Below, in pieces: positions 1 to 64,000 of a stretch of 64,000 nucleotides of DNA. The stretch is taken from NCBI RefSeq assembly GCF_003814815.1, contig NZ_RKQQ01000006.1:62001-126000 (forward strand), read 5' to 3'. The first letter of the stretch is position 1; each line of letters starts with the position of its first letter. A model generated the notes under the pieces. The model searched no databases, had not been told where the DNA came from, and was given only the letters and a program-made list of their open reading frames with translations. Both the position numbers and the translations under genes were made by a program. Source of the DNA: Salisediminibacterium halotolerans. GTDB lineage: Bacteria > Bacillota > Bacilli > Bacillales > Salisediminibacteriaceae.

Positions 1-99
1 GAAATGGCGGATAAAGTCATCAAAATGAACTCTGGCGAAATCATCGAATTGATCTATCAGGATGTGAAAAAAGATGCCCAGGATATCAGCTGGGGCTAG
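1..99 (+). CDS. ABC transporter ATP-binding protein, C-terminal tail only (partial)
   Basis: The reading frame is open from base 1 and ends at a TAG at 97-99. The 32 residues visible (EMADKVIKMNSGEI and onward) match the post-Walker B end of MacB/LolD-type ABC ATPases, where a line of the form 'ADRVIxMxDGxI' follows the H-loop. The stop overlaps the ribosome site of the FtsX-type permease that follows 11 bases later, so the two very probably form one exporter operon. The catalytic part lies outside the window, so the family call rests on the tail motif and on the neighbour. Confidence 0.7.
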   Translation, partial: EMADKVIKMNSGEIIELIYQDVKKDAQDISWG

Positions 100-110
100 G
101 AGGCAACGGC

Positions 111-2453
111 ATGCTTCTGAAAAATGTGCGGCGAACCCTTTCGAAAAAATGGATGCAGCTGTCAGCGATCAGCCTGATTATTTTTCTAAGTTCGTTTATT
201 TACACAGCCCTATTTTATGGTATCAGCGGGATTGAAGAACCGACGGAGACGTACTTAGCTGATCACAATCAAGAAGATTTTGCGGTTGAAATGATGAACC
301 GGCTGACGGAGCGGGAATGGCTTGAGTTTTCTGGCGAAGACCTTGAGGGAGTCGGTTTAGTAACGCTCGAAGACGTTAAAAAGGAAGATCCGGATTTATT
401 CATGGAGATCATTCATGAGCGCAAAGAGGCGTTCAAAGAGGAAAACAGCGGTGTTGAACTTGAACTGCGCGAAATGAAGACGCTCTATTTTGACGCTTCC
501 AATGGTGAACACGAAGCGCTGGCACTGAAAGACGCTGCGTCGATCAACCGTTCATTCATAGAAGACGGGCAAAAACCAGCAGCAGATGATGAGGTCGCTC
601 TGACACAAATCTACGCAGAGAAAAACGGTTTGGCAATCGACGATGATGTTTTTCTGCACGGGGATCGCTATACGATTTCAGGCTTTGTCTTGTTTCCTGA
701 TTATACGCTGCCGATGTTTGATGAGAGTTTTGCGCTTGATGCCGGGAAGCAAACGCTATTTCTTTTCACCGATAACGCGTATGAGGATTTAAGTGAAAAT
801 GAATCATTCAGATTAGCCGGCACTTGGACCGATGAGGAAGGTGAGCTGACTGCGGAAGAAGAGGGAACAGCATTCGTGACCCACCTGATCGATACTAAAT
901 CGAATATGCGGAGCGGAGCCGTTTATGATGAATTGTCCGGAAGCAAGGCGGCGGGACTCGGATTAAGTTTGTTTATTTCATTGATCGCAGTGATCATCGT
1001 CGCGATGTTAATGCAAAACCTTCTGCAGGCTGAGCGCGGACAAATCGGAATTTTAAAAGCGCTCGGTTACAGAAGGGTAAATGTTGCACTGCCGTACTTG
1101 CTCGCTTTATTGCCCCTTGCGTTCGGGATGTTGGTGCTCGGTTATGCGGCCGGATACGCTGCAGCCGAGCCGATGAAAAATGTGTATTTGGATTTTTATC
1201 TGCTGCCGGAAACGCCGATCGGCCAGCGACTGGATGTATTTTTGCTCGCGATTTTCGCCCCGTTCGCAGTATTTACGTTCGTATCAGGCTGGATCATTTA
1301 CCGTATCCTGGGTGAACGGCCGTTAGCTTTGTTAAATCCTAAGGAAACGGATTCGGTCAACGCGTTAACGCGCGTTGTGAGCAAATGCTTAACGCGCGCA
1401 AAAGGAGCGGTGAAGTTTAAATATTTGCACGCGGTAAGGAGTACAGGAAGCTTTGTAATCTTTTTTCTCGGCATCATGTTTGCGACGATCTTAATTTTAT
1501 TCGCTTTTATGATGAACGGGATGATGGAACGGATGACAACCGAGTATTTAGAAAAAATGGCTTATGAGTACGAAGCGTACCCCGAGGAACCGCTGGAACT
1601 GGACGAATTGCCGCCGGAAACAGAGCCGTTTCTTGTTTATCCTTACGCGCAATATGAAGAAGAAACCGTCATATTGCAAGGGATTGAAGCAGACAACGAC
1701 CTTCATCATCTGTATAACGAAAAGGATGAGAATATTACCCGGGAAATAAATGACGGAGCAGTGATGAGCGAAACGATGCGGATGAAATTTGACATTGAGA
1801 TCGGTGATACCGTTGTCCTCAAGGTTAATCAGCAGAAAACAGAGGCGGAAGTCCGCGGTTTTACCGCAGAATATTTGACTGACAAAGTCTATTTTGATCT
1901 GGAAGAACTCAGTCTTATCGTATCTGACGGCGAATCAACCGAGCTTTACAGCGGAGTGTATTCGCTCTCAGCTCCGCCGGAAGATGATTTTGCCACGGTG
2001 ATCAGCAAGCAAGGAATGATCGATCAAAACGAGTCGCTCGAAGGATATTTAGACGTCATGACAACGATATTAATTGCCGGGTCGAGTATCATTGCCGCAA
2101 GTATCATGTTTATTTTAACTTCGTTTACGGTGGAGAAAAATTTCTATGCGATTTCGCTCTTAAAAGTGCTTGGCTACAGCCGCCGGGAAGTGAACGGCAT
2201 GATATTAAACAGTTATTTTGTCTATATGCTCCTCTCGTATGTGCTGAGCATCCCAATTGCCCTCGCTGCCCTGCATTTTCTCGTCGTATTTATGGCTGGT
2301 TACGGTGTCGTATTGCCGCTAGAATTAGAACCGGTCTCGCTCATTTTCACGTTAATGATTTTGATTGTAATCTTTTTTATCAGCACCGAGATAAGCCGGC
2401 GGAAAATTCAGCGGATTCCGCTTCAAGAAGTGCTGAAACGCTATTACGAATAA
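111..2453 (+). CDS. FtsX-type ABC transporter permease
   Basis: A 780-residue membrane protein with an N-terminal membrane segment (about residues 18-38), a long acidic extracellular domain, three membrane segments at about 280-400, another at about 460-480, a second extracellular domain and three C-terminal segments (about 670-775). This is the double-FtsX layout of MacB-like and SalY-like permeases. The line GILKALGYRR after the second membrane helix and its counterpart SLLKVLGYSRREV near the C-terminus are the two conserved cytoplasmic FtsX loops. The start is fixed by AGGAGG at 98-103. It pairs with the ATPase tail just upstream. The substrate cannot be told from sequence. The last about 90 bases of the gene occur again, decayed, near 15.5 kb. 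Confidence 0.85.
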   Translation: MLLKNVRRTLSKKWMQLSAISLIIFLSSFIYTALFYGISGIEEPTETYLADHNQEDFAVEMMNRLTEREWLEFSGEDLEGVGLVTLEDVKKEDPDLFMEIIHERKEAFKEENSGVELELREMKTLYFDASNGEHEALALKDAASINRSFIEDGQKPAADDEVALTQIYAEKNGLAIDDDVFLHGDRYTISGFVLFPDYTLPMFDESFALDAGKQTLFLFTDNAYEDLSENESFRLAGTWTDEEGELTAEEEGTAFVTHLIDTKSNMRSGAVYDELSGSKAAGLGLSLFISLIAVIIVAMLMQNLLQAERGQIGILKALGYRRVNVALPYLLALLPLAFGMLVLGYAAGYAAAEPMKNVYLDFYLLPETPIGQRLDVFLLAIFAPFAVFTFVSGWIIYRILGERPLALLNPKETDSVNALTRVVSKCLTRAKGAVKFKYLHAVRSTGSFVIFFLGIMFATILILFAFMMNGMMERMTTEYLEKMAYEYEAYPEEPLELDELPPETEPFLVYPYAQYEEETVILQGIEADNDLHHLYNEKDENITREINDGAVMSETMRMKFDIEIGDTVVLKVNQQKTEAEVRGFTAEYLTDKVYFDLEELSLIVSDGESTELYSGVYSLSAPPEDDFATVISKQGMIDQNESLEGYLDVMTTILIAGSSIIAASIMFILTSFTVEKNFYAISLLKVLGYSRREVNGMILNSYFVYMLLSYVLSIPIALAALHFLVVFMAGYGVVLPLELEPVSLIFTLMILIVIFFISTEISRRKIQRIPLQEVLKRYYE

Positions 2454-2510
2454 TGTCAGAGCGGCGCTGTCATGTTACACTTTAGAGGTATTAGGTGCAA
2501 AGATCTCTGC

Positions 2511-2637
2511 ATTGGACGGATTTGCGAATTTTATCTCGTTCAGGCAGAAGAAGAACGGTTCTCATGCGATGAAGTTTTATAATTTAACTAACGATATGGG
2601 CGAACGGGCAGTCATTCAAAGCATGCCGGAGCCCGAG
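2511..2637 (+). pseudogene. Broken internal fragment of a ferritin gene
   Basis: This stretch is almost identical in nucleotides to 15820-15945 inside the intact ferritin gene. It lacks the ferritin start and first third: the leader sequence jumps from 'gcattgga' straight to 'cggatttgcg', a deletion of roughly 160 bases whose endpoints share TTGGA in the intact copy. It also carries single-base indels (one T lost in the run near 2530, one C gained in GGTTCTCATG), so no frame survives. It ends at the ribosome site of the following hydrolase gene. It is a relic of a duplication. Confidence 0.85.
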
Positions 2638-2648
2638 AAGGTGAGACT

Positions 2649-3764
2649 ATGTTGAAAATTTTTATCCAATTCGCCGCCGTAACAGCTGCGGCAGCAGCTG
2701 CCGTTGTCAATCTTCATCCCGGTTTCGGAAAATCTCCGGGGAAGATGGAACAGCGGCGATTTGATTCGCTGCCGAACCGTCAAAACGGTCAATTTGTCAA
2801 TGATACACCCCTTCATCGGAAGTTAAACCCTTGCGATGCTTCGTCTTTAATCAAGGATTCTTTAAAGAGGAAAGAACACCGCGGTCCAAGTCATCTCATT
2901 CCCGTGGCTGCGAGCGAGTGGGAACAGGAGGACAGCATCACTTGGCTCGGTCATTCCGCGTTTTACTTGAACATCGCGGGCGTGAAGATGCTGCTTGATC
3001 CGATGTTCGGTCCTGCTCCGGCCCCGATGCCGTTTTTGGCGGGGAAACGTTATACCGGCAGTTTGCTCGGCAAAATCACTGAGCTTCCGGAAATTGACAT
3101 CGTTCTTTTGACACACGATCATTATGATCACCTGGATTATCGGTCAATCAGGCGGTTAAAAGAAAAAGTCCGCCGTTTTGTTGTGCCGCTCGGTGTCGGA
3201 GCCCATTTAAGATATTGGGGTGTAAACGCTGAACGAATCAGCGAATTAAACTGGCATGAAAGCGCAAGCGAACAAGATGTCACGTTGACACTGACGCCCT
3301 CGCGCCACTTCTCCGGCCGCGGGGTGAGAAACCGCAATCAGACGCTTTGGGGCGGTTGGGTGATCGCTTCTGACAATGCGAAGGTTTACGCCAGCGGTGA
3401 CGGCGGATACGGTGAACATTTTCAAACGCTAGGCAAACAGTACGGTCCGTTTGACCTGACGCTGATGGAAGGCGGACAGTACGATGACCGTTGGAAGTCG
3501 GTGCATATGAGACCGGAAGAAGCCGTGCAGGCTCATAAAGATGTCTGCGGCAATAAACTGCTGCTCGCTCACTGGGCGGGGTTCACGCTTGCTTTTCATA
3601 GCTGGGAAGAGCCGATTGAGCGGGCGCTTCACGCAGCGGAACAAGAAAATGTCACGCTTTTAACTCCGGAGATCGGCCGTACTGTCCCGATCCACGGCGC
3701 TGTTTCGCAGCAGCTTAGATGGTGGCAGAAGAGGAACTGTGAGAATAAAAAACAAATGAGATGA
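2649..3764 (+). CDS. Metallo-beta-lactamase-fold hydrolase, NAPE-PLD/RomA-like, membrane anchored
   Basis: A 371-residue protein. Residues 5-25 form an Ala-rich hydrophobic anchor or signal segment. The core has the metal motif THDHYDHLD (about residue 155), the preceding 'WLGHSAFYLNIAGVKMLLDP' type line and the later GHIS-like 'SGDGGYGEHF' and 'LLAHWAGFTLAFHSWEEP' segments seen in the family of N-acyl-phosphatidylethanolamine phospholipase D-like hydrolases (COG2220). These bind two zinc ions and hydrolyse phosphodiester or similar bonds. Start ATG follows GAGAAGGTGAG, a ribosome site made partly from the ferritin relic. Substrate unknown; a membrane-lipid substrate is a family-based guess. 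Confidence 0.8.
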   Translation: MLKIFIQFAAVTAAAAAAVVNLHPGFGKSPGKMEQRRFDSLPNRQNGQFVNDTPLHRKLNPCDASSLIKDSLKRKEHRGPSHLIPVAASEWEQEDSITWLGHSAFYLNIAGVKMLLDPMFGPAPAPMPFLAGKRYTGSLLGKITELPEIDIVLLTHDHYDHLDYRSIRRLKEKVRRFVVPLGVGAHLRYWGVNAERISELNWHESASEQDVTLTLTPSRHFSGRGVRNRNQTLWGGWVIASDNAKVYASGDGGYGEHFQTLGKQYGPFDLTLMEGGQYDDRWKSVHMRPEEAVQAHKDVCGNKLLLAHWAGFTLAFHSWEEPIERALHAAEQENVTLLTPEIGRTVPIHGAVSQQLRWWQKRNCENKKQMR

Positions 3765-3789
3765 TTCAATAGCAAAGAAGGTGACGGCA

Positions 3790-4125
3790 ATGAGCGAAGA
3801 TAAAGAAATATATGATAAATTAGTGCGCGATAAAATCCCCGAAATGATTAATAAAACCGATAAGTACGCACTTACGCACGTGGCTGATGACGAAGAGATG
3901 AAAGAAAAGTTAGCTGCAAAGTTGCTTGAAGAGTTCAAAGAGTTCAAAGAAAACCCGACAGCGGATGAATTAGCCGACATTTTAGAAGTGATTGATGGAT
4001 TGGCAGCAGTCTATCAGTTAGATACGGCTGATGTTCAAAAGGCGAAAGCGGCTAAATATGCGGAGCGCGGCGGTTTTACAAATCGAATCATTTTAGACAT
4101 GGTAATCGATTCCACCTACGAATAA
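3790..4125 (+). CDS. MazG-like / phosphoribosyl-ATP pyrophosphohydrolase-like protein
   Basis: A 111-residue protein beginning MSEDKEIYDKLVRDKIPEMI. The line YDKLVRDKIPE followed by a helical EE..E segment (KLLEEFKEFKENPTADELADILEVID) is typical of small all-alpha NTP pyrophosphatases related to MazG and HisE, which hydrolyse non-canonical nucleoside triphosphates. The acidic pair EE...(E)xxD is present. A GTG nine bases upstream could also start, but AGAAGG at 3775-3780 sits at correct spacing only for the ATG at 3790. Only 25 bases separate it from the hydrolase, and a strong terminator follows. Confidence 0.75.
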   Translation: MSEDKEIYDKLVRDKIPEMINKTDKYALTHVADDEEMKEKLAAKLLEEFKEFKENPTADELADILEVIDGLAAVYQLDTADVQKAKAAKYAERGGFTNRIILDMVIDSTYE

Positions 4126-4184
4126 ATCCTTTTGCTGAAGTTTAGCACGGTTGTTAAAGATCTTAGTCTTATAAGCATAAACAG

Positions 4185-4222
4185 CGGCGGCAGTTGAAAT
4201 TTTTAACTGCCGCCGTTGTTTG
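4185..4222 (+). terminator. Rho-independent terminator
   Basis: A perfect 11-base stem, CGGCGGCAGTT / AACTGCCGCCG, with a nine-base loop and a T-rich tail (TTGTTTGTTC). It closes the hydrolase/MazG operon. Confidence 0.85.
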
Positions 4223-4262
4223 TTCTATATGATAAACGATTATCGTTGTTAACGCTTTACCA

Positions 4263-4287
4263 GTTTTGAAATTTCCAAAATGGGTAT
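4263..4287 (+). promoter_or_regulatory. SigB-type promoter candidate for the lipid-modification operon
   Basis: GTTTTG, 13 bases, then GGGTAT. The general-stress factor SigB of Bacillus uses GTTTAA-N13-15-GGGTAT, so the -10 is perfect and the -35 keeps the essential GTTT. It lies 51 bases before the methyltransferase start. This is a motif match only; a SigA-like TATAAT also occurs at 4296-4301. Confidence 0.5.
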
Positions 4288-4338
4288 CCAACTATTATAA
4301 TAAAGTTTAACAAATAATTAACAAAGGGGACCGGCAAA

Positions 4339-5397
4339 ATGTGGTATGAACCGATTTTAGAAAAGAATCTTGTACCTGATACGACGTTGCGATTTGCGGT
4401 TCGCCGTTTACTCAAGACCCGCTTGCAAAAACAATCCTTTTCGACCGTTGAAGAGGAACAAGCGTATATTGACTCATTTATTAAAGATTTAAAAGAAAAG
4501 CCGATTGCTGTACATACTGAGGACGCTAATGAGCAGCATTACGAAGTCCCCGCTCATTTTTTTGAAAAAGTCCTTGGTACTCATTTGAAGTACAGCTGCA
4601 GTTATTGGCACGACGATATAACATCTTTAAGTTACAGTGAGGGGCTTAATAAAGCTGAAGAGGATATGCTTGCACTCACTTGTGAGCGGGCCGATTTGCA
4701 GAATGGACAATCTATTTTGGAATTGGGCTGCGGCTGGGGATCGCTGTCCTTGTATATGGCTCGTCAGTTCCCAGACAGTAAGATTACCGTGTTATCGAAT
4801 TCATCCTCGCAAAAAACTTACATCGATCAACAGGCGGCTGAACAACAATTGACTAACCTCACCGTTGTCACTGCTGATATAAATGATTACACGACGACTG
4901 ACCGTTTTGACCGGGTTGTTTCGGTTGAAATGTTTGAACATATGCAAAACTATCAGCTTCTTATGCAGAAGGTCGCCAGTTTCCTCAACCCAGACGGAAA
5001 GCTGTTTATTCATATTTTCTGCCACAAACGAACGCCTTACTTGTTTGAAGTTAAAAGCAGCGGCGATTGGATGGCAAAGTATTTCTTTACCGGCGGGATG
5101 ATGCCGAGTGCCCATTTGCCGCTTTATTTTGCAGACGATCTAGCGATTGAGAAGCATTGGGCTGTAAGCGGTCTTCATTACCATAAAACGTGCGAAGCTT
5201 GGCTGCAAAAAATGGATCAGCAAAAAGATACAATTCTTCCGATTTTCCGCGAGGTCTACGGTGAAGAAGAAGGAGAACGTTGGTGGGTGTTTTGGCGAAT
5301 ATTTTTCATCGCTTGTTCAGAGCTGTTTGCCACGAATAACGGAAATGAGTGGTACGTCGGACACTATCGGTTTTCGAAAAGACAACTGGAACGTTAA
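4339..5397 (+). CDS. SAM-dependent methyltransferase, CFA synthase/coclaurine N-methyltransferase-like
   Basis: A 352-residue class I methyltransferase. The SAM-binding glycine loop is ILELGCGWGSLSLYMA (about residues 126-141), followed by the acidic end of beta-2 and the 'VVSVEMFEHMQNY' line. The length and the C-terminal 'FFTGGMMPSAHLP' and 'FRIFFIACSELFA'-type segments fit the 350-residue group of the cyclopropane-fatty-acyl-phospholipid synthase family that includes coclaurine N-methyltransferase-like proteins, rather than the 400-residue CFA synthases. Start follows AAAGGGGA. It is the first gene of a locus with an FAD oxidoreductase and a true CFA synthase, so it probably methylates an unsaturated fatty acyl chain or a lipid head group; which one is not visible. 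Confidence 0.75.
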   Translation: MWYEPILEKNLVPDTTLRFAVRRLLKTRLQKQSFSTVEEEQAYIDSFIKDLKEKPIAVHTEDANEQHYEVPAHFFEKVLGTHLKYSCSYWHDDITSLSYSEGLNKAEEDMLALTCERADLQNGQSILELGCGWGSLSLYMARQFPDSKITVLSNSSSQKTYIDQQAAEQQLTNLTVVTADINDYTTTDRFDRVVSVEMFEHMQNYQLLMQKVASFLNPDGKLFIHIFCHKRTPYLFEVKSSGDWMAKYFFTGGMMPSAHLPLYFADDLAIEKHWAVSGLHYHKTCEAWLQKMDQQKDTILPIFREVYGEEEGERWWVFWRIFFIACSELFATNNGNEWYVGHYRFSKRQLER

Positions 5398-5452
5398 AAG
5401 ACTTGCCGAATCGTTTCGGTGTTAACAGTTTGACAGAATAGGAGCCTTGCAA

Positions 5453-6739
5453 ATGAATGAACAACGACCAAGCCAACGCAAAATTGCTGTGATCGGAGCC
5501 GGAGTTTCCGGGATCGTCGCTTCTCATATTTTGCAGCGGAAATATGAGGTGCACTTATTTGAGAAAAATGATTATCTGGGCGGCCATACGAACACGATCG
5601 TGATTCCGGATGGACCTGATCAAGGGACGCCTGTTGATACCGGATTTATCGTCTTAAACGATCGCACTTACCCTTTATTTAATCAGTTCCTGGATCAGTT
5701 GAACGTTTCTACAAGAAAGAGTGAGATGTCATTTAGCTATTTTGACAAGCGCGATGGTTTTCAATATAAAGGAACCAACTTAAACAGTCTGTTTGCGCAA
5801 CGAAAAAATTTGCTGAGCCCGTCTTTTTATAAAATGCTTTCAGGGATCAAGAAGTTCAGCAAGCAAGCTTTATTCGATTTGGAGCATGATCGTTTTCAAG
5901 GAGAGACTCTCGGCGAATACATTGAAAAAATCGGCATCAATGAACAAGGAAAAAACCGCTTTTTAATCCCGATGGGCGGAGCGATTTGGTCGTCTTCTAA
6001 CAGAGATATTTTAGACTATCCGGCGCAAAGCTTTGTTCGCTTTTTTAAAAATCACGGCTTGCTTTCTTTTAAGGACATCCCGCAATGGCAAACGGTTATC
6101 GGCGGAAGTCATGCGTATGTTCATGCTTTTCGGCAACAGTTTAACGGTCAGATCCATTTACAAGCGGAGATTGAGAACGTCCGCAGAAACGAAGAGCACG
6201 TTATTTTGCGGATGGCAGATGGAAGTGAACAGTTATTCGATGACGTTATCCTTGCCGCGCATGCCGACCAAAGCCTGAACCTTTTAGCTGATGCGACAGC
6301 CGAGGAGAAAAAGTGGTTAGAAACATGGTCGTATTCGGAAAATCATACAATTTTGCATACAGATACATCGGTGCTGCCGTCTTTACGGCGAGCTTGGGCT
6401 TCGTGGAATTATGTTCGCGATCATCAGGCTTCTGCGCCGGACGCTAAACCGGTATCTGTCTCGTACTATATGAATCTTTTGCAAGGATTGAAGACGGCGC
6501 ATGACTACTGTGTCACTCTAAACGGAGCAGAAGCAATCTCCCCTGAAAAGGTGATCAAAGAAATCCGTTATCGCCATCCGGTTTACACCGCTGAAGCTAT
6601 CCGTTCGCAAGAGGAGCTGCCGAAATTAAACGGGAAAAACAACACTTATTTTTGCGGAAGTTACTTCGGTTACGGCTTTCATGAAGACGGAGTAAGATCC
6701 GGTGTTGAAGTTGCGAGAAAAATGGGGTTGGACTTATGA
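5453..6739 (+). CDS. FAD-dependent oxidoreductase of the CFA/unusual fatty acid locus
   Basis: A 428-residue flavoprotein with the N-terminal dinucleotide-binding loop IAVIGAGVSGIVASHIL, then the flavin-contact line LFEKNDYLGGH and a C-terminal 'YFCGSYFGYGFHEDGVRSG' segment. This is the amine oxidase-fold group that sits beside DUF1365 and CFA synthase genes in many bacteria and is thought to desaturate or otherwise oxidise modified acyl chains. A TTG at 5447 is too close to the AGGAG at 5440-5444, so the ATG at 5453 is preferred. Its stop overlaps the start of the next gene by four bases (ATGA), which implies translational coupling. Confidence 0.8.
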   Translation: MNEQRPSQRKIAVIGAGVSGIVASHILQRKYEVHLFEKNDYLGGHTNTIVIPDGPDQGTPVDTGFIVLNDRTYPLFNQFLDQLNVSTRKSEMSFSYFDKRDGFQYKGTNLNSLFAQRKNLLSPSFYKMLSGIKKFSKQALFDLEHDRFQGETLGEYIEKIGINEQGKNRFLIPMGGAIWSSSNRDILDYPAQSFVRFFKNHGLLSFKDIPQWQTVIGGSHAYVHAFRQQFNGQIHLQAEIENVRRNEEHVILRMADGSEQLFDDVILAAHADQSLNLLADATAEEKKWLETWSYSENHTILHTDTSVLPSLRRAWASWNYVRDHQASAPDAKPVSVSYYMNLLQGLKTAHDYCVTLNGAEAISPEKVIKEIRYRHPVYTAEAIRSQEELPKLNGKNNTYFCGSYFGYGFHEDGVRSGVEVARKMGLDL

Positions 6740-8754
6740 TCGCAAACCTTTACAAAGGGGAGATGATGCACGCGAGGATTCGTCCTGTCACACACGAATT
6801 TAAATATCCGATTTATTTCATATCGGTTGATTTGGGGCAGCTGCCCGGCTTGGATCAAGAAACGACATTATTCAGTTATAACAGCTTCAATCTGCTTTCG
6901 ATCCATGACAAAGATTACCTGCTTGGGCAAGGCACGATTCAGGAGAAATTGCAGCGCTGTTTGACAGAGGCGGATAAGCCGTATGCTGATAAGATCGCAA
7001 CGGTGCGCTTGTTGACGATGCCGCGGTTTTTCAATTATATATTTAACCCTGTAAGTTTCTTCTATTGTTACGATAACGTTGGCGAACTTCTTTGTATCGT
7101 TGTCGAAGTGAGCAATACATTTAGCGAAAAGCATTTGTATTTTCTTGACAACAACAATCAATTAGAAAACTCGATCAGACTCATAGAGCGGGATCATGCT
7201 GAAATCACATATGAACCGAACATGAGGTTTAAAGAGAACAAGGCATTTCATGTCTCGCCGTTTAACAATATGGAAGGTTATTACCGCTTTCAGCTGACCG
7301 ATTTAAAAGATGCTGTTCAGATTCATATCCATTTGCACCGGGAAGATGCTCCCGTATTAACGACAAACTTAGACGTCAATGCTCTGCCTTTTACAGACAA
7401 AACATTATTTACCAGCATGTTTAAGATCCCTTTTACAGCGACGATTGCGATGCCGCAAATCTTGTGGCAAGCCGCGAAACTTTATTTTTTGAAAGGAATG
7501 ACGCTTCATATGAAACCAAAACCGTCAAGTGAGCTGACCTTCTCAACGGCCAAGCCGTCTGTATTTTTGTCCTTTCGCATGAGATTGCTGTTTCGTTATT
7601 TAGAGCGTCTGAAGGTGGGGGGGTTAAAGATCGAATTTCCGGATAAAAGTGTGAAGACGTTTGGTGATCACCATTCGAGTTTCACAGCTGAGCTTAATGT
7701 CCACGATTTTGCCTTTATTACAAAAGTGATTAAGGGCGGGGATATCGGTTTAGGGGAGTCATATATGGATGGCGATTGGTCTTCGCCGGATCTGACGAGT
7801 GTATTTCGCTTGTTCTTATTGAATCGCAAATATTTAAACTACGCGCATGTGAAACGAAAATGGCTGATAGACGCTTCCGTACGCCTGCGCCACTTTCTGC
7901 GCCGAAATAACTTATCAGGAAGCCGAAAAAATATTAAAGCTCACTATGATTTGAGCAACGATTTTTTTGAAACTTTTTTAGATGAAAGCATGACGTATTC
8001 CGGCGGAATTTACCATGATAAAACAGACACCTTGGAGCAGGCGCAGAAAAACAAGCTCCAGGCGGTCATTCAAAAAGCCGAGATCACAGCAGCAGATCAT
8101 GTACTCGAAATTGGTTCCGGGTGGGGAAGTCTAGCCATTGAAGCGGTTAAAACGACCGGCTGCACCGTCACCTCGGTGACCTTATCGGAAGAGCAGTTAA
8201 AATACGCCCAAGCCCGAGCAGAAAAAGAAGGGGTATCAGATAAGATCACCTTTGAGTTCTGTGACTACCGTAATATCGGCGGCAGCTACGATAAGATTGT
8301 TTCGATTGAAATGTTTGAAGCTGTCGGCCACGAAAACTACGGCAAGTTCTTTAGTACGTGCGACCGGCTGTTAAAACCGAATGGCAAGTTGGTGATGCAA
8401 GTAATTTCGATTGCCGATCAATTTTATGATACGTACCGCAGCAAAACCGATTGGATTCAAGCCTATATTTTTCCCGGCGGTATGCTTCCATCCTTAACAG
8501 CCATGACTCAGGCGATGAAAAAAGATTCGTCGTTTTTAGTGAACAATATTGATAACATCGGGATTGATTATGCTTACACGCTGCAAGAATGGCGTACCCG
8601 CTTTTTCAATAAAGCTGAAGAAATCAAAGAGTTAGGCTTTGATAACCGATTCATGCGTATGTGGGAGTATTATTTATGCTATAGCGAGGCCGGGTTTTTA
8701 TCAAACCAAGTCAGCAATTATCAGCTTGTGTTTTTACGGCCGAATGAAGAATAA
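6736..8754 (+). CDS. DUF1365-cyclopropane fatty acyl phospholipid synthase fusion protein
   Basis: A 672-residue two-domain protein. Residues 1-240 are DUF1365: MMHARIRPVTHEFKYPIYF, then FFNYIFNPVSFFYCYD and FHVSPFNNMEGYYRF, all hallmark lines of that family. Residues 260-672 are a full CFA synthase: an N-terminal dimerisation-like region, 'GLGESYMDGDW', the SAM loop VLEIGSGWGSLAIEA (about residue 455), 'SIEMFEAVGHENY' and 'FPGGMLPS'. CFA synthases add a methylene from S-adenosylmethionine to double bonds of membrane phospholipid acyl chains. In most genomes DUF1365 and CFA synthase are separate neighbours; here one reading frame joins them. A terminator follows directly. Confidence 0.85.
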   Translation: MIANLYKGEMMHARIRPVTHEFKYPIYFISVDLGQLPGLDQETTLFSYNSFNLLSIHDKDYLLGQGTIQEKLQRCLTEADKPYADKIATVRLLTMPRFFNYIFNPVSFFYCYDNVGELLCIVVEVSNTFSEKHLYFLDNNNQLENSIRLIERDHAEITYEPNMRFKENKAFHVSPFNNMEGYYRFQLTDLKDAVQIHIHLHREDAPVLTTNLDVNALPFTDKTLFTSMFKIPFTATIAMPQILWQAAKLYFLKGMTLHMKPKPSSELTFSTAKPSVFLSFRMRLLFRYLERLKVGGLKIEFPDKSVKTFGDHHSSFTAELNVHDFAFITKVIKGGDIGLGESYMDGDWSSPDLTSVFRLFLLNRKYLNYAHVKRKWLIDASVRLRHFLRRNNLSGSRKNIKAHYDLSNDFFETFLDESMTYSGGIYHDKTDTLEQAQKNKLQAVIQKAEITAADHVLEIGSGWGSLAIEAVKTTGCTVTSVTLSEEQLKYAQARAEKEGVSDKITFEFCDYRNIGGSYDKIVSIEMFEAVGHENYGKFFSTCDRLLKPNGKLVMQVISIADQFYDTYRSKTDWIQAYIFPGGMLPSLTAMTQAMKKDSSFLVNNIDNIGIDYAYTLQEWRTRFFNKAEEIKELGFDNRFMRMWEYYLCYSEAGFLSNQVSNYQLVFLRPNEE

Positions 8755-8764
8755 GCGGAAGCCG

Positions 8765-8797
8765 GCACTGTAAGGAATGTTCTTACAGTGCTTTTTT
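8765..8797 (+). terminator. Rho-independent terminator
   Basis: A ten-base stem GCACTGTAAG / CTTACAGTGC with a seven-base loop and six Ts. It ends the lipid-modification operon. Confidence 0.9.
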
Positions 8798-8819
8798 ATG
8801 GTTTGAGGATGCTGAAACA

Positions 8820-9173
8820 TTGCTATGTCAAGGTTTGTCCGGTAAGCATATGACGAACGTGCAGCGCGTCATTCACGAACCGCGCCGGCTGATTCAAAGT
8901 ATTCCCGGAGACGAGCTGGAGGAATTAGCTGATCCCGACTTTTGCTGCGGCTCCGCCGGGATCTACAACCTCGTGCAATACGAGGAATCGATGAAAATCT
9001 TGGACAGAAAAATGACCGATGTCAACGCGACATCCGCGAAGACGATCGTGACGACGAATCCCGGCTGCCTGCTGCAAATGAAATACGGGGCGGAAAAAAT
9101 GAGCGACGGCTCACGCGCCGTGCATTTAGTCGAACTCTTGATCGAAGCCGGAGCGAAAGCGAAGAGTCAATGA
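8820..9173 (+). pseudogene. C-terminal fragment of glycolate oxidase iron-sulfur subunit (GlcF-like)
   Basis: About 110 residues match only the end of GlcF/LutA-type iron-sulfur oxidoreductases: the cysteine-rich CCG motif in DPDFCCGSAGIYNLVQYE, the second motif TTNPGCLLQMKYG, and the terminal AVHLVELLIEAG. Intact GlcF proteins are over 400 residues and begin with two 4Fe-4S binding sets, none of which is present here. The first 15 or so residues diverge from the family. There is no ribosome site and no GlcD partner nearby. A deletion remnant at the edge of the preceding operon is the simplest reading. Confidence 0.8.
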
Positions 9174-9232
9174 TGATCGATTTATGTTGTTAACCCGATA
9201 GGCAGAAAAAAATCGCGGGACATTTCAAAACG

Positions 9233-9290
9233 GTGCCTAATCTCCGATGTGTTTATTTCATGCATCAGAGATTAGGCACGTTTATTTTCG
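9233..9290 (+). terminator. Long inverted repeat, terminator-like
   Basis: GTGCCTAATCTC and GAGATTAGGCAC form a perfect 12-base stem, extended inward by GATG/CATC with one mismatch. The following GTTTATTTTC is a weak U tract. It may terminate transcription from the glcF remnant region. Confidence 0.6.
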
Positions 9291-9650
9291 CCGATGAGCT
9301 CAAGGTATTTCTGACACTTTTATCCATGAAGATGACATTATATAGAGAAAAAGGGCGTGGTTACCTGCAATTATGTGATGTTTGCGTGTAAAATAAGTGA
9401 ATTCTTTGTAAAGCAATTTCCCCGGTAAAATCCTTTCACATTGCTCTCATATTGTACTGAACCTAATAACCGCTACTTAAGTTTTATTACAAAGTAAAAA
9501 TAAGGTGATAAATTCTTGTCATTCCAATCATGAATCTTTATAACCCTGTTATTAAGGTATCGAGACAATAAAGTGCGACTATTTAAAATTATGCATTTAT
9601 TTTGAAATCCATCATTTTTGATTCTTTGGATCTATTGCAGGAGCCTTCAT
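9291..9650. other. Long AT-rich leader upstream of the sulfur cassette, no gene seen
   Basis: No credible open frame, RNA gene or hairpin was found. The region is AT-rich compared with its neighbours and probably holds the promoter(s) of the sulfur-transport operon; several TATAAT-like and TTGTCA-like boxes occur, but none stands out. Confidence 0.5.
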
Positions 9651-9701
9651 TGTGAAAATGATCACATCCGTGCTAGGCTCTTTAACGTGATGCATTTCAC
9701 A
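9651..9701 (+). promoter_or_regulatory. Pair of FNR/CRP-like operator sites
   Basis: TGTGAAAATGATCACA at 9651-9666 is an exact TGTGA-N6-TCACA palindrome. CGTGATGCATTTCACA at 9686-9701 is a second copy with one mismatch. The two centres are exactly 35 bases apart and lie just upstream of the sulfur transporter start. TGTGA-N6-TCACA is the recognition sequence of Bacillus Fnr and of the wider CRP/FNR family, so oxygen- or redox-linked control is plausible. The regulator itself is not in the window. Confidence 0.6.
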
Positions 9702-9728
9702 AATACGTGTCTGAAAGGAATATTAATT

Positions 9729-11039
9729 ATGGAAACATTAAGCGGAAGTTTAGGCAGTAAACCGATAAGCATGAAACAACCGTTGCTCGGATTCACTCTT
9801 ATTCTGTTCATTGCATTTTTCGGTGTGCTTTTGAGCTCAACAAGCAACACCCTGTCGTTATTTCTCGTCACCGGTGTCGCACTTGGTTATATATTAACCC
9901 GTTCGATTTTTGGATTTGCCGGCGGTGTCAAACGAATTTATGTCACGGGAGACAGCAGTCTTTCGAAAGCTTTGCTCATCATGTTTGCGATTACGATCGT
10001 CGCCACAGCCGGCATTCACTGGGGTGCTGCTGCTGATGGTGCCGAACCGGCTTTTAGAGCTGCGGCTTCAGCGGATATCATCCCGGGATCAGGCTCTGTC
10101 AAAGCGATTAATCTTGCCTTGATCCTCGGCGGTTTTATTTTCGGTACTGGGATGATTATGGCAGGAGGATGTGCTTCAGGGACGTTAACCGATTTAGGTG
10201 AAGGCGCCGTCAGGGCTGTCATTGTGCTCTTCTTCTTTGTATTGGGGAGTGCGCCGGGAGCCTTTGCACGCTATGAATTGCTCGAAACATCGATCGGCAG
10301 TGCCGGCACGACCGTTTATTTACCCGATCTGTTCGGTTATGCAGGAAGCGTCCTCGCATCGCTGCTTCTTCTTATCGGCTTTTATACGATTGCTGCAAAA
10401 TACGAGGCTTTTCGCCGCAGAGAAGGACATTTCATCGATGGCGCCCCGCTGCAAAACGAACTGCCTGCAGCGAAGGGGGCGGAATTTAAGCTGTTCAGTT
10501 TAAAGACGTACCATCAGTTTTTCGTCAAGCAATGGAGCTATGTCACCGGCGGGGTCCTGCTCGCAGTAATGTTTATTTTTATTATTAACACGACCGGATC
10601 TAGCTGGGGCGTGACAACTCCGTTTCAGACTTGGAGCGTGGCGATGATGAACGCCGTTGGTCTCGACCTGACCTCTCCGGCTTTCTCGGGTGACATGGAG
10701 ACGATTGAAAACGGGCTCTTGAATCACAACGGAACCTTAAGAAACATCGGGATTATTTTAGGTTCTGCGCTGGCGCTGTTATTAGCAGCGAAATTTAAAT
10801 TAAACTATCAGTTCAAACTAAGAGATGTCGTGATTTACAGCCTGGGCGGACTGCTTATGGGTTTTGGTGCTCGGCTTGCTTCCGGCTGCAATATCGGCGG
10901 ATTGTTTGCAGCTATCAGCAATCATTCCCTATCCGGCTGGGTGTTCATGATCGCGCTCATTCTTGGAGGGATCGCAGGCTTAAAGCTGTTTGAAGGTAAA
11001 ATTAACATTATTCCGCCAAACAGATACCTAAAGAAGTAA
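9729..11039 (+). CDS. YeeE/YedE (TsuA-like) sulfur-compound transporter
   Basis: A 436-residue polytopic membrane protein made of two homologous halves. Each half has a conserved Cys motif: MAGGCASGTLTDLGEG (Cys about residue 148) and ARLASGCNIGGLFAAIS (Cys about 387). These are the signature of YeeE/YedE transporters; TsuA of this family moves thiosulfate through relays of cysteines. A frame extends upstream to 9618, but AAAGGA before the ATG at 9729 decides the start. It heads an operon with CoA-disulfide reductase-rhodanese and a permease, so import of thiosulfate or another sulfane-sulfur source for cytosolic thiol chemistry is likely. Confidence 0.85.
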   Translation: METLSGSLGSKPISMKQPLLGFTLILFIAFFGVLLSSTSNTLSLFLVTGVALGYILTRSIFGFAGGVKRIYVTGDSSLSKALLIMFAITIVATAGIHWGAAADGAEPAFRAAASADIIPGSGSVKAINLALILGGFIFGTGMIMAGGCASGTLTDLGEGAVRAVIVLFFFVLGSAPGAFARYELLETSIGSAGTTVYLPDLFGYAGSVLASLLLLIGFYTIAAKYEAFRRREGHFIDGAPLQNELPAAKGAEFKLFSLKTYHQFFVKQWSYVTGGVLLAVMFIFIINTTGSSWGVTTPFQTWSVAMMNAVGLDLTSPAFSGDMETIENGLLNHNGTLRNIGIILGSALALLLAAKFKLNYQFKLRDVVIYSLGGLLMGFGARLASGCNIGGLFAAISNHSLSGWVFMIALILGGIAGLKLFEGKINIIPPNRYLKK

Positions 11040-11079
11040 CAAGAGAATCGAGCGTTTAAACACAAGGAGGATATTAATT

Positions 11080-12774
11080 ATGAGTAATCGAGTATTAGTC
11101 GTTGGAGGCGTTGCCGGAGGAGCTTCTGTGGCAGCAAGAGCAAGAAGATTGGATGAATCAGCAGAAATCACTATGTTTGAAAAAGGGCCTCACGTTTCCT
11201 TTTCAAATTGCGCGCTTCCTTTTCATTTAAGCGGTATCGTTGAAAACAGTGAAGATTTGGTGCTGATGAACCCGGATAAGTTCGCAAAACAATATAACAT
11301 TGATGCGAGAACAAACAGTGAAGTGATGAAGATTAACCGTGAGGAAAAAACCGTTACAGTAAAAAATCATGCAAACGGTGAGGAATATACAGAAGCGTAT
11401 GACAAGCTGTTCCTGTCTCCAGGTGCGAAACCGATCATGCCGCCTGTTGAAGGGATTGACAGTCCTCACGTATTCACGGTCAGAAATGTCGCCGATATTC
11501 GTAAACTGCAAAACTATTTGCAAAATGAAGACGTAAAAGATATTGCTGTCGTCGGCGCCGGCTATATCGGCATCGAAGTGGTGGAAAACCTTAAGCATGC
11601 CGGCAAAGACGTGTCCTTGATCGAAGCACAAAATCAGGTTATGGCGCCGTTTGACGTTGATATGGCCCAGTTGCTGCATAAGGAACTGCATGATCAGGGA
11701 GTTAACCTGATTTTGAACGATGCGATTGTCAAGATTGATGAAGATACGGTAGAGCTTAAGGCCGGTAAAAAAGTGCCTGCCAAAGCTGTTGTTATGGCTG
11801 TCGGTGTAGCACCGGAAACCGGCTTGGCAAAGCAAGCGGGTCTTGAGCTTGGTGAAACAGGCGCGATTAAAGTGGATCATAATTATCAAACGAACGACGA
11901 GAATATTTACGCTGTCGGCGATGCGATCGAAGTCTATCACCGTCAGACACGTCAGAGAATGAAGCTTCCATTAGCAGGACCTGCACAAAGGCAGGCACGG
12001 GCTGCTGCCGGCCATATGTACAACCTTCCGCATCAAAATACCGGCGTGATCGGTTCTTCTGTCATTCAAGTATTTGACTTAAATGCAGCTTCCACCGGTG
12101 TGAACGAAAAATGCGCGAAAGACACGGGGATTCAATATGATTTCGTCTATATTATCCCAGCCGATAAAGTCGGACTGATGCCAGAAAGTAATCCGCTTCA
12201 TTTTAAGCTTCTCTATGAAGTGCCGACAGGGAAAATCCTCGGTGCGCAGGCAATCGGTAAAGGAAATGTCGATAAACGCATCGATATCATCGCGGCTATG
12301 ATCACTAAAGACGCAACCCTCGAAGACTTAAAAGAACTCGAGTTGTGTTATTCCGTCTTGTACGGCACGGCCAAAGACGTCGTCAACTTTGCTGCGCTTG
12401 TCGGTTTGAACCTGCTGAACGGGGTTTACAAACAAGTTACCGTTCCTGAAGTAAGAGAACTGGTAGAAAACGATGCCTTTATCATTGATGCGAGAGAAAA
12501 AGATGAATACGAGAACGGTCACTTAATCAACGCCGTTAACATTCCGCTGAGCGAATTTAGAGAGCGTCTTGACGAGATTCCAACAGATCAGCCTGTTTAC
12601 GTTCATTGCCGCTCAGGTCAAAGAAGCTATAACTTCTGTATGGCCTTGCAGAATAAAGGCTATCACAACGTATACAATATGTCCGGTTCTTATCTCGGGA
12701 TATGCCAGCATGAATACTACAATGATCAGATTACAGGTCGAGAAAAAATCGTCACTGAATACAATTTTAATTAA
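11080..12774 (+). CDS. cdr: CoA-disulfide reductase with C-terminal rhodanese domain
   Basis: A 564-residue flavoprotein. Residues 1-445 are a CoA-disulfide reductase/NADH oxidase-like pyridine nucleotide-disulfide reductase: FAD loop VVGGVAGGASVAARARR, the single redox Cys in SFSNCALPF (about residue 44), NAD loop VVGAGYIGIEVVE and the second FAD motif 'NIYAVGDAIE'. Residues 460-560 are a rhodanese domain with active loop HCRSGQRSY. Enzymes of this CoADR-RHD layout reduce CoA persulfide and polysulfides, releasing sulfide. AAGGAGG precedes the start 40 bases after the transporter, so imported sulfane sulfur is probably processed here. Confidence 0.9.
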   Translation: MSNRVLVVGGVAGGASVAARARRLDESAEITMFEKGPHVSFSNCALPFHLSGIVENSEDLVLMNPDKFAKQYNIDARTNSEVMKINREEKTVTVKNHANGEEYTEAYDKLFLSPGAKPIMPPVEGIDSPHVFTVRNVADIRKLQNYLQNEDVKDIAVVGAGYIGIEVVENLKHAGKDVSLIEAQNQVMAPFDVDMAQLLHKELHDQGVNLILNDAIVKIDEDTVELKAGKKVPAKAVVMAVGVAPETGLAKQAGLELGETGAIKVDHNYQTNDENIYAVGDAIEVYHRQTRQRMKLPLAGPAQRQARAAAGHMYNLPHQNTGVIGSSVIQVFDLNAASTGVNEKCAKDTGIQYDFVYIIPADKVGLMPESNPLHFKLLYEVPTGKILGAQAIGKGNVDKRIDIIAAMITKDATLEDLKELELCYSVLYGTAKDVVNFAALVGLNLLNGVYKQVTVPEVRELVENDAFIIDAREKDEYENGHLINAVNIPLSEFRERLDEIPTDQPVYVHCRSGQRSYNFCMALQNKGYHNVYNMSGSYLGICQHEYYNDQITGREKIVTEYNFN

Positions 12775-12788
12775 AGGATACACACACC

Positions 12789-14114
12789 ATGACTAAAAAA
12801 CTGAACCGGCTGGATATTTTGAGCATCGTATTAGGTTCGATCATCGGCTGGGGTTCCTTCACTCTCCCGGGAGTGAAGTTTCTCCAGGAAGCCGGTGTGA
12901 TCAATACGGCTATCGGTCTCGCTCTCGGCGGGCTGGCCGTCATCTTTATCCAGCAGGGTTATCACATTATGATGAAACATCACGGCATCGAGGGCGGAGA
13001 ATTTACCTATACGTATAAGGCGATGGGGAAAGCCCACGGGTTTACAGCCGGTTGGGCATTAATGCTTTGTTATTTAAGTATCGTTCCTCTTAATGCAACG
13101 GCATTTGTCCTCGTGCTTAAAATTTTATTCGGATCATCCCTTGAACTTGTCTATTTGTATGAAATCTCTGGCTATCCGATTTATTTATCTGAAGTTTTGA
13201 TTGCGAGCGGCGTGATATTGACTTTCGCTTTTGTGAACATTCAAGGGCTGAAACAAAGCGCCCGCGTGCAAAATACTATGGTTCTGTTATTGATGATCAA
13301 TATTGTGATTGTCTTTATCTCGATGATCTTTTCAGGCAATACAGACCAGACAATTTTTGTTAACAACTACATCGCCGATTATACGTTCAGCTTCAGCGAA
13401 GTAGCGAAAATTCTCGCCATTATTCCTTTCCTGTTTGTCGGATTTGACGTTATTCCGCAGGTCGCTGCCGATATGAATTTTAAACCTGAAAAAGCGACAA
13501 GGCTGGCAATTATTTCGATCATTGCCGGTGTTATCATTTACAATATGTTAAACATCGTAACGTCTATTGCTTATGGAGCTCAAGCTGCGGTTGAACAAGA
13601 TTGGGCGCTTGGAACAGCGGTGGTCGATAACATCGGAATGGTTATGTTCCTTTTGCTCGTCATAGCTCTGACGACAGCGATTTCCGGAGGAATCAACGGA
13701 TTTATGATAGGAAGCAGCAAACTGTTGGCGGCCATTACTTCTTACGGCATGTTTCCAGAGCGTTTCAAAGAAAAAAACAAGAATGGTGTTTATGCTGACA
13801 GCATTAAATTTGTCACAGCTATCAGCTTGATTGCTCCTTGGATTGGACGGGAAGTGATTATCTATATTGTGGATATGGCCTCTCTGCTCGCTGCGATCGC
13901 TTATTTTTACACATGTTATATCGGTGTCAAAAAGGCTTCAGGGATGCGTGAAAAGTATCTCTCGATCACAGGCGCTGTCATCAGCATCGGCTTTATGCTT
14001 TTGCTGCTGGTTCCCGGTTCTCCAGGGCAGTTAAGCACGCCATCGATGATCTTCATGATTATCTGGGCGATCGCCGGTTATTTTTATTTCAAAAAGTATG
14101 TCCGTTTCGCTTAA
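12789..14114 (+). CDS. APC-family amino acid permease
   Basis: A 441-residue protein with about 12 membrane segments. The N-terminal line DILSIVLGSIIGWGSFTLPG is the substrate-binding unwound helix 1 of APC-superfamily (LeuT-fold) permeases. RBS AAGGA lies 12 bases before the ATG, and the gene begins 15 bases after the CoA-disulfide reductase, so it belongs to the same operon. In that setting a sulfur amino acid or sulfonate such as cysteine, cystine or taurine is a reasonable substrate guess, but the sequence alone does not show it. Confidence 0.8.
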   Translation: MTKKLNRLDILSIVLGSIIGWGSFTLPGVKFLQEAGVINTAIGLALGGLAVIFIQQGYHIMMKHHGIEGGEFTYTYKAMGKAHGFTAGWALMLCYLSIVPLNATAFVLVLKILFGSSLELVYLYEISGYPIYLSEVLIASGVILTFAFVNIQGLKQSARVQNTMVLLLMINIVIVFISMIFSGNTDQTIFVNNYIADYTFSFSEVAKILAIIPFLFVGFDVIPQVAADMNFKPEKATRLAIISIIAGVIIYNMLNIVTSIAYGAQAAVEQDWALGTAVVDNIGMVMFLLLVIALTTAISGGINGFMIGSSKLLAAITSYGMFPERFKEKNKNGVYADSIKFVTAISLIAPWIGREVIIYIVDMASLLAAIAYFYTCYIGVKKASGMREKYLSITGAVISIGFMLLLLVPGSPGQLSTPSMIFMIIWAIAGYFYFKKYVRFA

Positions 14115-14124
14115 AAATTATTCA

Positions 14125-14159
14125 ATGCCGCCAAGCTTAAAGCCTGGCGGCATTTTTTT
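14125..14159. terminator. Terminator between convergent genes
   Basis: ATGCCGCCA / TGGCGGCAT form a nine-base stem with an 11-base loop and seven Ts on the plus strand. It terminates the sulfur operon; the reverse reading has an A/T tail too and may also serve the minus-strand gene ending at 14169. Confidence 0.85.
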
Positions 14160-14168
14160 CACTTAAGG

Positions 14169-15380
14169 TTAAGAACGGGCCGCTTGCCCGGAATAATCCG
14201 CACTGTTTTGTAGAGAGGAATGAGCAAAATGCTTTCGGTTTAGTTTTACGAGGACAGCGATCGTCTTAAACTGAACAGCAATAAACGGGATCATGACAGC
14301 GAAGTAAACCGCTGAAAACTTGTCGACTATGCCCGGATTGACAAGCCCCCACTGAATAAAGAACATACCTAACACAAAATAGGCGACCCCTGGACAAATA
14401 AGACCGTAACTAGCCGGGCTTTTCCCTTCACCATTAACAAATTCACTAAAATAGCCGTTTTTCGTTAAAACAGAATAGCCGAAAAGTCCGGAAACGGTTT
14501 GCGCGGTTAGAAATACCGCGAGAACAATAAACATCATGACAGCACTTGGGTTTGTATCCAGTATGTTATGTGAAACACCGGATGCGAGACGGACAAAAGT
14601 AATACCTGCTAATGTTAAGATCGGAATAATCATCCAGACAGTCGGGCTGCCTTCCTTAGCAAGACCATTCTTAAAGATGGATTCAATCGCTAATGTTCCC
14701 TGGATAACGAGTAAGCCAGCAGCCAGCGTGAATAGCAAAATTGACATCAGCATGGCAGTAACATATACAAAAGGAATCGAACTCATAGCAGCTGGAGCAG
14801 CAAGACCAACAGCAATCATTGTGAAAGCGAAAACGGATAAAAGCTGGCTGAAGTTATTATTTGCATCCGGATTAAACGATTTTTCAGTGAAAAATCTAGT
14901 CATCATTGGGATAAATAACACTAACGCATAATAGGCGATAGCGGCAAATGCTGCAAGAGAGAATGGCAGCAACACATCAATGACTGACCATAAATTTGGA
15001 ATAAATACAGCTCCGAGAACAAACAAAACGTTAACGGTCATAGACAATGTAAGCGGAACAGCCATAAAACTTACTTCACCGTTCGTTCCAATCATTTTTT
15101 TATAAGCGTCTGTCTGTTTAAAAGCTTTCCATTGACTCAAATTCCAAAACAGCTTCTGGAAGTGACGAATTGTAAAGAAAACCAGGCCGAGGAGGGCGGT
15201 GATAATTGAGACTTGAACAAACATATTTCCAGCTGTGACATAAGGATAAATGTGATTGAATGTCACCATCGGTGTATCCGGATGCGGAACCATAAACATT
15301 AAGTACATAAAAAATGAGACAGCTAAACCTCCGTTACCCAATGCGGCAAGAAAGTAAAGTGGATGATACGTTTGATTCAT
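14169..15380 (-). CDS. Polytopic membrane protein, TsoY/TDT-like
   Basis: A 403-residue protein with about ten hydrophobic segments and little else. The N-terminal line HPLYFLAALGNGGLAVSFF and the central SQLLSVFAFTMIAVGLAAP recall the TsoY-type membrane proteins found beside sulfur-metabolism genes, and more distantly the TDT/SLAC1 anion channel fold. I recognise the family only by memory of these lines. It is convergent with the sulfur operon and has its own promoter with a CsoR/CstR-like operator, which supports a role in sulfite, thiosulfate or persulfide handling. RBS AAAGGAG lies eight bases before the ATG. Confidence 0.5.
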   Translation of the reverse strand: MNQTYHPLYFLAALGNGGLAVSFFMYLMFMVPHPDTPMVTFNHIYPYVTAGNMFVQVSIITALLGLVFFTIRHFQKLFWNLSQWKAFKQTDAYKKMIGTNGEVSFMAVPLTLSMTVNVLFVLGAVFIPNLWSVIDVLLPFSLAAFAAIAYYALVLFIPMMTRFFTEKSFNPDANNNFSQLLSVFAFTMIAVGLAAPAAMSSIPFVYVTAMLMSILLFTLAAGLLVIQGTLAIESIFKNGLAKEGSPTVWMIIPILTLAGITFVRLASGVSHNILDTNPSAVMMFIVLAVFLTAQTVSGLFGYSVLTKNGYFSEFVNGEGKSPASYGLICPGVAYFVLGMFFIQWGLVNPGIVDKFSAVYFAVMIPFIAVQFKTIAVLVKLNRKHFAHSSLQNSADYSGQAARS

Positions 15381-15398
15381 AAATCATTTCTCCTTTTT

Positions 15399-15455
15399 AT
15401 ACCCCTTCGGGTATCTGATAGTTAGTATCTTACCATCTGCCAAAAATGCTGTAAA
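15399..15455 (-). promoter_or_regulatory. SigA promoter with a CsoR/CstR-like operator
   Basis: Read on the minus strand, TTTACA (15455-15450), a 17-base spacer and TAAGAT (15432-15427) make a good SigA promoter. Just downstream of the expected transcription start lies ATACCC-N4-GGGTAT (ATACCCCTTCGGGTAT on the plus strand, 15399-15414), a perfect six-base inverted repeat. CsoR-family repressors, including the persulfide sensor CstR, bind GC-tract palindromes of this ATACCC/GGGTAT form. A second G-rich block, TAGGGGGCGGGGTATA, lies upstream of the -35 at about 15472-15487. The position fits repression by roadblock. Confidence 0.6.
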
Positions 15456-15510
15456 CCCTTTTTCGGAAAATAGGGGGCGGGGTATATGGAAATAGTGAAA
15501 AAAACCTTTT

Positions 15511-15662
15511 GATTGTGATCTATTTCGTCAGCATCGGGTAAGCCGGCGGAAAATTCAGCGAATTCCGCTTCAAGAAGTGCTGAAACGCTGCAGCGAATAA
15601 TGTCAGAGCGGCGTTGTCATGTTACACTGAAATGTAACAGGTGCAAAGACGTCTGCATTGGA
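15511..15662 (+). repeat. Duplicated, decayed copy of the ftsX 3' end and ferritin leader
   Basis: This stretch aligns with 2363-2516: the last about 90 bases of the FtsX-type permease gene, its stop, and the leader with the shared line AATGTCAGAGCGGCG and TGTCATGTTACACT. A one-base deletion near 15537 breaks the permease frame, so nothing is encoded. It continues into the intact ferritin gene, whereas the other copy continues into the ferritin relic. The two copies are in direct orientation about 13 kb apart. Confidence 0.85.
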
Positions 15663-15714
15663 TGATCTTAGCGACCTGTTGCACAGATTTAAACAAACGA
15701 GGAGGCCGTAAATA

Positions 15715-16218
15715 ATGTTAAGCGAAAAGTTAACGCAAGCCTTAAACGATCAGATGAATTATGAGTTTTATTCAGCTCATGTTTACTTAGCAACCGCAGC
15801 CTATTGTTCCGGAGAGAGCTTGGACGGATTTGCGAATTTTTATCTCGTTCAGGCAGAGGAAGAACGGTTTCATGCGATGAAGTTTTATAATTTTATTAAC
15901 GATATGGGCGAACGGGCTGTGATTCAAAGTATGCCGGAGCCGAGCAATACGTTCGAATCGATCTTGCAGACATTCGAAGATTCACTGGAGCATGAACGCG
16001 AGGTGACGAAACGAATTTATGATTTGGCTGATCTCGCAATGGATGAGCGGGAACACGCAGTGATGACGTTTTTAAATTGGTTTATTGATGAACAAGTAGA
16101 AGAAGAGGCCTCGTTTGATACATTGATCCAGCGGATTAAACGGATGAAATCAGACAGCCATGCGCTTGAAATGCTCGATATTGAGTTGGCGCAGCGAAGC
16201 TTTACGCCGCAAGAATAG
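15715..16218 (+). CDS. ftnA: Ferritin (FtnA-type)
   Basis: A 167-residue non-heme ferritin. The four-helix bundle begins LTQALNDQMNYEFYSAHVYL; ferroxidase ligands are visible as the Glu in NYEFY, the EEERFHAMKFY pair (Glu and His), the Glu in LEHEREVT and the Gln in FIDEQVEEE. It stores iron as ferric mineral and removes ferrous iron, which limits oxidative damage. RBS GAGGAGG precedes the ATG. The promoter region is the duplicated ftsX-ferritin leader. A second, broken copy lies near 2.5 kb. A terminator follows about 100 bases downstream. Confidence 0.92.
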   Translation: MLSEKLTQALNDQMNYEFYSAHVYLATAAYCSGESLDGFANFYLVQAEEERFHAMKFYNFINDMGERAVIQSMPEPSNTFESILQTFEDSLEHEREVTKRIYDLADLAMDEREHAVMTFLNWFIDEQVEEEASFDTLIQRIKRMKSDSHALEMLDIELAQRSFTPQE

Positions 16219-16320
16219 CCGGAGCGCGAGGGAAGCTGAACACATCTGAAAATTTTCATCCAAAAGGGCATTAATTGTGCTCGATAAAGTGATCGAATAA
16301 GCAGACAAATAGAACCGACA

Positions 16321-16358
16321 TCCTCCTCCACCGGACGTTACGTGGAGGAGGATTTTTT
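16321..16358 (+). terminator. Rho-independent terminator
   Basis: An 11-base stem TCCTCCTCCAC / GTGGAGGAGGA with a ten-base loop and six Ts. It ends the ferritin transcript; there is no T tract in the opposite direction. Confidence 0.85.
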
Positions 16359-17553
16359 ATTCATTTTCACGAGCGGAAGATGCATCAGGGCGCGGTTTTC
16401 GGTAGGTGAAGGACCGCCATATGCCTTCGAGCGGACCTTGTTGAAAGCGCTTCAGCCAAACACGGCTGAAGCCGATTTGAAAGAGGAGAATACCGAAAAC
16501 AAGCAGAAGCGAGCGGCCGTAACTGATGTCATTATATAAGTCGAACGTATAAAGGATGCCGAGGGCGAGAACGGTTTGACCTAAATAATTTGTCAGCGCC
16601 ATCCGTCCGAAACTCGACAACAGCTGATTGAATAAATCAGGCAGGCGCCGGTAATGAAACAACAGTATGATCCCGGATAAATAAACAAAGGCGAGTGGAA
16701 TTCCGGCCGTTCTGGACAACGAATCAACGAGATGCCCATGGAAGTATTCGAGAGAGAGAACTCCGGTATAGACGACCCCTAAGACAATCATTAACGGAAT
16801 GCTTATCAGCAGTGAAAAGACGAATAAACGTTTAAGTTTAGGGATAAATTGACTGATATTCGTGAAGACGCCGGCACGATCAAAAGCAAGACCGATTAAA
16901 AACATTCCGAGCGCGAACGGGATTAAAAAGACGTTGCTCAGCACAATGTCAGGCACTTCGTAAATGAGACGGAAAACGAGCCATTCGACTGAAGGCGCAG
17001 TCTCGTAGACAGCGGGGGATTGAGATATTTGTTGTGCACCTGTTTGTTTTATATCAAATAAGATGGAATCAGAAACAGCCAGGCGGGAAAAGAGCAGCAG
17101 AATAAACGCGGCAAGAAGCGCGGTGCCCGTTATGAACAATGAGCGGACGCTTCGGCGGTAAAATAGCAATAGAAGAAAACCGCTGATCGCATAAAGTGTG
17201 AGAATATCACCGAGCCAGAGAAAAACGAGGTGGATAAGACCGAAGATTAATAAGCCGCTCATTCTGCGGCGAAACAGCGGGAAAGCAAGCAGCTGTTTTT
17301 GTTTCGCATTTCGCATAAACATCCCGAAGCCGACACCAAATAAAAACGTGAATAAAGAGATGAAGGCGCCTTCAAAAAATACGGTCGTGACGAGACTGAG
17401 AAGTTGGGGCGAGCCGTCATAAGCGGGCGCGAATCCGTAAGAAATTTTCAGCGCATCCGGTCCCCGCATTAAATGGATATTGACAATAAAAATTCCGATT
17501 AAGGCGAATCCTCTTAAAATATCAAGCAAATCGATGCGTTTCGATGGATCCAT
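16357..17553 (-). CDS. DUF418 family membrane protein (YeiB-like)
   Basis: A 398-residue membrane protein with about ten segments. It begins MDPSKRIDLLDILRGFALIG, the acyltransferase-like N-terminus typical of YeiB/DUF418 proteins, and ends with the DUF418 signature region (LTNYLGQTVLALGILYTFDL and the closing 'GPLEGIWRSFTYRK'). The frame extends 11 codons further upstream, but AAAGGGGCG sits correctly for the ATG at 17553. The role of these proteins is not settled; a membrane acyl transfer or transport role is usually suggested. It is a single gene convergent with ferritin. Confidence 0.85.
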   Translation of the reverse strand: MDPSKRIDLLDILRGFALIGIFIVNIHLMRGPDALKISYGFAPAYDGSPQLLSLVTTVFFEGAFISLFTFLFGVGFGMFMRNAKQKQLLAFPLFRRRMSGLLIFGLIHLVFLWLGDILTLYAISGFLLLLFYRRSVRSLFITGTALLAAFILLLFSRLAVSDSILFDIKQTGAQQISQSPAVYETAPSVEWLVFRLIYEVPDIVLSNVFLIPFALGMFLIGLAFDRAGVFTNISQFIPKLKRLFVFSLLISIPLMIVLGVVYTGVLSLEYFHGHLVDSLSRTAGIPLAFVYLSGIILLFHYRRLPDLFNQLLSSFGRMALTNYLGQTVLALGILYTFDLYNDISYGRSLLLVFGILLFQIGFSRVWLKRFQQGPLEGIWRSFTYRKPRPDASSARENE

Positions 17554-17656
17554 AATCGAACGCCCCTTTTTATTAGTTGCCACCATTGTAACGTGTTTTG
17601 GACAATAATTATACTACATGAAGCTGGTGAAAAGTACTATGCTTCATGTCAGCTGT

Positions 17657-17792
17657 TCAATTATTCGCCGCTTCGATTTCTTGCATGAGACGGTAAATCT
17701 TCCTGACCGTATTCACGTTACGAATGGTCATTTGCTTATACAGATCGGTGCCGACCAGCTTTAGCAGTCCGGTTTTCGCAGCGTTTTTCTGT
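17657..17792 (-). pseudogene. Short C-terminal coding remnant of unknown family
   Basis: A 44-codon open stretch without its own start encodes a helical tail (LLKLVGTDLYKQMTIRNV and onward) that ends at TGA 17659-17657. It is preceded by an in-frame stop, so it is at most the end of a lost gene. I do not recognise the family. The rest of the 17.55-17.98 kb gap shows no gene. Confidence 0.3.
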
Positions 17793-17984
17793 CAATCTCT
17801 CTATGAGAACTGCACATCTACTTATTTTAAGACGTCCAATCGAACAATCTGCATAAATAGATGGAAATAAACTGGTAATATTGGAACATAAAGATTAATA
17901 TTAAGGTATATATAATTGACGACAAGCGTCCTTTTGTATATATGCTGGAACTTGCGGCATAAAAACAAAGAAAGAGTGAGGCAA

Positions 17985-19053
17985 ATGGTTAAGAAGTGTC
18001 TTAAGCTTTCACTGACCCTGATTCTGTTGTTTGTTGCAGCCTTGTCTTTTTTTCCGGATAGTGCAGATGCTGCAAGTTCTCAGTTTGTTACTAAAGGAAA
18101 TACGAATGAGAAGGTCGTCGCGTTGACATTTGATGACGGTGCTGACGGAACGAACATTAACAAGATTTTGAATACGCTTCAGGAACATAAGGTCAAGGCA
18201 ACGTTTTTTCTTACCGGAACCGGTATGAAGCACCATCCCGCAAATATCAAAAGAATTACCGATCAAGGCCACCAAATCGCCAACCGTTCCTATACTCATC
18301 CTTACTTCACGAAACTGACGGCATCACAGATGAAAAGCGAATTGGATAAAACCGAAGCGCTAGCGAAAAAAGTAACCGGTAAATCAACGAAGCCGATTTT
18401 CCGGGCGCCGTACGGGGTTTCGAATAACAGTGTACTTGCCGGGGTCGGGGCGGCCGGTTATACCCATACGATTCAATGGAATATTGACACCGTCGATTGG
18501 AAAGGTGTTTCCAAAACACAGATTGTCAATAAAGTTGTTAACAATATTACGCCCGGATCGATCGTCCTGATGCATACTGGCGCCGGTGCTTCAGGGACTC
18601 CGGCAGTACTTCCGGAAATGGTTAAGAAGCTGAAAGCGAAAGGCTACAAGTTTGTTACCGTCTCTGAGCTGTTGAACCTTAAACCTTCATCTGCGCCCGC
18701 CGAAAAGCCTCCGGCAACTTCTTCCGGGACCTACACCGTGAAGACGGGAGATACATTTTTATAGTATTGCTTTGAAAAACAAGACGACGGTCAGTCAGCT
18801 TGTCTCGCTGAATAAAATCAGCAATCCGAATTTGATCCAAGTCGGCCAAGTGCTGAAATTGAAAAAAGATGCAACTGCATCACCGTCCCCGTCGCCTTCA
18901 CCTTCGACCGCTAATTACACGGTGAAATCCGGCGATACGCTTTACGCGATCGCGAGACGCTACAATACAAGCGTACAGAAGATCACGTCTGCCAATAATA
19001 TAAGCAACATTAATGTGATTCGGATCGGTCAAGTACTGAAAATTCCGAAATAA
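17985..19053 (+). pseudogene. Secreted polysaccharide deacetylase with two LysM domains, frameshifted
   Basis: A signal peptide (residues 1-30, cleavage near SADA), then a NodB-type deacetylase: motif 1 LTFDDGADGTN, motif 3 FRAPYG, motif 4 DTVDW and motif 5 IVLMHTGAG. These enzymes remove acetyl groups from peptidoglycan or related glycans outside the cell. Two LysM domains follow: YTVKTGDTF... and [19 protein letters not shown]. An extra T in a run of five (18755-18759) shifts the frame inside LysM 1 and gives a TAG; removing one T restores [10 protein letters not shown] and a 355-residue protein. Also, the usual metal-binding first His of NHSYSHP is Arg (NRSYTHP, residue 101). Start ATG follows GTGAGG; an upstream GTG/ATG frame extension is unlikely. 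Confidence 0.8.
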
Positions 19054-19141
19054 CAAAGCAATATATTCATTCGACGCTCGAGGATTTTACAAGTGCTGTA
19101 GAGTGATCAATAGCCTTTGCTTGTTATGATCCCCGTTTAAA

Positions 19142-19619
19142 AAACAGCGTAAAAATATACGCTGTTTCAGATTGTAGACGAATTATTATTTTGACGTAAG
19201 CCACGCAGCCACTACTCTCCGCTTGCCCCGGGCAAGGACTCAGCTAGGATTCGGCGGCCTCGGACCGCCGAATCCGGATCTTCGTCTCTTGCTTTCCCGG
19301 AGGCGTCGGAGGAGTGGATGCATGGCTTCTTTTTTTATCAATACACTCGCTTCAAAAAAGAGGATGACCCAGCATCCCGGCTTTCTCCTGCGGGATAGCG
19401 AGATAGACGATACCCTGCAGGGCATAAGCCCGAAGCGGCTCGGCGCTCGCCCGCGGACTAGTAAGACACGGCGAAGTCTTTTTGAGCCGATGTCGCAGTG
19501 ATACCTTCAGGTGAAAGAAGCCGGACGATGCGTCGTCATCCGTTCCTTTTAATAGGACATCTAACGATGTCATGACTTTGTCAACACTCTAAACAGCGTA
19601 AAAATATACGCTGTTTTTT
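19142..19619. mobile_element. Intergenic element copy 1, enclosed by two identical terminator hairpins
   Basis: The hairpin AAACAGCGTA-AAAATA-TACGCTGTTT-type sequence occurs at 19142-19167 and again at 19591-19616, the second with a run of seven Ts. Between them is a 423-base insert. Its left about 150 bases (from ACGTAAGCCACGCAGCC) and right about 75 bases (to GATGTCATGACTTTGTCAAC) match copy 2 near 20.9 kb. Strong internal stems include CTTGCC/GGCAAG and GGATTCGGCGG/CCGCCGAATCC, whose loop differs between copies. A central 170-base GC-rich part (CTCCTGCGGGATAG to CGCCCGCGG) is missing from copy 2 and resembles GC-rich intergenic repeats common in Bacillaceae. No protein is likely. Confidence 0.7.
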
Positions 19620-19820
19620 TGTGCAGTAAAACTCTAGGTAACGGCGGCCGTTAAGCTGCTGCGTTTGCAATCGTTAGTGACATCTTTTATCAGCCTTTAG
19701 ACAGGTGTGCCGATGACTTGTTAAATAACTTTCACAATTATTTGCAACAAAAGATCCATAATCATGTAAGCTTAACTTAGAACGATTGTTACTTTGTAAT
19801 CAGAAAGGCGGGGATTTCTT

Positions 19821-20771
19821 ATGAAAAAAGTGTTTAAATGGAGTTTAATTGTGATTCCTCTGTTGGTCATAGCGGCTGCAGCTTTTGTCGTCGGCGGAAG
19901 CTACTTTGAGCACCGGGATGCGGTAGCGGAAGAGAAAGAGGCGTATCCTGCGCCCGGTGAACTGGTCGATGTTTATAATGACGGTCATACGATGCATGTC
20001 TATTCTGAAGGAGACGGCGAAGAAACGATCGTCTTTTTAGCCGGATTCGGGACACCTTCTCCGGTGTATGATTTTCAGACGCTTACAAACGAACTTAAAG
20101 ACGATTACCGAACGGTGATCGTCGAACGTTACGGCTACGGCTGGAGCGACGTGTCAGATCATGACAGAGACATTGAAGCGGTTGTTGACGAGACAAGAAC
20201 AGCCTTGCTTGAGGCAGGCGAAGAAGGCCCTTTTGTGATCGCGGGCCATTCAATGGGCAGTATCGAGGCTATTCACTGGGCGCAAAGTTATCCGGAGGAA
20301 GTGAACGGAGTGATTGGGCTCGATCCTTTAGTACCGTCGTATTACGAAGAGAAAGGGGAAGCCCCGTCAATGTCTAACGTTACCACGTTTCTTGCCCGCT
20401 CGGGTTTGATGCGTCAGCAGCCGGAGGTGTTTGACGAGAATTTCCATGCGATGGAGAAAGGCTTATTGACAGAAGCTGATGCAGAAGTGGCAAGAACTCT
20501 ATTTCTCCGCCGTGTGCAGACAACAAATATGGCCAATGAAGCGGAGAAGTTAACGGAAAACGTCGAGACCGTCAGCGGGACGGGTCTTCCGGAGACGCCT
20601 TTTTACGCCGCAATTGCGAGTGAAAACGAGGATGGTGCAAGCTTCATTCAATCATTTGCCGAGGATGCCGGGGGAAAGAGCGAGGTGTTTGACGGAGGGC
20701 ACTATATTCATCTTGATCAGCCGGAAGCAATTGCAGAAAAGATCCAAGAATGGGTTAGCGAGACACAGTAA
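19821..20771 (+). CDS. Membrane-anchored alpha/beta hydrolase
   Basis: A 316-residue protein with an N-terminal membrane anchor (residues 7-29) and an extracellular alpha/beta hydrolase domain. The oxyanion region is VFLAGFGTPSP, the nucleophile elbow GHSMGS (Ser about residue 142), and the catalytic His lies in GGHYIHLDQPEAI near the C-terminus. The acid residue is probably the Asp of IGLDPL or a later one. RBS AAAGGCGGGG precedes the ATG. Its substrate is unknown; an ester or lipase-like reaction is the family expectation. It lies between the two copies of the hairpin-enclosed element. Confidence 0.8.
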   Translation: MKKVFKWSLIVIPLLVIAAAAFVVGGSYFEHRDAVAEEKEAYPAPGELVDVYNDGHTMHVYSEGDGEETIVFLAGFGTPSPVYDFQTLTNELKDDYRTVIVERYGYGWSDVSDHDRDIEAVVDETRTALLEAGEEGPFVIAGHSMGSIEAIHWAQSYPEEVNGVIGLDPLVPSYYEEKGEAPSMSNVTTFLARSGLMRQQPEVFDENFHAMEKGLLTEADAEVARTLFLRRVQTTNMANEAEKLTENVETVSGTGLPETPFYAAIASENEDGASFIQSFAEDAGGKSEVFDGGHYIHLDQPEAIAEKIQEWVSETQ

Positions 20772-20795
20772 CAGTTAAAAAACCATATCAGTAAA

Positions 20796-21121
20796 CAGTC
20801 AGTGCAGACGGAATTTTCCGTCTGCACTGACTGTGGCAAAACTATTATTTAGACGTAAGCCACGCAGCCACTAACCTCCGCTTGCCCCGGGCAAGGACTC
20901 AGCTAGGATTCGGCGGCCTGATACCGCCGAATCCGGATCTTCGTCTCTTGCTTTCCCGGAGGCGTCGGAGGAAGTGGGTGCATGGCTACCTTTATGATCA
21001 ATACAATTGCTTCAAAGCCGGGTGATGCACCGTCATCCGTACGTTTTAATATGATATTTATCGGTGTCATGACTTTGTCTACACTTTCTGCAGACGGAAT
21101 TTTCCGTCTGTACTTTTTTAA
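20796..21121. mobile_element. Intergenic element copy 2, enclosed by two matching terminator hairpins
   Basis: The left hairpin is CAGTCAGTGCAGACGGA / TCCGTCTGCACTGACTG (20796-20833, perfect 17-base stem). The right hairpin at 21090-21111 repeats GCAGACGGA-ATTT-TCCGTCTG and has a T run. The 256-base insert starts with the same ACGTAAGCCACGCAGCC line and ends with GTGTCATGACTTTGTCTACAC, matching both ends of copy 1, but lacks the GC-rich middle. The flanking hairpins differ completely from those of copy 1, so the hairpin belongs to the site and not to the element. Confidence 0.7.
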
Positions 21122-21136
21122 ACTAAGCTCTCACTG

Positions 21137-22024
21137 TCAGGAGATGACCGTCAGAGCGTTTTTGATAATGTTCACTTGAACGGGTGTTTCGCAAATATAT
21201 TCGCCGTCACTTTGCACGCGAAGCGGCGGATCAGCCTCGATGACGGCGTGCGTCCCGCTGAAAAAATGAATATGATCGTTCGCTGCGTGCTTGCCGCGGA
21301 CAATCTTCGGCAATAAACGCAGGAGCGGACCGGCCGTCTTGCTTTGGAGCAGACAAACGTCAAGCCGCCCGTCATCGCATATCGCCTCGGGGCAGATCGG
21401 AATGTTGCCCCCGTAGGTCGGTGAATTGGCGACAGCAATCAGCCAAGCGTGGGAAAATCGCTGTTTTTCCCCGTCAATCGTGACGGTTACTTCTGCAGGT
21501 CGAAACGTTTTTAACGCCTGAAACACGCAGGCAAAATATGTCAGCCGGCCGAGCCGAACGGCGTTGAACCATTGTTTATACCCGGTTTCATTGACGGTTT
21601 GCGCCACTTGCGCGTCGATGCCGATCCCCGCGACGGTTAGCCCGTACCGCTCGGCGATTTGCAGCACGTCGATCGTACGCTCGTTTCCCGCTAAAACGAT
21701 CTTAAGCGCTGCATCAGCCTGCTTGGGGATCCCTTGCGAACGGGCAAAATCGTTGCCGGAGCCGGCAGGGATAATGCCAAGCGGCACACCGGTGAATACG
21801 AGAGCTTCGGCTGCCTCACTGACCGTGCCATCGCCGCCGATGATAACGATCGTCTCCGCTCCATTTTCAACAAGCATCGCAGCCAGCTTAGTCGCATCGG
21901 CCGGTTTAGCAGTGAACGCCACGAGACAAGGTAGCCCCTGTTTTTGCAGTTCCTGTTCGATTTTTCGCCACATGCGCCGCCCTTTCCCGCCGCCCGCAGC
22001 TGTATTGACGATCAAGCCATACAT
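21137..22024 (-). CDS. YegS/DagK-like lipid kinase
   Basis: A 295-residue diacylglycerol kinase-fold protein. The N-terminus MYGLIVNTAAGGGKG, the catalytic glycine loop IIGGDGTVSEAAEAL (about residue 60) and PLGIIPAGSGNDFARSQGIP are all conserved in the DAGK/YegS/BmrU family; the C-terminal 'CPEAICDDGRLDVCLL' line is the metal-binding acidic region. Such kinases phosphorylate diacylglycerol or related lipids at the membrane surface. RBS AGGCGGGG precedes the ATG. It shares no operon with neighbours except possibly the tiny membrane ORF just upstream on the same strand. Confidence 0.88.
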   Translation of the reverse strand: MYGLIVNTAAGGGKGRRMWRKIEQELQKQGLPCLVAFTAKPADATKLAAMLVENGAETIVIIGGDGTVSEAAEALVFTGVPLGIIPAGSGNDFARSQGIPKQADAALKIVLAGNERTIDVLQIAERYGLTVAGIGIDAQVAQTVNETGYKQWFNAVRLGRLTYFACVFQALKTFRPAEVTVTIDGEKQRFSHAWLIAVANSPTYGGNIPICPEAICDDGRLDVCLLQSKTAGPLLRLLPKIVRGKHAANDHIHFFSGTHAVIEADPPLRVQSDGEYICETPVQVNIIKNALTVIS

Positions 22025-22050
22025 ACGCCCCGCCTGCCTTTTTTAGTTTT

Positions 22051-22149
22051 TTACAGCCGGTCTTTATAATATAAAAAATAAAACGCCGTTCCCAGTATGC
22101 CGCTGAAGATAATTAATATCACCATACCGGCAATCGCCACTGTATCCAA
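22051..22149 (-). CDS. Putative 32-residue single-pass membrane protein
   Basis: A TTG start nine bases after AGGGGGGA, then one hydrophobic helix (IAGMVILIIFSGILGTAF) and a short basic tail ending KDRL. It is below the usual gene-calling length. It lies 26 bases upstream of the lipid kinase on the same strand, so the two may be co-transcribed. The ribosome site and clean membrane-helix composition support it; no family was recognised. Confidence 0.45.
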   Translation of the reverse strand: MDTVAIAGMVILIIFSGILGTAFYFLYYKDRL

Positions 22150-22414
22150 TTCAGCGTCCCCCCTAATTGTATAAAAATAGGCTGTTTGCTGTTTTTCTAT
22201 AGTATAATCGTTCTTCCAACCTTTGTCAGTATCTTTCCGCTCGTCGGGAATAAATCAAATCGACGTGACGTCTGAAAGGAAAAAACTGATAGAATGAAAG
22301 AGAACATTATACAATAATCAGCAATAAAGTTTGTCGGTCAAATGTGAATCTTTCCCGCGGCATCGTCCGTAGAGAAAACGCAGTTTTTATAACGACGAAG
22401 GAGGCAGAGGACGT

Positions 22415-23155
22415 ATGGCAGATCAACCGTACATCGAGCTGAGTGAGCTGCGGGACGTGCAGATGAAAATGACAAGGTTTTTTATGGCGTACCGGTTTGT
22501 CCTAGAAGAAATGGTCACAAAAATCGATATCCTGCAAGAAGAGTTCGAAGTTGCTCATGATTACAGCCCGATAGAGCATACAAAATCACGGCTCAAGTCG
22601 CCTGAGAGCATTATAAAAAAAGTCAGGCGAAAAAATCTGCCGGTGAAAACGGCGGTAATCCGCGAGGAAATCCGCGACATTGCCGGGATCCGGATCACCT
22701 GCTCATTTCGCTCGGACATTTACGAAATTCGTAACATGCTGTTAAGTCAGCAGGATATTGAACTTGTCGATGAGAAAGATTACATTGAGAAGCCGAAACC
22801 AAACGGCTATCAAAGTCTGCACATGATTGTGCGGGTGCCGGTATTTATGTCCGATCACGTTGAATATCCGTACGTCGAGGTGCAGATTCGGACGATTGCG
22901 ATGGATTTTTGGGCGAGCTTGGAGCATAAAATTTATTATAAGTATGAAGAAGAAGCGCCGAAAGAGTTAATCGCCGAACTGACGAGCGCCGCGGAAGCCG
23001 TCGACGCCTTAGATAAAAAAATGGAGCGGATTCATCAAGAATTGCATAAAAAAGATCGATCTGTCCAACCCGCTGAAGAAGAACCGTTTGATTTGCCAGA
23101 AGAAACGCTGGAGCGGCTCTTGTCAATGGCGAGACGTAAACCATCGGACGAGTAG
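22415..23155 (+). CDS. sasA: Small alarmone synthetase (SasA/YwaC-like GTP pyrophosphokinase)
   Basis: A 246-residue RelA/SpoT synthetase-domain protein without hydrolase or TGS/ACT domains. It shows SPIEHTKSRLKSPESI, RDIAGIRITCSF, KPKPNGYQSLHMIV (substrate loop) and VEVQIRTIAMDFWASLEHKI, all typical of the synthetase fold. The HTKSR and MDFWASLEHKIYYK lines are closer to B. subtilis YwaC (SasA) than to YjbM (SasB). It makes (p)ppGpp from ATP and GDP/GTP; YwaC responds to cell-envelope stress in Bacillus. The C-terminal 30 residues are an acidic/basic extension. RBS GAAGGAGGC fits the start. Confidence 0.88.
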   Translation: MADQPYIELSELRDVQMKMTRFFMAYRFVLEEMVTKIDILQEEFEVAHDYSPIEHTKSRLKSPESIIKKVRRKNLPVKTAVIREEIRDIAGIRITCSFRSDIYEIRNMLLSQQDIELVDEKDYIEKPKPNGYQSLHMIVRVPVFMSDHVEYPYVEVQIRTIAMDFWASLEHKIYYKYEEEAPKELIAELTSAAEAVDALDKKMERIHQELHKKDRSVQPAEEEPFDLPEETLERLLSMARRKPSDE

Positions 23156-23228
23156 ATGGTCTTGATTCAGACCGAGTGCGGGGAAAAAGCTTCAATCGCG
23201 CCTAAAAAAACGGAAGGGAGCGGTCACA

Positions 23229-24731
23229 ATGGAGGGATTACCTTACGAGAAGTTTGATGCGACGGCGTTAGCGGAGCTGATCCGCAACAAAGAAGTGACG
23301 AAGCAGGAATTGCTGTTTGCCGCAATAACGCGGATTGAAGGCGTGAATCCCGCGCTGAACGCAGTCGTTGAACGCTGTTATCAGAAGGCGCTCAACGATT
23401 CGGATGACAACACAGCCGATCAGGCGCTTGCGGGCGTGCCGATGCTGTTAAAAAGCGTAACGCAAGAAATCGCGGGCGAGAAGATGACAGAAGGCTCGCG
23501 TGCCCTAAAGCATAATCGGGCAAAAGAAGATGCGCTGTTCACGAAACAGCTCAAACAAGCCGGGACAGCGATGCTCGGATTTACCAACGTCCCCGAGTTT
23601 GCCCTGATGGGCGTGACGGAACCGGCTTTATACGGACCGGCGAAAAATCCCTGGGATCTTACCGTCACCCCCGGCGGCTCAAGCGGCGGCGCTGCCGCAG
23701 CCGTCGCTTCAGGGATGGTGCCGATTGCCGGTGCGAATGACGGCGGCGGATCGATCCGGATTCCGGCAGCCTATTGCGGCTTGTTCGGTTTGAAGCCGAC
23801 GCGCGGCCGGACACCGACAGGGCCGGGGCGCGGCCGCGTCTGGCAAGGGGCAGCATCCGAGCACGTCGTGACGAAATCCGTCCGTGACAGCGCGCTTTGT
23901 TTAGACGTATTGAATGTCGCTGAAAAGACGCGCGCTTTTCACGCCCCCGCTAATGATCAATCATACACCGAGGTGCTTAAAAAGCCGCTAAAAAAACGGT
24001 TGAAAATCGCTTTTTCGACTGCCTCGCCGATCGGCGCGCACGTCGATGAACCGTGCCGCGATGCGGTGCTGCAAACGGTCAAGTGGTTGGAAGAAAACGG
24101 CCATCACGTCGAAGAAAAAGCGGCGTCCGTCGACGGGAAGCGGATTGCCGCCAGTTATATGTCGCTGTATTTCGGCGAAGTAGCAGCAAAACTTACAGCG
24201 CTTGAGACGTCGTTGGGGCGGAAAATGACAACAGCCGATGTCGAGCCGGTAACGATGCTTCTGGGCACACTGGGCCGGGCAATCTCGGCAGAAAAATTCG
24301 TTACAGATCTGGCGGCGTGGGATGAAGCCGCGATGCAGATGGAGGCGTTTCACGAAACATACGATCTTTATCTCACCCCGACTGCCGCGATGATGCCGGC
24401 AAAAATCGGCGAACTTTCGAGATCGAACGGCGAAGAACGGCTCATCCAGCTCGTTACGAAGCTTGGCGCGGGAAAAGCGTTGCTAAAAACCGGCATGATC
24501 GACCAACTTATCGAAGAAAGCCTGAAACGAACGCCGTTTACTCAGCTCGCTAACCTGACCGGCCAGCCGGCGATGAGCGTGCCCGTCTATCAAACCGCAG
24601 AACAAATCCCGGTCGGCGTGCAGTTTATCGCTGCCCGCGGCAAAGAAGACTTGCTGGTTCAACTTGCCGGCGCGCTTGAAGCCTCGGACCAATGGGTGGA
24701 TGTCCATAACAATCCGTTTATGCAGCTGTGA
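23229..24731 (+). CDS. Amidase (amidase signature family)
   Basis: A 500-residue amidase-signature enzyme with the Ser-cisSer-Lys triad: the Lys in MLLKSVTQEI (about residue 78), and the Gly/Ser-rich stretch TPGGSSGGAAAAVASG followed by GANDGGGSIRIPAAYCGLFG (about residues 150-185). It hydrolyses carboxamides to acid and ammonia; the exact substrate is not visible. No GatB or GatC lies nearby, so it is not the tRNA amidotransferase subunit. GC content is higher than in flanking genes. RBS GAAGGGAG precedes the ATG, and two small membrane ORFs follow closely. Confidence 0.88.
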   Translation: MEGLPYEKFDATALAELIRNKEVTKQELLFAAITRIEGVNPALNAVVERCYQKALNDSDDNTADQALAGVPMLLKSVTQEIAGEKMTEGSRALKHNRAKEDALFTKQLKQAGTAMLGFTNVPEFALMGVTEPALYGPAKNPWDLTVTPGGSSGGAAAAVASGMVPIAGANDGGGSIRIPAAYCGLFGLKPTRGRTPTGPGRGRVWQGAASEHVVTKSVRDSALCLDVLNVAEKTRAFHAPANDQSYTEVLKKPLKKRLKIAFSTASPIGAHVDEPCRDAVLQTVKWLEENGHHVEEKAASVDGKRIAASYMSLYFGEVAAKLTALETSLGRKMTTADVEPVTMLLGTLGRAISAEKFVTDLAAWDEAAMQMEAFHETYDLYLTPTAAMMPAKIGELSRSNGEERLIQLVTKLGAGKALLKTGMIDQLIEESLKRTPFTQLANLTGQPAMSVPVYQTAEQIPVGVQFIAARGKEDLLVQLAGALEASDQWVDVHNNPFMQL

Positions 24732-24770
24732 ACATGACGGCAAAACCACGAAGAGAAAGGTGGGGGTCAT

Positions 24771-24959
24771 GTGAAAAGAAAATCGGTCAGAAATGGTTTA
24801 ATTGCACTTATGGCCATAACGGTATTAGGTAAAAGCAGTTATTTTAGTTACAGCGGCTACACAGCAGCTAAACAGGAATGCTTGGCAAATGACGGAACAA
24901 TCACGGAGCATCAACTCGATATTTGGACAGCGAGTTGGTCGGTGGATTGTGAACGATAG
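24771..24959 (+). CDS. Small protein with N-terminal membrane segment
   Basis: A 62-residue hypothetical protein starting at GTG, nine bases after AAAGGTGGGGG. Residues 8-30 are moderately hydrophobic (GLIALMAITVLG), then a short polar part with two Cys residues ends near the C-terminus. It could be a small exported protein with one disulfide. No family was recognised. It sits between the amidase and another small ORF and may share their transcript. Confidence 0.5.
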   Translation: MKRKSVRNGLIALMAITVLGKSSYFSYSGYTAAKQECLANDGTITEHQLDIWTASWSVDCER

Positions 24960-24987
24960 AACGTGAAAAGAAGGAGGAAACGAAATA

Positions 24988-25170
24988 GTGCAATATTTGA
25001 AATTCTTTTTAGGTATGCTCGTCGGCTTGACCTTTTGGCACCTCGTCGTCGCGTCATTTGAGCATCCGTTTGCCGGAACGATCGGTGTGGCGATCTTCGC
25101 TACTTTGTTTAAATGGCTGTTTGACAAGGTGACAGCGAAAGGAGAGCGGGAAAACCCGGAGTCAACCTGA
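24988..25170 (+). CDS. Small two-helix membrane protein
   Basis: A 60-residue protein from a GTG start, ten bases after an excellent AAGGAGG. Two hydrophobic helices (FFLGMLVGLTFWHLVVASF and GTIGVAIFATLFKWLFDKV) are joined by a short loop and followed by a charged tail. No family was recognised. It is the last gene before a terminator. Confidence 0.55.
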   Translation: MQYLKFFLGMLVGLTFWHLVVASFEHPFAGTIGVAIFATLFKWLFDKVTAKGERENPEST

Positions 25171-25242
25171 CGGGAAGCGATCTATTAGCAAACGATGAAT
25201 ATTTCAGATTAAATCAGAGCATTAGAATGTTTAACGAGATTC

Positions 25243-25286
25243 AGTCAGTACCAGTAGAGTTATGCTGCTTGTACTGACTTTTTTAT
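25243..25286 (+). terminator. Rho-independent terminator
   Basis: A nine-base stem AGTCAGTAC / GTACTGACT with a 19-base loop and a run of seven Ts (25278-25284). It closes the amidase/small-ORF transcript. Confidence 0.8.
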
Positions 25287-25334
25287 TGAATTTCACTGGG
25301 AATAGCAATTTATAAAATAAGCGAATACTCAGTT

Positions 25335-25358
25335 GTTAACATTCTGTTCATATTCATA
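25335..25358 (+). promoter_or_regulatory. Likely response-regulator binding site (copy 1)
   Basis: GTTAACATTCTGTTCATA, with a further TTCATA, lies before the response regulator gene. The near-identical line GTTAACATTCCGTTCATA occurs before the MMPL gene. GTTAACATTCT/GTTCATATTCA reads as an 11-base direct repeat, the spacing usual for OmpR/PhoB-type dimers, so autoregulation is likely. Confidence 0.5.
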
Positions 25359-25422
25359 TGTGAAAATTGTGACGTTGACGTATGATCTATCAAGAAGTCG
25401 ATTGTTTGAAAGGAGAGAAGTT

Positions 25423-26121
25423 ATGAGCAATTCGATAAAAATATTAACCGTCGAAGATGATCCTAACATTACTGAACTAATCGAAATGTATCTCAATAAA
25501 GCAGGGTTTGAACCGATTACTGCACATGACGGTGAGATCGGTTTGGAGATGTTTTATGAGCATTCTCCTGACTGTATCATCCTTGATTTGATGCTTCCGG
25601 AGATTGATGGGTGGGAAGTTTGCCGTGCGATCAGGCTTGAAGATTCGCATGTGCCGATCCTCATGCTGACAGGAAAAGGGGAAAGTTATGATATTGTTAA
25701 AGGTCTTGATCTAGGTGCAGATGATTATATCGTGAAGCCGTTTGATCCGAATGAACTGATGGCCCGTGTCAAAGCCGTGCTGCGCAGAACTGGATTATTG
25801 CATGGACAGGAAGAAGTGTTGACCTTTTCGAACCTTCAGATCAATCTTAAAGAATTTAAAGTGTTAATCAATGACCGTGATATATTAATGCCGCGAAGAG
25901 AAATCGAACTTCTCTATTATTTTGCCTCTTATCCGAGCCAAGTTTTTTCCAGGCAACAGCTGTTGGATAATGTTTGGGGCTATGCATTTGAAGGAGATCC
26001 GAGAACGGTCGATGTTCATATTAAGAGAATAAGAGATAAACTCCTGAAGAACGGTGCAGACTGGTTTGTAACAACAGTCCGGGGGATTGGATACAGATTT
26101 GAGGAAAAACAACATGATTAA
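25423..26121 (+). CDS. OmpR-family response regulator
   Basis: A 232-residue protein with a receiver domain (residues 5-118: acidic pair in TVEDD, phosphoryl acceptor Asp in IILDLMLPEIDGW, Thr in LMLTGKG, Lys in DYIVKPFDP) and an OmpR/PhoB winged-helix domain (residues 130-230, ending TTVRGIGYRFEE). The frame is open upstream to 25333, but AGGAGAG sits correctly for the ATG at 25423. It overlaps the histidine kinase gene by eight bases, so the two are coupled. It probably controls the MMPL exporter downstream, given the shared promoter motif. Confidence 0.92.
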   Translation: MSNSIKILTVEDDPNITELIEMYLNKAGFEPITAHDGEIGLEMFYEHSPDCIILDLMLPEIDGWEVCRAIRLEDSHVPILMLTGKGESYDIVKGLDLGADDYIVKPFDPNELMARVKAVLRRTGLLHGQEEVLTFSNLQINLKEFKVLINDRDILMPRREIELLYYFASYPSQVFSRQQLLDNVWGYAFEGDPRTVDVHIKRIRDKLLKNGADWFVTTVRGIGYRFEEKQHD

Positions 26122-27523
26122 TACAAAAACGATCTTTTCTAAATTATTTTTTAGTTACGCCTTAATCATTTTTTTATCTTTTCTTTTGTTCGGTATCGTT
26201 TTTATTTATATGTTCCATCTGAACTTATATGAAGATTATGAAGAGTTGTATGTTTATCATTCTGAACAGCTCGAAGAAAACCTTGAATATGCTTTGGACA
26301 ACAATTGGACGGATGAGGAAACCGGCGCCTTGCTGGAAACAAGCCTTAGTCATCGTGATTACAGCATTATTATTTATGATGATAACGGTTCACCGCTTTT
26401 TACCCCGGAGAGTTCACGTACAAATATTGATGACTTGGATCAGCAATACATCAGAACCGCCGCCCAAGGTAACCCCGTGTCAGCAGGGACGCGTTTAAAC
26501 GGAAGCTTAAGCTATGTCATCGCAGACAAATTGAACGTGCAAGAAACCGGTGGTGAAACATTTGTAACAGCGATGGTTTTTCATGATTTAGACCATCAGT
26601 ATTATCAAATGGGGGCGATGATTTTGCTTCCCTTCACAGTTACGATTGCATTTGCCGGAGGAATCCTGTTTCTTATTTCACGAAAAATTACCGCTCCGCT
26701 GCGAGATATGAATGAGATTGCCCTCAAATTGGCAAAAGGGGATTTTTCGCAAACTGTCAAAGTCTCTTCACAAGATGAAGTCGGCCAGCTAGGAGAAACA
26801 TTTAACTATATGGCCGCAGAATTGAACGGTCTTGAAGAAATGAGAAAAGATTTTATTGCTAATGTCTCTCATGATCTGCGGTCACCGCTGACTTCGTTGA
26901 AAGGCTTTTTAGTCGCGCTTCTTGATGGAACGATTCCTAATGAGAAGCGTGAACATTATTATACTCTTATGAAAGACGAGACAGATCGAGTGATCAAACT
27001 CGTGAATGACACGCTGGATATGAGCAAGCTTGAAAACGGACAAGTTGAACTTTTGATTGAACCTTACAACTTAACGAAGCAGTTGCAAGAAATTGTCACG
27101 AAACTCGAACCGCAGCTGAATAAAAAATCGATGAGAATCATAATCGAACCTAAAACGACGGAGTTCTATGCAGAAGCGGACCGCGATAAAATCGAACAGG
27201 TGCTAATAAATTTGCTGCAAAATGCGATTCAGTTTTCCCCAAAAAAATCTGAAGTTCTTGTGAGCATCGAGGAACATACCGACGAACTGACTGTAACGAT
27301 TGCCGATAACGGTCAAGGCATTGCCGAGGAAGATATGCCCTATATTTGGGAACGGTTTAGCAAAGCCGATCGGTCACGAACGAATAAAAGCGGAACAGGT
27401 ATTGGTCTATCGATTGTTAAATCAATTATTGATTTGCACGGTTGCGAGATTCGAGTCGAAAGCGTGGAGGGAAGCGGGACAGTATTTTCATTCAATTTGC
27501 CAAAAGCCGATGAAATAACGTGA
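26114..27523 (+). CDS. Sensor histidine kinase, HAMP-HisKA-HATPase
   Basis: A 469-residue kinase. Membrane helices at about 10-35 and 165-190 bracket an extracellular sensor domain of about 125 residues; HAMP follows (KITAPLRDMNEIALKLAKGD), then HisKA with the phospho-acceptor His in NVSHDLRSPLTSLKGF (about residue 254) and a HATPase domain with the N box 'LINLLQNAIQFSP', G1 DNGQGI and G2 SGTGIGLSIVKSI. The ATG at 26114 follows GAGGA inside the regulator gene. The signal is unknown; the linked MMPL exporter suggests membrane or lipid stress. Confidence 0.92.
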   Translation: MINTKTIFSKLFFSYALIIFLSFLLFGIVFIYMFHLNLYEDYEELYVYHSEQLEENLEYALDNNWTDEETGALLETSLSHRDYSIIIYDDNGSPLFTPESSRTNIDDLDQQYIRTAAQGNPVSAGTRLNGSLSYVIADKLNVQETGGETFVTAMVFHDLDHQYYQMGAMILLPFTVTIAFAGGILFLISRKITAPLRDMNEIALKLAKGDFSQTVKVSSQDEVGQLGETFNYMAAELNGLEEMRKDFIANVSHDLRSPLTSLKGFLVALLDGTIPNEKREHYYTLMKDETDRVIKLVNDTLDMSKLENGQVELLIEPYNLTKQLQEIVTKLEPQLNKKSMRIIIEPKTTEFYAEADRDKIEQVLINLLQNAIQFSPKKSEVLVSIEEHTDELTVTIADNGQGIAEEDMPYIWERFSKADRSRTNKSGTGIGLSIVKSIIDLHGCEIRVESVEGSGTVFSFNLPKADEIT

Positions 27524-27553
27524 TCACATAACTAAACGCTTCAAATGACAACT

Positions 27554-27575
27554 GTTAACATTCCGTTCATACATG
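27554..27575 (+). promoter_or_regulatory. Likely response-regulator binding site (copy 2)
   Basis: GTTAACATTCCGTTCATA is the same as the site before the response regulator except for one base. It lies 67 bases before the MMPL start, which links the exporter to the two-component system. Confidence 0.5.
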
Positions 27576-27641
27576 CTTGTTACGATATTATTTGTCGCAT
27601 ATGACATCGACAATATTGAATGTAAGGGACGGGGTTAGGCA

Positions 27642-29816
27642 ATGAGGGTATTATCAAAACTGACATCGAATCGACGAGCTGTCTGGATAACGATCATCGT
27701 TTGGGTATTGATCGCCGCGGGATTAAGCTTTGCTCCTTCGGCAGGAGACTACACAATCAATAATGGCGATGACGATTTGCCGGATAACGCTCCATCTGTT
27801 ATTGCAGATGAGACGGTTGAATCGTATTTTCCGGACGATGATGGCCAGCTCGGTTTGCTCGTATTTGAATTGCAAGAAGAGGGGCCTGAGTCGATCGACT
27901 TGGAGGAACTGGCCGAAGTGACCGAATGGCTGGATGAAGAGGCTGAGTTTGACACGATCGATTCAGTTGTTCCCTTTCACCATTTTTCTGATGAAATAAG
28001 AACATCGTTTACGTCAGACGATGGGGAAGCGGCAGTGTTGACGGTCACATTTCAGAGCGGTCTGGAAACAGAAGACATCCAAGATACTGTTGCAATGATC
28101 AACGAATATAGTGATAAAACGCTTCAATCAAGCGATTTGTTTATCACAGGTCCGGCAGGGATCGCCTCTGACACAACTGCGATTTTCTCGGAGGCGAATT
28201 TAACGTTGATGTTCTCTACGATCGGTCTAGTGCTCGTATTGCTGATCGCTATTTATCGATCACCGCTACTAGCAACAATTCCATTGATCGGCGCCTTGTT
28301 TGTTTATCAAGTTGCAGATCGTTTGCTTGGATTGTTTGCAGCTAATGGCGTTTTTACGATTGAAGCTCAATCTTTATCTATTGTGATGATTTTATTGTTC
28401 GGTGCGACGACTGATTACAGCTTATTTGTTTTTTCACGGTTTAAAGAAGAGCTGAGACAGACAAATGATAAATATGCGGCGATGAATGCAGCTCAACGAG
28501 GAGTGAGCAAACCGATCTTTTTCAGCGGTGCCACCGTGGCTGCTGCAATGCTCGTTTTACTCTTGGCACAATACGGTCCTTATAATAATTTTGCCTGGAC
28601 ATTTGCAATTACGATCTCGATCGTGTTGTTGGCAGGTTTAACCTTGATTCCGGCTTTGTTCACGGCTGCGGGCCGAAAAGCCTTTTGGCCTGCCGTGCCG
28701 AAAGTAGGAGAAGAAACGCTTAAGAAAAACCGTTTTTGGGGAGGCGTCGGAACGCTTGTCACAAAGAAACCGGTCGTTTCTGGAAGTATCGTTCTTTTGT
28801 TTCTAATCATCAATGCTTTCAATGTCCCTTCGATTCAAACGTCTTACAATTTGATCGATTCGTTTCCCGAAGACTTAGACAGCAGAGTCGGCTTCGACAT
28901 TCTTGAAGAGAGGTTTCCTTCGGGTGAATTAGCTCCGGTATCCGTGCTTTTAGAGCAAGACGATGCATTTACGCTGAATGAGAAACAATGGCAGGATATT
29001 GAGGAACTGCAAGAACGTCTGATCGCTTTTGACGGGGTGAATGATGTCAGCTTTCCCAAGTTAGATGATGCTGAAGAAGGAGACGACATTAGTGATGATG
29101 GCAAGGCTGTGCACGCAGAATTGATTATGGAAAATAATCCGTATGATTTGGCTTCTCTTGAAACCGTGGACCTGCTAAACGAGGAGAAAGATGACTTGTT
29201 AGTTGCCGGCGGATTGAATGAAGCCGGCGCGAACCTTTATTTTTCCGGGGAATCTGCAACGCAAGCGGATATACAAGCTTATAACAGTCAAGATACGCTC
29301 GTTGTCGCGTCGGTCGTAACAATCGTGATTACATTGATGCTTGTATGGCATACGCGGTCACTGATCGCCCCGCTCTATATGATGTCAACGATTTTGTTAT
29401 CTTACTTATCTGCGCTCGGACTAAGCTGGTTTATTTTTGATCAATTCACCGATGTAGGCGCATTTAGTTACAGAATTCCGCTCTATGCGTTCGTATTTCT
29501 TGTCGCTTTAGGGGTAGATTATAACATTATGCTCGTATCGCGAATCATGGAAGAAAACAAGCAGCATCGAATACGCTACGCTGTTCAACGCGGAGTCGCC
29601 AAGACAGGCGGTGTGATCTCCTCGGCCGGGGTGATTTTGGCCGCGACATTCGGTGTTTTGATGACACAGCCGCTGAAAGAATTGTATTTATTCGGGTTTA
29701 TTGTCGGTATCGGCATTTTACTCGATACATTCTTGGTTAGAGGAATCCTCGTCCCTGCGATTGTAACACTGTTAGGAAAATGGAATTGGCGGCCGTTGAA
29801 TAAGAAAAATAGTTAG
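27642..29816 (+). CDS. MMPL/RND-family transporter
   Basis: A 724-residue membrane protein with the two-half MMPL layout: helix 1 at 15-33, an extracellular domain to about 190, five helices to about 345, helix 7 near 375, a second extracellular domain to about 550 and five more helices. The proton-relay lines GATTDYSLFVFSRFKEEL and GVDYNIMLVSRIMEE in the two halves are the MMPL signatures. These pumps export lipids, surfactants or antibiotics with proton influx. RBS AAGGGACGGGG precedes the start. The gene follows the two-component pair and shares its promoter motif, similar to the YdfHI-YdfJ arrangement of B. subtilis. Confidence 0.9.
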   Translation: MRVLSKLTSNRRAVWITIIVWVLIAAGLSFAPSAGDYTINNGDDDLPDNAPSVIADETVESYFPDDDGQLGLLVFELQEEGPESIDLEELAEVTEWLDEEAEFDTIDSVVPFHHFSDEIRTSFTSDDGEAAVLTVTFQSGLETEDIQDTVAMINEYSDKTLQSSDLFITGPAGIASDTTAIFSEANLTLMFSTIGLVLVLLIAIYRSPLLATIPLIGALFVYQVADRLLGLFAANGVFTIEAQSLSIVMILLFGATTDYSLFVFSRFKEELRQTNDKYAAMNAAQRGVSKPIFFSGATVAAAMLVLLLAQYGPYNNFAWTFAITISIVLLAGLTLIPALFTAAGRKAFWPAVPKVGEETLKKNRFWGGVGTLVTKKPVVSGSIVLLFLIINAFNVPSIQTSYNLIDSFPEDLDSRVGFDILEERFPSGELAPVSVLLEQDDAFTLNEKQWQDIEELQERLIAFDGVNDVSFPKLDDAEEGDDISDDGKAVHAELIMENNPYDLASLETVDLLNEEKDDLLVAGGLNEAGANLYFSGESATQADIQAYNSQDTLVVASVVTIVITLMLVWHTRSLIAPLYMMSTILLSYLSALGLSWFIFDQFTDVGAFSYRIPLYAFVFLVALGVDYNIMLVSRIMEENKQHRIRYAVQRGVAKTGGVISSAGVILAATFGVLMTQPLKELYLFGFIVGIGILLDTFLVRGILVPAIVTLLGKWNWRPLNKKNS

Positions 29817-29833
29817 AAAGGTTGGAATGATTT

Positions 29834-30292
29834 ATGTATTCGCTGATGTATATTTTGCATATTGCCGGCGTGGCTTTATGGCTCGGTTCATTCGTAGCAT
29901 TCGGGTATTTGCTCCGTTCCCTCGTCAGCTCAGAAAACTCGTTGGACACCTACACTTCTGTAGTGAATAAAATAAGAAAATGGATCAATGCCGGTGTTTT
30001 GCCGGGAGCGGTTCTCGTTATGCTCACTGGTGTATTTATGATTCTGCAATTCGATCGAGCGAATCTGCCGTTTTATCTTTTGTTTATGGAACAGGCAGGA
30101 TCAATTATTATTTTATTTACCGTGATCGTCTTATCTGTGTACAGCCGGAAATTGAAAAAGAAACTTAACGGCGAACAGCTTAAAAAGGAAAAAACATTGG
30201 AATCGTTAAGTTTGATGTACACCAATTACTTGTTTACTTCCGCGGCTTTAGGATTAGTGATCGTGATCATTACAGGAATGCGAGTGACGTAA
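29834..30292 (+). CDS. Four-helix membrane protein, CopD/DUF2269-like
   Basis: A 152-residue protein with four membrane helices. The opening MYILHIAGVALWLGSF, with a His in helix 1, is shared with CopD-type and DUF2269-type membrane proteins, which may bind heme or metal through such His residues. A second conserved position is the Gly/Met-rich end 'IVIITGMRVT'. It begins 17 bases after the MMPL gene with an AAAGGTTGGA site and so belongs to the same transcript. The precise family is uncertain. Confidence 0.55.
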   Translation: MYSLMYILHIAGVALWLGSFVAFGYLLRSLVSSENSLDTYTSVVNKIRKWINAGVLPGAVLVMLTGVFMILQFDRANLPFYLLFMEQAGSIIILFTVIVLSVYSRKLKKKLNGEQLKKEKTLESLSLMYTNYLFTSAALGLVIVIITGMRVT

Positions 30293-30316
30293 CCGAATAA
30301 TAAAACGTTAAGGACA

Positions 30317-30348
30317 AGCGTGCTGAGTTGATCGGCACGCTTTTTTTA
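30317..30348 (+). terminator. Rho-independent terminator
   Basis: AGCGTGC / GCACGCT stem, extended by TGA/TCG with mismatch, followed by seven Ts. A close copy of this hairpin terminates the Lnr-like operon at 36.9 kb. Confidence 0.85.
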
Positions 30349-30416
30349 CATGATAACAAACTGTGTTATTATATAGACTTAATTGTCATTAAATGCATAT
30401 TAAGAACATCGTTTAA

Positions 30417-30425
30417 TGGTATAAT
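30417..30425 (+). promoter_or_regulatory. Extended -10 promoter
   Basis: TGGTATAAT combines a TGn extension with a perfect TATAAT, 77 bases before the membrane protein gene. The paralogous unit at 36.96 kb keeps the same ATGGTATAATT line. Confidence 0.55.
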
Positions 30426-30501
30426 TAGCCTGCATATGTTCGTGAATAATAGTCATTATTGTGCAACAGAGAAACAATGAACTTACATAAGAGGGGTTTA
30501 T

Positions 30502-31139
30502 ATGTCCAATGTCTTATTCTTTATCGTACTGCTAACTTTTATATGCGTGGAAGAGGCGGTGCGATTCCTTCAAATTCGCCGCGACCGATTAGCAGAAAAA
30601 AATCCGTTTATGCATAATCTGACAATAATTATCGCGATCATCGGTCTGGTTACTGTAGCTTCGAACGTTTTTTCCGAATATATTTGGCTTATTGCCGCTA
30701 TCGGGACGGCGCTGGTCAGTTACCTTATCTATTCGTTTATCCATCCACTCTATCACGTAACGGTTTATCAAACAGACATGGATGAAGTCAAAAACGTGAT
30801 GGATGATCATCTGCAGCCTTATGAAGAACGTATAGTGAAAAAAGCAGATGAAACGAACAAAAAGCTGACATACATCATTAAAGAGACGAAAGAAAAGCTG
30901 ATAATCACCTGGGATCTCTCACCGTTAAACAGCAATTATGCTGATACCGTCGACGTTCAAATGAGAAGTAACATTTCCGGTGAATTGGCCGATGAGTGGC
31001 CGGAGATCAAAGCAAAATTGATCAAGCTCAACGAACAGAAAACGTTCAACGCCGGCTTCGATGGCAGGGGCTGTTTATGTTTGGCTGGCTGATATTTCTC
31101 GCTCTCACCGCAGGAGCGGCTGCCGCAAACGCAGCTTAA
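30502..31139 (+). pseudogene. Membrane protein with C-terminal frameshift, paralog of the 37.0-kb gene
   Basis: Residues 1-60 hold two membrane helices, followed by a charged cytoplasmic domain with KLTYIIKETKEKLIITWD and the SPLNSNYAD line. As read, the frame ends at 31092 after a junk tail. Reading one extra A in the run at 31038-31042 gives the tail NVQRRLRWQGLFMFGWLIFL ending at TAA 31137-31139, which matches the C-terminal helix of the intact paralog downstream (NIKRRLLWESIFAFSGILVV). So one A has been lost here, or mis-called. RBS AAGAGGGG precedes the ATG. No known family was recognised. Confidence 0.75.
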
Positions 31140-31183
31140 TTCTGCGATATTCTCACTTAACGACGCAGCTCAAGGAGGCAAAT

Positions 31184-31555
31184 ATGTTATTGATCATTAT
31201 CATTTTGTTTTCAATTTTAGTTTTAAGTCTAATGTCTAATCGGATTTTAAAAACTAAGGAGAATATTTCAGTTCCGGCTTGGAAAGAACGATATGTAAAT
31301 CGCGTTCATCGCTTAGGCGAGCAAGCCTTATTTATAATCAGTCTGGCAGTGGTTTCGTTAACATTCATCGATTTTCATGAGTTTCGGGTGTTTATTTTTC
31401 TTAGTCTTATTATTATGTTTGCCTTTAATGCGTTGATGGAGTGGACTTTTGCAAAAGAAAACAAAATGTATCTCTTAGATATCGTCACATGCGGACTATT
31501 AATATGCGGTGCGATCGTATACATGTTGATAGATCCGATTATCGGCGGCGCATGA
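31184..31555 (+). CDS. DUF4181-type membrane protein
   Basis: A 123-residue protein with four hydrophobic segments. The line RVHRLGEQALFIISLAV and the later FNALMEWTFAKENKMYLL fit DUF4181, a small membrane family found mainly in Bacillaceae. Function is unknown. The frame is open further upstream, where it merely overlaps the frameshifted tail of the preceding gene; CAAGGAGG sits properly before the ATG at 31184. It is probably co-transcribed with the gene before it. Confidence 0.65.
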   Translation: MLLIIIILFSILVLSLMSNRILKTKENISVPAWKERYVNRVHRLGEQALFIISLAVVSLTFIDFHEFRVFIFLSLIIMFAFNALMEWTFAKENKMYLLDIVTCGLLICGAIVYMLIDPIIGGA

Positions 31556-31645
31556 TTGAATCCGTTTCGCCGGCACATGATATATACGTTCAATACACTG
31601 CTGATCCCAGGAGGTCAGAGGTGATCAGTTAAAGGAGGTGCTGTC

Positions 31646-32767
31646 GTGCGGCTATTTATGATCCATGCAGGATTAGTGTTGATCGTTTCCGCTTGGATCG
31701 CAGTAAGCAGCGATGTGCCCTGGGAGAACTCATTGTTTTTCGTCGGTGCGAGTGTCGTTTACGGCTTGTATTTCTCGCTTTTATTTTGGCGCAAGCGGAC
31801 GCTGATCCTCATGACTGTCCAGCTATTATGGGCATTATTGTATGGGACGATGATGCCGGCTGAATTTTTGCCGTTTTTGTTAGGTTTTCTATTCATGGCT
31901 GCGGCAATCTTTGATCCAATCCGCCCTGTCTTTACAGCTGGCTGCGGCACAATCGCGACGCTTGCTCCGTTATGGCTCGCAAACCCATCGGGGTGGGAGC
32001 ACACAATCGCTCTGACGCTTCTCGTCCTCATCGCCGCTTTGACCATCAGCATGTATACGATCGAAGCGCGCAATAAAGATCGTTTAGCGTCACAAGTGCT
32101 AAAAGCAGAGCGTGAAAATCGGCAGCTGCGCCGGAATATCGACGTGCAAGAACAAGCGGTCCGTGAAGAAGAAAGGCTCCGCATTGCCAGAGATATTCAC
32201 GATTCCGTCGGTCATCACTTAACAGCATTATTGATGCAAGCAGGTGTTTTGCGACGTTCCGTTGACGGAAAAGCACGGCAACACACCGATATCATCGAAA
32301 AGACGGCGAGTGAAGCTCTGGAACAAACGCGAGAAGCCGTCCGGCAAATACGAGATCGCGAGGATCCTGTCGGTGTGCATGCTGTGATACATTTGCTGCG
32401 CCGGCTCGAGCGGGAGTCACAGATGCGGATTCAGTGGAAAGCGGAAGAAGGGTTTTTATCCGCGGCATTCACTAATGAACAGCATGCGGCGATCTACCGC
32501 TTCGTGCAAGAAGGGATGACAAATGCGATGAAATATAGCCAATCACGACATGTGAACCTGCACGTTCACATTCGCGGCGGCAGACAAGCCGTATTAACGT
32601 TGGAGAGCGGCTTAGCCAAAAATAAGGCCCCGTCTTCTGACGGAAGCGGTTTGGCAGGGTTGCGGGAACGTTTTGAAGCGCTCGGCGGTACATTTCGTTC
32701 GACTCAAAACGGCGAGAAATTCACGATAGAAGGCACGTTTCCGCTAGAAAGGGTGAATGTTCAATGA
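31646..32767 (+). CDS. lnrJ: LnrJ-like sensor histidine kinase
   Basis: A 373-residue NarL-type kinase. Residues 1-150 are five or six membrane helices with hardly any extracellular loops, as in intramembrane-sensing kinases. The HisKA_3 box RLRIARDIHDSVGHHLTALL carries the phospho-acceptor His (about residue 189), and a HATPase_c domain ends with GSGLAGLRERFEALGG. GTG start after AAAGGAGG. With the following regulator, ATPase and two permeases, the order matches lnrJKLMN (yfiJKLMN) of B. subtilis, which senses linearmycins and similar polyenes in the membrane. The symbol rests on gene order and domain make-up. Confidence 0.75.
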   Translation: MRLFMIHAGLVLIVSAWIAVSSDVPWENSLFFVGASVVYGLYFSLLFWRKRTLILMTVQLLWALLYGTMMPAEFLPFLLGFLFMAAAIFDPIRPVFTAGCGTIATLAPLWLANPSGWEHTIALTLLVLIAALTISMYTIEARNKDRLASQVLKAERENRQLRRNIDVQEQAVREEERLRIARDIHDSVGHHLTALLMQAGVLRRSVDGKARQHTDIIEKTASEALEQTREAVRQIRDREDPVGVHAVIHLLRRLERESQMRIQWKAEEGFLSAAFTNEQHAAIYRFVQEGMTNAMKYSQSRHVNLHVHIRGGRQAVLTLESGLAKNKAPSSDGSGLAGLRERFEALGGTFRSTQNGEKFTIEGTFPLERVNVQ

Positions 32768-33396
32768 TCAAGGTACTGCTTGCAGATGATCAAAAGATGG
32801 TACGGCAAGGAATTCGCATGATGATTGAAGAGACTGGGGAATTTTCTGTAACGGCCGAAGCTGATACCGGAAGAGAGGCGGTAATGCAAGGGAAAACCGC
32901 CGATGTCGACATTGCCGTATTGGATGTGCGAATGCCTGAAATGACAGGACTTGCCGCTTGCCGCGAACTGATCGAACTATTCCCGGAACTGCCGGTTCTG
33001 ATCTTAACGACGTTTGATGATGATGCCTATGCGATCGAAGCGCTTGAGAACGGGGCGAAAGGGTTTATGCTGAAAGATGCCGATGCGTCGAAGCTGATTA
33101 CGGCGATGAAAAAAGCGCTTGAAGGCGGGATCACGATTGATGAAGGGGTTGCCGGAAGAATTATTCCTGATCTGATGAAAAAAGAGAAACCGCCTCAGAC
33201 GAACATTTCTTTGACAAAGCGCGAACGCGACATTACGATTCTCATCGGCGAAGGACGGACAAATCAAGAGATTGCATCGGAACTGTTTTTATCGGTCGGG
33301 ACCGTGAAAAATCATATTTCAGTTATTCTCGATAAGCTGGAGCTAAGAGACCGGACGCAGCTTGCGATCTTTGCGATCCGCCAAAACCTCGTGTAA
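32764..33396 (+). CDS. lnrK: LnrK-like NarL-family response regulator
   Basis: A 210-residue regulator: receiver domain with acidic pair in LLADDQKM, acceptor Asp in VAVLDVRMPEMTGL-type line (about residue 54), Lys in GFMLKDAD; then a LuxR-type helix-turn-helix at 143-205 (LTKRERDITILIGEGRTNQEI and SVGTVKNHISVILDKL, quoted in parts). Its ATG overlaps the kinase stop (ATGA). It should activate the ABC transporter genes that begin 157 bases downstream. The stop codon lies inside the terminator stem. Confidence 0.85.
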   Translation: MIKVLLADDQKMVRQGIRMMIEETGEFSVTAEADTGREAVMQGKTADVDIAVLDVRMPEMTGLAACRELIELFPELPVLILTTFDDDAYAIEALENGAKGFMLKDADASKLITAMKKALEGGITIDEGVAGRIIPDLMKKEKPPQTNISLTKRERDITILIGEGRTNQEIASELFLSVGTVKNHISVILDKLELRDRTQLAIFAIRQNLV

Positions 33397-33419
33397 AGCA
33401 TTTACACGGGGTTTTTTTG
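33385..33419 (+). terminator. Rho-independent terminator overlapping the stop codon
   Basis: AACCTCGTGTA and TACACGGGGTT pair with two G-T pairs around a short loop, then seven Ts. It separates the two-component genes from the ABC transporter genes, so the latter need their own promoter. Confidence 0.8.
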
Positions 33420-33448
33420 GCTTCGTTGGAGACGAGAGTTGCATAAGG

Positions 33449-33460
33449 TGACTCGAGTCA
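33449..33460. promoter_or_regulatory. Palindromic operator candidate before the ABC genes
   Basis: TGACTCGAGTCA is a perfect 12-base palindrome 93 bases upstream of the ATPase gene, where a NarL-type regulator would be expected to bind. This is position and symmetry only. Confidence 0.35.
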
Positions 33461-33552
33461 TGGGTGAACAAGGAAACTGATGACTTGCGCTACGTCCATT
33501 TATTTACGATACAGGCTATACTGGATACAGATGAAGAAAGGAGGCGGATCAC

Positions 33553-34485
33553 ATGCTCGAAGTGATCGATGTATCAAAATCATTTAAGGAGCGGACCGCA
33601 GTCAGCCATGTAAATTTTTTTATTGAGAAAGGTGAGGTCGTCGGACTTCTCGGTCCGAACGGGGCCGGCAAATCAACAACGATCTCGATGATTTCCAGCC
33701 TCGTTGCTCCTTCCGCGGGTGAAATTTTTTTAGGCGGATATTCGGTTAAAAAGGACCGTACCTCAATCCGCCGAATGATCGGCGTTGTTCCGCAAGAAAT
33801 TGCACTATTTCAAGATTTGACAGCTCAAGAAAACCTGCGTTTTTTCGGCCGAGCTTATAAGCTGAAAGGAAACGAACTTCAAGAACGTGTCGAGCACGTA
33901 TTGGAGATCGTCGGTTTAAGTGAACGCGCTGATGAATTTGTCAAAACGTATTCCGGCGGGATGAAACGCCGGCTGAACATTGCAGTGGCGTTATTGCACG
34001 AACCGGAACTGCTCATTATGGACGAACCGACGGTCGGGATTGATCCGCAGTCGCGCAGTTATATTTTAGAAACCGTCAGAGAGCTGAACCGGACGAAAAA
34101 TATGACGATCATTTACACAAGTCATTACATGGAAGAGGTCGAGTATTTATGCGACCGCATTTACATTATGGATCACGGGGAAATCATCGCAGCGGGGTCA
34201 AAGAAGGAACTGAAGGCGATGCTGATGGAAGAAGACAGCGTCGTCGTTACGCTGAGTGAACCGGCAGAAAAATTTGCCGAGAAACTTCGTGAGAATCCAG
34301 CGATCACGCACATTCATACGTCAGGCGAGGAAGCGATGATCCGTGCGGTCAAAGATACCCCCGTATTGGAATCGGTAATTCAGTTGACAAGAGCGGCAGG
34401 TGTCGACATCAAATCGGTCGAAGTCCGCTCGCCAAGCCTTGAGGATGTTTTCTTGCATTTAACCGGGCGGACGCTCCGGCAGTAA
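33553..34485 (+). CDS. lnrL: LnrL-like ABC transporter ATP-binding protein
   Basis: A 310-residue ABC ATPase: Walker A GPNGAGKSTT (about residue 38), Q loop in VPQEIALFQDLTAQEN, signature YSGGMKRRLNIAVALLHEP, Walker B LLIMDEPTVGID, H loop in YTSHYMEEVE. The C-terminal 80 residues are the DUF4162-like extension of drug-export ATPases. AAAGGAGG fits the start. Together with the two ABC-2 permeases it should export or remove amphipathic antibiotics from the membrane. Confidence 0.88.
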   Translation: MLEVIDVSKSFKERTAVSHVNFFIEKGEVVGLLGPNGAGKSTTISMISSLVAPSAGEIFLGGYSVKKDRTSIRRMIGVVPQEIALFQDLTAQENLRFFGRAYKLKGNELQERVEHVLEIVGLSERADEFVKTYSGGMKRRLNIAVALLHEPELLIMDEPTVGIDPQSRSYILETVRELNRTKNMTIIYTSHYMEEVEYLCDRIYIMDHGEIIAAGSKKELKAMLMEEDSVVVTLSEPAEKFAEKLRENPAITHIHTSGEEAMIRAVKDTPVLESVIQLTRAAGVDIKSVEVRSPSLEDVFLHLTGRTLRQ

Positions 34486-34499
34486 GGGGGGGGAGAATA

Positions 34500-35741
34500 A
34501 TGTTTAAAACAATGCTAGGCAAAGAAGTGAAGCAGCTTTTACGGGAGCGGAGCGAATTGTTAACGCTCTTGATCATGCCGGTGATTTTAATCACTATTTT
34601 AGGCAGTGCGCTCCAAAATATGATGTCCCCCGGTTCAGCAGGAACAGACAAAGTAACAACCGCTGTTGTCTCTGAGACCTCTCAAGAGGAAGAGCTCAAT
34701 AACTTCGCAGACTACATCGCCAATCAAGAAATACCTGAAGAAGAGCGGGAAACGCTGATTGAAGAGGCGGTGAACGTTTCCGTGCCTGAGTTGTTGACCG
34801 AAACGCTGAATGCGTTAGCAGATGACGGGTTTTTGGTCGTTTCTGAATACGCAGGAGGCGCTGCTGAAAAAGACAACTATGACGGGGTTTGGCATTTTGA
34901 AGCGGATTACCGCGAGCAAGCTTGGAAGCAAATGTTTCTCGGAGAGGAGAGACCTGAGCCGGCAGAAGTGGAAGCCTCCGGTCAAACAGCCGTTATTGAA
35001 GGGGTGAGTGACGCATTCTTTAACGAATTGAACTGGCAAAAAGAAGCGACTTACCTGGCTTTAGCGGAAGGAGAAGCGCTACCAGAGCCTATTCAAACGG
35101 AAGTCAACGTTGAACAGCTCGATAACCGTTCAGTTATCACGTCGTTTGATTATTATACGGCGGGAATGGCCGTGATGTTCGTTCTTTATACCGCGACGTT
35201 TTTAGCGACGACCGCTCATACCGAGCGAAAAAGTCACGTTTATCATCGTTTACTGACATCGAATGTTCCGATGTGGATGTATCTTGCCGGTAAAGGCGGG
35301 GCAGGGGTGCTTTTGTCACTGTTGCAGCTTAGCTTAATTTTTACTTTTTCCTCGCTCGTTTTTGATGTTTCGTTTCAAAACCTCGGTTTGACAGCTGTGA
35401 TTGCAGGCGGTTTAGCCTTGACGGTCGGATCGTTGTCAATGCTGTTGACGGCGGTGAACTATCGGATTCGCAATGAACAGGCGAGCGCATTATTTGCCAG
35501 TGTCGGCGTAACGATTCTCGCTTTTCTCGGCGGCAGTTTTTTTAACGTCAGTCAGCTGTCAGAGACAGTAGCCACGATCGGGCGGATTCTTCCCAACGGT
35601 GCAGCTATGCAAAGCTTGCTTGCCGTGATGGGAGGAGCGGGGTCGGAATTAATTTATCCGATGCTGCTGTCTATCATAGTATTCAGTGTGTTATTTGCCG
35701 GTGCGGCGTTATTGGTATTTCCTAGAAAGGAGGACCTCTAA
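34500..35741 (+). CDS. lnrM: LnrM-like ABC-2 permease
   Basis: A 413-residue ABC-2 type permease. One helix at about 22-40 (LLTLLIMPVILITILGSAL), a large acidic extracellular domain (about 45-215), then five helices to the C-terminus; KEVKQLLRERSELLTLL is the characteristic N-terminal cytoplasmic line. It starts 15 bases after the ATPase gene with AAGGGGGGG as ribosome site, and ends one base before the next gene. It should form a heterodimer with the following permease. Confidence 0.85.
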   Translation: MFKTMLGKEVKQLLRERSELLTLLIMPVILITILGSALQNMMSPGSAGTDKVTTAVVSETSQEEELNNFADYIANQEIPEEERETLIEEAVNVSVPELLTETLNALADDGFLVVSEYAGGAAEKDNYDGVWHFEADYREQAWKQMFLGEERPEPAEVEASGQTAVIEGVSDAFFNELNWQKEATYLALAEGEALPEPIQTEVNVEQLDNRSVITSFDYYTAGMAVMFVLYTATFLATTAHTERKSHVYHRLLTSNVPMWMYLAGKGGAGVLLSLLQLSLIFTFSSLVFDVSFQNLGLTAVIAGGLALTVGSLSMLLTAVNYRIRNEQASALFASVGVTILAFLGGSFFNVSQLSETVATIGRILPNGAAMQSLLAVMGGAGSELIYPMLLSIIVFSVLFAGAALLVFPRKEDL

Positions 35742-35742
35742 A

Positions 35743-36819
35743 ATGAGTGCGGTTCTTTATCAATATTTATGTATGATCCGTCGACGTCCTCTCGCATTTT
35801 GGGGAAGTATGATCTTGACGATCTTGTTTGCTGCTGTATTAGGCGGCGGAGGGGGACAGCTGACTGTTCCGGCAGCTTCCGATACGTTGGCAGACGAGGA
35901 TTTAGCCGAGACCGCTGAACGACTCTCAGATCAAGCAGGAAATCGGCTGAGTGTGGATCCGTCGAGCGTTAATGAGATGGAGGAGAAAATCCGCCGCAGC
36001 AGCCCACCTTATGGCTTTATGCTTGAAGAAACGGAAGGCTCTGTCATTCAAGTGTATGAGGCGCCGGAAACGGCATTGCTTCTGTCGGAAGTGCAGTCTT
36101 TCTACCGTGAGCAAAACATGGAAACAGCGGTTGCCGAGTCGCTTGATCTCTCTTTGTGGCGGGAGCGGGTAGCGGATTATGGATTCCAGTATGAGCTTGA
36201 ACAGGCCGAAGGAGCCTTTCCTTACGATCAATCTTTGCATCCACTGTTTGGCTTTATGCTCTTTTTTGTCATCTATGCGGTCGCGTTTAGTCTCTCCACG
36301 ATCGTAGCGCAACGAAATGACGGCACGTGGGACCGATTGATCTTATCGCCGGTAACCAAGATCCAGCTCTACCTCGGTCATGTCACATTCGCTTTCTTAT
36401 TTGGATTGATGCAGATGTATATGATTTTATTTCTGTTCCGGTTTGTGTTTCAAGTCGATTTTCATGGCGGATTTTGGTTCACGCTCGCAGCAGTTATTCC
36501 TTACGTGCTCGCGGTTGTATGTTTAGGTATCCTTTTAAGCGGACTGGTCCGGTCTTATAAAATGCTCGATGCAATCATCCCGCTGACAGCTGTTTCAATG
36601 GCCATGCTCGGCGGCGCCTTTTGGCCGATTGAACTCGTTCCTTCCGGGCTGTTGCAACAAATTGGCGAGTTGATACCGCTTAAGCACGGGATGGACTTAT
36701 TGATCGGAACCACTTATGGCGGAGCTTCACTGGAGAGCCTGATGCTGTCCGCCTCAATATTGCTGTTGATGAGTGTCTTGTTCGCCGGTATCGGTTTTAA
36801 TTTAATCGAACGGCGCTGA
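35743..36819 (+). CDS. lnrN: LnrN-like ABC-2 permease
   Basis: A 358-residue ABC-2 permease with the same plan as its partner: helix at about 18-38, an extracellular domain with many acidic residues to about 170, then five helices, including 'LGGAFWPIELVPSGLLQQIG', a typical ABC-2 line. The frame is open from 35686 inside the previous gene, but AAGGAGG at 35729-35735 fixes the ATG at 35743. A terminator follows 44 bases downstream. Confidence 0.85.
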   Translation: MSAVLYQYLCMIRRRPLAFWGSMILTILFAAVLGGGGGQLTVPAASDTLADEDLAETAERLSDQAGNRLSVDPSSVNEMEEKIRRSSPPYGFMLEETEGSVIQVYEAPETALLLSEVQSFYREQNMETAVAESLDLSLWRERVADYGFQYELEQAEGAFPYDQSLHPLFGFMLFFVIYAVAFSLSTIVAQRNDGTWDRLILSPVTKIQLYLGHVTFAFLFGLMQMYMILFLFRFVFQVDFHGGFWFTLAAVIPYVLAVVCLGILLSGLVRSYKMLDAIIPLTAVSMAMLGGAFWPIELVPSGLLQQIGELIPLKHGMDLLIGTTYGGASLESLMLSASILLLMSVLFAGIGFNLIERR

Positions 36820-36862
36820 GAGGTTTTAATAAATAGATTTGCTGATGAGAAAACTTCAGAGT

Positions 36863-36894
36863 AAAGCGTGCTGATTCATCGGCACGCTTTTTAT
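36863..36894 (+). terminator. Rho-independent terminator
   Basis: AAAGCGTGC / GCACGCTTT stem, ten-base loop, five Ts. It is a close relative of the hairpin at 30.3 kb, and both stand in front of the paralogous membrane-protein genes. Confidence 0.85.
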
Positions 36895-36961
36895 CAGGTC
36901 ATTAAGTATGTTTTCGTACAGGCATACGTGTAATTAAATGTATATTTTAAAAAAAAGCAGA

Positions 36962-36970
36962 TGGTATAAT
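36962..36970 (+). promoter_or_regulatory. Extended -10 promoter of the paralogous unit
   Basis: TGGTATAAT again, 67 bases before the membrane protein gene, in a context (ATTAAATGTATATT ... ATGGTATAATT) shared with the 30.4-kb promoter. Confidence 0.5.
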
Positions 36971-37036
36971 TTGGCTGCACTATTTTCTATATTACCTATC
37001 AGTAACGACGAACATACATACGTAAGAGGTGTTGAT

Positions 37037-37672
37037 ATGTCTAACTTCTGGCTCACTGTTTTTCCGTTAATCCTTTTAAATATTGAAGCGCTGGTACGTT
37101 TGCGGCAAATACGCCGCTACGGGTTGGCTGAGAAAACTTCTGCAATGCAGTACCTCGTTATGGCCGTGGCTTTGATCAGCGTATTAACGATCGTCTCCAA
37201 CTACGTTTCAGGAGCTTTCTGGCTGATTATTGTGATTGTCGTTTTACTGGTTAGTAAGTTGATTTATTCGTCTCTTTATGGATTTTCTAAGCTGACAGTT
37301 TATCAATCATCAAAGCACGAGGTCGAAGAAGTGATTGACAGTCAATTGCGCCGTTACGAGGAGCGATTGCAGAAAAAAGAAAATGAAGATAAGTCAGAGA
37401 TCCAATACATCATCGAAGACACGAAGGAGAAGCTGAAGCTTACATGGGACAAATCACCGTTAAACAGCGATTATGCTGATAATGTTGCGCTCCAAGTCGA
37501 CAGCAAATTTCCAAGCGAGTTGGCAGAGGAATGGCCGGAGATTAAAGACAAATTAGTCCGTTTAAACGCACAAAAAAATATAAAACGCCGTCTTCTATGG
37601 GAAAGCATCTTTGCTTTTTCCGGCATATTGGTTGTCGCTGCGATCATTGCGTGGAACGTATTAATATTTTAA
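37037..37672 (+). CDS. Two-to-three-helix membrane protein with cytoplasmic coiled domain (intact paralog)
   Basis: A 211-residue protein: two N-terminal helices (residues 5-22 and 40-78), a charged, coiled-coil-prone cytoplasmic domain (VEEVIDSQLRRYEERLQKKE) with the IQYIIEDTKEKLKLTWDKSP line, and one C-terminal helix. It is clearly paralogous to the frameshifted gene at 30.5 kb; about half of the residues agree and the regulatory leader is also shared. The frame is open upstream, but TAAGAGGTG and the paralog both point to the ATG at 37037. Function unknown. Confidence 0.7.
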   Translation: MSNFWLTVFPLILLNIEALVRLRQIRRYGLAEKTSAMQYLVMAVALISVLTIVSNYVSGAFWLIIVIVVLLVSKLIYSSLYGFSKLTVYQSSKHEVEEVIDSQLRRYEERLQKKENEDKSEIQYIIEDTKEKLKLTWDKSPLNSDYADNVALQVDSKFPSELAEEWPEIKDKLVRLNAQKNIKRRLLWESIFAFSGILVVAAIIAWNVLIF

Positions 37673-37797
37673 TTGAAAGAGATTCATCGTTGAATGGCGC
37701 CTTGATATATATCGCATTGCGTCCTGCATTGTATGGCGTATGATAGAAGATATCTCGCATTGAAGAGATCATTTGTAAATTTGAGGAGGAACGATGC

Positions 37798-38004
37798 ATG
37801 GTGGAAACTTTTAATTTTGTCGGGTTACTCATCTCGTTAGTGCCGTTTATTATCATGATCCTGGCATTTAAATGGCTTTTTAACATTAAGAAGAATTCGG
37901 ATGAGCAAGTGAAAATGAATCGAGAAATTCTCTCGCTTCTTCAGGAACAAGAAAGCGAAATCAACGTCAACAGAGGGGATAATCATGAACAAAGAAACCA
38001 ATGA
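37798..38004 (+). CDS. Small single-pass membrane protein
   Basis: A 68-residue protein with one helix (VGLLISLVPFIIMILAFKWL) and a charged, coiled C-terminal tail. GAGGAGGA precedes the ATG. It overlaps the next gene by 20 bases in another frame, which indicates translational coupling. Family not recognised. Confidence 0.6.
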   Translation: MVETFNFVGLLISLVPFIIMILAFKWLFNIKKNSDEQVKMNREILSLLQEQESEINVNRGDNHEQRNQ

Positions 38005-38191
38005 GAGACGGCAAGAAAAACAGCGTCAGCAAGAGCTAAAAAACAATCCGGTTGGAACGATGAGTGATTCCTTTCAACGGGCTTCGCGCGGCAGTCTCGT
38101 TGACCTCGTTACGTCATTAGGATGGAAGGGCATGGGTATTGCCCTTCTTGTGATGATTCTTGCGCTTGTTGTCTATGCAATTATCGGGTGA
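37985..38191 (+). CDS. Small membrane protein, DUF6366-like
   Basis: A 68-residue protein with a charged N-terminal half (ERRQEKQRQQELKNNPVG), the line SFQRASRGSLVDLVTSLGWK and one C-terminal helix. This pattern is what I recall for the DUF6366 family of Bacillales. GAGGGGAT precedes the ATG. Function unknown. Confidence 0.6.
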   Translation: MNKETNERRQEKQRQQELKNNPVGTMSDSFQRASRGSLVDLVTSLGWKGMGIALLVMILALVVYAIIG

Positions 38192-38272
38192 TTCGATCAA
38201 GATCAGCAAAGAATCAGTCAGCAGCGAAAGAAGGTCCGTTGAAAAATTATGATTAGTTTGCAGAGGCCGATC

Positions 38273-38305
38273 TCCCTGGTGTTGTCATTCACACCGGGGT
38301 TTCTT
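38273..38305 (+). terminator. Rho-independent terminator
   Basis: TCCCTGGTGT / CACACCGGGG stem (one G-T) with a short loop and TTTCTTTT. It overlaps the stop codon of the convergent KAP NTPase gene. Confidence 0.75.
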
Positions 38306-40166
38306 TTACAAACTCTTTGAATAAACGTTCGCTTTCAGAAAGTGTTCCATCCGGCTTTTGATCAATTTCAGGGTGAGCGAGAAGAATTTGATCCGTCATC
38401 AATTGGTTTAATTGATCGACTTCTTCTTTTGACATCAGCTCGGGATGATGCGTTTGTCTAACCCGGCCTTTAAATGAATTCAACCACTCAAAAGCAAATT
38501 CGAGACTGCTTGCTTCTGAAATGACTTTTGTTGCTGTTGGCAGACGCTTATTGTGATCCAGATTCTCTAAGCAGTCAGATATAAAATGAAAAGCGCCCCA
38601 ATAAGCTGTGCCAAGTTTTCGATCCGTATGTTTAGCTTTTAATACCTGACTTAAGCGTGCTAATGAAACCGGCAGTTTTTCTAACTGGTCCTGATCAAAC
38701 TTATACACTCTTCTTCTTAATTTATAAAATAATACAGAAATGTTCGATGCCGTTATTTTTTTGTCAAACCAATCTGCATACTCCCCGCCAGCAAAACTTT
38801 TTCCCATGATGTCGTTGATTAACTGATCAATCGTTAAATCAGATACGTCTCCTTCCGTGATTGCATAGGAAAAGTAGCGATCGAAGCATTCTGAAGAACA
38901 GATGCGTTTATGATCTGCCCAGCTTGTTGCTGAAGATAGGTCATACTGTTTGCTGCCGTATAATGTTTCGATTTGAGGAAATAAAGTCATTATCAGTTTT
39001 AACAGTTTTGCAGGTTCTGGCGCAGATATCTTTTTTAAATGCCCGTCTATCTTAGTTTTCCAATTCTCATTAAGTTCCGCCATATCTTTATTTGTTGTAA
39101 AGGATCCGGCAGATCCAGGAAATAAAAATTGATTCCTGTTGCTTTTAATAAAGTCATATAATTCCGGCACAAATATTCGTATCCCTTCAATCAGCATCAG
39201 GTCTCTCATATTGACGTCCTTTACGATGATCGGCGTCGAAAAGGTGAGTGTGTTTGCGTAAAGCTTTATTTGACTGGGGCTCGTTATAAACGGACTTAAA
39301 GAGTCAGTAATGTGAAAATAAAAATCATCTGCGTCCGCTGCAGGTAAGTTAATATCGAAAAACGTCAACAATTCATCTATTTCATCAAGAAGATATTGGT
39401 GTAAATCATGCTCAATGACTTTTGGTAATTCCAACGGAACCTGGATGATTTTATCGATAAACGTTTCTCCTGAGAGAGAGTCCGTATGCCCGAACTTATC
39501 CGCTAACGCGCTTGTAACGATTTGTTTATCATATGCCAAAATATAAGCGGTGTATTTAAAGTCAGCTGTCAGTCTCACGAGCCGAAAAACGGCATGGATT
39601 TCATTTTTTTCTAAGCGGTCAATATCATCGATTAAAACGACCACCCTTATTTTCTCTTCCTCTAATAAATGCTCTACTTTATCGCGAACTTCCTCAAGTT
39701 CTTTCTTGGGAAAAAGCAGTTTCGTTCCTGACATGATCACGTTCCCGAATGCTCCTGCCGCAGGCTGAAGTTTTTCCAACGCTTTAACCAGCGGGTTGAT
39801 TTTATCTAGCATTTCTCTTATTAGATCCTTATTATCTTTAAGAGAGGCGTCGAGCGCATTTGCGAGATCATTAAAAAAGTTGGCAAGGATTTCTTCTTCA
39901 GAACCGAACCTCCAAGGATTAAACTTTAAGCGTACGATGTTAGGTTTACCGCGTAAATTCTGATTTATTAAATTTAATACGGACGTTTTACCATCCCCCC
40001 ATTCCGCATTGATACCAATCACAATACTGCTTTCGTCTTTTCTTGCGGAGATCGATTCAGCTATTCGTTTTGAAAAATCATACCTGTTAAATAAATCCTG
40101 ATGTTTGTTTCTGATTGCTGCGGTCGGTCTGCTATATGGAGCTGTTGACTTATTATATTTACTCAT
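38289..40166 (-). CDS. KAP family P-loop NTPase
   Basis: A 625-residue protein. The Walker A is INAEWGDGKTSVLNLI (about residue 50) and the Walker B is VVVLIDDIDRLEKNEI (about residue 177), both in the form typical of KAP NTPases, with a long insertion between them. In animals KAP proteins have membrane helices in this insertion; here there is only a weak hydrophobic stretch (PAAGAFGNVIMSG). Bacterial KAP NTPases are often found near defence genes and may act at the membrane or as sensors in abortive infection. AAAGGAGGG precedes the ATG. It stands alone between convergent and divergent neighbours. Confidence 0.85.
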   Translation of the reverse strand: MSKYNKSTAPYSRPTAAIRNKHQDLFNRYDFSKRIAESISARKDESSIVIGINAEWGDGKTSVLNLINQNLRGKPNIVRLKFNPWRFGSEEEILANFFNDLANALDASLKDNKDLIREMLDKINPLVKALEKLQPAAGAFGNVIMSGTKLLFPKKELEEVRDKVEHLLEEEKIRVVVLIDDIDRLEKNEIHAVFRLVRLTADFKYTAYILAYDKQIVTSALADKFGHTDSLSGETFIDKIIQVPLELPKVIEHDLHQYLLDEIDELLTFFDINLPAADADDFYFHITDSLSPFITSPSQIKLYANTLTFSTPIIVKDVNMRDLMLIEGIRIFVPELYDFIKSNRNQFLFPGSAGSFTTNKDMAELNENWKTKIDGHLKKISAPEPAKLLKLIMTLFPQIETLYGSKQYDLSSATSWADHKRICSSECFDRYFSYAITEGDVSDLTIDQLINDIMGKSFAGGEYADWFDKKITASNISVLFYKLRRRVYKFDQDQLEKLPVSLARLSQVLKAKHTDRKLGTAYWGAFHFISDCLENLDHNKRLPTATKVISEASSLEFAFEWLNSFKGRVRQTHHPELMSKEEVDQLNQLMTDQILLAHPEIDQKPDGTLSESERLFKEFVKETPV

Positions 40167-40333
40167 AAGAACCCTCCTTTAAATTAAATCAACGAACCTA
40201 TTTATTTGAATATTTTGTAAATTGATTATACTATAGATCGCTATGGAAGTGTACGTTAATTTACTGCTGGAAAGAGTTATCACGAATTTAGCTGATTTTG
40301 CTGCGCTGGTTAAAAAGGGGGTTATTAGGAGGT

Positions 40334-40362
40334 TTGACTGTAGACGTTTCTTCCTTCATTAT
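40334..40362 (+). promoter_or_regulatory. SigA promoter of the aldolase gene
   Basis: TTGACT, a 17-base spacer and CATTAT, 35 bases upstream of the start codon. Confidence 0.65.
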
Positions 40363-40396
40363 AGAGATGGATTCAAAATGATGAAGGAGTGAGAAA

Positions 40397-41290
40397 ATGA
40401 CTGATAAGCAAATGGAACAAATGAGAAATGGTAAAGGATTCATTGCAGCGCTCGACCAAAGCGGGGGGAGCACTCCGAAAGCCTTAGCTGATTACGGTGT
40501 ACCGGAGAGCTCGTATTCCACTGACGAAGAAATGTTTGATCTTGTGCACGAGATGCGGACAAGAATCATTACAGCACCGGCGTTTGATTCCACTCATATC
40601 CTGGGCGCGATTTTGTTTGAGCACACGATGGACCGCAAGATTGAAGGGAAATACACGGCGGATTATCTGTTAGAAGATAAAGGCGTGCTGCCTTTCTTAA
40701 AAGTTGATAAAGGGCTCGCCGAGGAGTCAAACGGTGTGCAGCTGATGAAGGCGAACCCGGAACTCGACGACTTGCTTCGCCGCGCGAATGAGCGCAATAT
40801 TTTCGGGACGAAAATGCGTTCTGTCGTGAAAGAAGCAAACCGTGAAGGAATTAAAGCGGTTGTCGAGCAGCAATTTGAGGTTGCGAAGCAAATTCTTGCT
40901 GCCGGTCTTGTACCGATCATCGAACCGGAAGTCGACATTCACAGCACAGATAAAGCTCAGTCGGAAGAGATCTTAAAAGAAGAACTGCTCAATCACTTAA
41001 ACAGCTTATCCTCAGAAGACAATGTGATGTTAAAGCTGACGATTCCTGACAATGCAAATGCATTTAAAGAATTAGTCGACCATCCGCGTGTCGTCCGCGT
41101 TGTCGCTCTTTCCGGCGGCTATACCCGTGAAGGGGCGAACGAAAAGCTGAAAGAAAACGACGGCGTGATCGCGAGCTTCTCCCGCGCTCTCACAGCGGAC
41201 TTAAACGCGAACCAAACTGAAGCTGAATTCAACGCGGCGCTGCAACAAGCCGTGGAATCAATCTATGACGCGAGCGTGAATAAAAACTAA
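40397..41290 (+). CDS. fda: Fructose-bisphosphate aldolase class I
   Basis: A 297-residue class I aldolase of the Staphylococcus/Bacillus type. The N-terminal [17 protein letters not shown] is conserved, and the Schiff-base lysine is in VMLKLTIPD (Lys about residue 213); [12 protein letters not shown] near the end is the phosphate-binding region. It cleaves fructose 1,6-bisphosphate to glyceraldehyde 3-phosphate and dihydroxyacetone phosphate without a metal. RBS GAAGGAGTG and a good SigA promoter precede it, and a strong terminator follows, so it is a single-gene transcript. Confidence 0.92.
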
Positions 41291-41309
41291 GGTAAAATAA
41301 TACAGGAAG

Positions 41310-41347
41310 CCGATCAAATCAAAAACTGATTTGATCGGTTTTTTTTC
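41310..41347 (+). terminator. Rho-independent terminator
   Basis: A perfect 12-base stem CCGATCAAATCA / TGATTTGATCGG with a five-base loop and eight Ts. Confidence 0.92.
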
Positions 41348-41400
41348 TGTTTTTATATAATCTTGTCTAAGTTTATTTACTTCTGCCTTTCTTTTTTTCG

Positions 41401-41433
41401 TAAAAAAAGTGAGAGCCTGGATGCGGCTCTCAC
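41401..41433 (-). terminator. Rho-independent terminator of the chemotaxis receptor gene
   Basis: GTGAGAGCC / GGCTCTCAC stem; on the minus strand it is followed by seven Ts. Confidence 0.88.
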
Positions 41434-41454
41434 GTTAAATAAAAAATATTCTGT

Positions 41455-43128
41455 TTAGAAGCGGAAGGTCGACGTTTGACTTTGCATCTCTTTTGCTAAA
41501 GACGATAGCTTTTCGACTCGCTTAGAGGCATCTTTAATCCGGTTGACCGATTCTGATAAAGATGAAGTCATTTGCTCCGCTCCGGCAGCATTTTCTTCAG
41601 ACAATGCAGACAAGTTTTCCATTACTTCAACCAAGGTATCTTTTTGACTGAGTAATTGTTTTGTCCGCTCGTTGATTGCAGTCATCTCTTGTTGATTATG
41701 ATCGAGCCCCGTCTTAATTTTTGAAAACGCGGAACTGGTGGATTGAATTTCCTCAGTCTGATAATGAGCACTTTCGGAAAGGTCTTTCATAATCGTGACA
41801 CTGCGATCGGCTTTTTCTGTCAACTCCTCAATCACACCGTCAATTTCTTGCGAGAAACGGTTCGATTGTTCCGCAAGCTTGCGGATTTCATCAGCTACGA
41901 CCGAGAAACCTTTTCCGGCTTCTCCTGCCCGGGCTGCTTCAATCGACGCATTTAAAGCGAGCAGGTTTGTTTGGTCAGCAATCGAGCCGATCTGTTTACT
42001 CGCCGCCTCAATTTTTTCTGTGCTGTGTTTAGTCGTTTGCACAACATCGGCAATATCATTAACCGCTTTTGAAGTATGTTCATTCGATGACATGACGCGT
42101 TCTACCGATTGCTGTCCTTGTTCACTTAATTGAGCAACGTCTGTCATTGACGCGTTTAACGCATGAAGTTCCTTCGCACTTTCTTCCAGGTTTGCTGCTA
42201 TTTCCAGGTTGGCTTTCGTCCCGTTTTCGGTCGATTCGGCCCCGTACTCTGCGGACTGTGCAATCTCGTTCATTGTGTTTTCCAAGTCATCAAATAGTTG
42301 TTCAATATTAGCTGTATTTTCGTGAAGCTCTTCGGACATTTCGGCAATATCTTCAGAGCGGCGGACAGTGTTGGCGATCAAGTCGACAAAAGAATCTTGC
42401 ATTTGATCTACCGCCGCTTCAACTTCATGAAGTTCTGCATATGTTTTTCTGTTGTCGTCATCGCTGATTTTTTTCGTGAAGTCTCCGTCTCCGATTCGTT
42501 TGCAATGGTCAATTAAACGGTTCAGCGGCTGGAACATCTTTCTTAGCATCAGCCAAGTTATCGCAGCGAAGAGCAGAACGCTTGCGGCAATCACGAGCGC
42601 TTGCACAACCAACAATGTTTGCATCGTGGATGTTAAATGCTGCTCCTCAACACCTACGTCCATTGCGCCAAATAATTCGCCGTCGGCTTCGATCGGTACC
42701 ATGATGTCATAAGCCCAAGAGTCTTGAAGGTCAGCGAAAAATCGTGAGGTCATGATTTCACCTTCACCTGCTCCGCTTACAGTATAGCTGTCATCGTCAT
42801 ACGTTGTGCCGATGCGTTCGGTATCGCTGTGTGCAACGGCTTCGATATTCTCCTCGTCAATTACGATCGCATAAGCAAAATCGTCATTCGCTGCAATCGA
42901 GTCCACGAATTCTTGCAATTCATTAACAGGAACATCATCGTGTTGAGCGATGATCATTTCTGCTTGAGCAGCAATTTCCTCGACTGTTTGTGTCGCTTGC
43001 TCGACTCCGGAATCAATAATTTCATTTTCAAGCACTTGATAAAGAAAGTATGTACTGGCGAGCATCACGGCAGTAAATAAGACAATCATATACATTGTTA
43101 CTCTCTTTTTCATAGATGGTATTTTCAT
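41455..43128 (-). CDS. Methyl-accepting chemotaxis protein
   Basis: A 557-residue receptor: helix at 10-30, an extracellular sensor domain with the Cache-like '[24 protein letters not shown]' type sequence (about 35-175), helix at about 178-200, HAMP ([17 protein letters not shown]), and a long cytoplasmic coiled coil with the invariant hairpin tip [20 protein letters not shown] and [18 protein letters not shown]. It passes ligand binding to CheA-CheW. Start after GGGAGG. The C-terminus 'QTSTFRF' is a plausible end of the cytoplasmic tail. A SigD-like promoter lies upstream. The ligand is unknown; the sensor fold suggests a small organic acid or amino acid. Confidence 0.92.
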
Positions 43129-43215
43129 AACAGCCTCCCGGTTTTAATTTCCTCGCAGATGTATAACGGAAATGAGTATGCAGGCGGGACATTTTGACCA
43201 TATTATGAAGCATTC

Positions 43216-43242
43216 ATCTCGGCAATCAAGCATAATGCTAAA
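43216..43242 (-). promoter_or_regulatory. SigD-like promoter candidate
   Basis: On the minus strand GCCGAGAT (43223-43216) is one base off the SigD -10 GCCGATAT; 15 bases upstream is TTTA in place of TAAA. Chemotaxis receptor genes are commonly SigD-dependent. The rest of the 43.13-43.47 kb gap shows only AT-rich sequence, a short palindrome (AGTACTTATGTACATACT) and the next terminator. Confidence 0.4.
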
Positions 43243-43442
43243 CATTTTTGTCAAATATGTCATTCTAAGTACTTATGTACATACTTACTTATTAAACCAT
43301 AAAGAAGCTGTGAATAAAATACATATTGGGAAATGTAAGTTTGAATTTTTCGTGACTCTAGCTTCTTAAGGTCAGATTTTTAAATTTAATATTTCTGTAC
43401 CCCTGCATTTATGTGTATGAACACAGTTGCAATATCAAAGCA

Positions 43443-43463
43443 AAAAAAGACACACAAGGTGTC
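43443..43463 (-). terminator. Rho-independent terminator
   Basis: On the minus strand AGACAC / GTGTCT around a short loop, followed by seven Ts. It closes the GGDEF-EAL gene. Confidence 0.7.
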
Positions 43464-43468
43464 TCCGT

Positions 43469-45337
43469 TTAAGCATTAATCATCTGCCGTTGTAAGAAAT
43501 TTTCGGCATCGTTTGCCGGAAGAGGCGGGCTGAATAAGTAGCCTTGTCCGAAATGACAGCCGTTGTCGAGGAGGAATTTCACCTGATGGTCGTGTTCAAT
43601 TCCTTCGGCAATCAATTCAAAATTCAAGTCTTTCGCCATCGAAATCATCGTTTTGACTAACGATGCTTTGTTGGGATCGGTTAAGATGTCTTGAATAAAC
43701 GATTTATCAATTTTCACTGCGTCAATCGGTAATTGGCTGAGCAGGTGCAAGGAAGAGTAGCCGGTGCCGAAATCATCAATCGCAACGTGAACACCGAGGT
43801 TCTTTAATTCTTGAAGCGTTTTTTTCGTTCGTTCTAAATGACACATCACGCTCTCTGTGATCTCAATGCCTAAATGTTCCGGAGATAGTCGGCTTCGTTT
43901 TAACGCCTCCGAAATGTTGGTAGCGAAATCGTCTTGGTCAAATTGAATACTCGAGACATTCACAGCAACGTTTACATTCAGACCGGACGCTTGCCAGGCT
44001 TTAATTTGAGCACAAGCTTCTTGAATCACCCACTCACAGATCGTATTCATCGCTCCCGCACTCTCGGCGATCGGAATAAATTCAGCCGGCGGGATCATCC
44101 CCAGTTCCGGATGGCGCCATCGCAGCAGAGCTTCAACCCCGTAAGCTTTTCCGCAAGACAAGGTGATTTTCGGCTGGTAATAAAGTTCAAACTCATTGTT
44201 GCTTAACGCATTAAACAATTCATGCTCGATTTTTTCTCTTCGGGCAATAATGTCCTCGTCTTTATAAATGTAAAATTGGAAGTTATTTTTCCCGCGTTCC
44301 TTGGCTAAGTACATCGCATCGTCTGCATGCTTGATCAAGGGTGTCAGACTGTCGCCATCCTTTGGATACATACTTATTCCGATACTGGGCGTTGTATGAA
44401 ACTCACCCCCATTCAACGCAAACGAAGCAGAAAAGCGATTGAGAATGCGTGCAGCCAGTTCTTTTACGCCTGCTTCATCTGTGCCGTCGATCAAAATAAT
44501 GAACTCGTCGCCGCCGTGCCGGGCAACGATGTCTTGTTCACGAATACTTTGTTTGATTCTCCGACTGACTTTTTTCAGCAGCTCATCGCCGCTGTCGTGC
44601 CCCAACGTATCGTTAATGAACTTAAACCTGTCTAAGTCAATAAACATGATCGCTAATTGTTTTTGCTGATCACGGCAACGTGCGAGCGCTTGTTTAGCGG
44701 CGAGCTTGAAATACCTGCGGTTTGGCAGCCCGGTTAAACTGTCATAATAGGCGATACTTTCTAATTGTTCTTCCATTTGTTTTCGCTCGGTGATATCGTA
44801 CGCAACGCCATTTAATTTTATGACGTCGCCGTTTTCATTTAATATCGGCTGTCCGTACACCTCTAACCAGCGCAAGTCCCCGTTTTTCCGGTAAACTCGC
44901 CACTCGCAATTGGAGGTTTTTCCCGCAAGCAAATCATGATAATGAGCAGCAACCTTTGTCTCATCTTGAGGATATGTACGTGAGATCCAGAGATTAAAGT
45001 CTTGCTCAAACTCGGTTGACGTGAATCCCATGACATCTTCGATTCCTTTGGAGACAGAGAACTTTTTTTCTTTCTCATCGAGCATCCAGAGAAATGCGCC
45101 GCTGTTCGTAAAGAGACTTTCCAGCTCTCTTTGCTGTAAATCATACTTTTTAGACAGATCATTTGATTGATCGTATTGCTTGCCGAGCCACCAGAAAAAG
45201 GGCTGCAAGACGAGGACAAAAATGGTGACTTCGCTGTAAGCCATCGCATCGGTTCTTGTTACCTCAAGATAAATCATCGCAATTAACGTAACCAAAACAC
45301 TCGAAAAGCAGACAGCCAATCGTCCGGTATATTTCAA
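43469..45337 (-). CDS. PAS-GGDEF-EAL cyclic-di-GMP protein
   Basis: A 622-residue protein: two N-terminal helices (about 8-25 and 33-50), a PAS/PAC domain (about 68-195, 'NGVAYDITERKQMEEQL'), a GGDEF domain (about 200-365) with intact RHGGDEFIIL, and an EAL domain (about 375-620) with intact YGVEALLRWRHPELG, NVNVAVNVSS and AIDDFGTGYSS. Both cyclase and phosphodiesterase motifs look complete, so it could make or break cyclic di-GMP depending on the signal. A TTG start is set by AGGAGG nine bases upstream. It neighbours a chemotaxis receptor, in keeping with a motility or surface switch. Confidence 0.92.
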   Translation of the reverse strand: MKYTGRLAVCFSSVLVTLIAMIYLEVTRTDAMAYSEVTIFVLVLQPFFWWLGKQYDQSNDLSKKYDLQQRELESLFTNSGAFLWMLDEKEKKFSVSKGIEDVMGFTSTEFEQDFNLWISRTYPQDETKVAAHYHDLLAGKTSNCEWRVYRKNGDLRWLEVYGQPILNENGDVIKLNGVAYDITERKQMEEQLESIAYYDSLTGLPNRRYFKLAAKQALARCRDQQKQLAIMFIDLDRFKFINDTLGHDSGDELLKKVSRRIKQSIREQDIVARHGGDEFIILIDGTDEAGVKELAARILNRFSASFALNGGEFHTTPSIGISMYPKDGDSLTPLIKHADDAMYLAKERGKNNFQFYIYKDEDIIARREKIEHELFNALSNNEFELYYQPKITLSCGKAYGVEALLRWRHPELGMIPPAEFIPIAESAGAMNTICEWVIQEACAQIKAWQASGLNVNVAVNVSSIQFDQDDFATNISEALKRSRLSPEHLGIEITESVMCHLERTKKTLQELKNLGVHVAIDDFGTGYSSLHLLSQLPIDAVKIDKSFIQDILTDPNKASLVKTMISMAKDLNFELIAEGIEHDHQVKFLLDNGCHFGQGYLFSPPLPANDAENFLQRQMINA

Positions 45338-45632
45338 GCTTGAGCCCTCCTATGTTCGTTGTCCCGAAAATCGTTCGATATAGTAAAGTCTATTCACTTT
45401 TTTGCGAGGATTCAAACCATAACACCCCTTTTATGGTTGCCCTGTCAGTTGACAGAAAGGTGTAGATGGGATGAAAGAATTATAATAGAATGGAAAAAAA
45501 TCATTCAATATTCGTAATTAAAAACCAACAATCGCTATTTGTGTGTCATGATACATATGACAAAACGAAAGGCAGCGCTTTACAGGCTGCGCAGACAAAA
45601 AATTAACAGGGCAGATATGGGGAGGTGAATAC

Positions 45633-45857
45633 ATGCTTTGGTTATCCCTTTTACTATTGAGTGTGATCGGATTTTTGTTGTTCGCTCATGGGTTGAAAAC
45701 TAAATCTCAATTGTTCTTACTATTTGGCAGCATTCCTCTATTGGTAACAGTTCTTTATCTTAGCGGAATAGAGAGTTGGCTTATTATATTGCCACTCGTT
45801 CCAGCCATGTCATTGCTCATTTCTCACCTCGTAATGAAAAACGTAAAGCCGGCTTAA
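45633..45857 (+). CDS. Small three-helix membrane protein
   Basis: A 74-residue, almost entirely hydrophobic protein with three helices. GGGGAGGTGA precedes the ATG at ideal spacing. No family was recognised. The roughly 295 bases upstream contain no gene. Confidence 0.6.
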   Translation: MLWLSLLLLSVIGFLLFAHGLKTKSQLFLLFGSIPLLVTVLYLSGIESWLIILPLVPAMSLLISHLVMKNVKPA

Positions 45858-45938
45858 CCTCGCGTGCAAGATGATATTAATAGATTTCGTGAAAACATAA
45901 CTCTGTCAACAACGATCATAAACTATAGGAGTATATTG

Positions 45939-46256
45939 ATGACGACGTTAATAAAACTGTTTCTTGAACTGCTGCGGATCACTGTCATATTTATCGGGCT
46001 TGGCGGTGTGCTTTGGTATATGGTTCTCGTCCATGTGTATGCATTTGACGCGCAAGCGCAGCAACATCAATGGCTGGGCGGCTTCGGCATTTACATAGTC
46101 ATATACGTGCTTTATAAAAACAAACTCCAGTATTCCGGCTGGGTCAGGCGAGAACCGTCCGAACAGTTAGGGTCTATGGCGACGGTGCTCTTTTTATCCG
46201 GCGGACTCCTGCTGATCGCAATGCCGTATCTTATTCTTTTCGGCGCTTCTGTCTGA
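45939..46256 (+). CDS. Small membrane protein of unknown function
   Basis: A 105-residue protein with three hydrophobic segments (residues 8-30, 43-60, 78-100) and a basic loop. The frame is open back to 45864, but ATAGGAG sits correctly for the ATG at 45939. No family was recognised. It lies between another small membrane protein and McrB and is not obviously part of the restriction operon. Confidence 0.55.
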   Translation: MTTLIKLFLELLRITVIFIGLGGVLWYMVLVHVYAFDAQAQQHQWLGGFGIYIVIYVLYKNKLQYSGWVRREPSEQLGSMATVLFLSGGLLLIAMPYLILFGASV

Positions 46257-46355
46257 TCGGTATCCATCACTGATTTTTTCGGGAGCGTGTAAGTTAAAAT
46301 AGCGACAGATGAATTGATAAAGATTTAAATATGAAGTTTTCGAAAGGACGGGTCA

Positions 46356-48506
46356 ATGATGACTGAAACAACTGCGCAAAATCCCAAAACAGAGACTGAA
46401 GTTGCTTGGTTTGTCGGGTCTCACTTCGATGGTGAGGATCAAACTGAGCGTTTCTTACAGGAAGGTATCTGGGAAAACGGCCATGATGAAAAATATCATG
46501 ATGAGGTTAAATCGATGCAACCCGGCGACAAAATCGCGATCAAATCTACATACACGAAAAGCAAAGGCTTATCGTTTGGAGACCAAAATCGCCTAGTCTC
46601 AACGATGAAAATTAAAGTCACCGGTGTAATCAAAGAAAACCCGCAAGACGGAAAAAGAGTGTTTGTCGATTGGGACGAACCTTTTTCAACTTTAAAAGAA
46701 TGGTATTTTTTCACCAATATGAAAAATGTGTGGAAGGTAACAAGAAAAAATATTGATCAACATACGTGGATGAGGAGAAATTTAATTGACTTCGCTTTTA
46801 ATCAAGAAGAACAAATGATCGAACAATTTTTAGATGAACCTTATTGGAAGTACAGGTATGAAGATCCGAACATGTTTCTTTGGACAACGTTTTATGAAGA
46901 GATGGCGAATGCGCTCTTAAGTTATAAAGACCGGCGCCAAGAACTGCTTGAAAAGATGAATACCGCCTTTGAAAAACTCGATCTACGCAATCCATTGTTA
47001 ACTCAAAATGCTGAGGGTGAGAGCGTTCTACTTGATGATATTTGCCCGTTCACATTTTATGCGTTGTTTAATAAAGGGTACACGGATGAGAACCGTATAA
47101 AAATCATTTCCGTTCTCAATGAATTTCTCGGCCTTGAGGAAACAATCCCGACACAATTCGAAGGTATTCCGGTGGTCAGTAACATGGCATCGCGTTTTTT
47201 TACTAGTGATCCCGAACCATCTGATATTGATAATCTTTGGGAAGTATTTGAATCCGCGATTTTACTTACCAAAAAAGATTCAGAAGAGAACAGAAATCAG
47301 TTTATCGAATATTTTAATCGTGTAATTACACAAAGCAGTATTAAATGGAATATCACATTCGGTTTGTATTGGATTAGACCTTGGGATTATCTGCCGCTCG
47401 ATTCTCGTACAAAAGATGCGTTAGAAAATAAACTAAAGATTGAAGTGCCAGTTCATAAAAAAAATAAAACGATTACCGGGGAGGACTATTTGCGGCTGAT
47501 CGACTTTTTGAATGATAAGTTTGAAGAAGAGGAGTTCCCGTCTGATTCTTACCCGGATCTCTCGTTTAAAGCTTGGCAAGAATCTATCGAACTGACTCAA
47601 TATCATTCGAACCTGGCTGAAGAAAAAACACCTTACGGCGACGAAGGTTCAGAAGAGATAAATTCGTATTCGAAAGAAGATTTCCTCGCCGAAGTCTTTA
47701 TTTCTGAAGCTTCGTACAATACGATCACGGCGTTACTGGATCGAAAAAAGAATTTGATATTGCAAGGCGCACCCGGTGTCGGCAAGACATTTGCGGCGAA
47801 GCGGCTCGCCTATTCACAGATGGGTGAGAAAGATGAATCGCGGATAATGATGATTCAGTTTCACCAAAGTTACGCGTACGAAGATTTTATTATGGGCTAT
47901 CGCCCGAATGAGAACGGATTTGTCTTGCAAGAGGGACCGTTTTACCAGTTTTGCAAAATGGCAGCAGATGATCCGGAGCAGAGCTATTATTTCATTATTG
48001 ATGAAATTAACCGCGGCAATTTAAGCAAGATCTTCGGTGAACTAATGATGCTGATTGAAGGCGACAAACGCGGCGACGAACTGAAGTTGACGTACACGAA
48101 CGAGCCGTTTTCTGTCCCGGAAAATGTCTATTTAATCGGAATGATGAATACCGCTGACCGCAGTTTGGCGATCATCGATTACGCCCTGCGCCGACGCTTC
48201 AGCTTTTACGAATTAGAACCGGCGTTTGAGACAGAGAGCTTTGCCAATCACTTGCGCGAACAAGGTGCCCAGGAAGAGATGATTGAAAAAATCAACTGGC
48301 GCATCGGCCGGCTGAATGAAGAAATCAGCCAAGATGTCAATCTCGGGCCAGGTTTTCGCATCGGACACAGTTACTTTACCGATTACAACGATTCCGAAGA
48401 TTGGTACGACGAGATCATTCAGTATGAAATCGCCCCCTTAATCAAGGAATATTGGTTTGATGAAGAAGAAAAAGCCGAGCAGAAAATCCAGGAACTCTTA
48501 AGGTGA
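46356..48506 (+). CDS. mcrB: McrB-like AAA+ GTPase of a type IV restriction system
   Basis: A 716-residue protein. Residues 12-115 form a small beta-rich domain (AWFVGSHFDGEDQTERFL, 'MQPGDKIAIKSTYTKS') that looks like an EVE/PUA-type modified-base reader. A helical middle region follows. The McrB AAA+ domain starts at about 465: Walker A LQGAPGVGKTFAAKRL, the McrB line FHQSYAYEDFIMGYRP, Walker B YYFIIDEINRGNLSKIFGEL (about 547) and the McrB-specific GMMNTADRSLAIIDYALRRR. It should recognise modified DNA and drive translocation with GTP. McrC follows with overlapping frames. GAAAGGACGGG fits the start. Confidence 0.9.
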   Translation: MMTETTAQNPKTETEVAWFVGSHFDGEDQTERFLQEGIWENGHDEKYHDEVKSMQPGDKIAIKSTYTKSKGLSFGDQNRLVSTMKIKVTGVIKENPQDGKRVFVDWDEPFSTLKEWYFFTNMKNVWKVTRKNIDQHTWMRRNLIDFAFNQEEQMIEQFLDEPYWKYRYEDPNMFLWTTFYEEMANALLSYKDRRQELLEKMNTAFEKLDLRNPLLTQNAEGESVLLDDICPFTFYALFNKGYTDENRIKIISVLNEFLGLEETIPTQFEGIPVVSNMASRFFTSDPEPSDIDNLWEVFESAILLTKKDSEENRNQFIEYFNRVITQSSIKWNITFGLYWIRPWDYLPLDSRTKDALENKLKIEVPVHKKNKTITGEDYLRLIDFLNDKFEEEEFPSDSYPDLSFKAWQESIELTQYHSNLAEEKTPYGDEGSEEINSYSKEDFLAEVFISEASYNTITALLDRKKNLILQGAPGVGKTFAAKRLAYSQMGEKDESRIMMIQFHQSYAYEDFIMGYRPNENGFVLQEGPFYQFCKMAADDPEQSYYFIIDEINRGNLSKIFGELMMLIEGDKRGDELKLTYTNEPFSVPENVYLIGMMNTADRSLAIIDYALRRRFSFYELEPAFETESFANHLREQGAQEEMIEKINWRIGRLNEEISQDVNLGPGFRIGHSYFTDYNDSEDWYDEIIQYEIAPLIKEYWFDEEEKAEQKIQELLR

Positions 48507-48511
48507 TCGCG

Positions 48512-49561
48512 ATGAGCCATGCTGATAAGATCCCTGTGAAAAATATTTATGCGATGCTTTGTTATGCGTGGAACGAACTCGATCAATCAGACCGCGTCTT
48601 GGCAGGCAGTGAAAAATTCGATAACATTTACAACTTATTCGCCCGTATCTATATCAACGGGACGAAAAATATTATCAAACGCGGCTTGCATCGCTATTAC
48701 ATTGAAGAACAAGCGGCCGTTTCCACGCTGAAAGGAAAAATCAATGTGACGGAATCGGTCAAACAGCGGACGCTGACGAAACGGCAAATGATCTGCGAGT
48801 ACGATGAATTCTCGGAAGACATCCTCTTAAATCAGATCGTCAAAGCGACGCTGACGCTGCTTTTAAAAACCTACGCGGTGGATGACAAGCTGAAACATCA
48901 GCTGAAAAAGCTGCGTTATGCGTTTTCTGACGTTGCAGACATCCGCCTGACGAAAACAGTCTTCACGTCGATCCGTTACAACCGAAACAATCATTATTAC
49001 CGCATGCTGCTGCACATCAGTCAGCTCATTGTCGAACGCTCGCTGACAACAGAAGAAAACCAAGCATACACCTTTTCAGACTTTGTCCGTGACGGGCAGA
49101 TGGCGAAGCTGTATGAAAAATTTATTCTGAACTTCTATCACTATCACTTAAACAAAAAGCACTATAAGGTTCATGCGCCGCAATTCAGCTGGCAGTTAGA
49201 TGAGCGAGTAAGTCTGAAAGAAGAACGCTTGCTGCCGCGGATGCAATCAGACATTGTCGTTGAAAATAAACTGACTGAGACACAGCTGATTATTGACGCA
49301 AAGTATTACGCAGAAACACTGTTGACCGGCTACCGCTCGGAAACGGAGAAGCTCCGTTCCAACCACTTGTACCAACTGCTTACCTACATGCAGCAAAGTG
49401 ATTTTCCCGGTGAAGTAAACGGAATGCTGCTCTATCCGACAATCGAGGAGGAAATCAATGCCGATTACTCACTGCGCGAGCAAACCGTCTCGATCCGAAC
49501 TTTGAATTTGAATGCGGAGTGGGACGTGATTTCGGCGCGGTTAAAAGGTTTGATCACATAA
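48512..49561 (+). CDS. mcrC: McrC-like endonuclease subunit
   Basis: A 349-residue protein. N-terminal IPVKNIYAMLCYAWNELDQ is the McrC/YjiW-family opening, and the PD-(D/E)XK nuclease site is visible as LLPRMQSDIVVENK...LIIDAKYYAETL (Asp at about 251, Asp-Ala-Lys at about 267-269). It binds the McrB hexamer, stimulates its GTPase and cuts DNA. A GTG at 48503 overlaps the mcrB stop, but AAGGTGAT is spaced for the ATG at 48512. The two genes form a complete type IV McrBC pair acting on modified (for example methylated) foreign DNA. Confidence 0.88.
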   Translation: MSHADKIPVKNIYAMLCYAWNELDQSDRVLAGSEKFDNIYNLFARIYINGTKNIIKRGLHRYYIEEQAAVSTLKGKINVTESVKQRTLTKRQMICEYDEFSEDILLNQIVKATLTLLLKTYAVDDKLKHQLKKLRYAFSDVADIRLTKTVFTSIRYNRNNHYYRMLLHISQLIVERSLTTEENQAYTFSDFVRDGQMAKLYEKFILNFYHYHLNKKHYKVHAPQFSWQLDERVSLKEERLLPRMQSDIVVENKLTETQLIIDAKYYAETLLTGYRSETEKLRSNHLYQLLTYMQQSDFPGEVNGMLLYPTIEEEINADYSLREQTVSIRTLNLNAEWDVISARLKGLIT

Positions 49562-49618
49562 GCAAGGCTATTCAATGTATAAAGCGCTGACTCATAAACT
49601 TAGCTTAAATATGTAAAA

Positions 49619-49656
49619 GCCTATCAAATCAAAAGCTGATCTGATAGGCTTATTTC
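49619..49656 (+). terminator. Terminator of mcrBC
   Basis: A 13-base stem GCCTATCAAATCA / TGATCTGATAGGC (one mismatch) with a weak T tract. It resembles the aldolase terminator in sequence. Confidence 0.7.
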
Positions 49657-49720
49657 GCTTCGTTAACATTCCTCATACAATAACTGATTACGTCGCAGGT
49701 CGCGCAATAAAAATTAGTAT

Positions 49721-51004
49721 TTATTGTTGATTTTTTAGCTTGATGACTTGTTCAACCGCGGCTTGACCGGCACGGATCGCGCCTTCCATATGATTGGGAA
49801 ACTGTTCGGCCAGTTCGCTCGCAGCAAAGGCAAATGGCCCGTGCGGGGTGCGCAAGATCTCTGCTGCATCCGGAATCCCGCCGTATTTAACGGCTGCGCC
49901 GTAGCCGCCGCCGCAAAATGGCTCGTCGACCCAAACGCTTTGTTCGGCATCTTTAAAGGCTCGGGCCGGGGAGCCAAAGACGTTCTCCAGTAAGTTTAGC
50001 GCAGTCTCCATTTGCTCACGGCTGCTTTGCTTTGCGATGTCTATTGCAGCATCGGCTCCGATAAACATGGTGAGCCGGTATCCGTCGCCTTGCTTAGACG
50101 AATCAACGACAGTCACCCCGGATGGATCGGTATAGACGACATCCATGATCGCTTCTTTGTCGCCGTTAAGGTTGTAATCATACCAAAAAGGGTCATCATA
50201 CACCCAAGTCGTTTTGATGATCGACCCGTTAAGATAACTGTTGAGCGCCTGGCGATACCGGTTTTCCAGTGCAGGGCTGTATGTCAGCTTGCTGGCAACA
50301 GCGGGAGGGACAGCCATAATGACGGTGTCGGCTTCGTAAGAATGGTTATCTGACACGGCGCGATAGCCGGAAGCGGTCTCCTCGATATTAACAATCGCTT
50401 CGTCGTAACAGATCTGCTCCGAAATGGTATTTGTCATATACTGAATTAAGTCAGCTAGCGGAGCGTTTAACTGATGGCTGTCTTCCAGTTCGGAAGTGTA
50501 GCGCGTCATCAGCTCGATCACGCCCCGGGCACTGGCCTGATCGAGAGGGAGATTGATCAGTTCGGCATAGCTGCTCGCGACCGCTTGCTTTTCGGTATCT
50601 GTCAGCGAGAGGCGAGAAATGAGATCACTCAGCCGCAAATCGTCACCTTGAAGATCTGTCCGCCAGTCAGCTAATTCCTCTTCATGCTCGTCGATCGCTT
50701 CAGAACTTAATTCTTTGGCCGGATAAATCATACTGACAGCATCTGCCGGCGTAGCGGTTTCCGTCAGCTGCATTCCGGCACGTTCAATCCATTTCATGAG
50801 CTCTGTCATATCAGGATTGATAAATTGCGCTCCGAGTTCAAACGAACGGCCGCTCTTTGGACGCTGCACCGACTGGACTTTGCCCCCGGTCCTTGACGAA
50901 GCTTCAATCACGTTATAACTGTATCCTTTTTCCTTCAGGCGATTGGCCGCAGACAGCCCAGCAAGACCGGCGCCGACGACAATGACATCATAATGGTTGT
51001 TCAT
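49721..51004 (-). CDS. Flavin monoamine oxidase family protein
   Basis: A 427-residue flavoprotein with the FAD-binding loop VIVVGAGLAGLSAANRLKEKG, the RxGG motif in EASSRTGGKVQS and FELGAQFINPDM, and the C-terminal FAD contact 'GPFAFAASELAEQFPNHMEGAIRAGQAA'. These oxidise primary or secondary amines such as putrescine or tyramine to aldehydes with hydrogen peroxide release. GGAGTGAG precedes the ATG. No linked permease is present. It lies between two defence clusters but looks like ordinary metabolism. Confidence 0.88.
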   Translation of the reverse strand: MNNHYDVIVVGAGLAGLSAANRLKEKGYSYNVIEASSRTGGKVQSVQRPKSGRSFELGAQFINPDMTELMKWIERAGMQLTETATPADAVSMIYPAKELSSEAIDEHEEELADWRTDLQGDDLRLSDLISRLSLTDTEKQAVASSYAELINLPLDQASARGVIELMTRYTSELEDSHQLNAPLADLIQYMTNTISEQICYDEAIVNIEETASGYRAVSDNHSYEADTVIMAVPPAVASKLTYSPALENRYRQALNSYLNGSIIKTTWVYDDPFWYDYNLNGDKEAIMDVVYTDPSGVTVVDSSKQGDGYRLTMFIGADAAIDIAKQSSREQMETALNLLENVFGSPARAFKDAEQSVWVDEPFCGGGYGAAVKYGGIPDAAEILRTPHGPFAFAASELAEQFPNHMEGAIRAGQAAVEQVIKLKNQQ

Positions 51005-51247
51005 AGGGGTTGCTCACTCCAGTGCAATGTACTTTGCTCGAATCTGAGTTCGTTCTAGTTGAAGACATCGGGTCATACATCTTATACCCTCTTATCACAA
51101 TCAGTAAATCGCTGAAATAATTGTTTTAAGATTGCATTGACGATACATGGGAATGAATGAAACAGGAGTTTTACTAAATTTGAAGAATGGATGTTATTGA
51201 GAGTATGAATACGAATTCTATTAATGTATAACGCAAGGGCGGTCACG

Positions 51248-51622
51248 ATGATTTTTTTCGCCAATTGCGGGAATAAATTAACGAACAACCCAAAGTTTTG
51301 TCCGTCTTGCGGAACGAGCACCCAACAACAAGCGAACACGAACGAGCCAATCGTCAGTAATCAAACAGCCAACATCACTGCAAGCACTCCCACAGCATCT
51401 AACACAATGACGATTAAATTAATCGGCTGGATTTCAGTCGCATTTTCTTTATTGCTAGTACCGATATTATTCGCAGCATTGTCCGTAATTATGGGATACA
51501 TGGTGAAAAAGAAAGGCGAAGATACTCACGGGACAGTACTGATGATTGTCGGCGTCGCTGCCGGTCTCTTTGGCGTATTAATCGGTGCGATGATCGGAGC
51601 GAATAACCCTGTTTATTATTGA
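51248..51622 (+). CDS. Zinc-ribbon membrane protein with a lost first cysteine
   Basis: A 124-residue protein: an N-terminal zinc-ribbon-like motif, MIFFANCGNKLTNNPKFCPS, a Thr/Ala/Asn-rich linker, and two membrane helices (about 60-85 and 98-120). Zinc ribbons of this type read C-x2-C...C-x2-C; here the first Cys is Phe (TTC instead of TGC), leaving three Cys. The frame is open upstream to 51224 but AAGGGCGG fits the ATG at 51248. Family is the common 'zinc ribbon plus membrane' type of unknown role. Confidence 0.6.
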   Translation: MIFFANCGNKLTNNPKFCPSCGTSTQQQANTNEPIVSNQTANITASTPTASNTMTIKLIGWISVAFSLLLVPILFAALSVIMGYMVKKKGEDTHGTVLMIVGVAAGLFGVLIGAMIGANNPVYY

Positions 51623-51657
51623 TGATAAAATTTTGAAGAAAAGTTCTGAGCGAAAGT

Positions 51658-51699
51658 AAAAAGCACTCAGCTGAAGTGAGGTGTGCTGAGTGCTTTTTA
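51658..51699 (+). terminator. Rho-independent terminator
   Basis: AAAAAGCACTCAGC / GCTGAGTGCTTTTT form a 14-base stem ending in a T run; it may work in both directions. Between here and 52016 there is only AT-rich sequence with one more imperfect hairpin (AACATGC ... GCATGTT near 51.92 kb) lacking a T tract. Confidence 0.85.
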
Positions 51700-52015
51700 T
51701 TAGAGATGCAGCTTAGTAAACAAACAATTGAAAATAACACATTATGTTTTTTAGCAAAAAAATTCCACCGGTATTTTGATAATACTCTGCTTGTGGAACA
51801 CATTGCAACAATTACTTATTGAGTGTTGGAAAGATTGAATTTGTTGGTAAAAAGTGATCAAATTTATCGAGCAAAAAAAAGTCTACTTTAGTCCAGCAGT
51901 CACAACATGCTAAGACTCCTTTGACTTTGCTGCATGTTGGGAAAATTATAGTATCTATTGTGAGTACAGAAATTGTGGACATAGGTTATTTGATTATTAA
52001 GGGGATATCCGGAAA

Positions 52016-52192
52016 ATGTTTGAATATGCATTACTTCTGATAATCGGGATTATGTTAACTCATGCAGTAGTAACCCTATTAAAGGTAACCTCCAATAAAA
52101 GTGGTATAACGTTGCAAATCCGCATTTTTCTGAAGAGCCCCGATAAAAGAATAGCTTACAAATTTGTCATGAAATCAGACTTTATTTTGTAG
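52016..52192 (+). CDS. Putative 58-residue membrane peptide
   Basis: An ATG 11 bases after AAGGGG opens a 58-residue frame: one hydrophobic helix (YALLLIIGIMLTHAVVTLL) and a basic tail (KSPDKRIAYKFVMKS). The codon pattern is even and the membrane helix is convincing, yet it has no recognised family. It lies at the edge of the AT-rich defence block, convergent with the HNH gene. Confidence 0.45.
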   Translation: MFEYALLLIIGIMLTHAVVTLLKVTSNKSGITLQIRIFLKSPDKRIAYKFVMKSDFIL

Positions 52193-52329
52193 CTCTCCAA
52201 TCATTTAAAGCTGGATCCCCTTACCGAAGATGAATTCGGCTTTATAAATCCAAATATCGGATCATTATATATTTTTTACTAACACTGCATAAATAAAGTC
52301 ATAATATTAAGTAATTATTAAATACGAGG

Positions 52330-53229
52330 TTATTCTTTATGAGTATATGAGATGTTAAAAGTAACATCATCGGGCCGAATAGCCTTATCAGAAGATATAG
52401 TCCAACGATTGCCTTCAATTTGTGTAATGTTTTCAGGACCATGAATAATGTAATTGAAATGAGATGGCTTTGTTTCTACTTCTCCATTTGCAGGTACATA
52501 CAATGTAATTAACTTATGACCGTAAGTAAATCTTATTACAAGTGGAAAATCTAATGCATCAGATGATTTATTTTCCCATACCTCTAGAATAACATGAGCC
52601 ATTCCTCCGCCTGGAATATATACCATATCTAAATACATCGGTAAAATAGAATTATTACCTTTCAGCCATTCATATAAATAAGTGAATTTATTTCTCATGT
52701 TTTCTTCGATAACAGAAAATCCCATGTGAACTAAAGCTTTGCAAATTCCCACAGGATTATAGGTAGGAAGATTGTTACACTTCAAAGTGTATGTTTTTGA
52801 CTGCTCATCTTCATCCAATAATTCAAAAATCTTTTCCTCTTCTTCTAAAAAAATACTTACTTGATTTGACCCAAAGTTACTGGCAATAAATGATTCATCA
52901 CCACTAGGCTTATATTTGGGAGAACCTTTTCGTGGTCTACCTCTCATAAAAATTCGTTCTAATTGAAGGTAGTTAACAAGGTCATTTTCATATTTGCTAA
53001 ATATTAGTTCATTACATTCATCACATTCATTATGATTAAAAAGACTTCTATTACCTAACGCTGCTGGTACTACGTGAGCAATTTTTCTGAAAGTAACTTC
53101 ACTAGTAACTCTATTACAAAAAATACATTGCTTATCTTCAGAATTTCCTAAAAATACTTTGGGAGGCGGTGTTCCATGTATAGGGTAAGCATATTCATAG
53201 ATTTGGTTGTATAAGAAGTTTTCGTTCAT
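52330..53229 (-). CDS. HNH endonuclease-like protein of the Gabija-type locus
   Basis: A 299-residue protein. Near the N-terminus is a treble-clef HNH-like region: CIFC, then FRKIAHVVPAALGN and CDECNELIFSKYEND, i.e. two CxxC pairs around a His, the layout of HNH_5/McrA-type nucleases. The remaining 220 residues are beta-rich and unrecognised. It is on the same strand as the GajB and GajA genes, 280 bases downstream of GajB, with the same low GC. AAAGGA precedes the ATG. It could be an accessory effector or an independent anti-phage nuclease. Confidence 0.65.
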   Translation of the reverse strand: MNENFLYNQIYEYAYPIHGTPPPKVFLGNSEDKQCIFCNRVTSEVTFRKIAHVVPAALGNRSLFNHNECDECNELIFSKYENDLVNYLQLERIFMRGRPRKGSPKYKPSGDESFIASNFGSNQVSIFLEEEEKIFELLDEDEQSKTYTLKCNNLPTYNPVGICKALVHMGFSVIEENMRNKFTYLYEWLKGNNSILPMYLDMVYIPGGGMAHVILEVWENKSSDALDFPLVIRFTYGHKLITLYVPANGEVETKPSHFNYIIHGPENITQIEGNRWTISSDKAIRPDDVTFNISYTHKE

Positions 53230-53347
53230 TTAAATTCATTCCTTTCTGAATATTAAGAGAACTACTTGTTTACAATTATTTTTCAGAGAAGTCGAAAGCT
53301 AGCTTGTTCTGATAGTCCAATTCCAAGACAGCTTTAAAGTACATATA

Positions 53348-53470
53348 CTATTTCAACTTGAATTCTTTTAATTTTCTTGTTTTACCTTCTTCAGAGAACG
53401 TATTGATGTTATCTTTGTTAAGGTGTTCCTTCCGAACATCTTTTTTAGAAATGCTATCTTGCAGCCACCT
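53348..53470 (-). pseudogene. Short coding remnant between GajB and the HNH gene
   Basis: About 40 codons are open on the minus strand without a start, encoding a Lys-rich helical tail (KKDVRKEHLNKDNINTF and onward) that ends at TAG 53350-53348. It may be the lost C-terminus of GajB, whose frame stops early at 53509, or of another gene. I recognise nothing in it. The rest of this 280-base gap is AT-rich and empty. Confidence 0.25.
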
Positions 53471-53508
53471 TTATATACAGTGCATCGAAAAAATATAAAA
53501 TTGTATAT

Positions 53509-54576
53509 TTACCCAAGATAAATCGCGACCGAATACCTTGCTCGTGTCATAGCAACATAGAACTTAGCCAATGTTTGACCTTTTAAATCAACCGACCAAT
53601 CGTACATTTTGTTTTTCATATCTTTAGTTGGAAATATGAGGACGTGCTGCCTGGTAATCCCTTTAGCTTTTCCAAACGTTACCTGTTCTAAATAACGTGG
53701 TACTCCTAGCTTTTCTAACTTGTTTAATGTCTTAACATTATAATATAAAATTGTTGGACTATAATTTTTTGTATAGTTAAGTAACTCTTGCTGGTTATTC
53801 AATTTGACGATCCCTTCATCTTCTTGTCGCTCTCTATGAGGATCTTCTATTAATTTTAAATCATCATATAATGCATTTACAAAGTCACAGATTTCTTGGT
53901 TACACCTATAGCAAACCTCAAGTTGCTCTAAATGTTCTATTCCCATTTCTTTGATAAAAAAGTTAAATATTTTATCATTTTTATAAATAGAATGCTTTCT
54001 ACTTGTATTTGTTGAATATGTCGATTGTCTATGATCTCCCACAATAATTACATTACAAGATAAATTGTAAATATTTCTGATTATTTCTAAATCATATCCA
54101 TTTAAATCTTGCACTTCATCGATCAATACAGTACTATAAATTTTCTCAATTCTATTATAGATACGTCCGTTAATTATCTTATTGATCACATCTACGAATT
54201 GAGCTAATCTTTCGGAATACAAATGATTATTTCTATTTATATAATATCCTTTACTGTTAGAAGTAAGTCCCTTCCTTTTGGGTATTTTACTTTCAAGAGT
54301 ATCGTCTAATCCTTCTATGAGCGGCATTTTAACCATTTTTCTATAAGGCTTGGCCATCTCATTAAAAAGAAATTCTATCCATGTTCTACACTCTATACTT
54401 TCAGAAAGCCCTCCGGGTTTACTAGCTATATCGTTCTTCATAGATTTTAAATTGTTTCTCGTGTAAGTTAAGTAAAGAACCTTCCCTTCAGATTTCAAAT
54501 TTAAAGCTTCCTTTATTAATAAAGAAGTTTTTCCTGTACCAGCTCCAGCCTGAATAATTCTTTTAACGTATTGCAT
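53509..54576 (-). CDS. gajB: GajB-like UvrD/PcrA-type helicase
   Basis: A 355-residue SF1A helicase-like protein: Walker A QAGAGTGKTSLLIKEAL at the very N-terminus, Walker B VLIDEVQDLNGYDLEII, motif III VGDHRQSTYSTNTS, motif IV EVCYRCNQEICDFVN, and motif VI KFYVAMTRARYSVAIYLG, which ends the protein. The gene directly follows and overlaps the OLD-family gene, the exact arrangement of Gabija, in which GajB senses DNA ends and helps activate GajA. It is shorter than the about 490 residues usual for GajB and ends at motif VI. A TTG at 54600 could also start it; the ATG at 54576 gives a 14-base overlap. Confidence 0.75.
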   Translation of the reverse strand: MQYVKRIIQAGAGTGKTSLLIKEALNLKSEGKVLYLTYTRNNLKSMKNDIASKPGGLSESIECRTWIEFLFNEMAKPYRKMVKMPLIEGLDDTLESKIPKRKGLTSNSKGYYINRNNHLYSERLAQFVDVINKIINGRIYNRIEKIYSTVLIDEVQDLNGYDLEIIRNIYNLSCNVIIVGDHRQSTYSTNTSRKHSIYKNDKIFNFFIKEMGIEHLEQLEVCYRCNQEICDFVNALYDDLKLIEDPHRERQEDEGIVKLNNQQELLNYTKNYSPTILYYNVKTLNKLEKLGVPRYLEQVTFGKAKGITRQHVLIFPTKDMKNKMYDWSVDLKGQTLAKFYVAMTRARYSVAIYLG

Positions 54577-56203
54577 CAATAATATACTCTGGATATTCAA
54601 ATTTTTCTGTGGTGTCTAGAAAAACACTTAATGCCCAATCAGTCTTATTTGTCTCCATATATTTTTCCAACTCCTCTATAGAACTTTCACTTCTATTTAA
54701 TATATTTTTCAACTTTTCAAAGTTAGAGCCCTTATATAAAAACTGAGGTTCTAAGGTCTTTAATCTATAATTACTATCAGAACAAATATGGATAAAGGAA
54801 TGATCTTTGTAACCTTTGTACTTCTGCTCAATATTATCTTCGTAATTTCCATCATTGTCAGTGACTACAAATGTTTTTATTTCTAAAAGTATTGCAATAT
54901 CTAAAAAACGTTTAAAAGAAAGACCATTTACACTAAAAATATCTATCCCATCATCTAGTGGAACTTTACCTCCGTTGTTGTCCATATAGCATTTCGTAAC
55001 AATGAGCTCATCTGCTGGACCTTCTACTAATATAACTTTTTTAGATAAGATGAACCTTAAAGTATTATAATTAGGTAATTTTTGAAAATAACTAACTGTA
55101 TCTTCAGATAATTGATCCATTGCGCTATTCTCTGTTGAGCTAAGAAGTATGAGATTATCTAAATGTAATTTATTTAATATATAAGAATCGTGAGTAGATA
55201 CAAAAACTTGTTGACCTTCTGACAACTCAGATAAACGGGTTACTAATTGACGCATGTTTGTGAAAGACAAATGATTTTCCGGTTCTTCCATCAATAGTAT
55301 TGTTTGCTTTTCTTTTCGATTTTGAACAGCATAAATAGTTTTAAGCATATTTTGAGCACCAGTTCCGATATTTTCAAAAGGAATATTATCGATGTAAGCA
55401 TTTACAGCTGTTTCCCAACTAGTGTTTCGGCTAACATCTAAAGAGAGAGCCAACTTTTTGGGATCATCTTGACTGAATGAACCTTGTTTTTTTTCATTTA
55501 GGCTGTCATTTAACTTTATTACTTCTTCATGTCTAGAAAATTGCTCTTTATACTCTCGGTACAAAACTGCCAGATTAGCTCGTTGTTTTTTATCTAAAGT
55601 ATTATCAATAATTCCCATAAAATGCTTTTGCGGAAGATTACTAAAAGCACTTCCATTGGAATCAATTAAATACGATTTAAAAGGTATAGCTCTAGGTGTA
55701 ATAATATGACCACCAAACGTTTTCCATTCCATCATATAAAATTCAGTAGGAATTAGAGAAATTTCTTCATTTTGAATATATTCTTCATATTCGTCTTCAT
55801 ATTTTTTGTCGAACTCTATATTAAAACTAAGACCTATACAATCTTTACTTTCCATGTTTTCAGAGCCTCTAAATTTATTTAAATCTTGATCGGTAGTATT
55901 AGTTAAATATAACTCAATATGTATACTAGGTGGAGAAGGCGGAACATGCTCTAATTGATCTTCTCTACACTTTTGAGCATTACCTATAAAATCATTTGTT
56001 ATACACTTATTAAAAAAAAAAGGATTGATTTCCTGATAAACAGGACGGTTTCTAATAACTCCTGTTAAAGCTAAATGAATGGCTTCAAATATCGTGGACT
56101 TACCAGTACCGTTATCTCCGATTAAGATATTCATGTCTTCTTTTACATGTAAATCTAAATATTGAAAGTGCTTGTAGTTCTTAATAATTATTCTTTCTAT
56201 CAT
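54563..56203 (-). CDS. gajA: GajA-like OLD-family nuclease (ABC ATPase plus TOPRIM)
   Basis: A 546-residue OLD endonuclease. The ABC ATPase half has Walker A ILIGDNGTGKSTIFEAIHLA (about residue 28), Walker B TILLMEEPENHLSF (about 300) and the H-loop FVSTHDSYILNKL. The TOPRIM half has KVILVEGPADELIVTK (catalytic Glu, about 385) and FVVTDNDGN (DxD, about 440). In Gabija, GajA nicks phage DNA when nucleotide pools fall. RBS GGAGAG lies nine bases before the ATG and just after the stop of a broken upstream gene. Low GC compared with the host genes indicates transfer. Confidence 0.8.
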   Translation of the reverse strand: MIERIIIKNYKHFQYLDLHVKEDMNILIGDNGTGKSTIFEAIHLALTGVIRNRPVYQEINPFFFNKCITNDFIGNAQKCREDQLEHVPPSPPSIHIELYLTNTTDQDLNKFRGSENMESKDCIGLSFNIEFDKKYEDEYEEYIQNEEISLIPTEFYMMEWKTFGGHIITPRAIPFKSYLIDSNGSAFSNLPQKHFMGIIDNTLDKKQRANLAVLYREYKEQFSRHEEVIKLNDSLNEKKQGSFSQDDPKKLALSLDVSRNTSWETAVNAYIDNIPFENIGTGAQNMLKTIYAVQNRKEKQTILLMEEPENHLSFTNMRQLVTRLSELSEGQQVFVSTHDSYILNKLHLDNLILLSSTENSAMDQLSEDTVSYFQKLPNYNTLRFILSKKVILVEGPADELIVTKCYMDNNGGKVPLDDGIDIFSVNGLSFKRFLDIAILLEIKTFVVTDNDGNYEDNIEQKYKGYKDHSFIHICSDSNYRLKTLEPQFLYKGSNFEKLKNILNRSESSIEELEKYMETNKTDWALSVFLDTTEKFEYPEYIIDAIR

Positions 56204-56215
56204 AATTCACTCTCC

Positions 56216-56720
56216 TCAATCTAATAAATCTTGTACACCGTGAAATACAGCGATTTTTCTATCCTTAAACTCATTTTCAAATACTTCAATTATTTCTTTC
56301 GGAATTTTATTATCTTGGAATTCTTCGATTGTAATATAAAAAAAGCTGCAGATATAAACATGTTTCATTTCTCGATATATTTTAGCTAGATATTCCTTGT
56401 CATAAGCGTCAACTTGTCCTTTTTTATATTTAAAAAATTATTCTTTTCCGTCTGCCCTTTTATAAAATATCCTTCTAGAGCATCACCGGATAGGTCACTC
56501 TTATTTTTCTACCCGTTTTTCTGAAATACTCAGCATTATTGAAAAATAGATTACTATCATTTTGTATATCATTAATATACTCTTGATTATCAACAATTCC
56601 TTTTAATAAAAAAGAATCTTTTTGTCGAAATCATCATATATCGATTGTAGATCCTATTCTTCTTCAACTCCTCATTGTTATCTTTATAATTATTTGAATA
56701 ATATTCCATTAATTTGTAAC
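56216..56720 (-). pseudogene. Decayed first gene of the Gabija-like operon
   Basis: On the minus strand successive open stretches in shifted frames read like one protein: a helical part with FLLKGIVDNQEYINDI and NLFFNNAEYFRK, then GDALEGYFIKGQTEKNNFL, then DAYDKEYLAKIYREMKHVYI and a tail ending in HGVQDLLD at TGA 56218-56216. At least two or three frameshifts interrupt it. The stop lies 12 bases before gajA and is followed at once by gajA's ribosome site, so it was the upstream gene of the same operon. Composition is as AT-rich as gajA. The family was not recognised. Confidence 0.6.
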
Positions 56721-57264
56721 ATAAAATTAACCAAATAGATATAAAAAACGTTCATAAAAGTACACATTTACGAATTCTTTTAATGCTAAAAAATCACTCT
56801 TTATCCCGTTCGGAAAGGTTAAGTTCCTCCACTTGAACGTTCGAGAGGTTGCAACGACATTTCCGAACAAATACTCAATTGCATCGTATGAGTTTGATTA
56901 GTCAGTGAAAAATTCTTGGGTGATCCTCGTTATTATTCAATCCAAGGATACTTAGCTTCTGTTGTCTTTGTGACTAAAATCAGTGTGAATATTTACAAGT
57001 TAAATAATTTAATTGTATCAGAGATGAGAGGCATACTATAGCTTGTAGTGAAAAATTGAATATGCTCTAACTAGAGATGAATAACATTTTGATCGCAGCG
57101 AGGATATTGGTAATTTTATGATTGCAACTTCCTGCAGAATTTCGCAAAGTTTATCGAACATTTAACAAGGGAAATTAATGGCTATACTGGTTAGAGAGAT
57201 GATCCGCCTTGGACTTAAATAAATGGGATATAAATAAAAAAATATAAGGAGTGATCTAGAGCCA
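56721..57264. other. AT-rich gap without a visible gene
   Basis: No frame, hairpin or repeat stands out. It marks the boundary between the AT-rich defence insert and the host-like DNA that resumes at 57.26 kb. It may hold the operon's lost 5' end. Confidence 0.4.
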
Positions 57265-57996
57265 TTGAATATTAAACCGGACGATTATTATTATGCGGTG
57301 ATGAGGTCAGCGATGAAGTTACCGGGAGTGCGGTTGAAGCGGGAGGCTTTTTTGCGCGAGGCGCTTAAGCGTCACGTGAAGCCGCAGCAAGTGGAGACAG
57401 CTGTCGCGTCGACGCCTGCGGACGCGGGGATACCGCTAAAGACGATTAATAAGATCGCGAAAGCGGCGATCCGAACGGAAACGAGAAGGGTGACTGCGAT
57501 CTCCGCAGCAGCCGGGGCGCCGGGCGGTTTTGCGATTGCGGGGACCCTGCCGGCCGACCTTGTGCAGTACTTCAGCCATGTGATTCGTTTGCAGCAAAAA
57601 CTGATTTACCTGTACGGCTGGGAAGAAATCGCATCTGATGACGGCGAGTTTGATGAAGAATCGCTGGAGCAGCTGACGTTGTTTTTAGGAGTCATGTTCG
57701 GTGTGAAATCCGCTGAGGAAGCGGTCAGCCAGCTGATCAGTGACAGAGATAGTGAAGCGGAGCGTCCGCAGCTGCCGACCGCGGTGCTTTACCCGGTAAT
57801 TGCGAAGGTGGCCACAACGCTCGGCTATAAAATGTCGAAACATATTTTTGCAAGAGGCCTCAGTAAAGCCGTCCCTGTCATGGGCGCCTTCACCTCCGGC
57901 GGTGTGACGTACACCGCGTTTAAGCCGCTGTCCAAACGCCTGCAAGCGTTCTTAAAAGCGTTGCCGATTGCCGATCCGAAATCCGGCCGCAAATAG
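57265..57996 (+). CDS. EcsC-like protein
   Basis: A 243-residue protein. The middle has a Gly/Ala-rich, membrane-associated region (AISAAAGAPGGFAIAGTLPA), then DLVQYFSHVIRLQQKLIYLYGW, and a C-terminal line GLSKAVPVMGAFTSGGVTYT; this arrangement fits the EcsC family, named after the third gene of the B. subtilis ecs operon, whose role is not defined. Start TTG follows AAGGAGTG with slightly long spacing. It is a single gene with its own terminator. Confidence 0.6.
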   Translation: MNIKPDDYYYAVMRSAMKLPGVRLKREAFLREALKRHVKPQQVETAVASTPADAGIPLKTINKIAKAAIRTETRRVTAISAAAGAPGGFAIAGTLPADLVQYFSHVIRLQQKLIYLYGWEEIASDDGEFDEESLEQLTLFLGVMFGVKSAEEAVSQLISDRDSEAERPQLPTAVLYPVIAKVATTLGYKMSKHIFARGLSKAVPVMGAFTSGGVTYTAFKPLSKRLQAFLKALPIADPKSGRK

Positions 57997-58005
57997 AACA
58001 TTTCA

Positions 58006-58031
58006 AACACCTCCGCAGCGGGGTGTTTTTT
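58006..58031 (+). terminator. Rho-independent terminator
   Basis: AACACCTC / GGGGTGTT stem (one G-T pair) with a short CGCAGC loop and six Ts. Confidence 0.8.
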
Positions 58032-58134
58032 ACGTACAGTTTTAGAAAGAAGCAGGCAGGGAACGCGTAGGTTATCCGATCATTGTTACAAATCGAGATC
58101 AGCATATAGATCATGATAAAAAGGAGCGATTTTC

Positions 58135-59565
58135 ATGCGTCAGCAAGTGAAGCAGTATATTAACGGCGAGTGGGTCGAGTCGACGGATTCGGCAACGCTC
58201 GATGTGATTAACCCGGCAACGGAAGAAGTGATGGGCAAAATCAGCGCGGGCACCGTCGCTGATACGGACAAGGCGGTCGCTGCGGCGAAGGCGGCGTTTC
58301 CGGCGTTGGCGAATTCGACGAAAGCCGAGCGGATCCAATGGCTGAAACAAATCGTCGCTGGTTATGAAGCGCGAAAAGATGAACTGATTCAAGTCATGAC
58401 CGAGGAATTAGGTTCACCGCTCTCGATTTCGGAACAGGTGCATTATCAGATGGGGCTCGGCCATTTCAAGCAGGCCGCTGAGTCGCTGGAACATTTTTCG
58501 TTTCAAGAAGACCGCGGCGGTCACACGGTCTTAAAAGAATCGGTCGGGGTAAGCGCATTGATTACGCCGTGGAACTTCCCGACAAACCAGACGTCGACGA
58601 AAATTGCCAGCGCGATCGCAGCAGGAAGCCCGGTGATTTTAAACCCGGCGTCGATGACTCCATTTGCCGCGATGATCTTGGCAGAAATTATTGATGAATC
58701 CGGCTTGCCGGACGGCGCCTTTAACCTCGTGACCGGCTCCGGGTCCGTTGTCGGCGACCGCTTGAGCAAGCACCCGGATATTGATTTCGTCTCCTTCACA
58801 GGCTCGGGCGAAACAGGCAAGAAAATTATGCAAAACGGCGCTGAAACGATTAAGCGCGTCGCGTTGGAACTCGGCGGCAAGTCCCCGCTTCTTGTGCTTG
58901 ACGATGCTGATGTAAACAAAGCGGCAAAAACGGCCGCATCCCACATCATGAATAATTCCGGACAGGTATGCTCAGCCGCCACGCGGGTTCTCATTCCGCA
59001 AGCGATGAAAGCGTCGTTTGAAGAAGCGATCGTTGACGCCTTAAAGGAATTTCCGGTCGGCGATCCGCAAAAGGACGGGATTGCGACCGGACCGCTCGTC
59101 TCGAAAGATCAATGGGATACGGTGCAGTCCTATATCGAAAAAGGCAAAGAAGAAGCGACGCTCCTCACAGGCGGCACCGGCAAGCCGGAAGGACTGGAAA
59201 CCGGTTATTATGCAAAGCCGACGGTATTCACTGATGTCTCCAACGACACCGTCATCGCCCAGGAAGAAATCTTCGGCCCGGTGACAACGATATTGACTTA
59301 CGAAGACTTGGATCACGCGCTTGAACTCGCAAACGATACGATTTACGGCCTCGCCGGATACATCGTCGGAAACGATCCGGAAAAACTCCGGTACGCAGCT
59401 GCGAATATCCGCTCCGGCCGCATTAAAATCAATGACACGAAAACAGATTTCAACGGCCCGTTCGGAGGGTACAAACAATCTGGCGTCGGCCGGGAATGGG
59501 GCGATTACGGGATCGAAGAATACCTCGAAATCAAATCCGTTCACGGCATGCCGGGTGGTTCCTGA
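58135..59565 (+). CDS. NAD(P)-dependent aldehyde dehydrogenase
   Basis: A 476-residue ALDH: cofactor-binding line ALITPWNFPTNQTSTKIA with catalytic Asn, the general base Glu in VALELGGKSPLLVL (about residue 245), the nucleophilic Cys in NSGQVCSAATRVLIP (about 279) and the closing EEIFGPVTTIL. It oxidises an aldehyde to the acid; the substrate is unclear. AAAAGGAGCG precedes the ATG. No operon partner, terminator directly after. High GC and codon use match the host, in contrast with the defence genes on both sides. Confidence 0.92.
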   Translation: MRQQVKQYINGEWVESTDSATLDVINPATEEVMGKISAGTVADTDKAVAAAKAAFPALANSTKAERIQWLKQIVAGYEARKDELIQVMTEELGSPLSISEQVHYQMGLGHFKQAAESLEHFSFQEDRGGHTVLKESVGVSALITPWNFPTNQTSTKIASAIAAGSPVILNPASMTPFAAMILAEIIDESGLPDGAFNLVTGSGSVVGDRLSKHPDIDFVSFTGSGETGKKIMQNGAETIKRVALELGGKSPLLVLDDADVNKAAKTAASHIMNNSGQVCSAATRVLIPQAMKASFEEAIVDALKEFPVGDPQKDGIATGPLVSKDQWDTVQSYIEKGKEEATLLTGGTGKPEGLETGYYAKPTVFTDVSNDTVIAQEEIFGPVTTILTYEDLDHALELANDTIYGLAGYIVGNDPEKLRYAAANIRSGRIKINDTKTDFNGPFGGYKQSGVGREWGDYGIEEYLEIKSVHGMPGGS

Positions 59566-59584
59566 TGAAAATAATGAAAATAGC

Positions 59585-59621
59585 GTCCGTGTAGGTGTCC
59601 GTGCCTATACGGACTTTTTTA
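59585..59621 (+). terminator. Rho-independent terminator
   Basis: GTCCGTGTAGG / CCTATACGGAC stem (one mismatch) with an eight-base loop and six Ts. Confidence 0.85.
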
Positions 59622-59787
59622 ATGTAAATGGCAATCATTTTAGCAGATGCATCCTTAAGTATTCTAATTCAGCTTGAATAATTTACATCAAAACTCATAA
59701 AAAAGAGAATTTATGCTACAATCATTACAAGAAAATGTTAATTGGACGGGTTTATTTAACTGATTTATGACGAAATGTGGTGTGGCA

Positions 59788-61731
59788 ATGATTGTGTATG
59801 AAGCGACAAAATCAGACTTTTTAGAAGATGTATTTAAAGATGAACTTGTGCAAAACATCTGTGATAATTATGAGTCGAAAGTGGGCAGAATTAACCAAAG
59901 TGAAGTTCGCTCATGGGATAACTCGATGCAGTATATGTACCGGGTGTTGTCCGATAATGACATTCCGAGTGATGCCGGTGTCGCGATCGAGTTTAAAATC
60001 CCGTATACGTCCAAGCGTGTTGATCTGCTTATCTCCGGTTATGAAGAAGAAAGCGGTGCGGTAGTCGTTGTTGAACTTAAGCAGTGGGATAAGGTAGAGA
60101 AAATTGATAATAAAGAAGCGATTGTCAAGACGGCCTTCAAAAACGGATTAACAGAAACAACGCATCCGTCCTATCAAGCATGGTCTTATGCGGCGCTGAT
60201 TGAAGATTACAATGAAAATGCGCAGAAAGAGAACTTGCAGCTGTATCCTTGCGCTTATTTACATAACTATCTGCATCAAAAAGAAGCAGACCCTTTAACA
60301 GATCCGATTTATGAGTTTTATATTGAGCAAGCCCCAGTGTTTTTAAAAGGAGATGCACCGAACCTGCGCGATTTTATCAAGCGCCATATCCAAACAGGGG
60401 ATCAAAAGAAAAATCTCTATCAAATTGAAAAAGGCAAAATCCGTCCGTCCAAATCGTTGCAAGATTCCTTGAACAATATGCTGAAGGGCAACCGGGAGTT
60501 TGTCATGATCGATGAACAGAAAGTTGTTTTTGAGAGTGCTCTTCAGCTCGCGAATCAGGCTTTACGGACAAAAACGAAAGAAGTGTTGGTGATTGAAGGC
60601 GGGCCAGGGACAGGCAAATCGGTCTTGGCGATCAACCTTCTCGTAGAAATGACGAACCGCGGTCTCGTCAGTCAATATGTCACAAAAAACGCAGCCCCGA
60701 GAAATATATATTCAACAAAACTGAAACAGGATTTTCGAAAAGGGCATATCGATAACTTATTTAAAGGATCTGGTTCTTACGTTGATGCACCGAGAGACGA
60801 ATTCGATTGCTTAATTGTTGATGAGGCGCACCGTTTAAATGAGAAGTCCGGGCTGTTTTCGCACTTAGGCGAAAACCAAACAAAGGAAATTATGGCCTCG
60901 TCCAAACTCGCGATTTACTTTATCGATGAGCGTCAGCGCGTTACGTTGAAAGACGCGGGAAGCATGAATGAAATTCAGCGTTTTGCAGAAGCAGAAGGCG
61001 CTAATCTAACAACGATGAAACTCGAATCCCAGTTTCGTTGCAACGGTTCGGATGGATTCTTGGCATGGGTAGATGACGTTTTGCAGATTAGAGAAACCGC
61101 GAACACGCATGATATGGGTGCTTCTTACGATTTTAGAGTGTACGGCGATCCAAATGAATTGAAAAACGATATTATGAAACTGAACGAAAATAACAATAAA
61201 GCGCGCATGCTTGCGGGCTACTGCTGGAACTGGGATAAAGAAGGAAAAGCCGATTCGGATTACCACGATGTAGTGCTTGAAGATTTCGGTTTTGCGATGA
61301 GCTGGAACCTCGGGAATACAGATACTTGGGCCATCGATCAAGACTCAGTCAATGAAATCGGCTGTATCCATACAGCTCAAGGACTTGAGTTTGATTATGT
61401 CGGGGTGATTATCGGCGACGACCTTATTTACCGCTACGGTGAAGTGATCACAGATTCGACTAAACGCGCGAAAACAGATAACTCCTTGCGCGGAATCAAA
61501 AAAATGCAAAAAGAAGATCCGGAAAAGGCTGCCCAACTTGCGGATGAAATTATCCGAAACACGTATCGAACGCTCCTCACGAGAGGACAAAAAGGATGCT
61601 TTATTTACTGTACAGATAAAGACCTTGAGAACTACTTCCGGGAGCGACTGGAAAAAGTATCACAGGATTATGAAGAAAATGAGTTTTTTAAGCCAATGAT
61701 GGAAGTGGCGGAAAAAAAGCAAAGGTATTGA
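59788..61731 (+). CDS. DUF2075 helicase with N-terminal PD-(D/E)XK-like nuclease
   Basis: A 647-residue two-part protein. Residues 60-100 carry a nuclease-like core: RVDLLISGYEEESG followed by VVVVELKQWDK (D...ExK). The SF1-type helicase part has Walker A VIEGGPGTGKSVLAINLL (about 270), Walker B CLIVDEAHRLNEK (about 342), the Gln/Arg motif IDERQRVTLKD and a late 'TAQGLEFDYVGVIIGDDLIYR' line, then 'NTYRTLLTRGQKGCFIYC', as in DUF2075/Schlafen group 3-like helicases. A frame seven codons longer begins at 59767, but the family usually begins at MIVYEATK. It belongs to a group often found in defence islands. The next gene follows after 35 bases. Confidence 0.8.
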   Translation: MIVYEATKSDFLEDVFKDELVQNICDNYESKVGRINQSEVRSWDNSMQYMYRVLSDNDIPSDAGVAIEFKIPYTSKRVDLLISGYEEESGAVVVVELKQWDKVEKIDNKEAIVKTAFKNGLTETTHPSYQAWSYAALIEDYNENAQKENLQLYPCAYLHNYLHQKEADPLTDPIYEFYIEQAPVFLKGDAPNLRDFIKRHIQTGDQKKNLYQIEKGKIRPSKSLQDSLNNMLKGNREFVMIDEQKVVFESALQLANQALRTKTKEVLVIEGGPGTGKSVLAINLLVEMTNRGLVSQYVTKNAAPRNIYSTKLKQDFRKGHIDNLFKGSGSYVDAPRDEFDCLIVDEAHRLNEKSGLFSHLGENQTKEIMASSKLAIYFIDERQRVTLKDAGSMNEIQRFAEAEGANLTTMKLESQFRCNGSDGFLAWVDDVLQIRETANTHDMGASYDFRVYGDPNELKNDIMKLNENNNKARMLAGYCWNWDKEGKADSDYHDVVLEDFGFAMSWNLGNTDTWAIDQDSVNEIGCIHTAQGLEFDYVGVIIGDDLIYRYGEVITDSTKRAKTDNSLRGIKKMQKEDPEKAAQLADEIIRNTYRTLLTRGQKGCFIYCTDKDLENYFRERLEKVSQDYEENEFFKPMMEVAEKKQRY

Positions 61732-61766
61732 AGGATTTTTTGAAGAGGATTTTAAGGGGGACTTTT

Positions 61767-62690
61767 ATGAAAGTTGCTGCTATTGATTTTGAGACCGCAA
61801 ACGAGAACAGAAATAGTATCTGTGCTGTTGGGATAGCAGCTGTAAATTTGTTTACAGGTGAGAAAAAAGATTATTATTCTTTAATTAAACCAAAAGGTAA
61901 TTATTTTGCCAATTATAATTCTATGATTCACGGGATCACTGAAAATGATGTTGAAAATGCTCCGTCTTTTGATGAAGTATGGCTAGATATCCTTCCGGAA
62001 ATTTCAGATCATTTGATTATTGCTCATAATGCAAGCTTTGATATTAGCTGTTTGAGAAAAACCTTGGATTTGTACAACCTTACATATCCTAGCTTGCAAT
62101 ATAACTGCACACGGAATATTGCTAAAAAGCATTGGCCGGGCTTGAGTTCGTATAAACTTTCTGTTGTAGCTGATTATCTTGATTTTCAGTTCGAACACCA
62201 TCATGCTCTTGAAGATGCAAGAGCTTCGGTTTACATTTTTGAGAAAGTAGTTAATGATCTTGGTGTTCACAGTCCTGAAGAATTATCTGAGAAGCTAAAT
62301 ATGGTACAGGGTTCACTTTATAAAGATGGTTATGAACCAGCAAGAATAAATAAAAGATACCGTAATTCTTTTTCAGAAGATTATTCACTCCTTCAAGCTG
62401 AAAATAATGAGTTTGACAGCAGTCATCCTTTTTATAATTCGCACGTGACATTTACAGGTACGTTAGAGTCGATGACAAGAAAAGAAGCAGCCCAAAATAT
62501 TGTTAATCTAGGCGGTCATTTTGAGAAGGGTGTGACCAAGAATACCAACTTTTTGATTTTAGGTGATCAAGATTTTAATAGGTTTGCCAATGGCAAAAAA
62601 AGCAGCAAATTATTAAAAGCAGAAAGCAATATTGCACAAGGTCAAAATTTAGAGATTATGCCAGAACAAGACTTTATAGAACTTTTATAA
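61767..62690 (+). CDS. DnaQ-like DEDDh 3'-5' exonuclease with C-terminal BRCT domain
   Basis: A 307-residue protein. Residues 3-165 are a DEDDh exonuclease: motif I AAIDFETANENRNS, motif II HNASFDISCLRKTL, motif III HHALEDARASVYIFEK. A linker of about 60 residues leads to a BRCT domain (about 225-305) with VTFTGTLESMTRKEAAQN, a conserved Gly-Gly pair in LGGHFEKGVTKNTNFLI and a Lys at SSKLLKAE. BRCT-exonuclease fusions occur in Firmicutes as stand-alone epsilon-like repair nucleases. AAGGGGGA fits the ATG at 61767. GC is much lower than in the helicase gene upstream, so the two may have different origins despite the 35-base gap. Confidence 0.85.
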   Translation: MKVAAIDFETANENRNSICAVGIAAVNLFTGEKKDYYSLIKPKGNYFANYNSMIHGITENDVENAPSFDEVWLDILPEISDHLIIAHNASFDISCLRKTLDLYNLTYPSLQYNCTRNIAKKHWPGLSSYKLSVVADYLDFQFEHHHALEDARASVYIFEKVVNDLGVHSPEELSEKLNMVQGSLYKDGYEPARINKRYRNSFSEDYSLLQAENNEFDSSHPFYNSHVTFTGTLESMTRKEAAQNIVNLGGHFEKGVTKNTNFLILGDQDFNRFANGKKSSKLLKAESNIAQGQNLEIMPEQDFIELL

Positions 62691-62856
62691 CTATAGATTC
62701 TCAAAAATTAATTCCGATTTGAACTTATTAATTAGTGAAAAAAGTATATTAGACGAGTCAAATTTATAAGTGGTTTTCTGATTTCAAGTAGCACAGATTT
62801 CTGTTGTCTTAATGATAATTGTTAATTCTTTAGCAAGTGGAAAATTTAATTTTGGA

Positions 62857-64000
62857 ATGAAGGTGAAATTTATTACTGTAAATAATTTGGGGTCAGAAGA
62901 TAATAATAAAATAATTGAGCATTTTTTCAAATTTGGTTATTTTAATGAGCAACTTCCTCAATGCTTTGATAGTAATGATTTATATATTAATTTCGAAAAA
63001 ATTAAAAGCTTTAATGATAAGAAGAATCCTTCTGAACCAGCCACCTTAACTGTTGCTAAGAATGAGAATGCTAGAAGAGAAATAAAAGTTCCGAACCCAA
63101 TACATCAAACCAAATTATTCAACATCTTGATCGATAATATTGTTGATATTAAAGAGAAAATTGATTTAGGTAACCGGACTTTATCTAACCCTTTTATTGA
63201 AAAAGATTTTTATGAAGAAATAATGTTAGATATACCTTTCAAAAATCGAAGAAGCACATTTAGATTTAACTTATACAAAAAAATGAATAGTTCAATGGGA
63301 TATCGCTATATTTACAAATTAGATTTAGCAAATTTCTATGACTCAATTTACACTCACGCTATCGAGTGGGCAATTGTAGGGAAAGAAGTTGCAAAAAATA
63401 AGGATGGCAATAAAGCTAATAAATTAGGTGAACAATTAGATAAAGGTGTTAGAAATACAAACTCTAGAGAAACATCTGGTATCCCTACTGGACCTTTTAG
63501 TTCACGTATCCTCTCAGAATTAATATTAATTTCAATTGATGAAGAGTTGCTTCAGCTAAAAACTGAAAGTGGAATAGATTTTGAATTTCTTCACTATAAT
63601 GATGATTATGAATTTTATTTTAAAACGGAATTAGATTACTTGAAAATTATAAGTTTAATTAAATCCGTTTTCACTAAATATAGATTGAAAATTAATGAAT
63701 CGAAATGTGAATTTCTTGAATATCCCTATCACAACAATATAGATATGAAAGAAGAATATGAATTTTATTTAAAAAAATATAAAGATTCAAATGATAATTA
63801 TCAGAAGACAGATATTATTGTTCGGCTGTTTTTTAAGGCTGATGAATTTTACAAACAGGGATATAAAGGTGCCTATAAGTATTTATATAAGGTTATTAAA
63901 GGCTATGATTTAAGCGTTGTATGGGGAGCTGTTGAACCGTTCTTTTTAGGACATATTTTAATCAAACCCGACCTTACCAAATATATATCAGAAATTATAT
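62857..64000 (+). CDS. Reverse transcriptase of the UG/Abi type (partial, runs off the end)
   Basis: An open frame continues to the last base; 381 residues are visible. It has the RT motifs: motif A KLDLANFYDSIYTHAIEWAI (Asp about residue 156), the GIPTGPFSSRILSELIL line, and motif C HYNDDYEFYF with the catalytic Asp pair (about 249-250). The upstream lines LPQCFDSNDLYINF and RREIKVPNPIHQ and the SIYTHAIEWA form of motif A are those of unknown-group/abortive-infection RTs (DRT class), not of group II introns or retrons. An earlier in-frame ATG at 62812 lacks a ribosome site; neither start is well supported. Very AT-rich. The C-terminus, which would decide the subtype, is outside. Confidence 0.8.
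   Translation, partial: MKVKFITVNNLGSEDNNKIIEHFFKFGYFNEQLPQCFDSNDLYINFEKIKSFNDKKNPSEPATLTVAKNENARREIKVPNPIHQTKLFNILIDNIVDIKEKIDLGNRTLSNPFIEKDFYEEIMLDIPFKNRRSTFRFNLYKKMNSSMGYRYIYKLDLANFYDSIYTHAIEWAIVGKEVAKNKDGNKANKLGEQLDKGVRNTNSRETSGIPTGPFSSRILSELILISIDEELLQLKTESGIDFEFLHYNDDYEFYFKTELDYLKIISLIKSVFTKYRLKINESKCEFLEYPYHNNIDMKEEYEFYLKKYKDSNDNYQKTDIIVRLFFKADEFYKQGYKGAYKYLYKVIKGYDLSVVWGAVEPFFLGHILIKPDLTKYISEII

Follow-up and report, generated by a model that had tools for sequence, protein, structure and literature searches.

A UG30 reverse transcriptase, a DUF2075 helicase, and a DEDDh-BRCT exonuclease as neighbors in a defense-rich region of Salisediminibacterium halotolerans

Results

Gene arrangement at the locus

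The window, namely the whole stretch of 64,000 nucleotides analyzed here, covers positions 62001–126000 of contig C6 in a genome of 2.84 Mb (11 contigs). At its end, a helicase, an exonuclease, and a reverse transcriptase (RT) gene are arranged in this order, head to tail and all on the + strand of the ORF list. The helicase gene is positioned at 59788–61731, and the exonuclease gene (61767–62690) starts after a gap of 35 bases. The RT gene is cut by the window edge at 64000. In the same contig it continues to position 64434 (window-equivalent numbering), giving a complete protein of 540 residues from the ATG at 62812, 121 bases behind the exonuclease gene. An earlier note on this DNA described three same-direction genes with their catalytic motifs, and the ORFs, motifs, and profile matches confirm the description. 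The gap of 166 bases given there for the RT fits an alternative start at ATG 62857 (525 residues), though the same ORF also offers ATG 62812.

No terminator-like site is found in either intergenic gap of the trio. A shared transcript across the three genes is possible, since they read in the same direction with short gaps free of such sites. A terminator-like hairpin is located upstream of the helicase gene, on the 3′ side of an aldehyde dehydrogenase gene (approximately 59587–59614, to within a base or two, + strand; 7586–7615 in L002). This hairpin is suggestive only, since 7 terminator-like sites were found against 4.8 expected in shuffles; one of the sites sits within the exonuclease gene. 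The earlier note regarded a transposon end between the genes as evidence against a single system. The search for transposon ends and flanking repeats gave only short two- or three-copy matches resembling chance, and no transposon end was found between the trio genes.

A gene for a PC4-type ssDNA-binding protein (71 residues; Pfam PC4, E 2e-13), which we take to be YdbC, lies about 150 bases downstream of the RT gene (64585–64800 window-equivalent; L002:12586–12801). It is followed by a PDC-S11 candidate nuclease gene (64901–65899 window-equivalent; PADLOC, E 1.5e-36) and a gene presumably encoding MsrAB. On the other side of the trio, an overlapping Gabija pair (GajA, E 7e-177; GajB, E 2e-86), with an HNH_5 gene downstream, is found on the − strand (53509–56203 and 52330–53229), together with a pair of McrB-like AAA and McrC genes (46356–49561, +; Pfam AAA_5 and McrBC) and a KAP NTPase gene with a PADLOC PifA match (38289–40166, −; E 7e-77). 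Housekeeping genes are interspersed among these defense genes. The region is thus a defense-rich chromosomal one, containing Gabija, McrBC, a KAP/PifA-like protein, and the PDC-S11 nuclease. An HNH_5 protein (E 3e-8) encoded downstream of the Gabija pair weakly resembles PtuB.

The comparison with empty sites set no boundaries for the island. The flanking genes are present in 11 (aldehyde dehydrogenase) and 25 (MsrAB) of 35 genomes of the family, and none of the eight stretches around them contains both genes together or any gene of the island.

The GC3 values across the locus should be noted. The value is 0.63 in the aldehyde dehydrogenase gene, decreases through the helicase (0.45) and exonuclease (0.26) genes to 0.21 in the RT gene, and is 0.64, 0.56, and 0.61 in the PC4-type, PDC-S11, and MsrAB genes, respectively. 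These steps fit a stepwise assembly of the trio. For the RT the argument is weak, since UG30 genes in other genomes are also GC-poor (0.23–0.30, lower than their flanks) and the local Gabija genes are equally low (0.21–0.27).

Assignment of the RT to UG30

The matches of all three proteins to their profiles are far beyond chance. The RT matches the PADLOC profile RT_UG30 (PDLC03769) over profile positions 6–492 of 493 (E 8.4e-189, 626 bits), followed by Drt6 (E 4e-91, 304 bits), Drt4 (E 4e-80), and AbiK (E 6e-55). RVT_1 of Pfam is also matched (E 1.4e-12). The earlier note called for such a profile search of what it took to be a UG/Abi-type RT, and the result bears out that type. The protein is 45–53% identical to four other members of the group, and we assign it by this full-length match to UG30 of the Class 1 UG/Abi RTs. 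Membership in DRT4 or DRT6, which are profile groups apart from UG30, was considered and rejected: the Drt6 score is far below that of UG30, and the NCBIfam Drt4 profile gives 166 bits against a cut-off of 450.

The motifs LDLANFYD and YNDD are present. The catalytic box reads HYNDDYEF, whereas four relatives have H(Y/F)VDDYEF and a fifth (L037) also has V at this position, so that Asn as the x of YxDD appears unusual within the set. The C-terminus also differs: several relatives end in FY, whereas tyrosine is missing from the final 25 residues of the window RT.

A profile built from five UG30 proteins matches the solved chains of DRT6 (9wy8, E 1e-37), DRT4/UG15 (E 4e-30), and AbiK; the names of chains 9wy8 and 9vdo are those given by the structure search (Foldseek). 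The homology of the RT to DRT6, DRT4, and AbiK appears to be full-length, including the C-terminal helical part. An AlphaFold2 model of the Tuberibacillus relative is of moderate confidence (mean pLDDT 67.9, pTM 0.44). Beyond residue 288 it is entirely helical, and this part matches DRT6, DRT4, and AbiK within that confidence. Foldseek ranks DRT4/UG15 first, then DRT6 and AbiK, with TM-scores of only 0.37–0.40. VIA-align ranks DRT6 at the top (Z 12.0, rmsd 7.9, 323 aligned residues), followed by DRT4 (10.8) and AbiK (10.6), the last being more distant than the other two also by profile score. However, a group II intron RT reaches Z 10.3 on 109 residues and other RTs reach 8.6–9.9. The fold therefore adds little to the sequence evidence.

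The earlier note also suggested looking for an ncRNA beside the RT. The Rfam scan near the RT gene gave no match, and no conserved block was found in the UG30 flanks (six downstream and six upstream loci aligned), the sequences being few and diverged. Our literature search on UG30, RT, and defense found no functional test of UG30.

UG30 relatives in other genomes

A query of genome contigs with the single RT returned nothing, while an alignment query returned 10 loci, five of UG30 (L122–L126) and five more distant. Four of the former are from the same genomes as L034–L037 and were counted once. With L132 from viral contigs and L158 and L159 from a class-wide search, eight UG30 relatives were obtained. 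RT_UG30 is the first PADLOC profile in seven of the eight (L134 standing for L158), and L159 was included as a sister of L158 from the same genus. Matches in plasmid (199) and phage (5) records are all partial, none reaching 80% query cover. Within the order sample of 299 genomes, the present one included, three genomes besides this one carry a full-length UG30 RT, and one more has a broken copy.

The RT gene of Tuberibacillus (L125) is located 73 bases after a gene that we take to be a type I restriction subunit, and that of Fervidibacillus (L037/L124) a few kb from another presumed one. The frame is broken in two of the eight relatives, Fervidibacillus L124 and Lysinibacillus macroides L126. 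In the latter, the methylase and PglZ genes of a BREX operon flank the RT gene; BrxB, BrxC domains, the methylase, PglZ, and BrxL are recognized there by Pfam. The words "reverse transcriptase" do not appear in the main text of a BREX survey (PMC12839542).

The helicase and the exonuclease

The helicase is of the PD-(D/E)XK-SLFN-g3 (DUF2075) type (Pfam SLFN-g3_helicase, E 2e-103). Its ORF extends upstream to 59767, but the start common to its relatives (MIVYEATK), which are annotated as "DUF2075 domain-containing protein," is at 59788, as stated in the earlier note. The D-(x)n-ELK nuclease signature, Walker A GGPGTGKS, and Walker B IVDEAH can be read directly. PADLOC gives matches to PDC-S41 (E 4e-17) and AbiO (E 1e-16); the PDC-S41 candidate profile covers only part of the protein and ties it to neither the exonuclease nor the RT. 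Similarity at the DNA level to two relatives stops at the gene. In a genome of the same family, the stretch of 78.5% identity comprises the gene plus the 55 bases upstream of its ORF and goes no further. Viral contigs gave no helicase match, with exact peptide patterns only. The helicase is a candidate for a separate defense gene.

The exonuclease (307 residues) is a DEDDh 3′–5′ exonuclease with a C-terminal BRCT domain (RNase_T, E 1.5e-21; BRCT, E 2.4e-7), positioned behind the helicase as the earlier note described. The DEDDh residues are present in IDFETA, AHNASFD, and HHALEDA, and the ATG at 61767 is preceded by the ribosome site AAGGGGGA. The score against NCBIfam PRK06195 (285 bits) is under the cut-off of 373. 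The match to the PADLOC candidate PDC-S48 (E 7e-31) covers part of the protein, and this profile ties it to neither the helicase nor the RT.

Relatives of the exonuclease are found in 29 plasmid and 25 phage records and at four loci in viral contigs. The gene is a mobile one of phages, satellite phages, and plasmids, probably acquired on its own. In 3 of 18 other genomes with both genes, the exonuclease is within 1 kb of a PC4/YdbC gene (59–759 bases). This proximity is treated as a lineage effect, since all three genomes are from one family. Some relatives of the exonuclease (L116, L160–L162) adjoin genes that are presumably repressors or ImmA-like. Five relatives (L116, L156, L160, L161, and L162) are in temperate-phage-like or satellite regions, some near an annotated integrase.

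Co-occurrence of the three genes

We examined co-occurrence in the 299 genomes of the order and in the neighborhoods of the RT, exonuclease, and helicase relatives. Neither the exonuclease profile nor the helicase is found near any of the eight UG30 relatives, within flanks of up to 8 kb, some of which are cut by contig ends (only 111 bases on one side of L123 and about 1.2 kb in L122). Likewise, no RT profile match or helicase is found in the 42 loci (39 distinct) of the exonuclease relatives, of which 29 have flanks of about 1.5 kb and 13 have flanks of up to 5–8 kb; known RTs were used to check the RT profile. The 17 larger helicase loci contain no relative of the exonuclease or RT.

In the order sample, 80 genomes have a helicase relative, 71 an exonuclease relative, and 25 both. 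The thresholds here are loose, and many of the 80 match the helicase domain only (25–32% identity) while many of the 71 have shorter proteins matching the exonuclease domain only. The two genes are within 10 kb of each other in 1 of the 25 genomes, the present one. At E 1e-20, relatives of neither the helicase nor the exonuclease are found anywhere in the four other UG30 genomes of the sample. A composite system, as raised in the earlier note, is not supported, as the association does not recur in these genomes and loci, an outcome that the note itself named as refuting it. The trio are most likely neighbors in a defense-rich region, not one system, and adjacent by chance.

Discussion

The locus is best explained as three independent genes lying head to tail in a defense-rich region, namely a Class 1 UG30 RT, a separate helicase, and a mobile exonuclease. 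We give this explanation a probability of about three in four. The common direction, the short gaps, and the lack of terminator-like sites in them speak against it, as does the small number of UG30 relatives, several with short flanks, and for the RT the base composition is weak evidence. The earlier note offered two readings of the island, of which the single anti-phage system of all three genes is extremely improbable: order and orientation favor it, but no search of the order genomes or of the three neighborhoods gave a second instance. Its gene identities and its defense-rich setting are right, and its other reading, that two modules met in an island, agrees with the explanation preferred here in seeing separate modules. 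The split into the helicase on one side and the exonuclease with the RT on the other is not supported, since the latter pair, whose conservation the note proposed to check, is found nowhere else among the UG30 and exonuclease loci.

The exonuclease and RT could nevertheless form a two-gene unit, in which a built-in DEDDh 3′–5′ restrainer digests RT-made ssDNA in uninfected cells, a restraint that would be removed by ssDNA-binding proteins or nuclease inhibitors of the phage. The genes are adjacent on the same strand with no terminator-like site between them. Precedents are found in other DRTs, as summarized in the cited sources: host ExoI keeps the DRT9 product from building up too early and RecBCD holds DRT3 in check (PMC13174585), and the ssDNA of DRT4 is cleared by exonucleases until ORF55 protects it (PMC13213688, PMC13314766). 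Trimming of the RT product by the exonuclease is mechanistically attractive, its support being this adjacency and these precedents. However, the precedent nucleases are host enzymes encoded elsewhere, so that no partner gene is needed, and the absence of such a neighbor from all UG30 relatives and of an RT from all exonuclease loci makes the unit unlikely. A DRT with its own safety device, in which the template-free UG30 polymerase is co-transcribed with a dedicated exonuclease that clears its ssDNA from healthy cells and a PC4-type protein perhaps protects or delivers the product, is quite unlikely. Such an encoded restraint, if true, would be a new variant, as DRT3, DRT4, and DRT9 reportedly borrow host exonucleases. 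That the helicase and exonuclease form one DNA-degrading defense module, with the RT unrelated, is very doubtful. The gap between them is short, and in two Hymenobacter plasmids (L149 and L150) a related exonuclease is located 117 bases downstream of a helicase, albeit a different, 3-kb DEAD/DEAH one. A third Hymenobacter plasmid (L157) has a WYL-domain gene in that place, the relatives are not within 10 kb in any of the 24 other genomes with both, and GC3 differs between the two genes (0.45 versus 0.26). Adjacency in a defense-rich region should therefore not be taken as one system in annotation.

As one of three independent genes, the RT would be expected from its homology to act like DRT4 and DRT6. 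Class 1 UG RTs studied to date synthesize DNA without a nucleic-acid template, sometimes in a protein-primed manner, as outlined in PMC13174585. In reviews, DRT4 is described as producing random ssDNA that is cleared by exonucleases until it is shielded by ORF55 of the phage, a protein reported to activate DRT6 too (PMC13213688; PMC13314766). By analogy, the UG30 RT may need no partner and act as an oligomeric DNA polymerase independent of a template; host exonucleases would keep its ssDNA low. A phage factor would then stabilize the ssDNA, and the resulting growth arrest would block the phage. The priming tyrosine of DRT3b is C-terminal (PMC13174585). If the present RT is protein-primed, another residue must serve, since its last 25 residues lack tyrosine. 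The RT group is already catalogued and closely related to DRT4 and DRT6, and a member with the unusual YNDD box could help to show what determines the product and its toxicity.

The helicase relatives suggest another pair. In 10 of the best 30 helicase loci, with the present locus included, a pyrophosphohydrolase (MazG-like or related) gene lies within 1.5 kb of the helicase gene, at 7–137 bases in eight loci and at 214 and 923 bases in the other two. In one of the 10 the two genes are encoded on opposite strands, and two of the pyrophosphohydrolases belong to a second, related family; at the present locus, no MazG-like pyrophosphohydrolase gene is found beside the helicase. The literature search returned nothing on DUF2075 with phage defense or with a pyrophosphohydrolase. 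We regard the DUF2075/SLFN-g3 helicase (relatives L042–L071, L154, and L155) and the pyrophosphohydrolase as a candidate two-gene defense module, better supported than the trio as a pair to test. The pyrophosphohydrolase is also near two of the three plasmid helicase relatives viewed.
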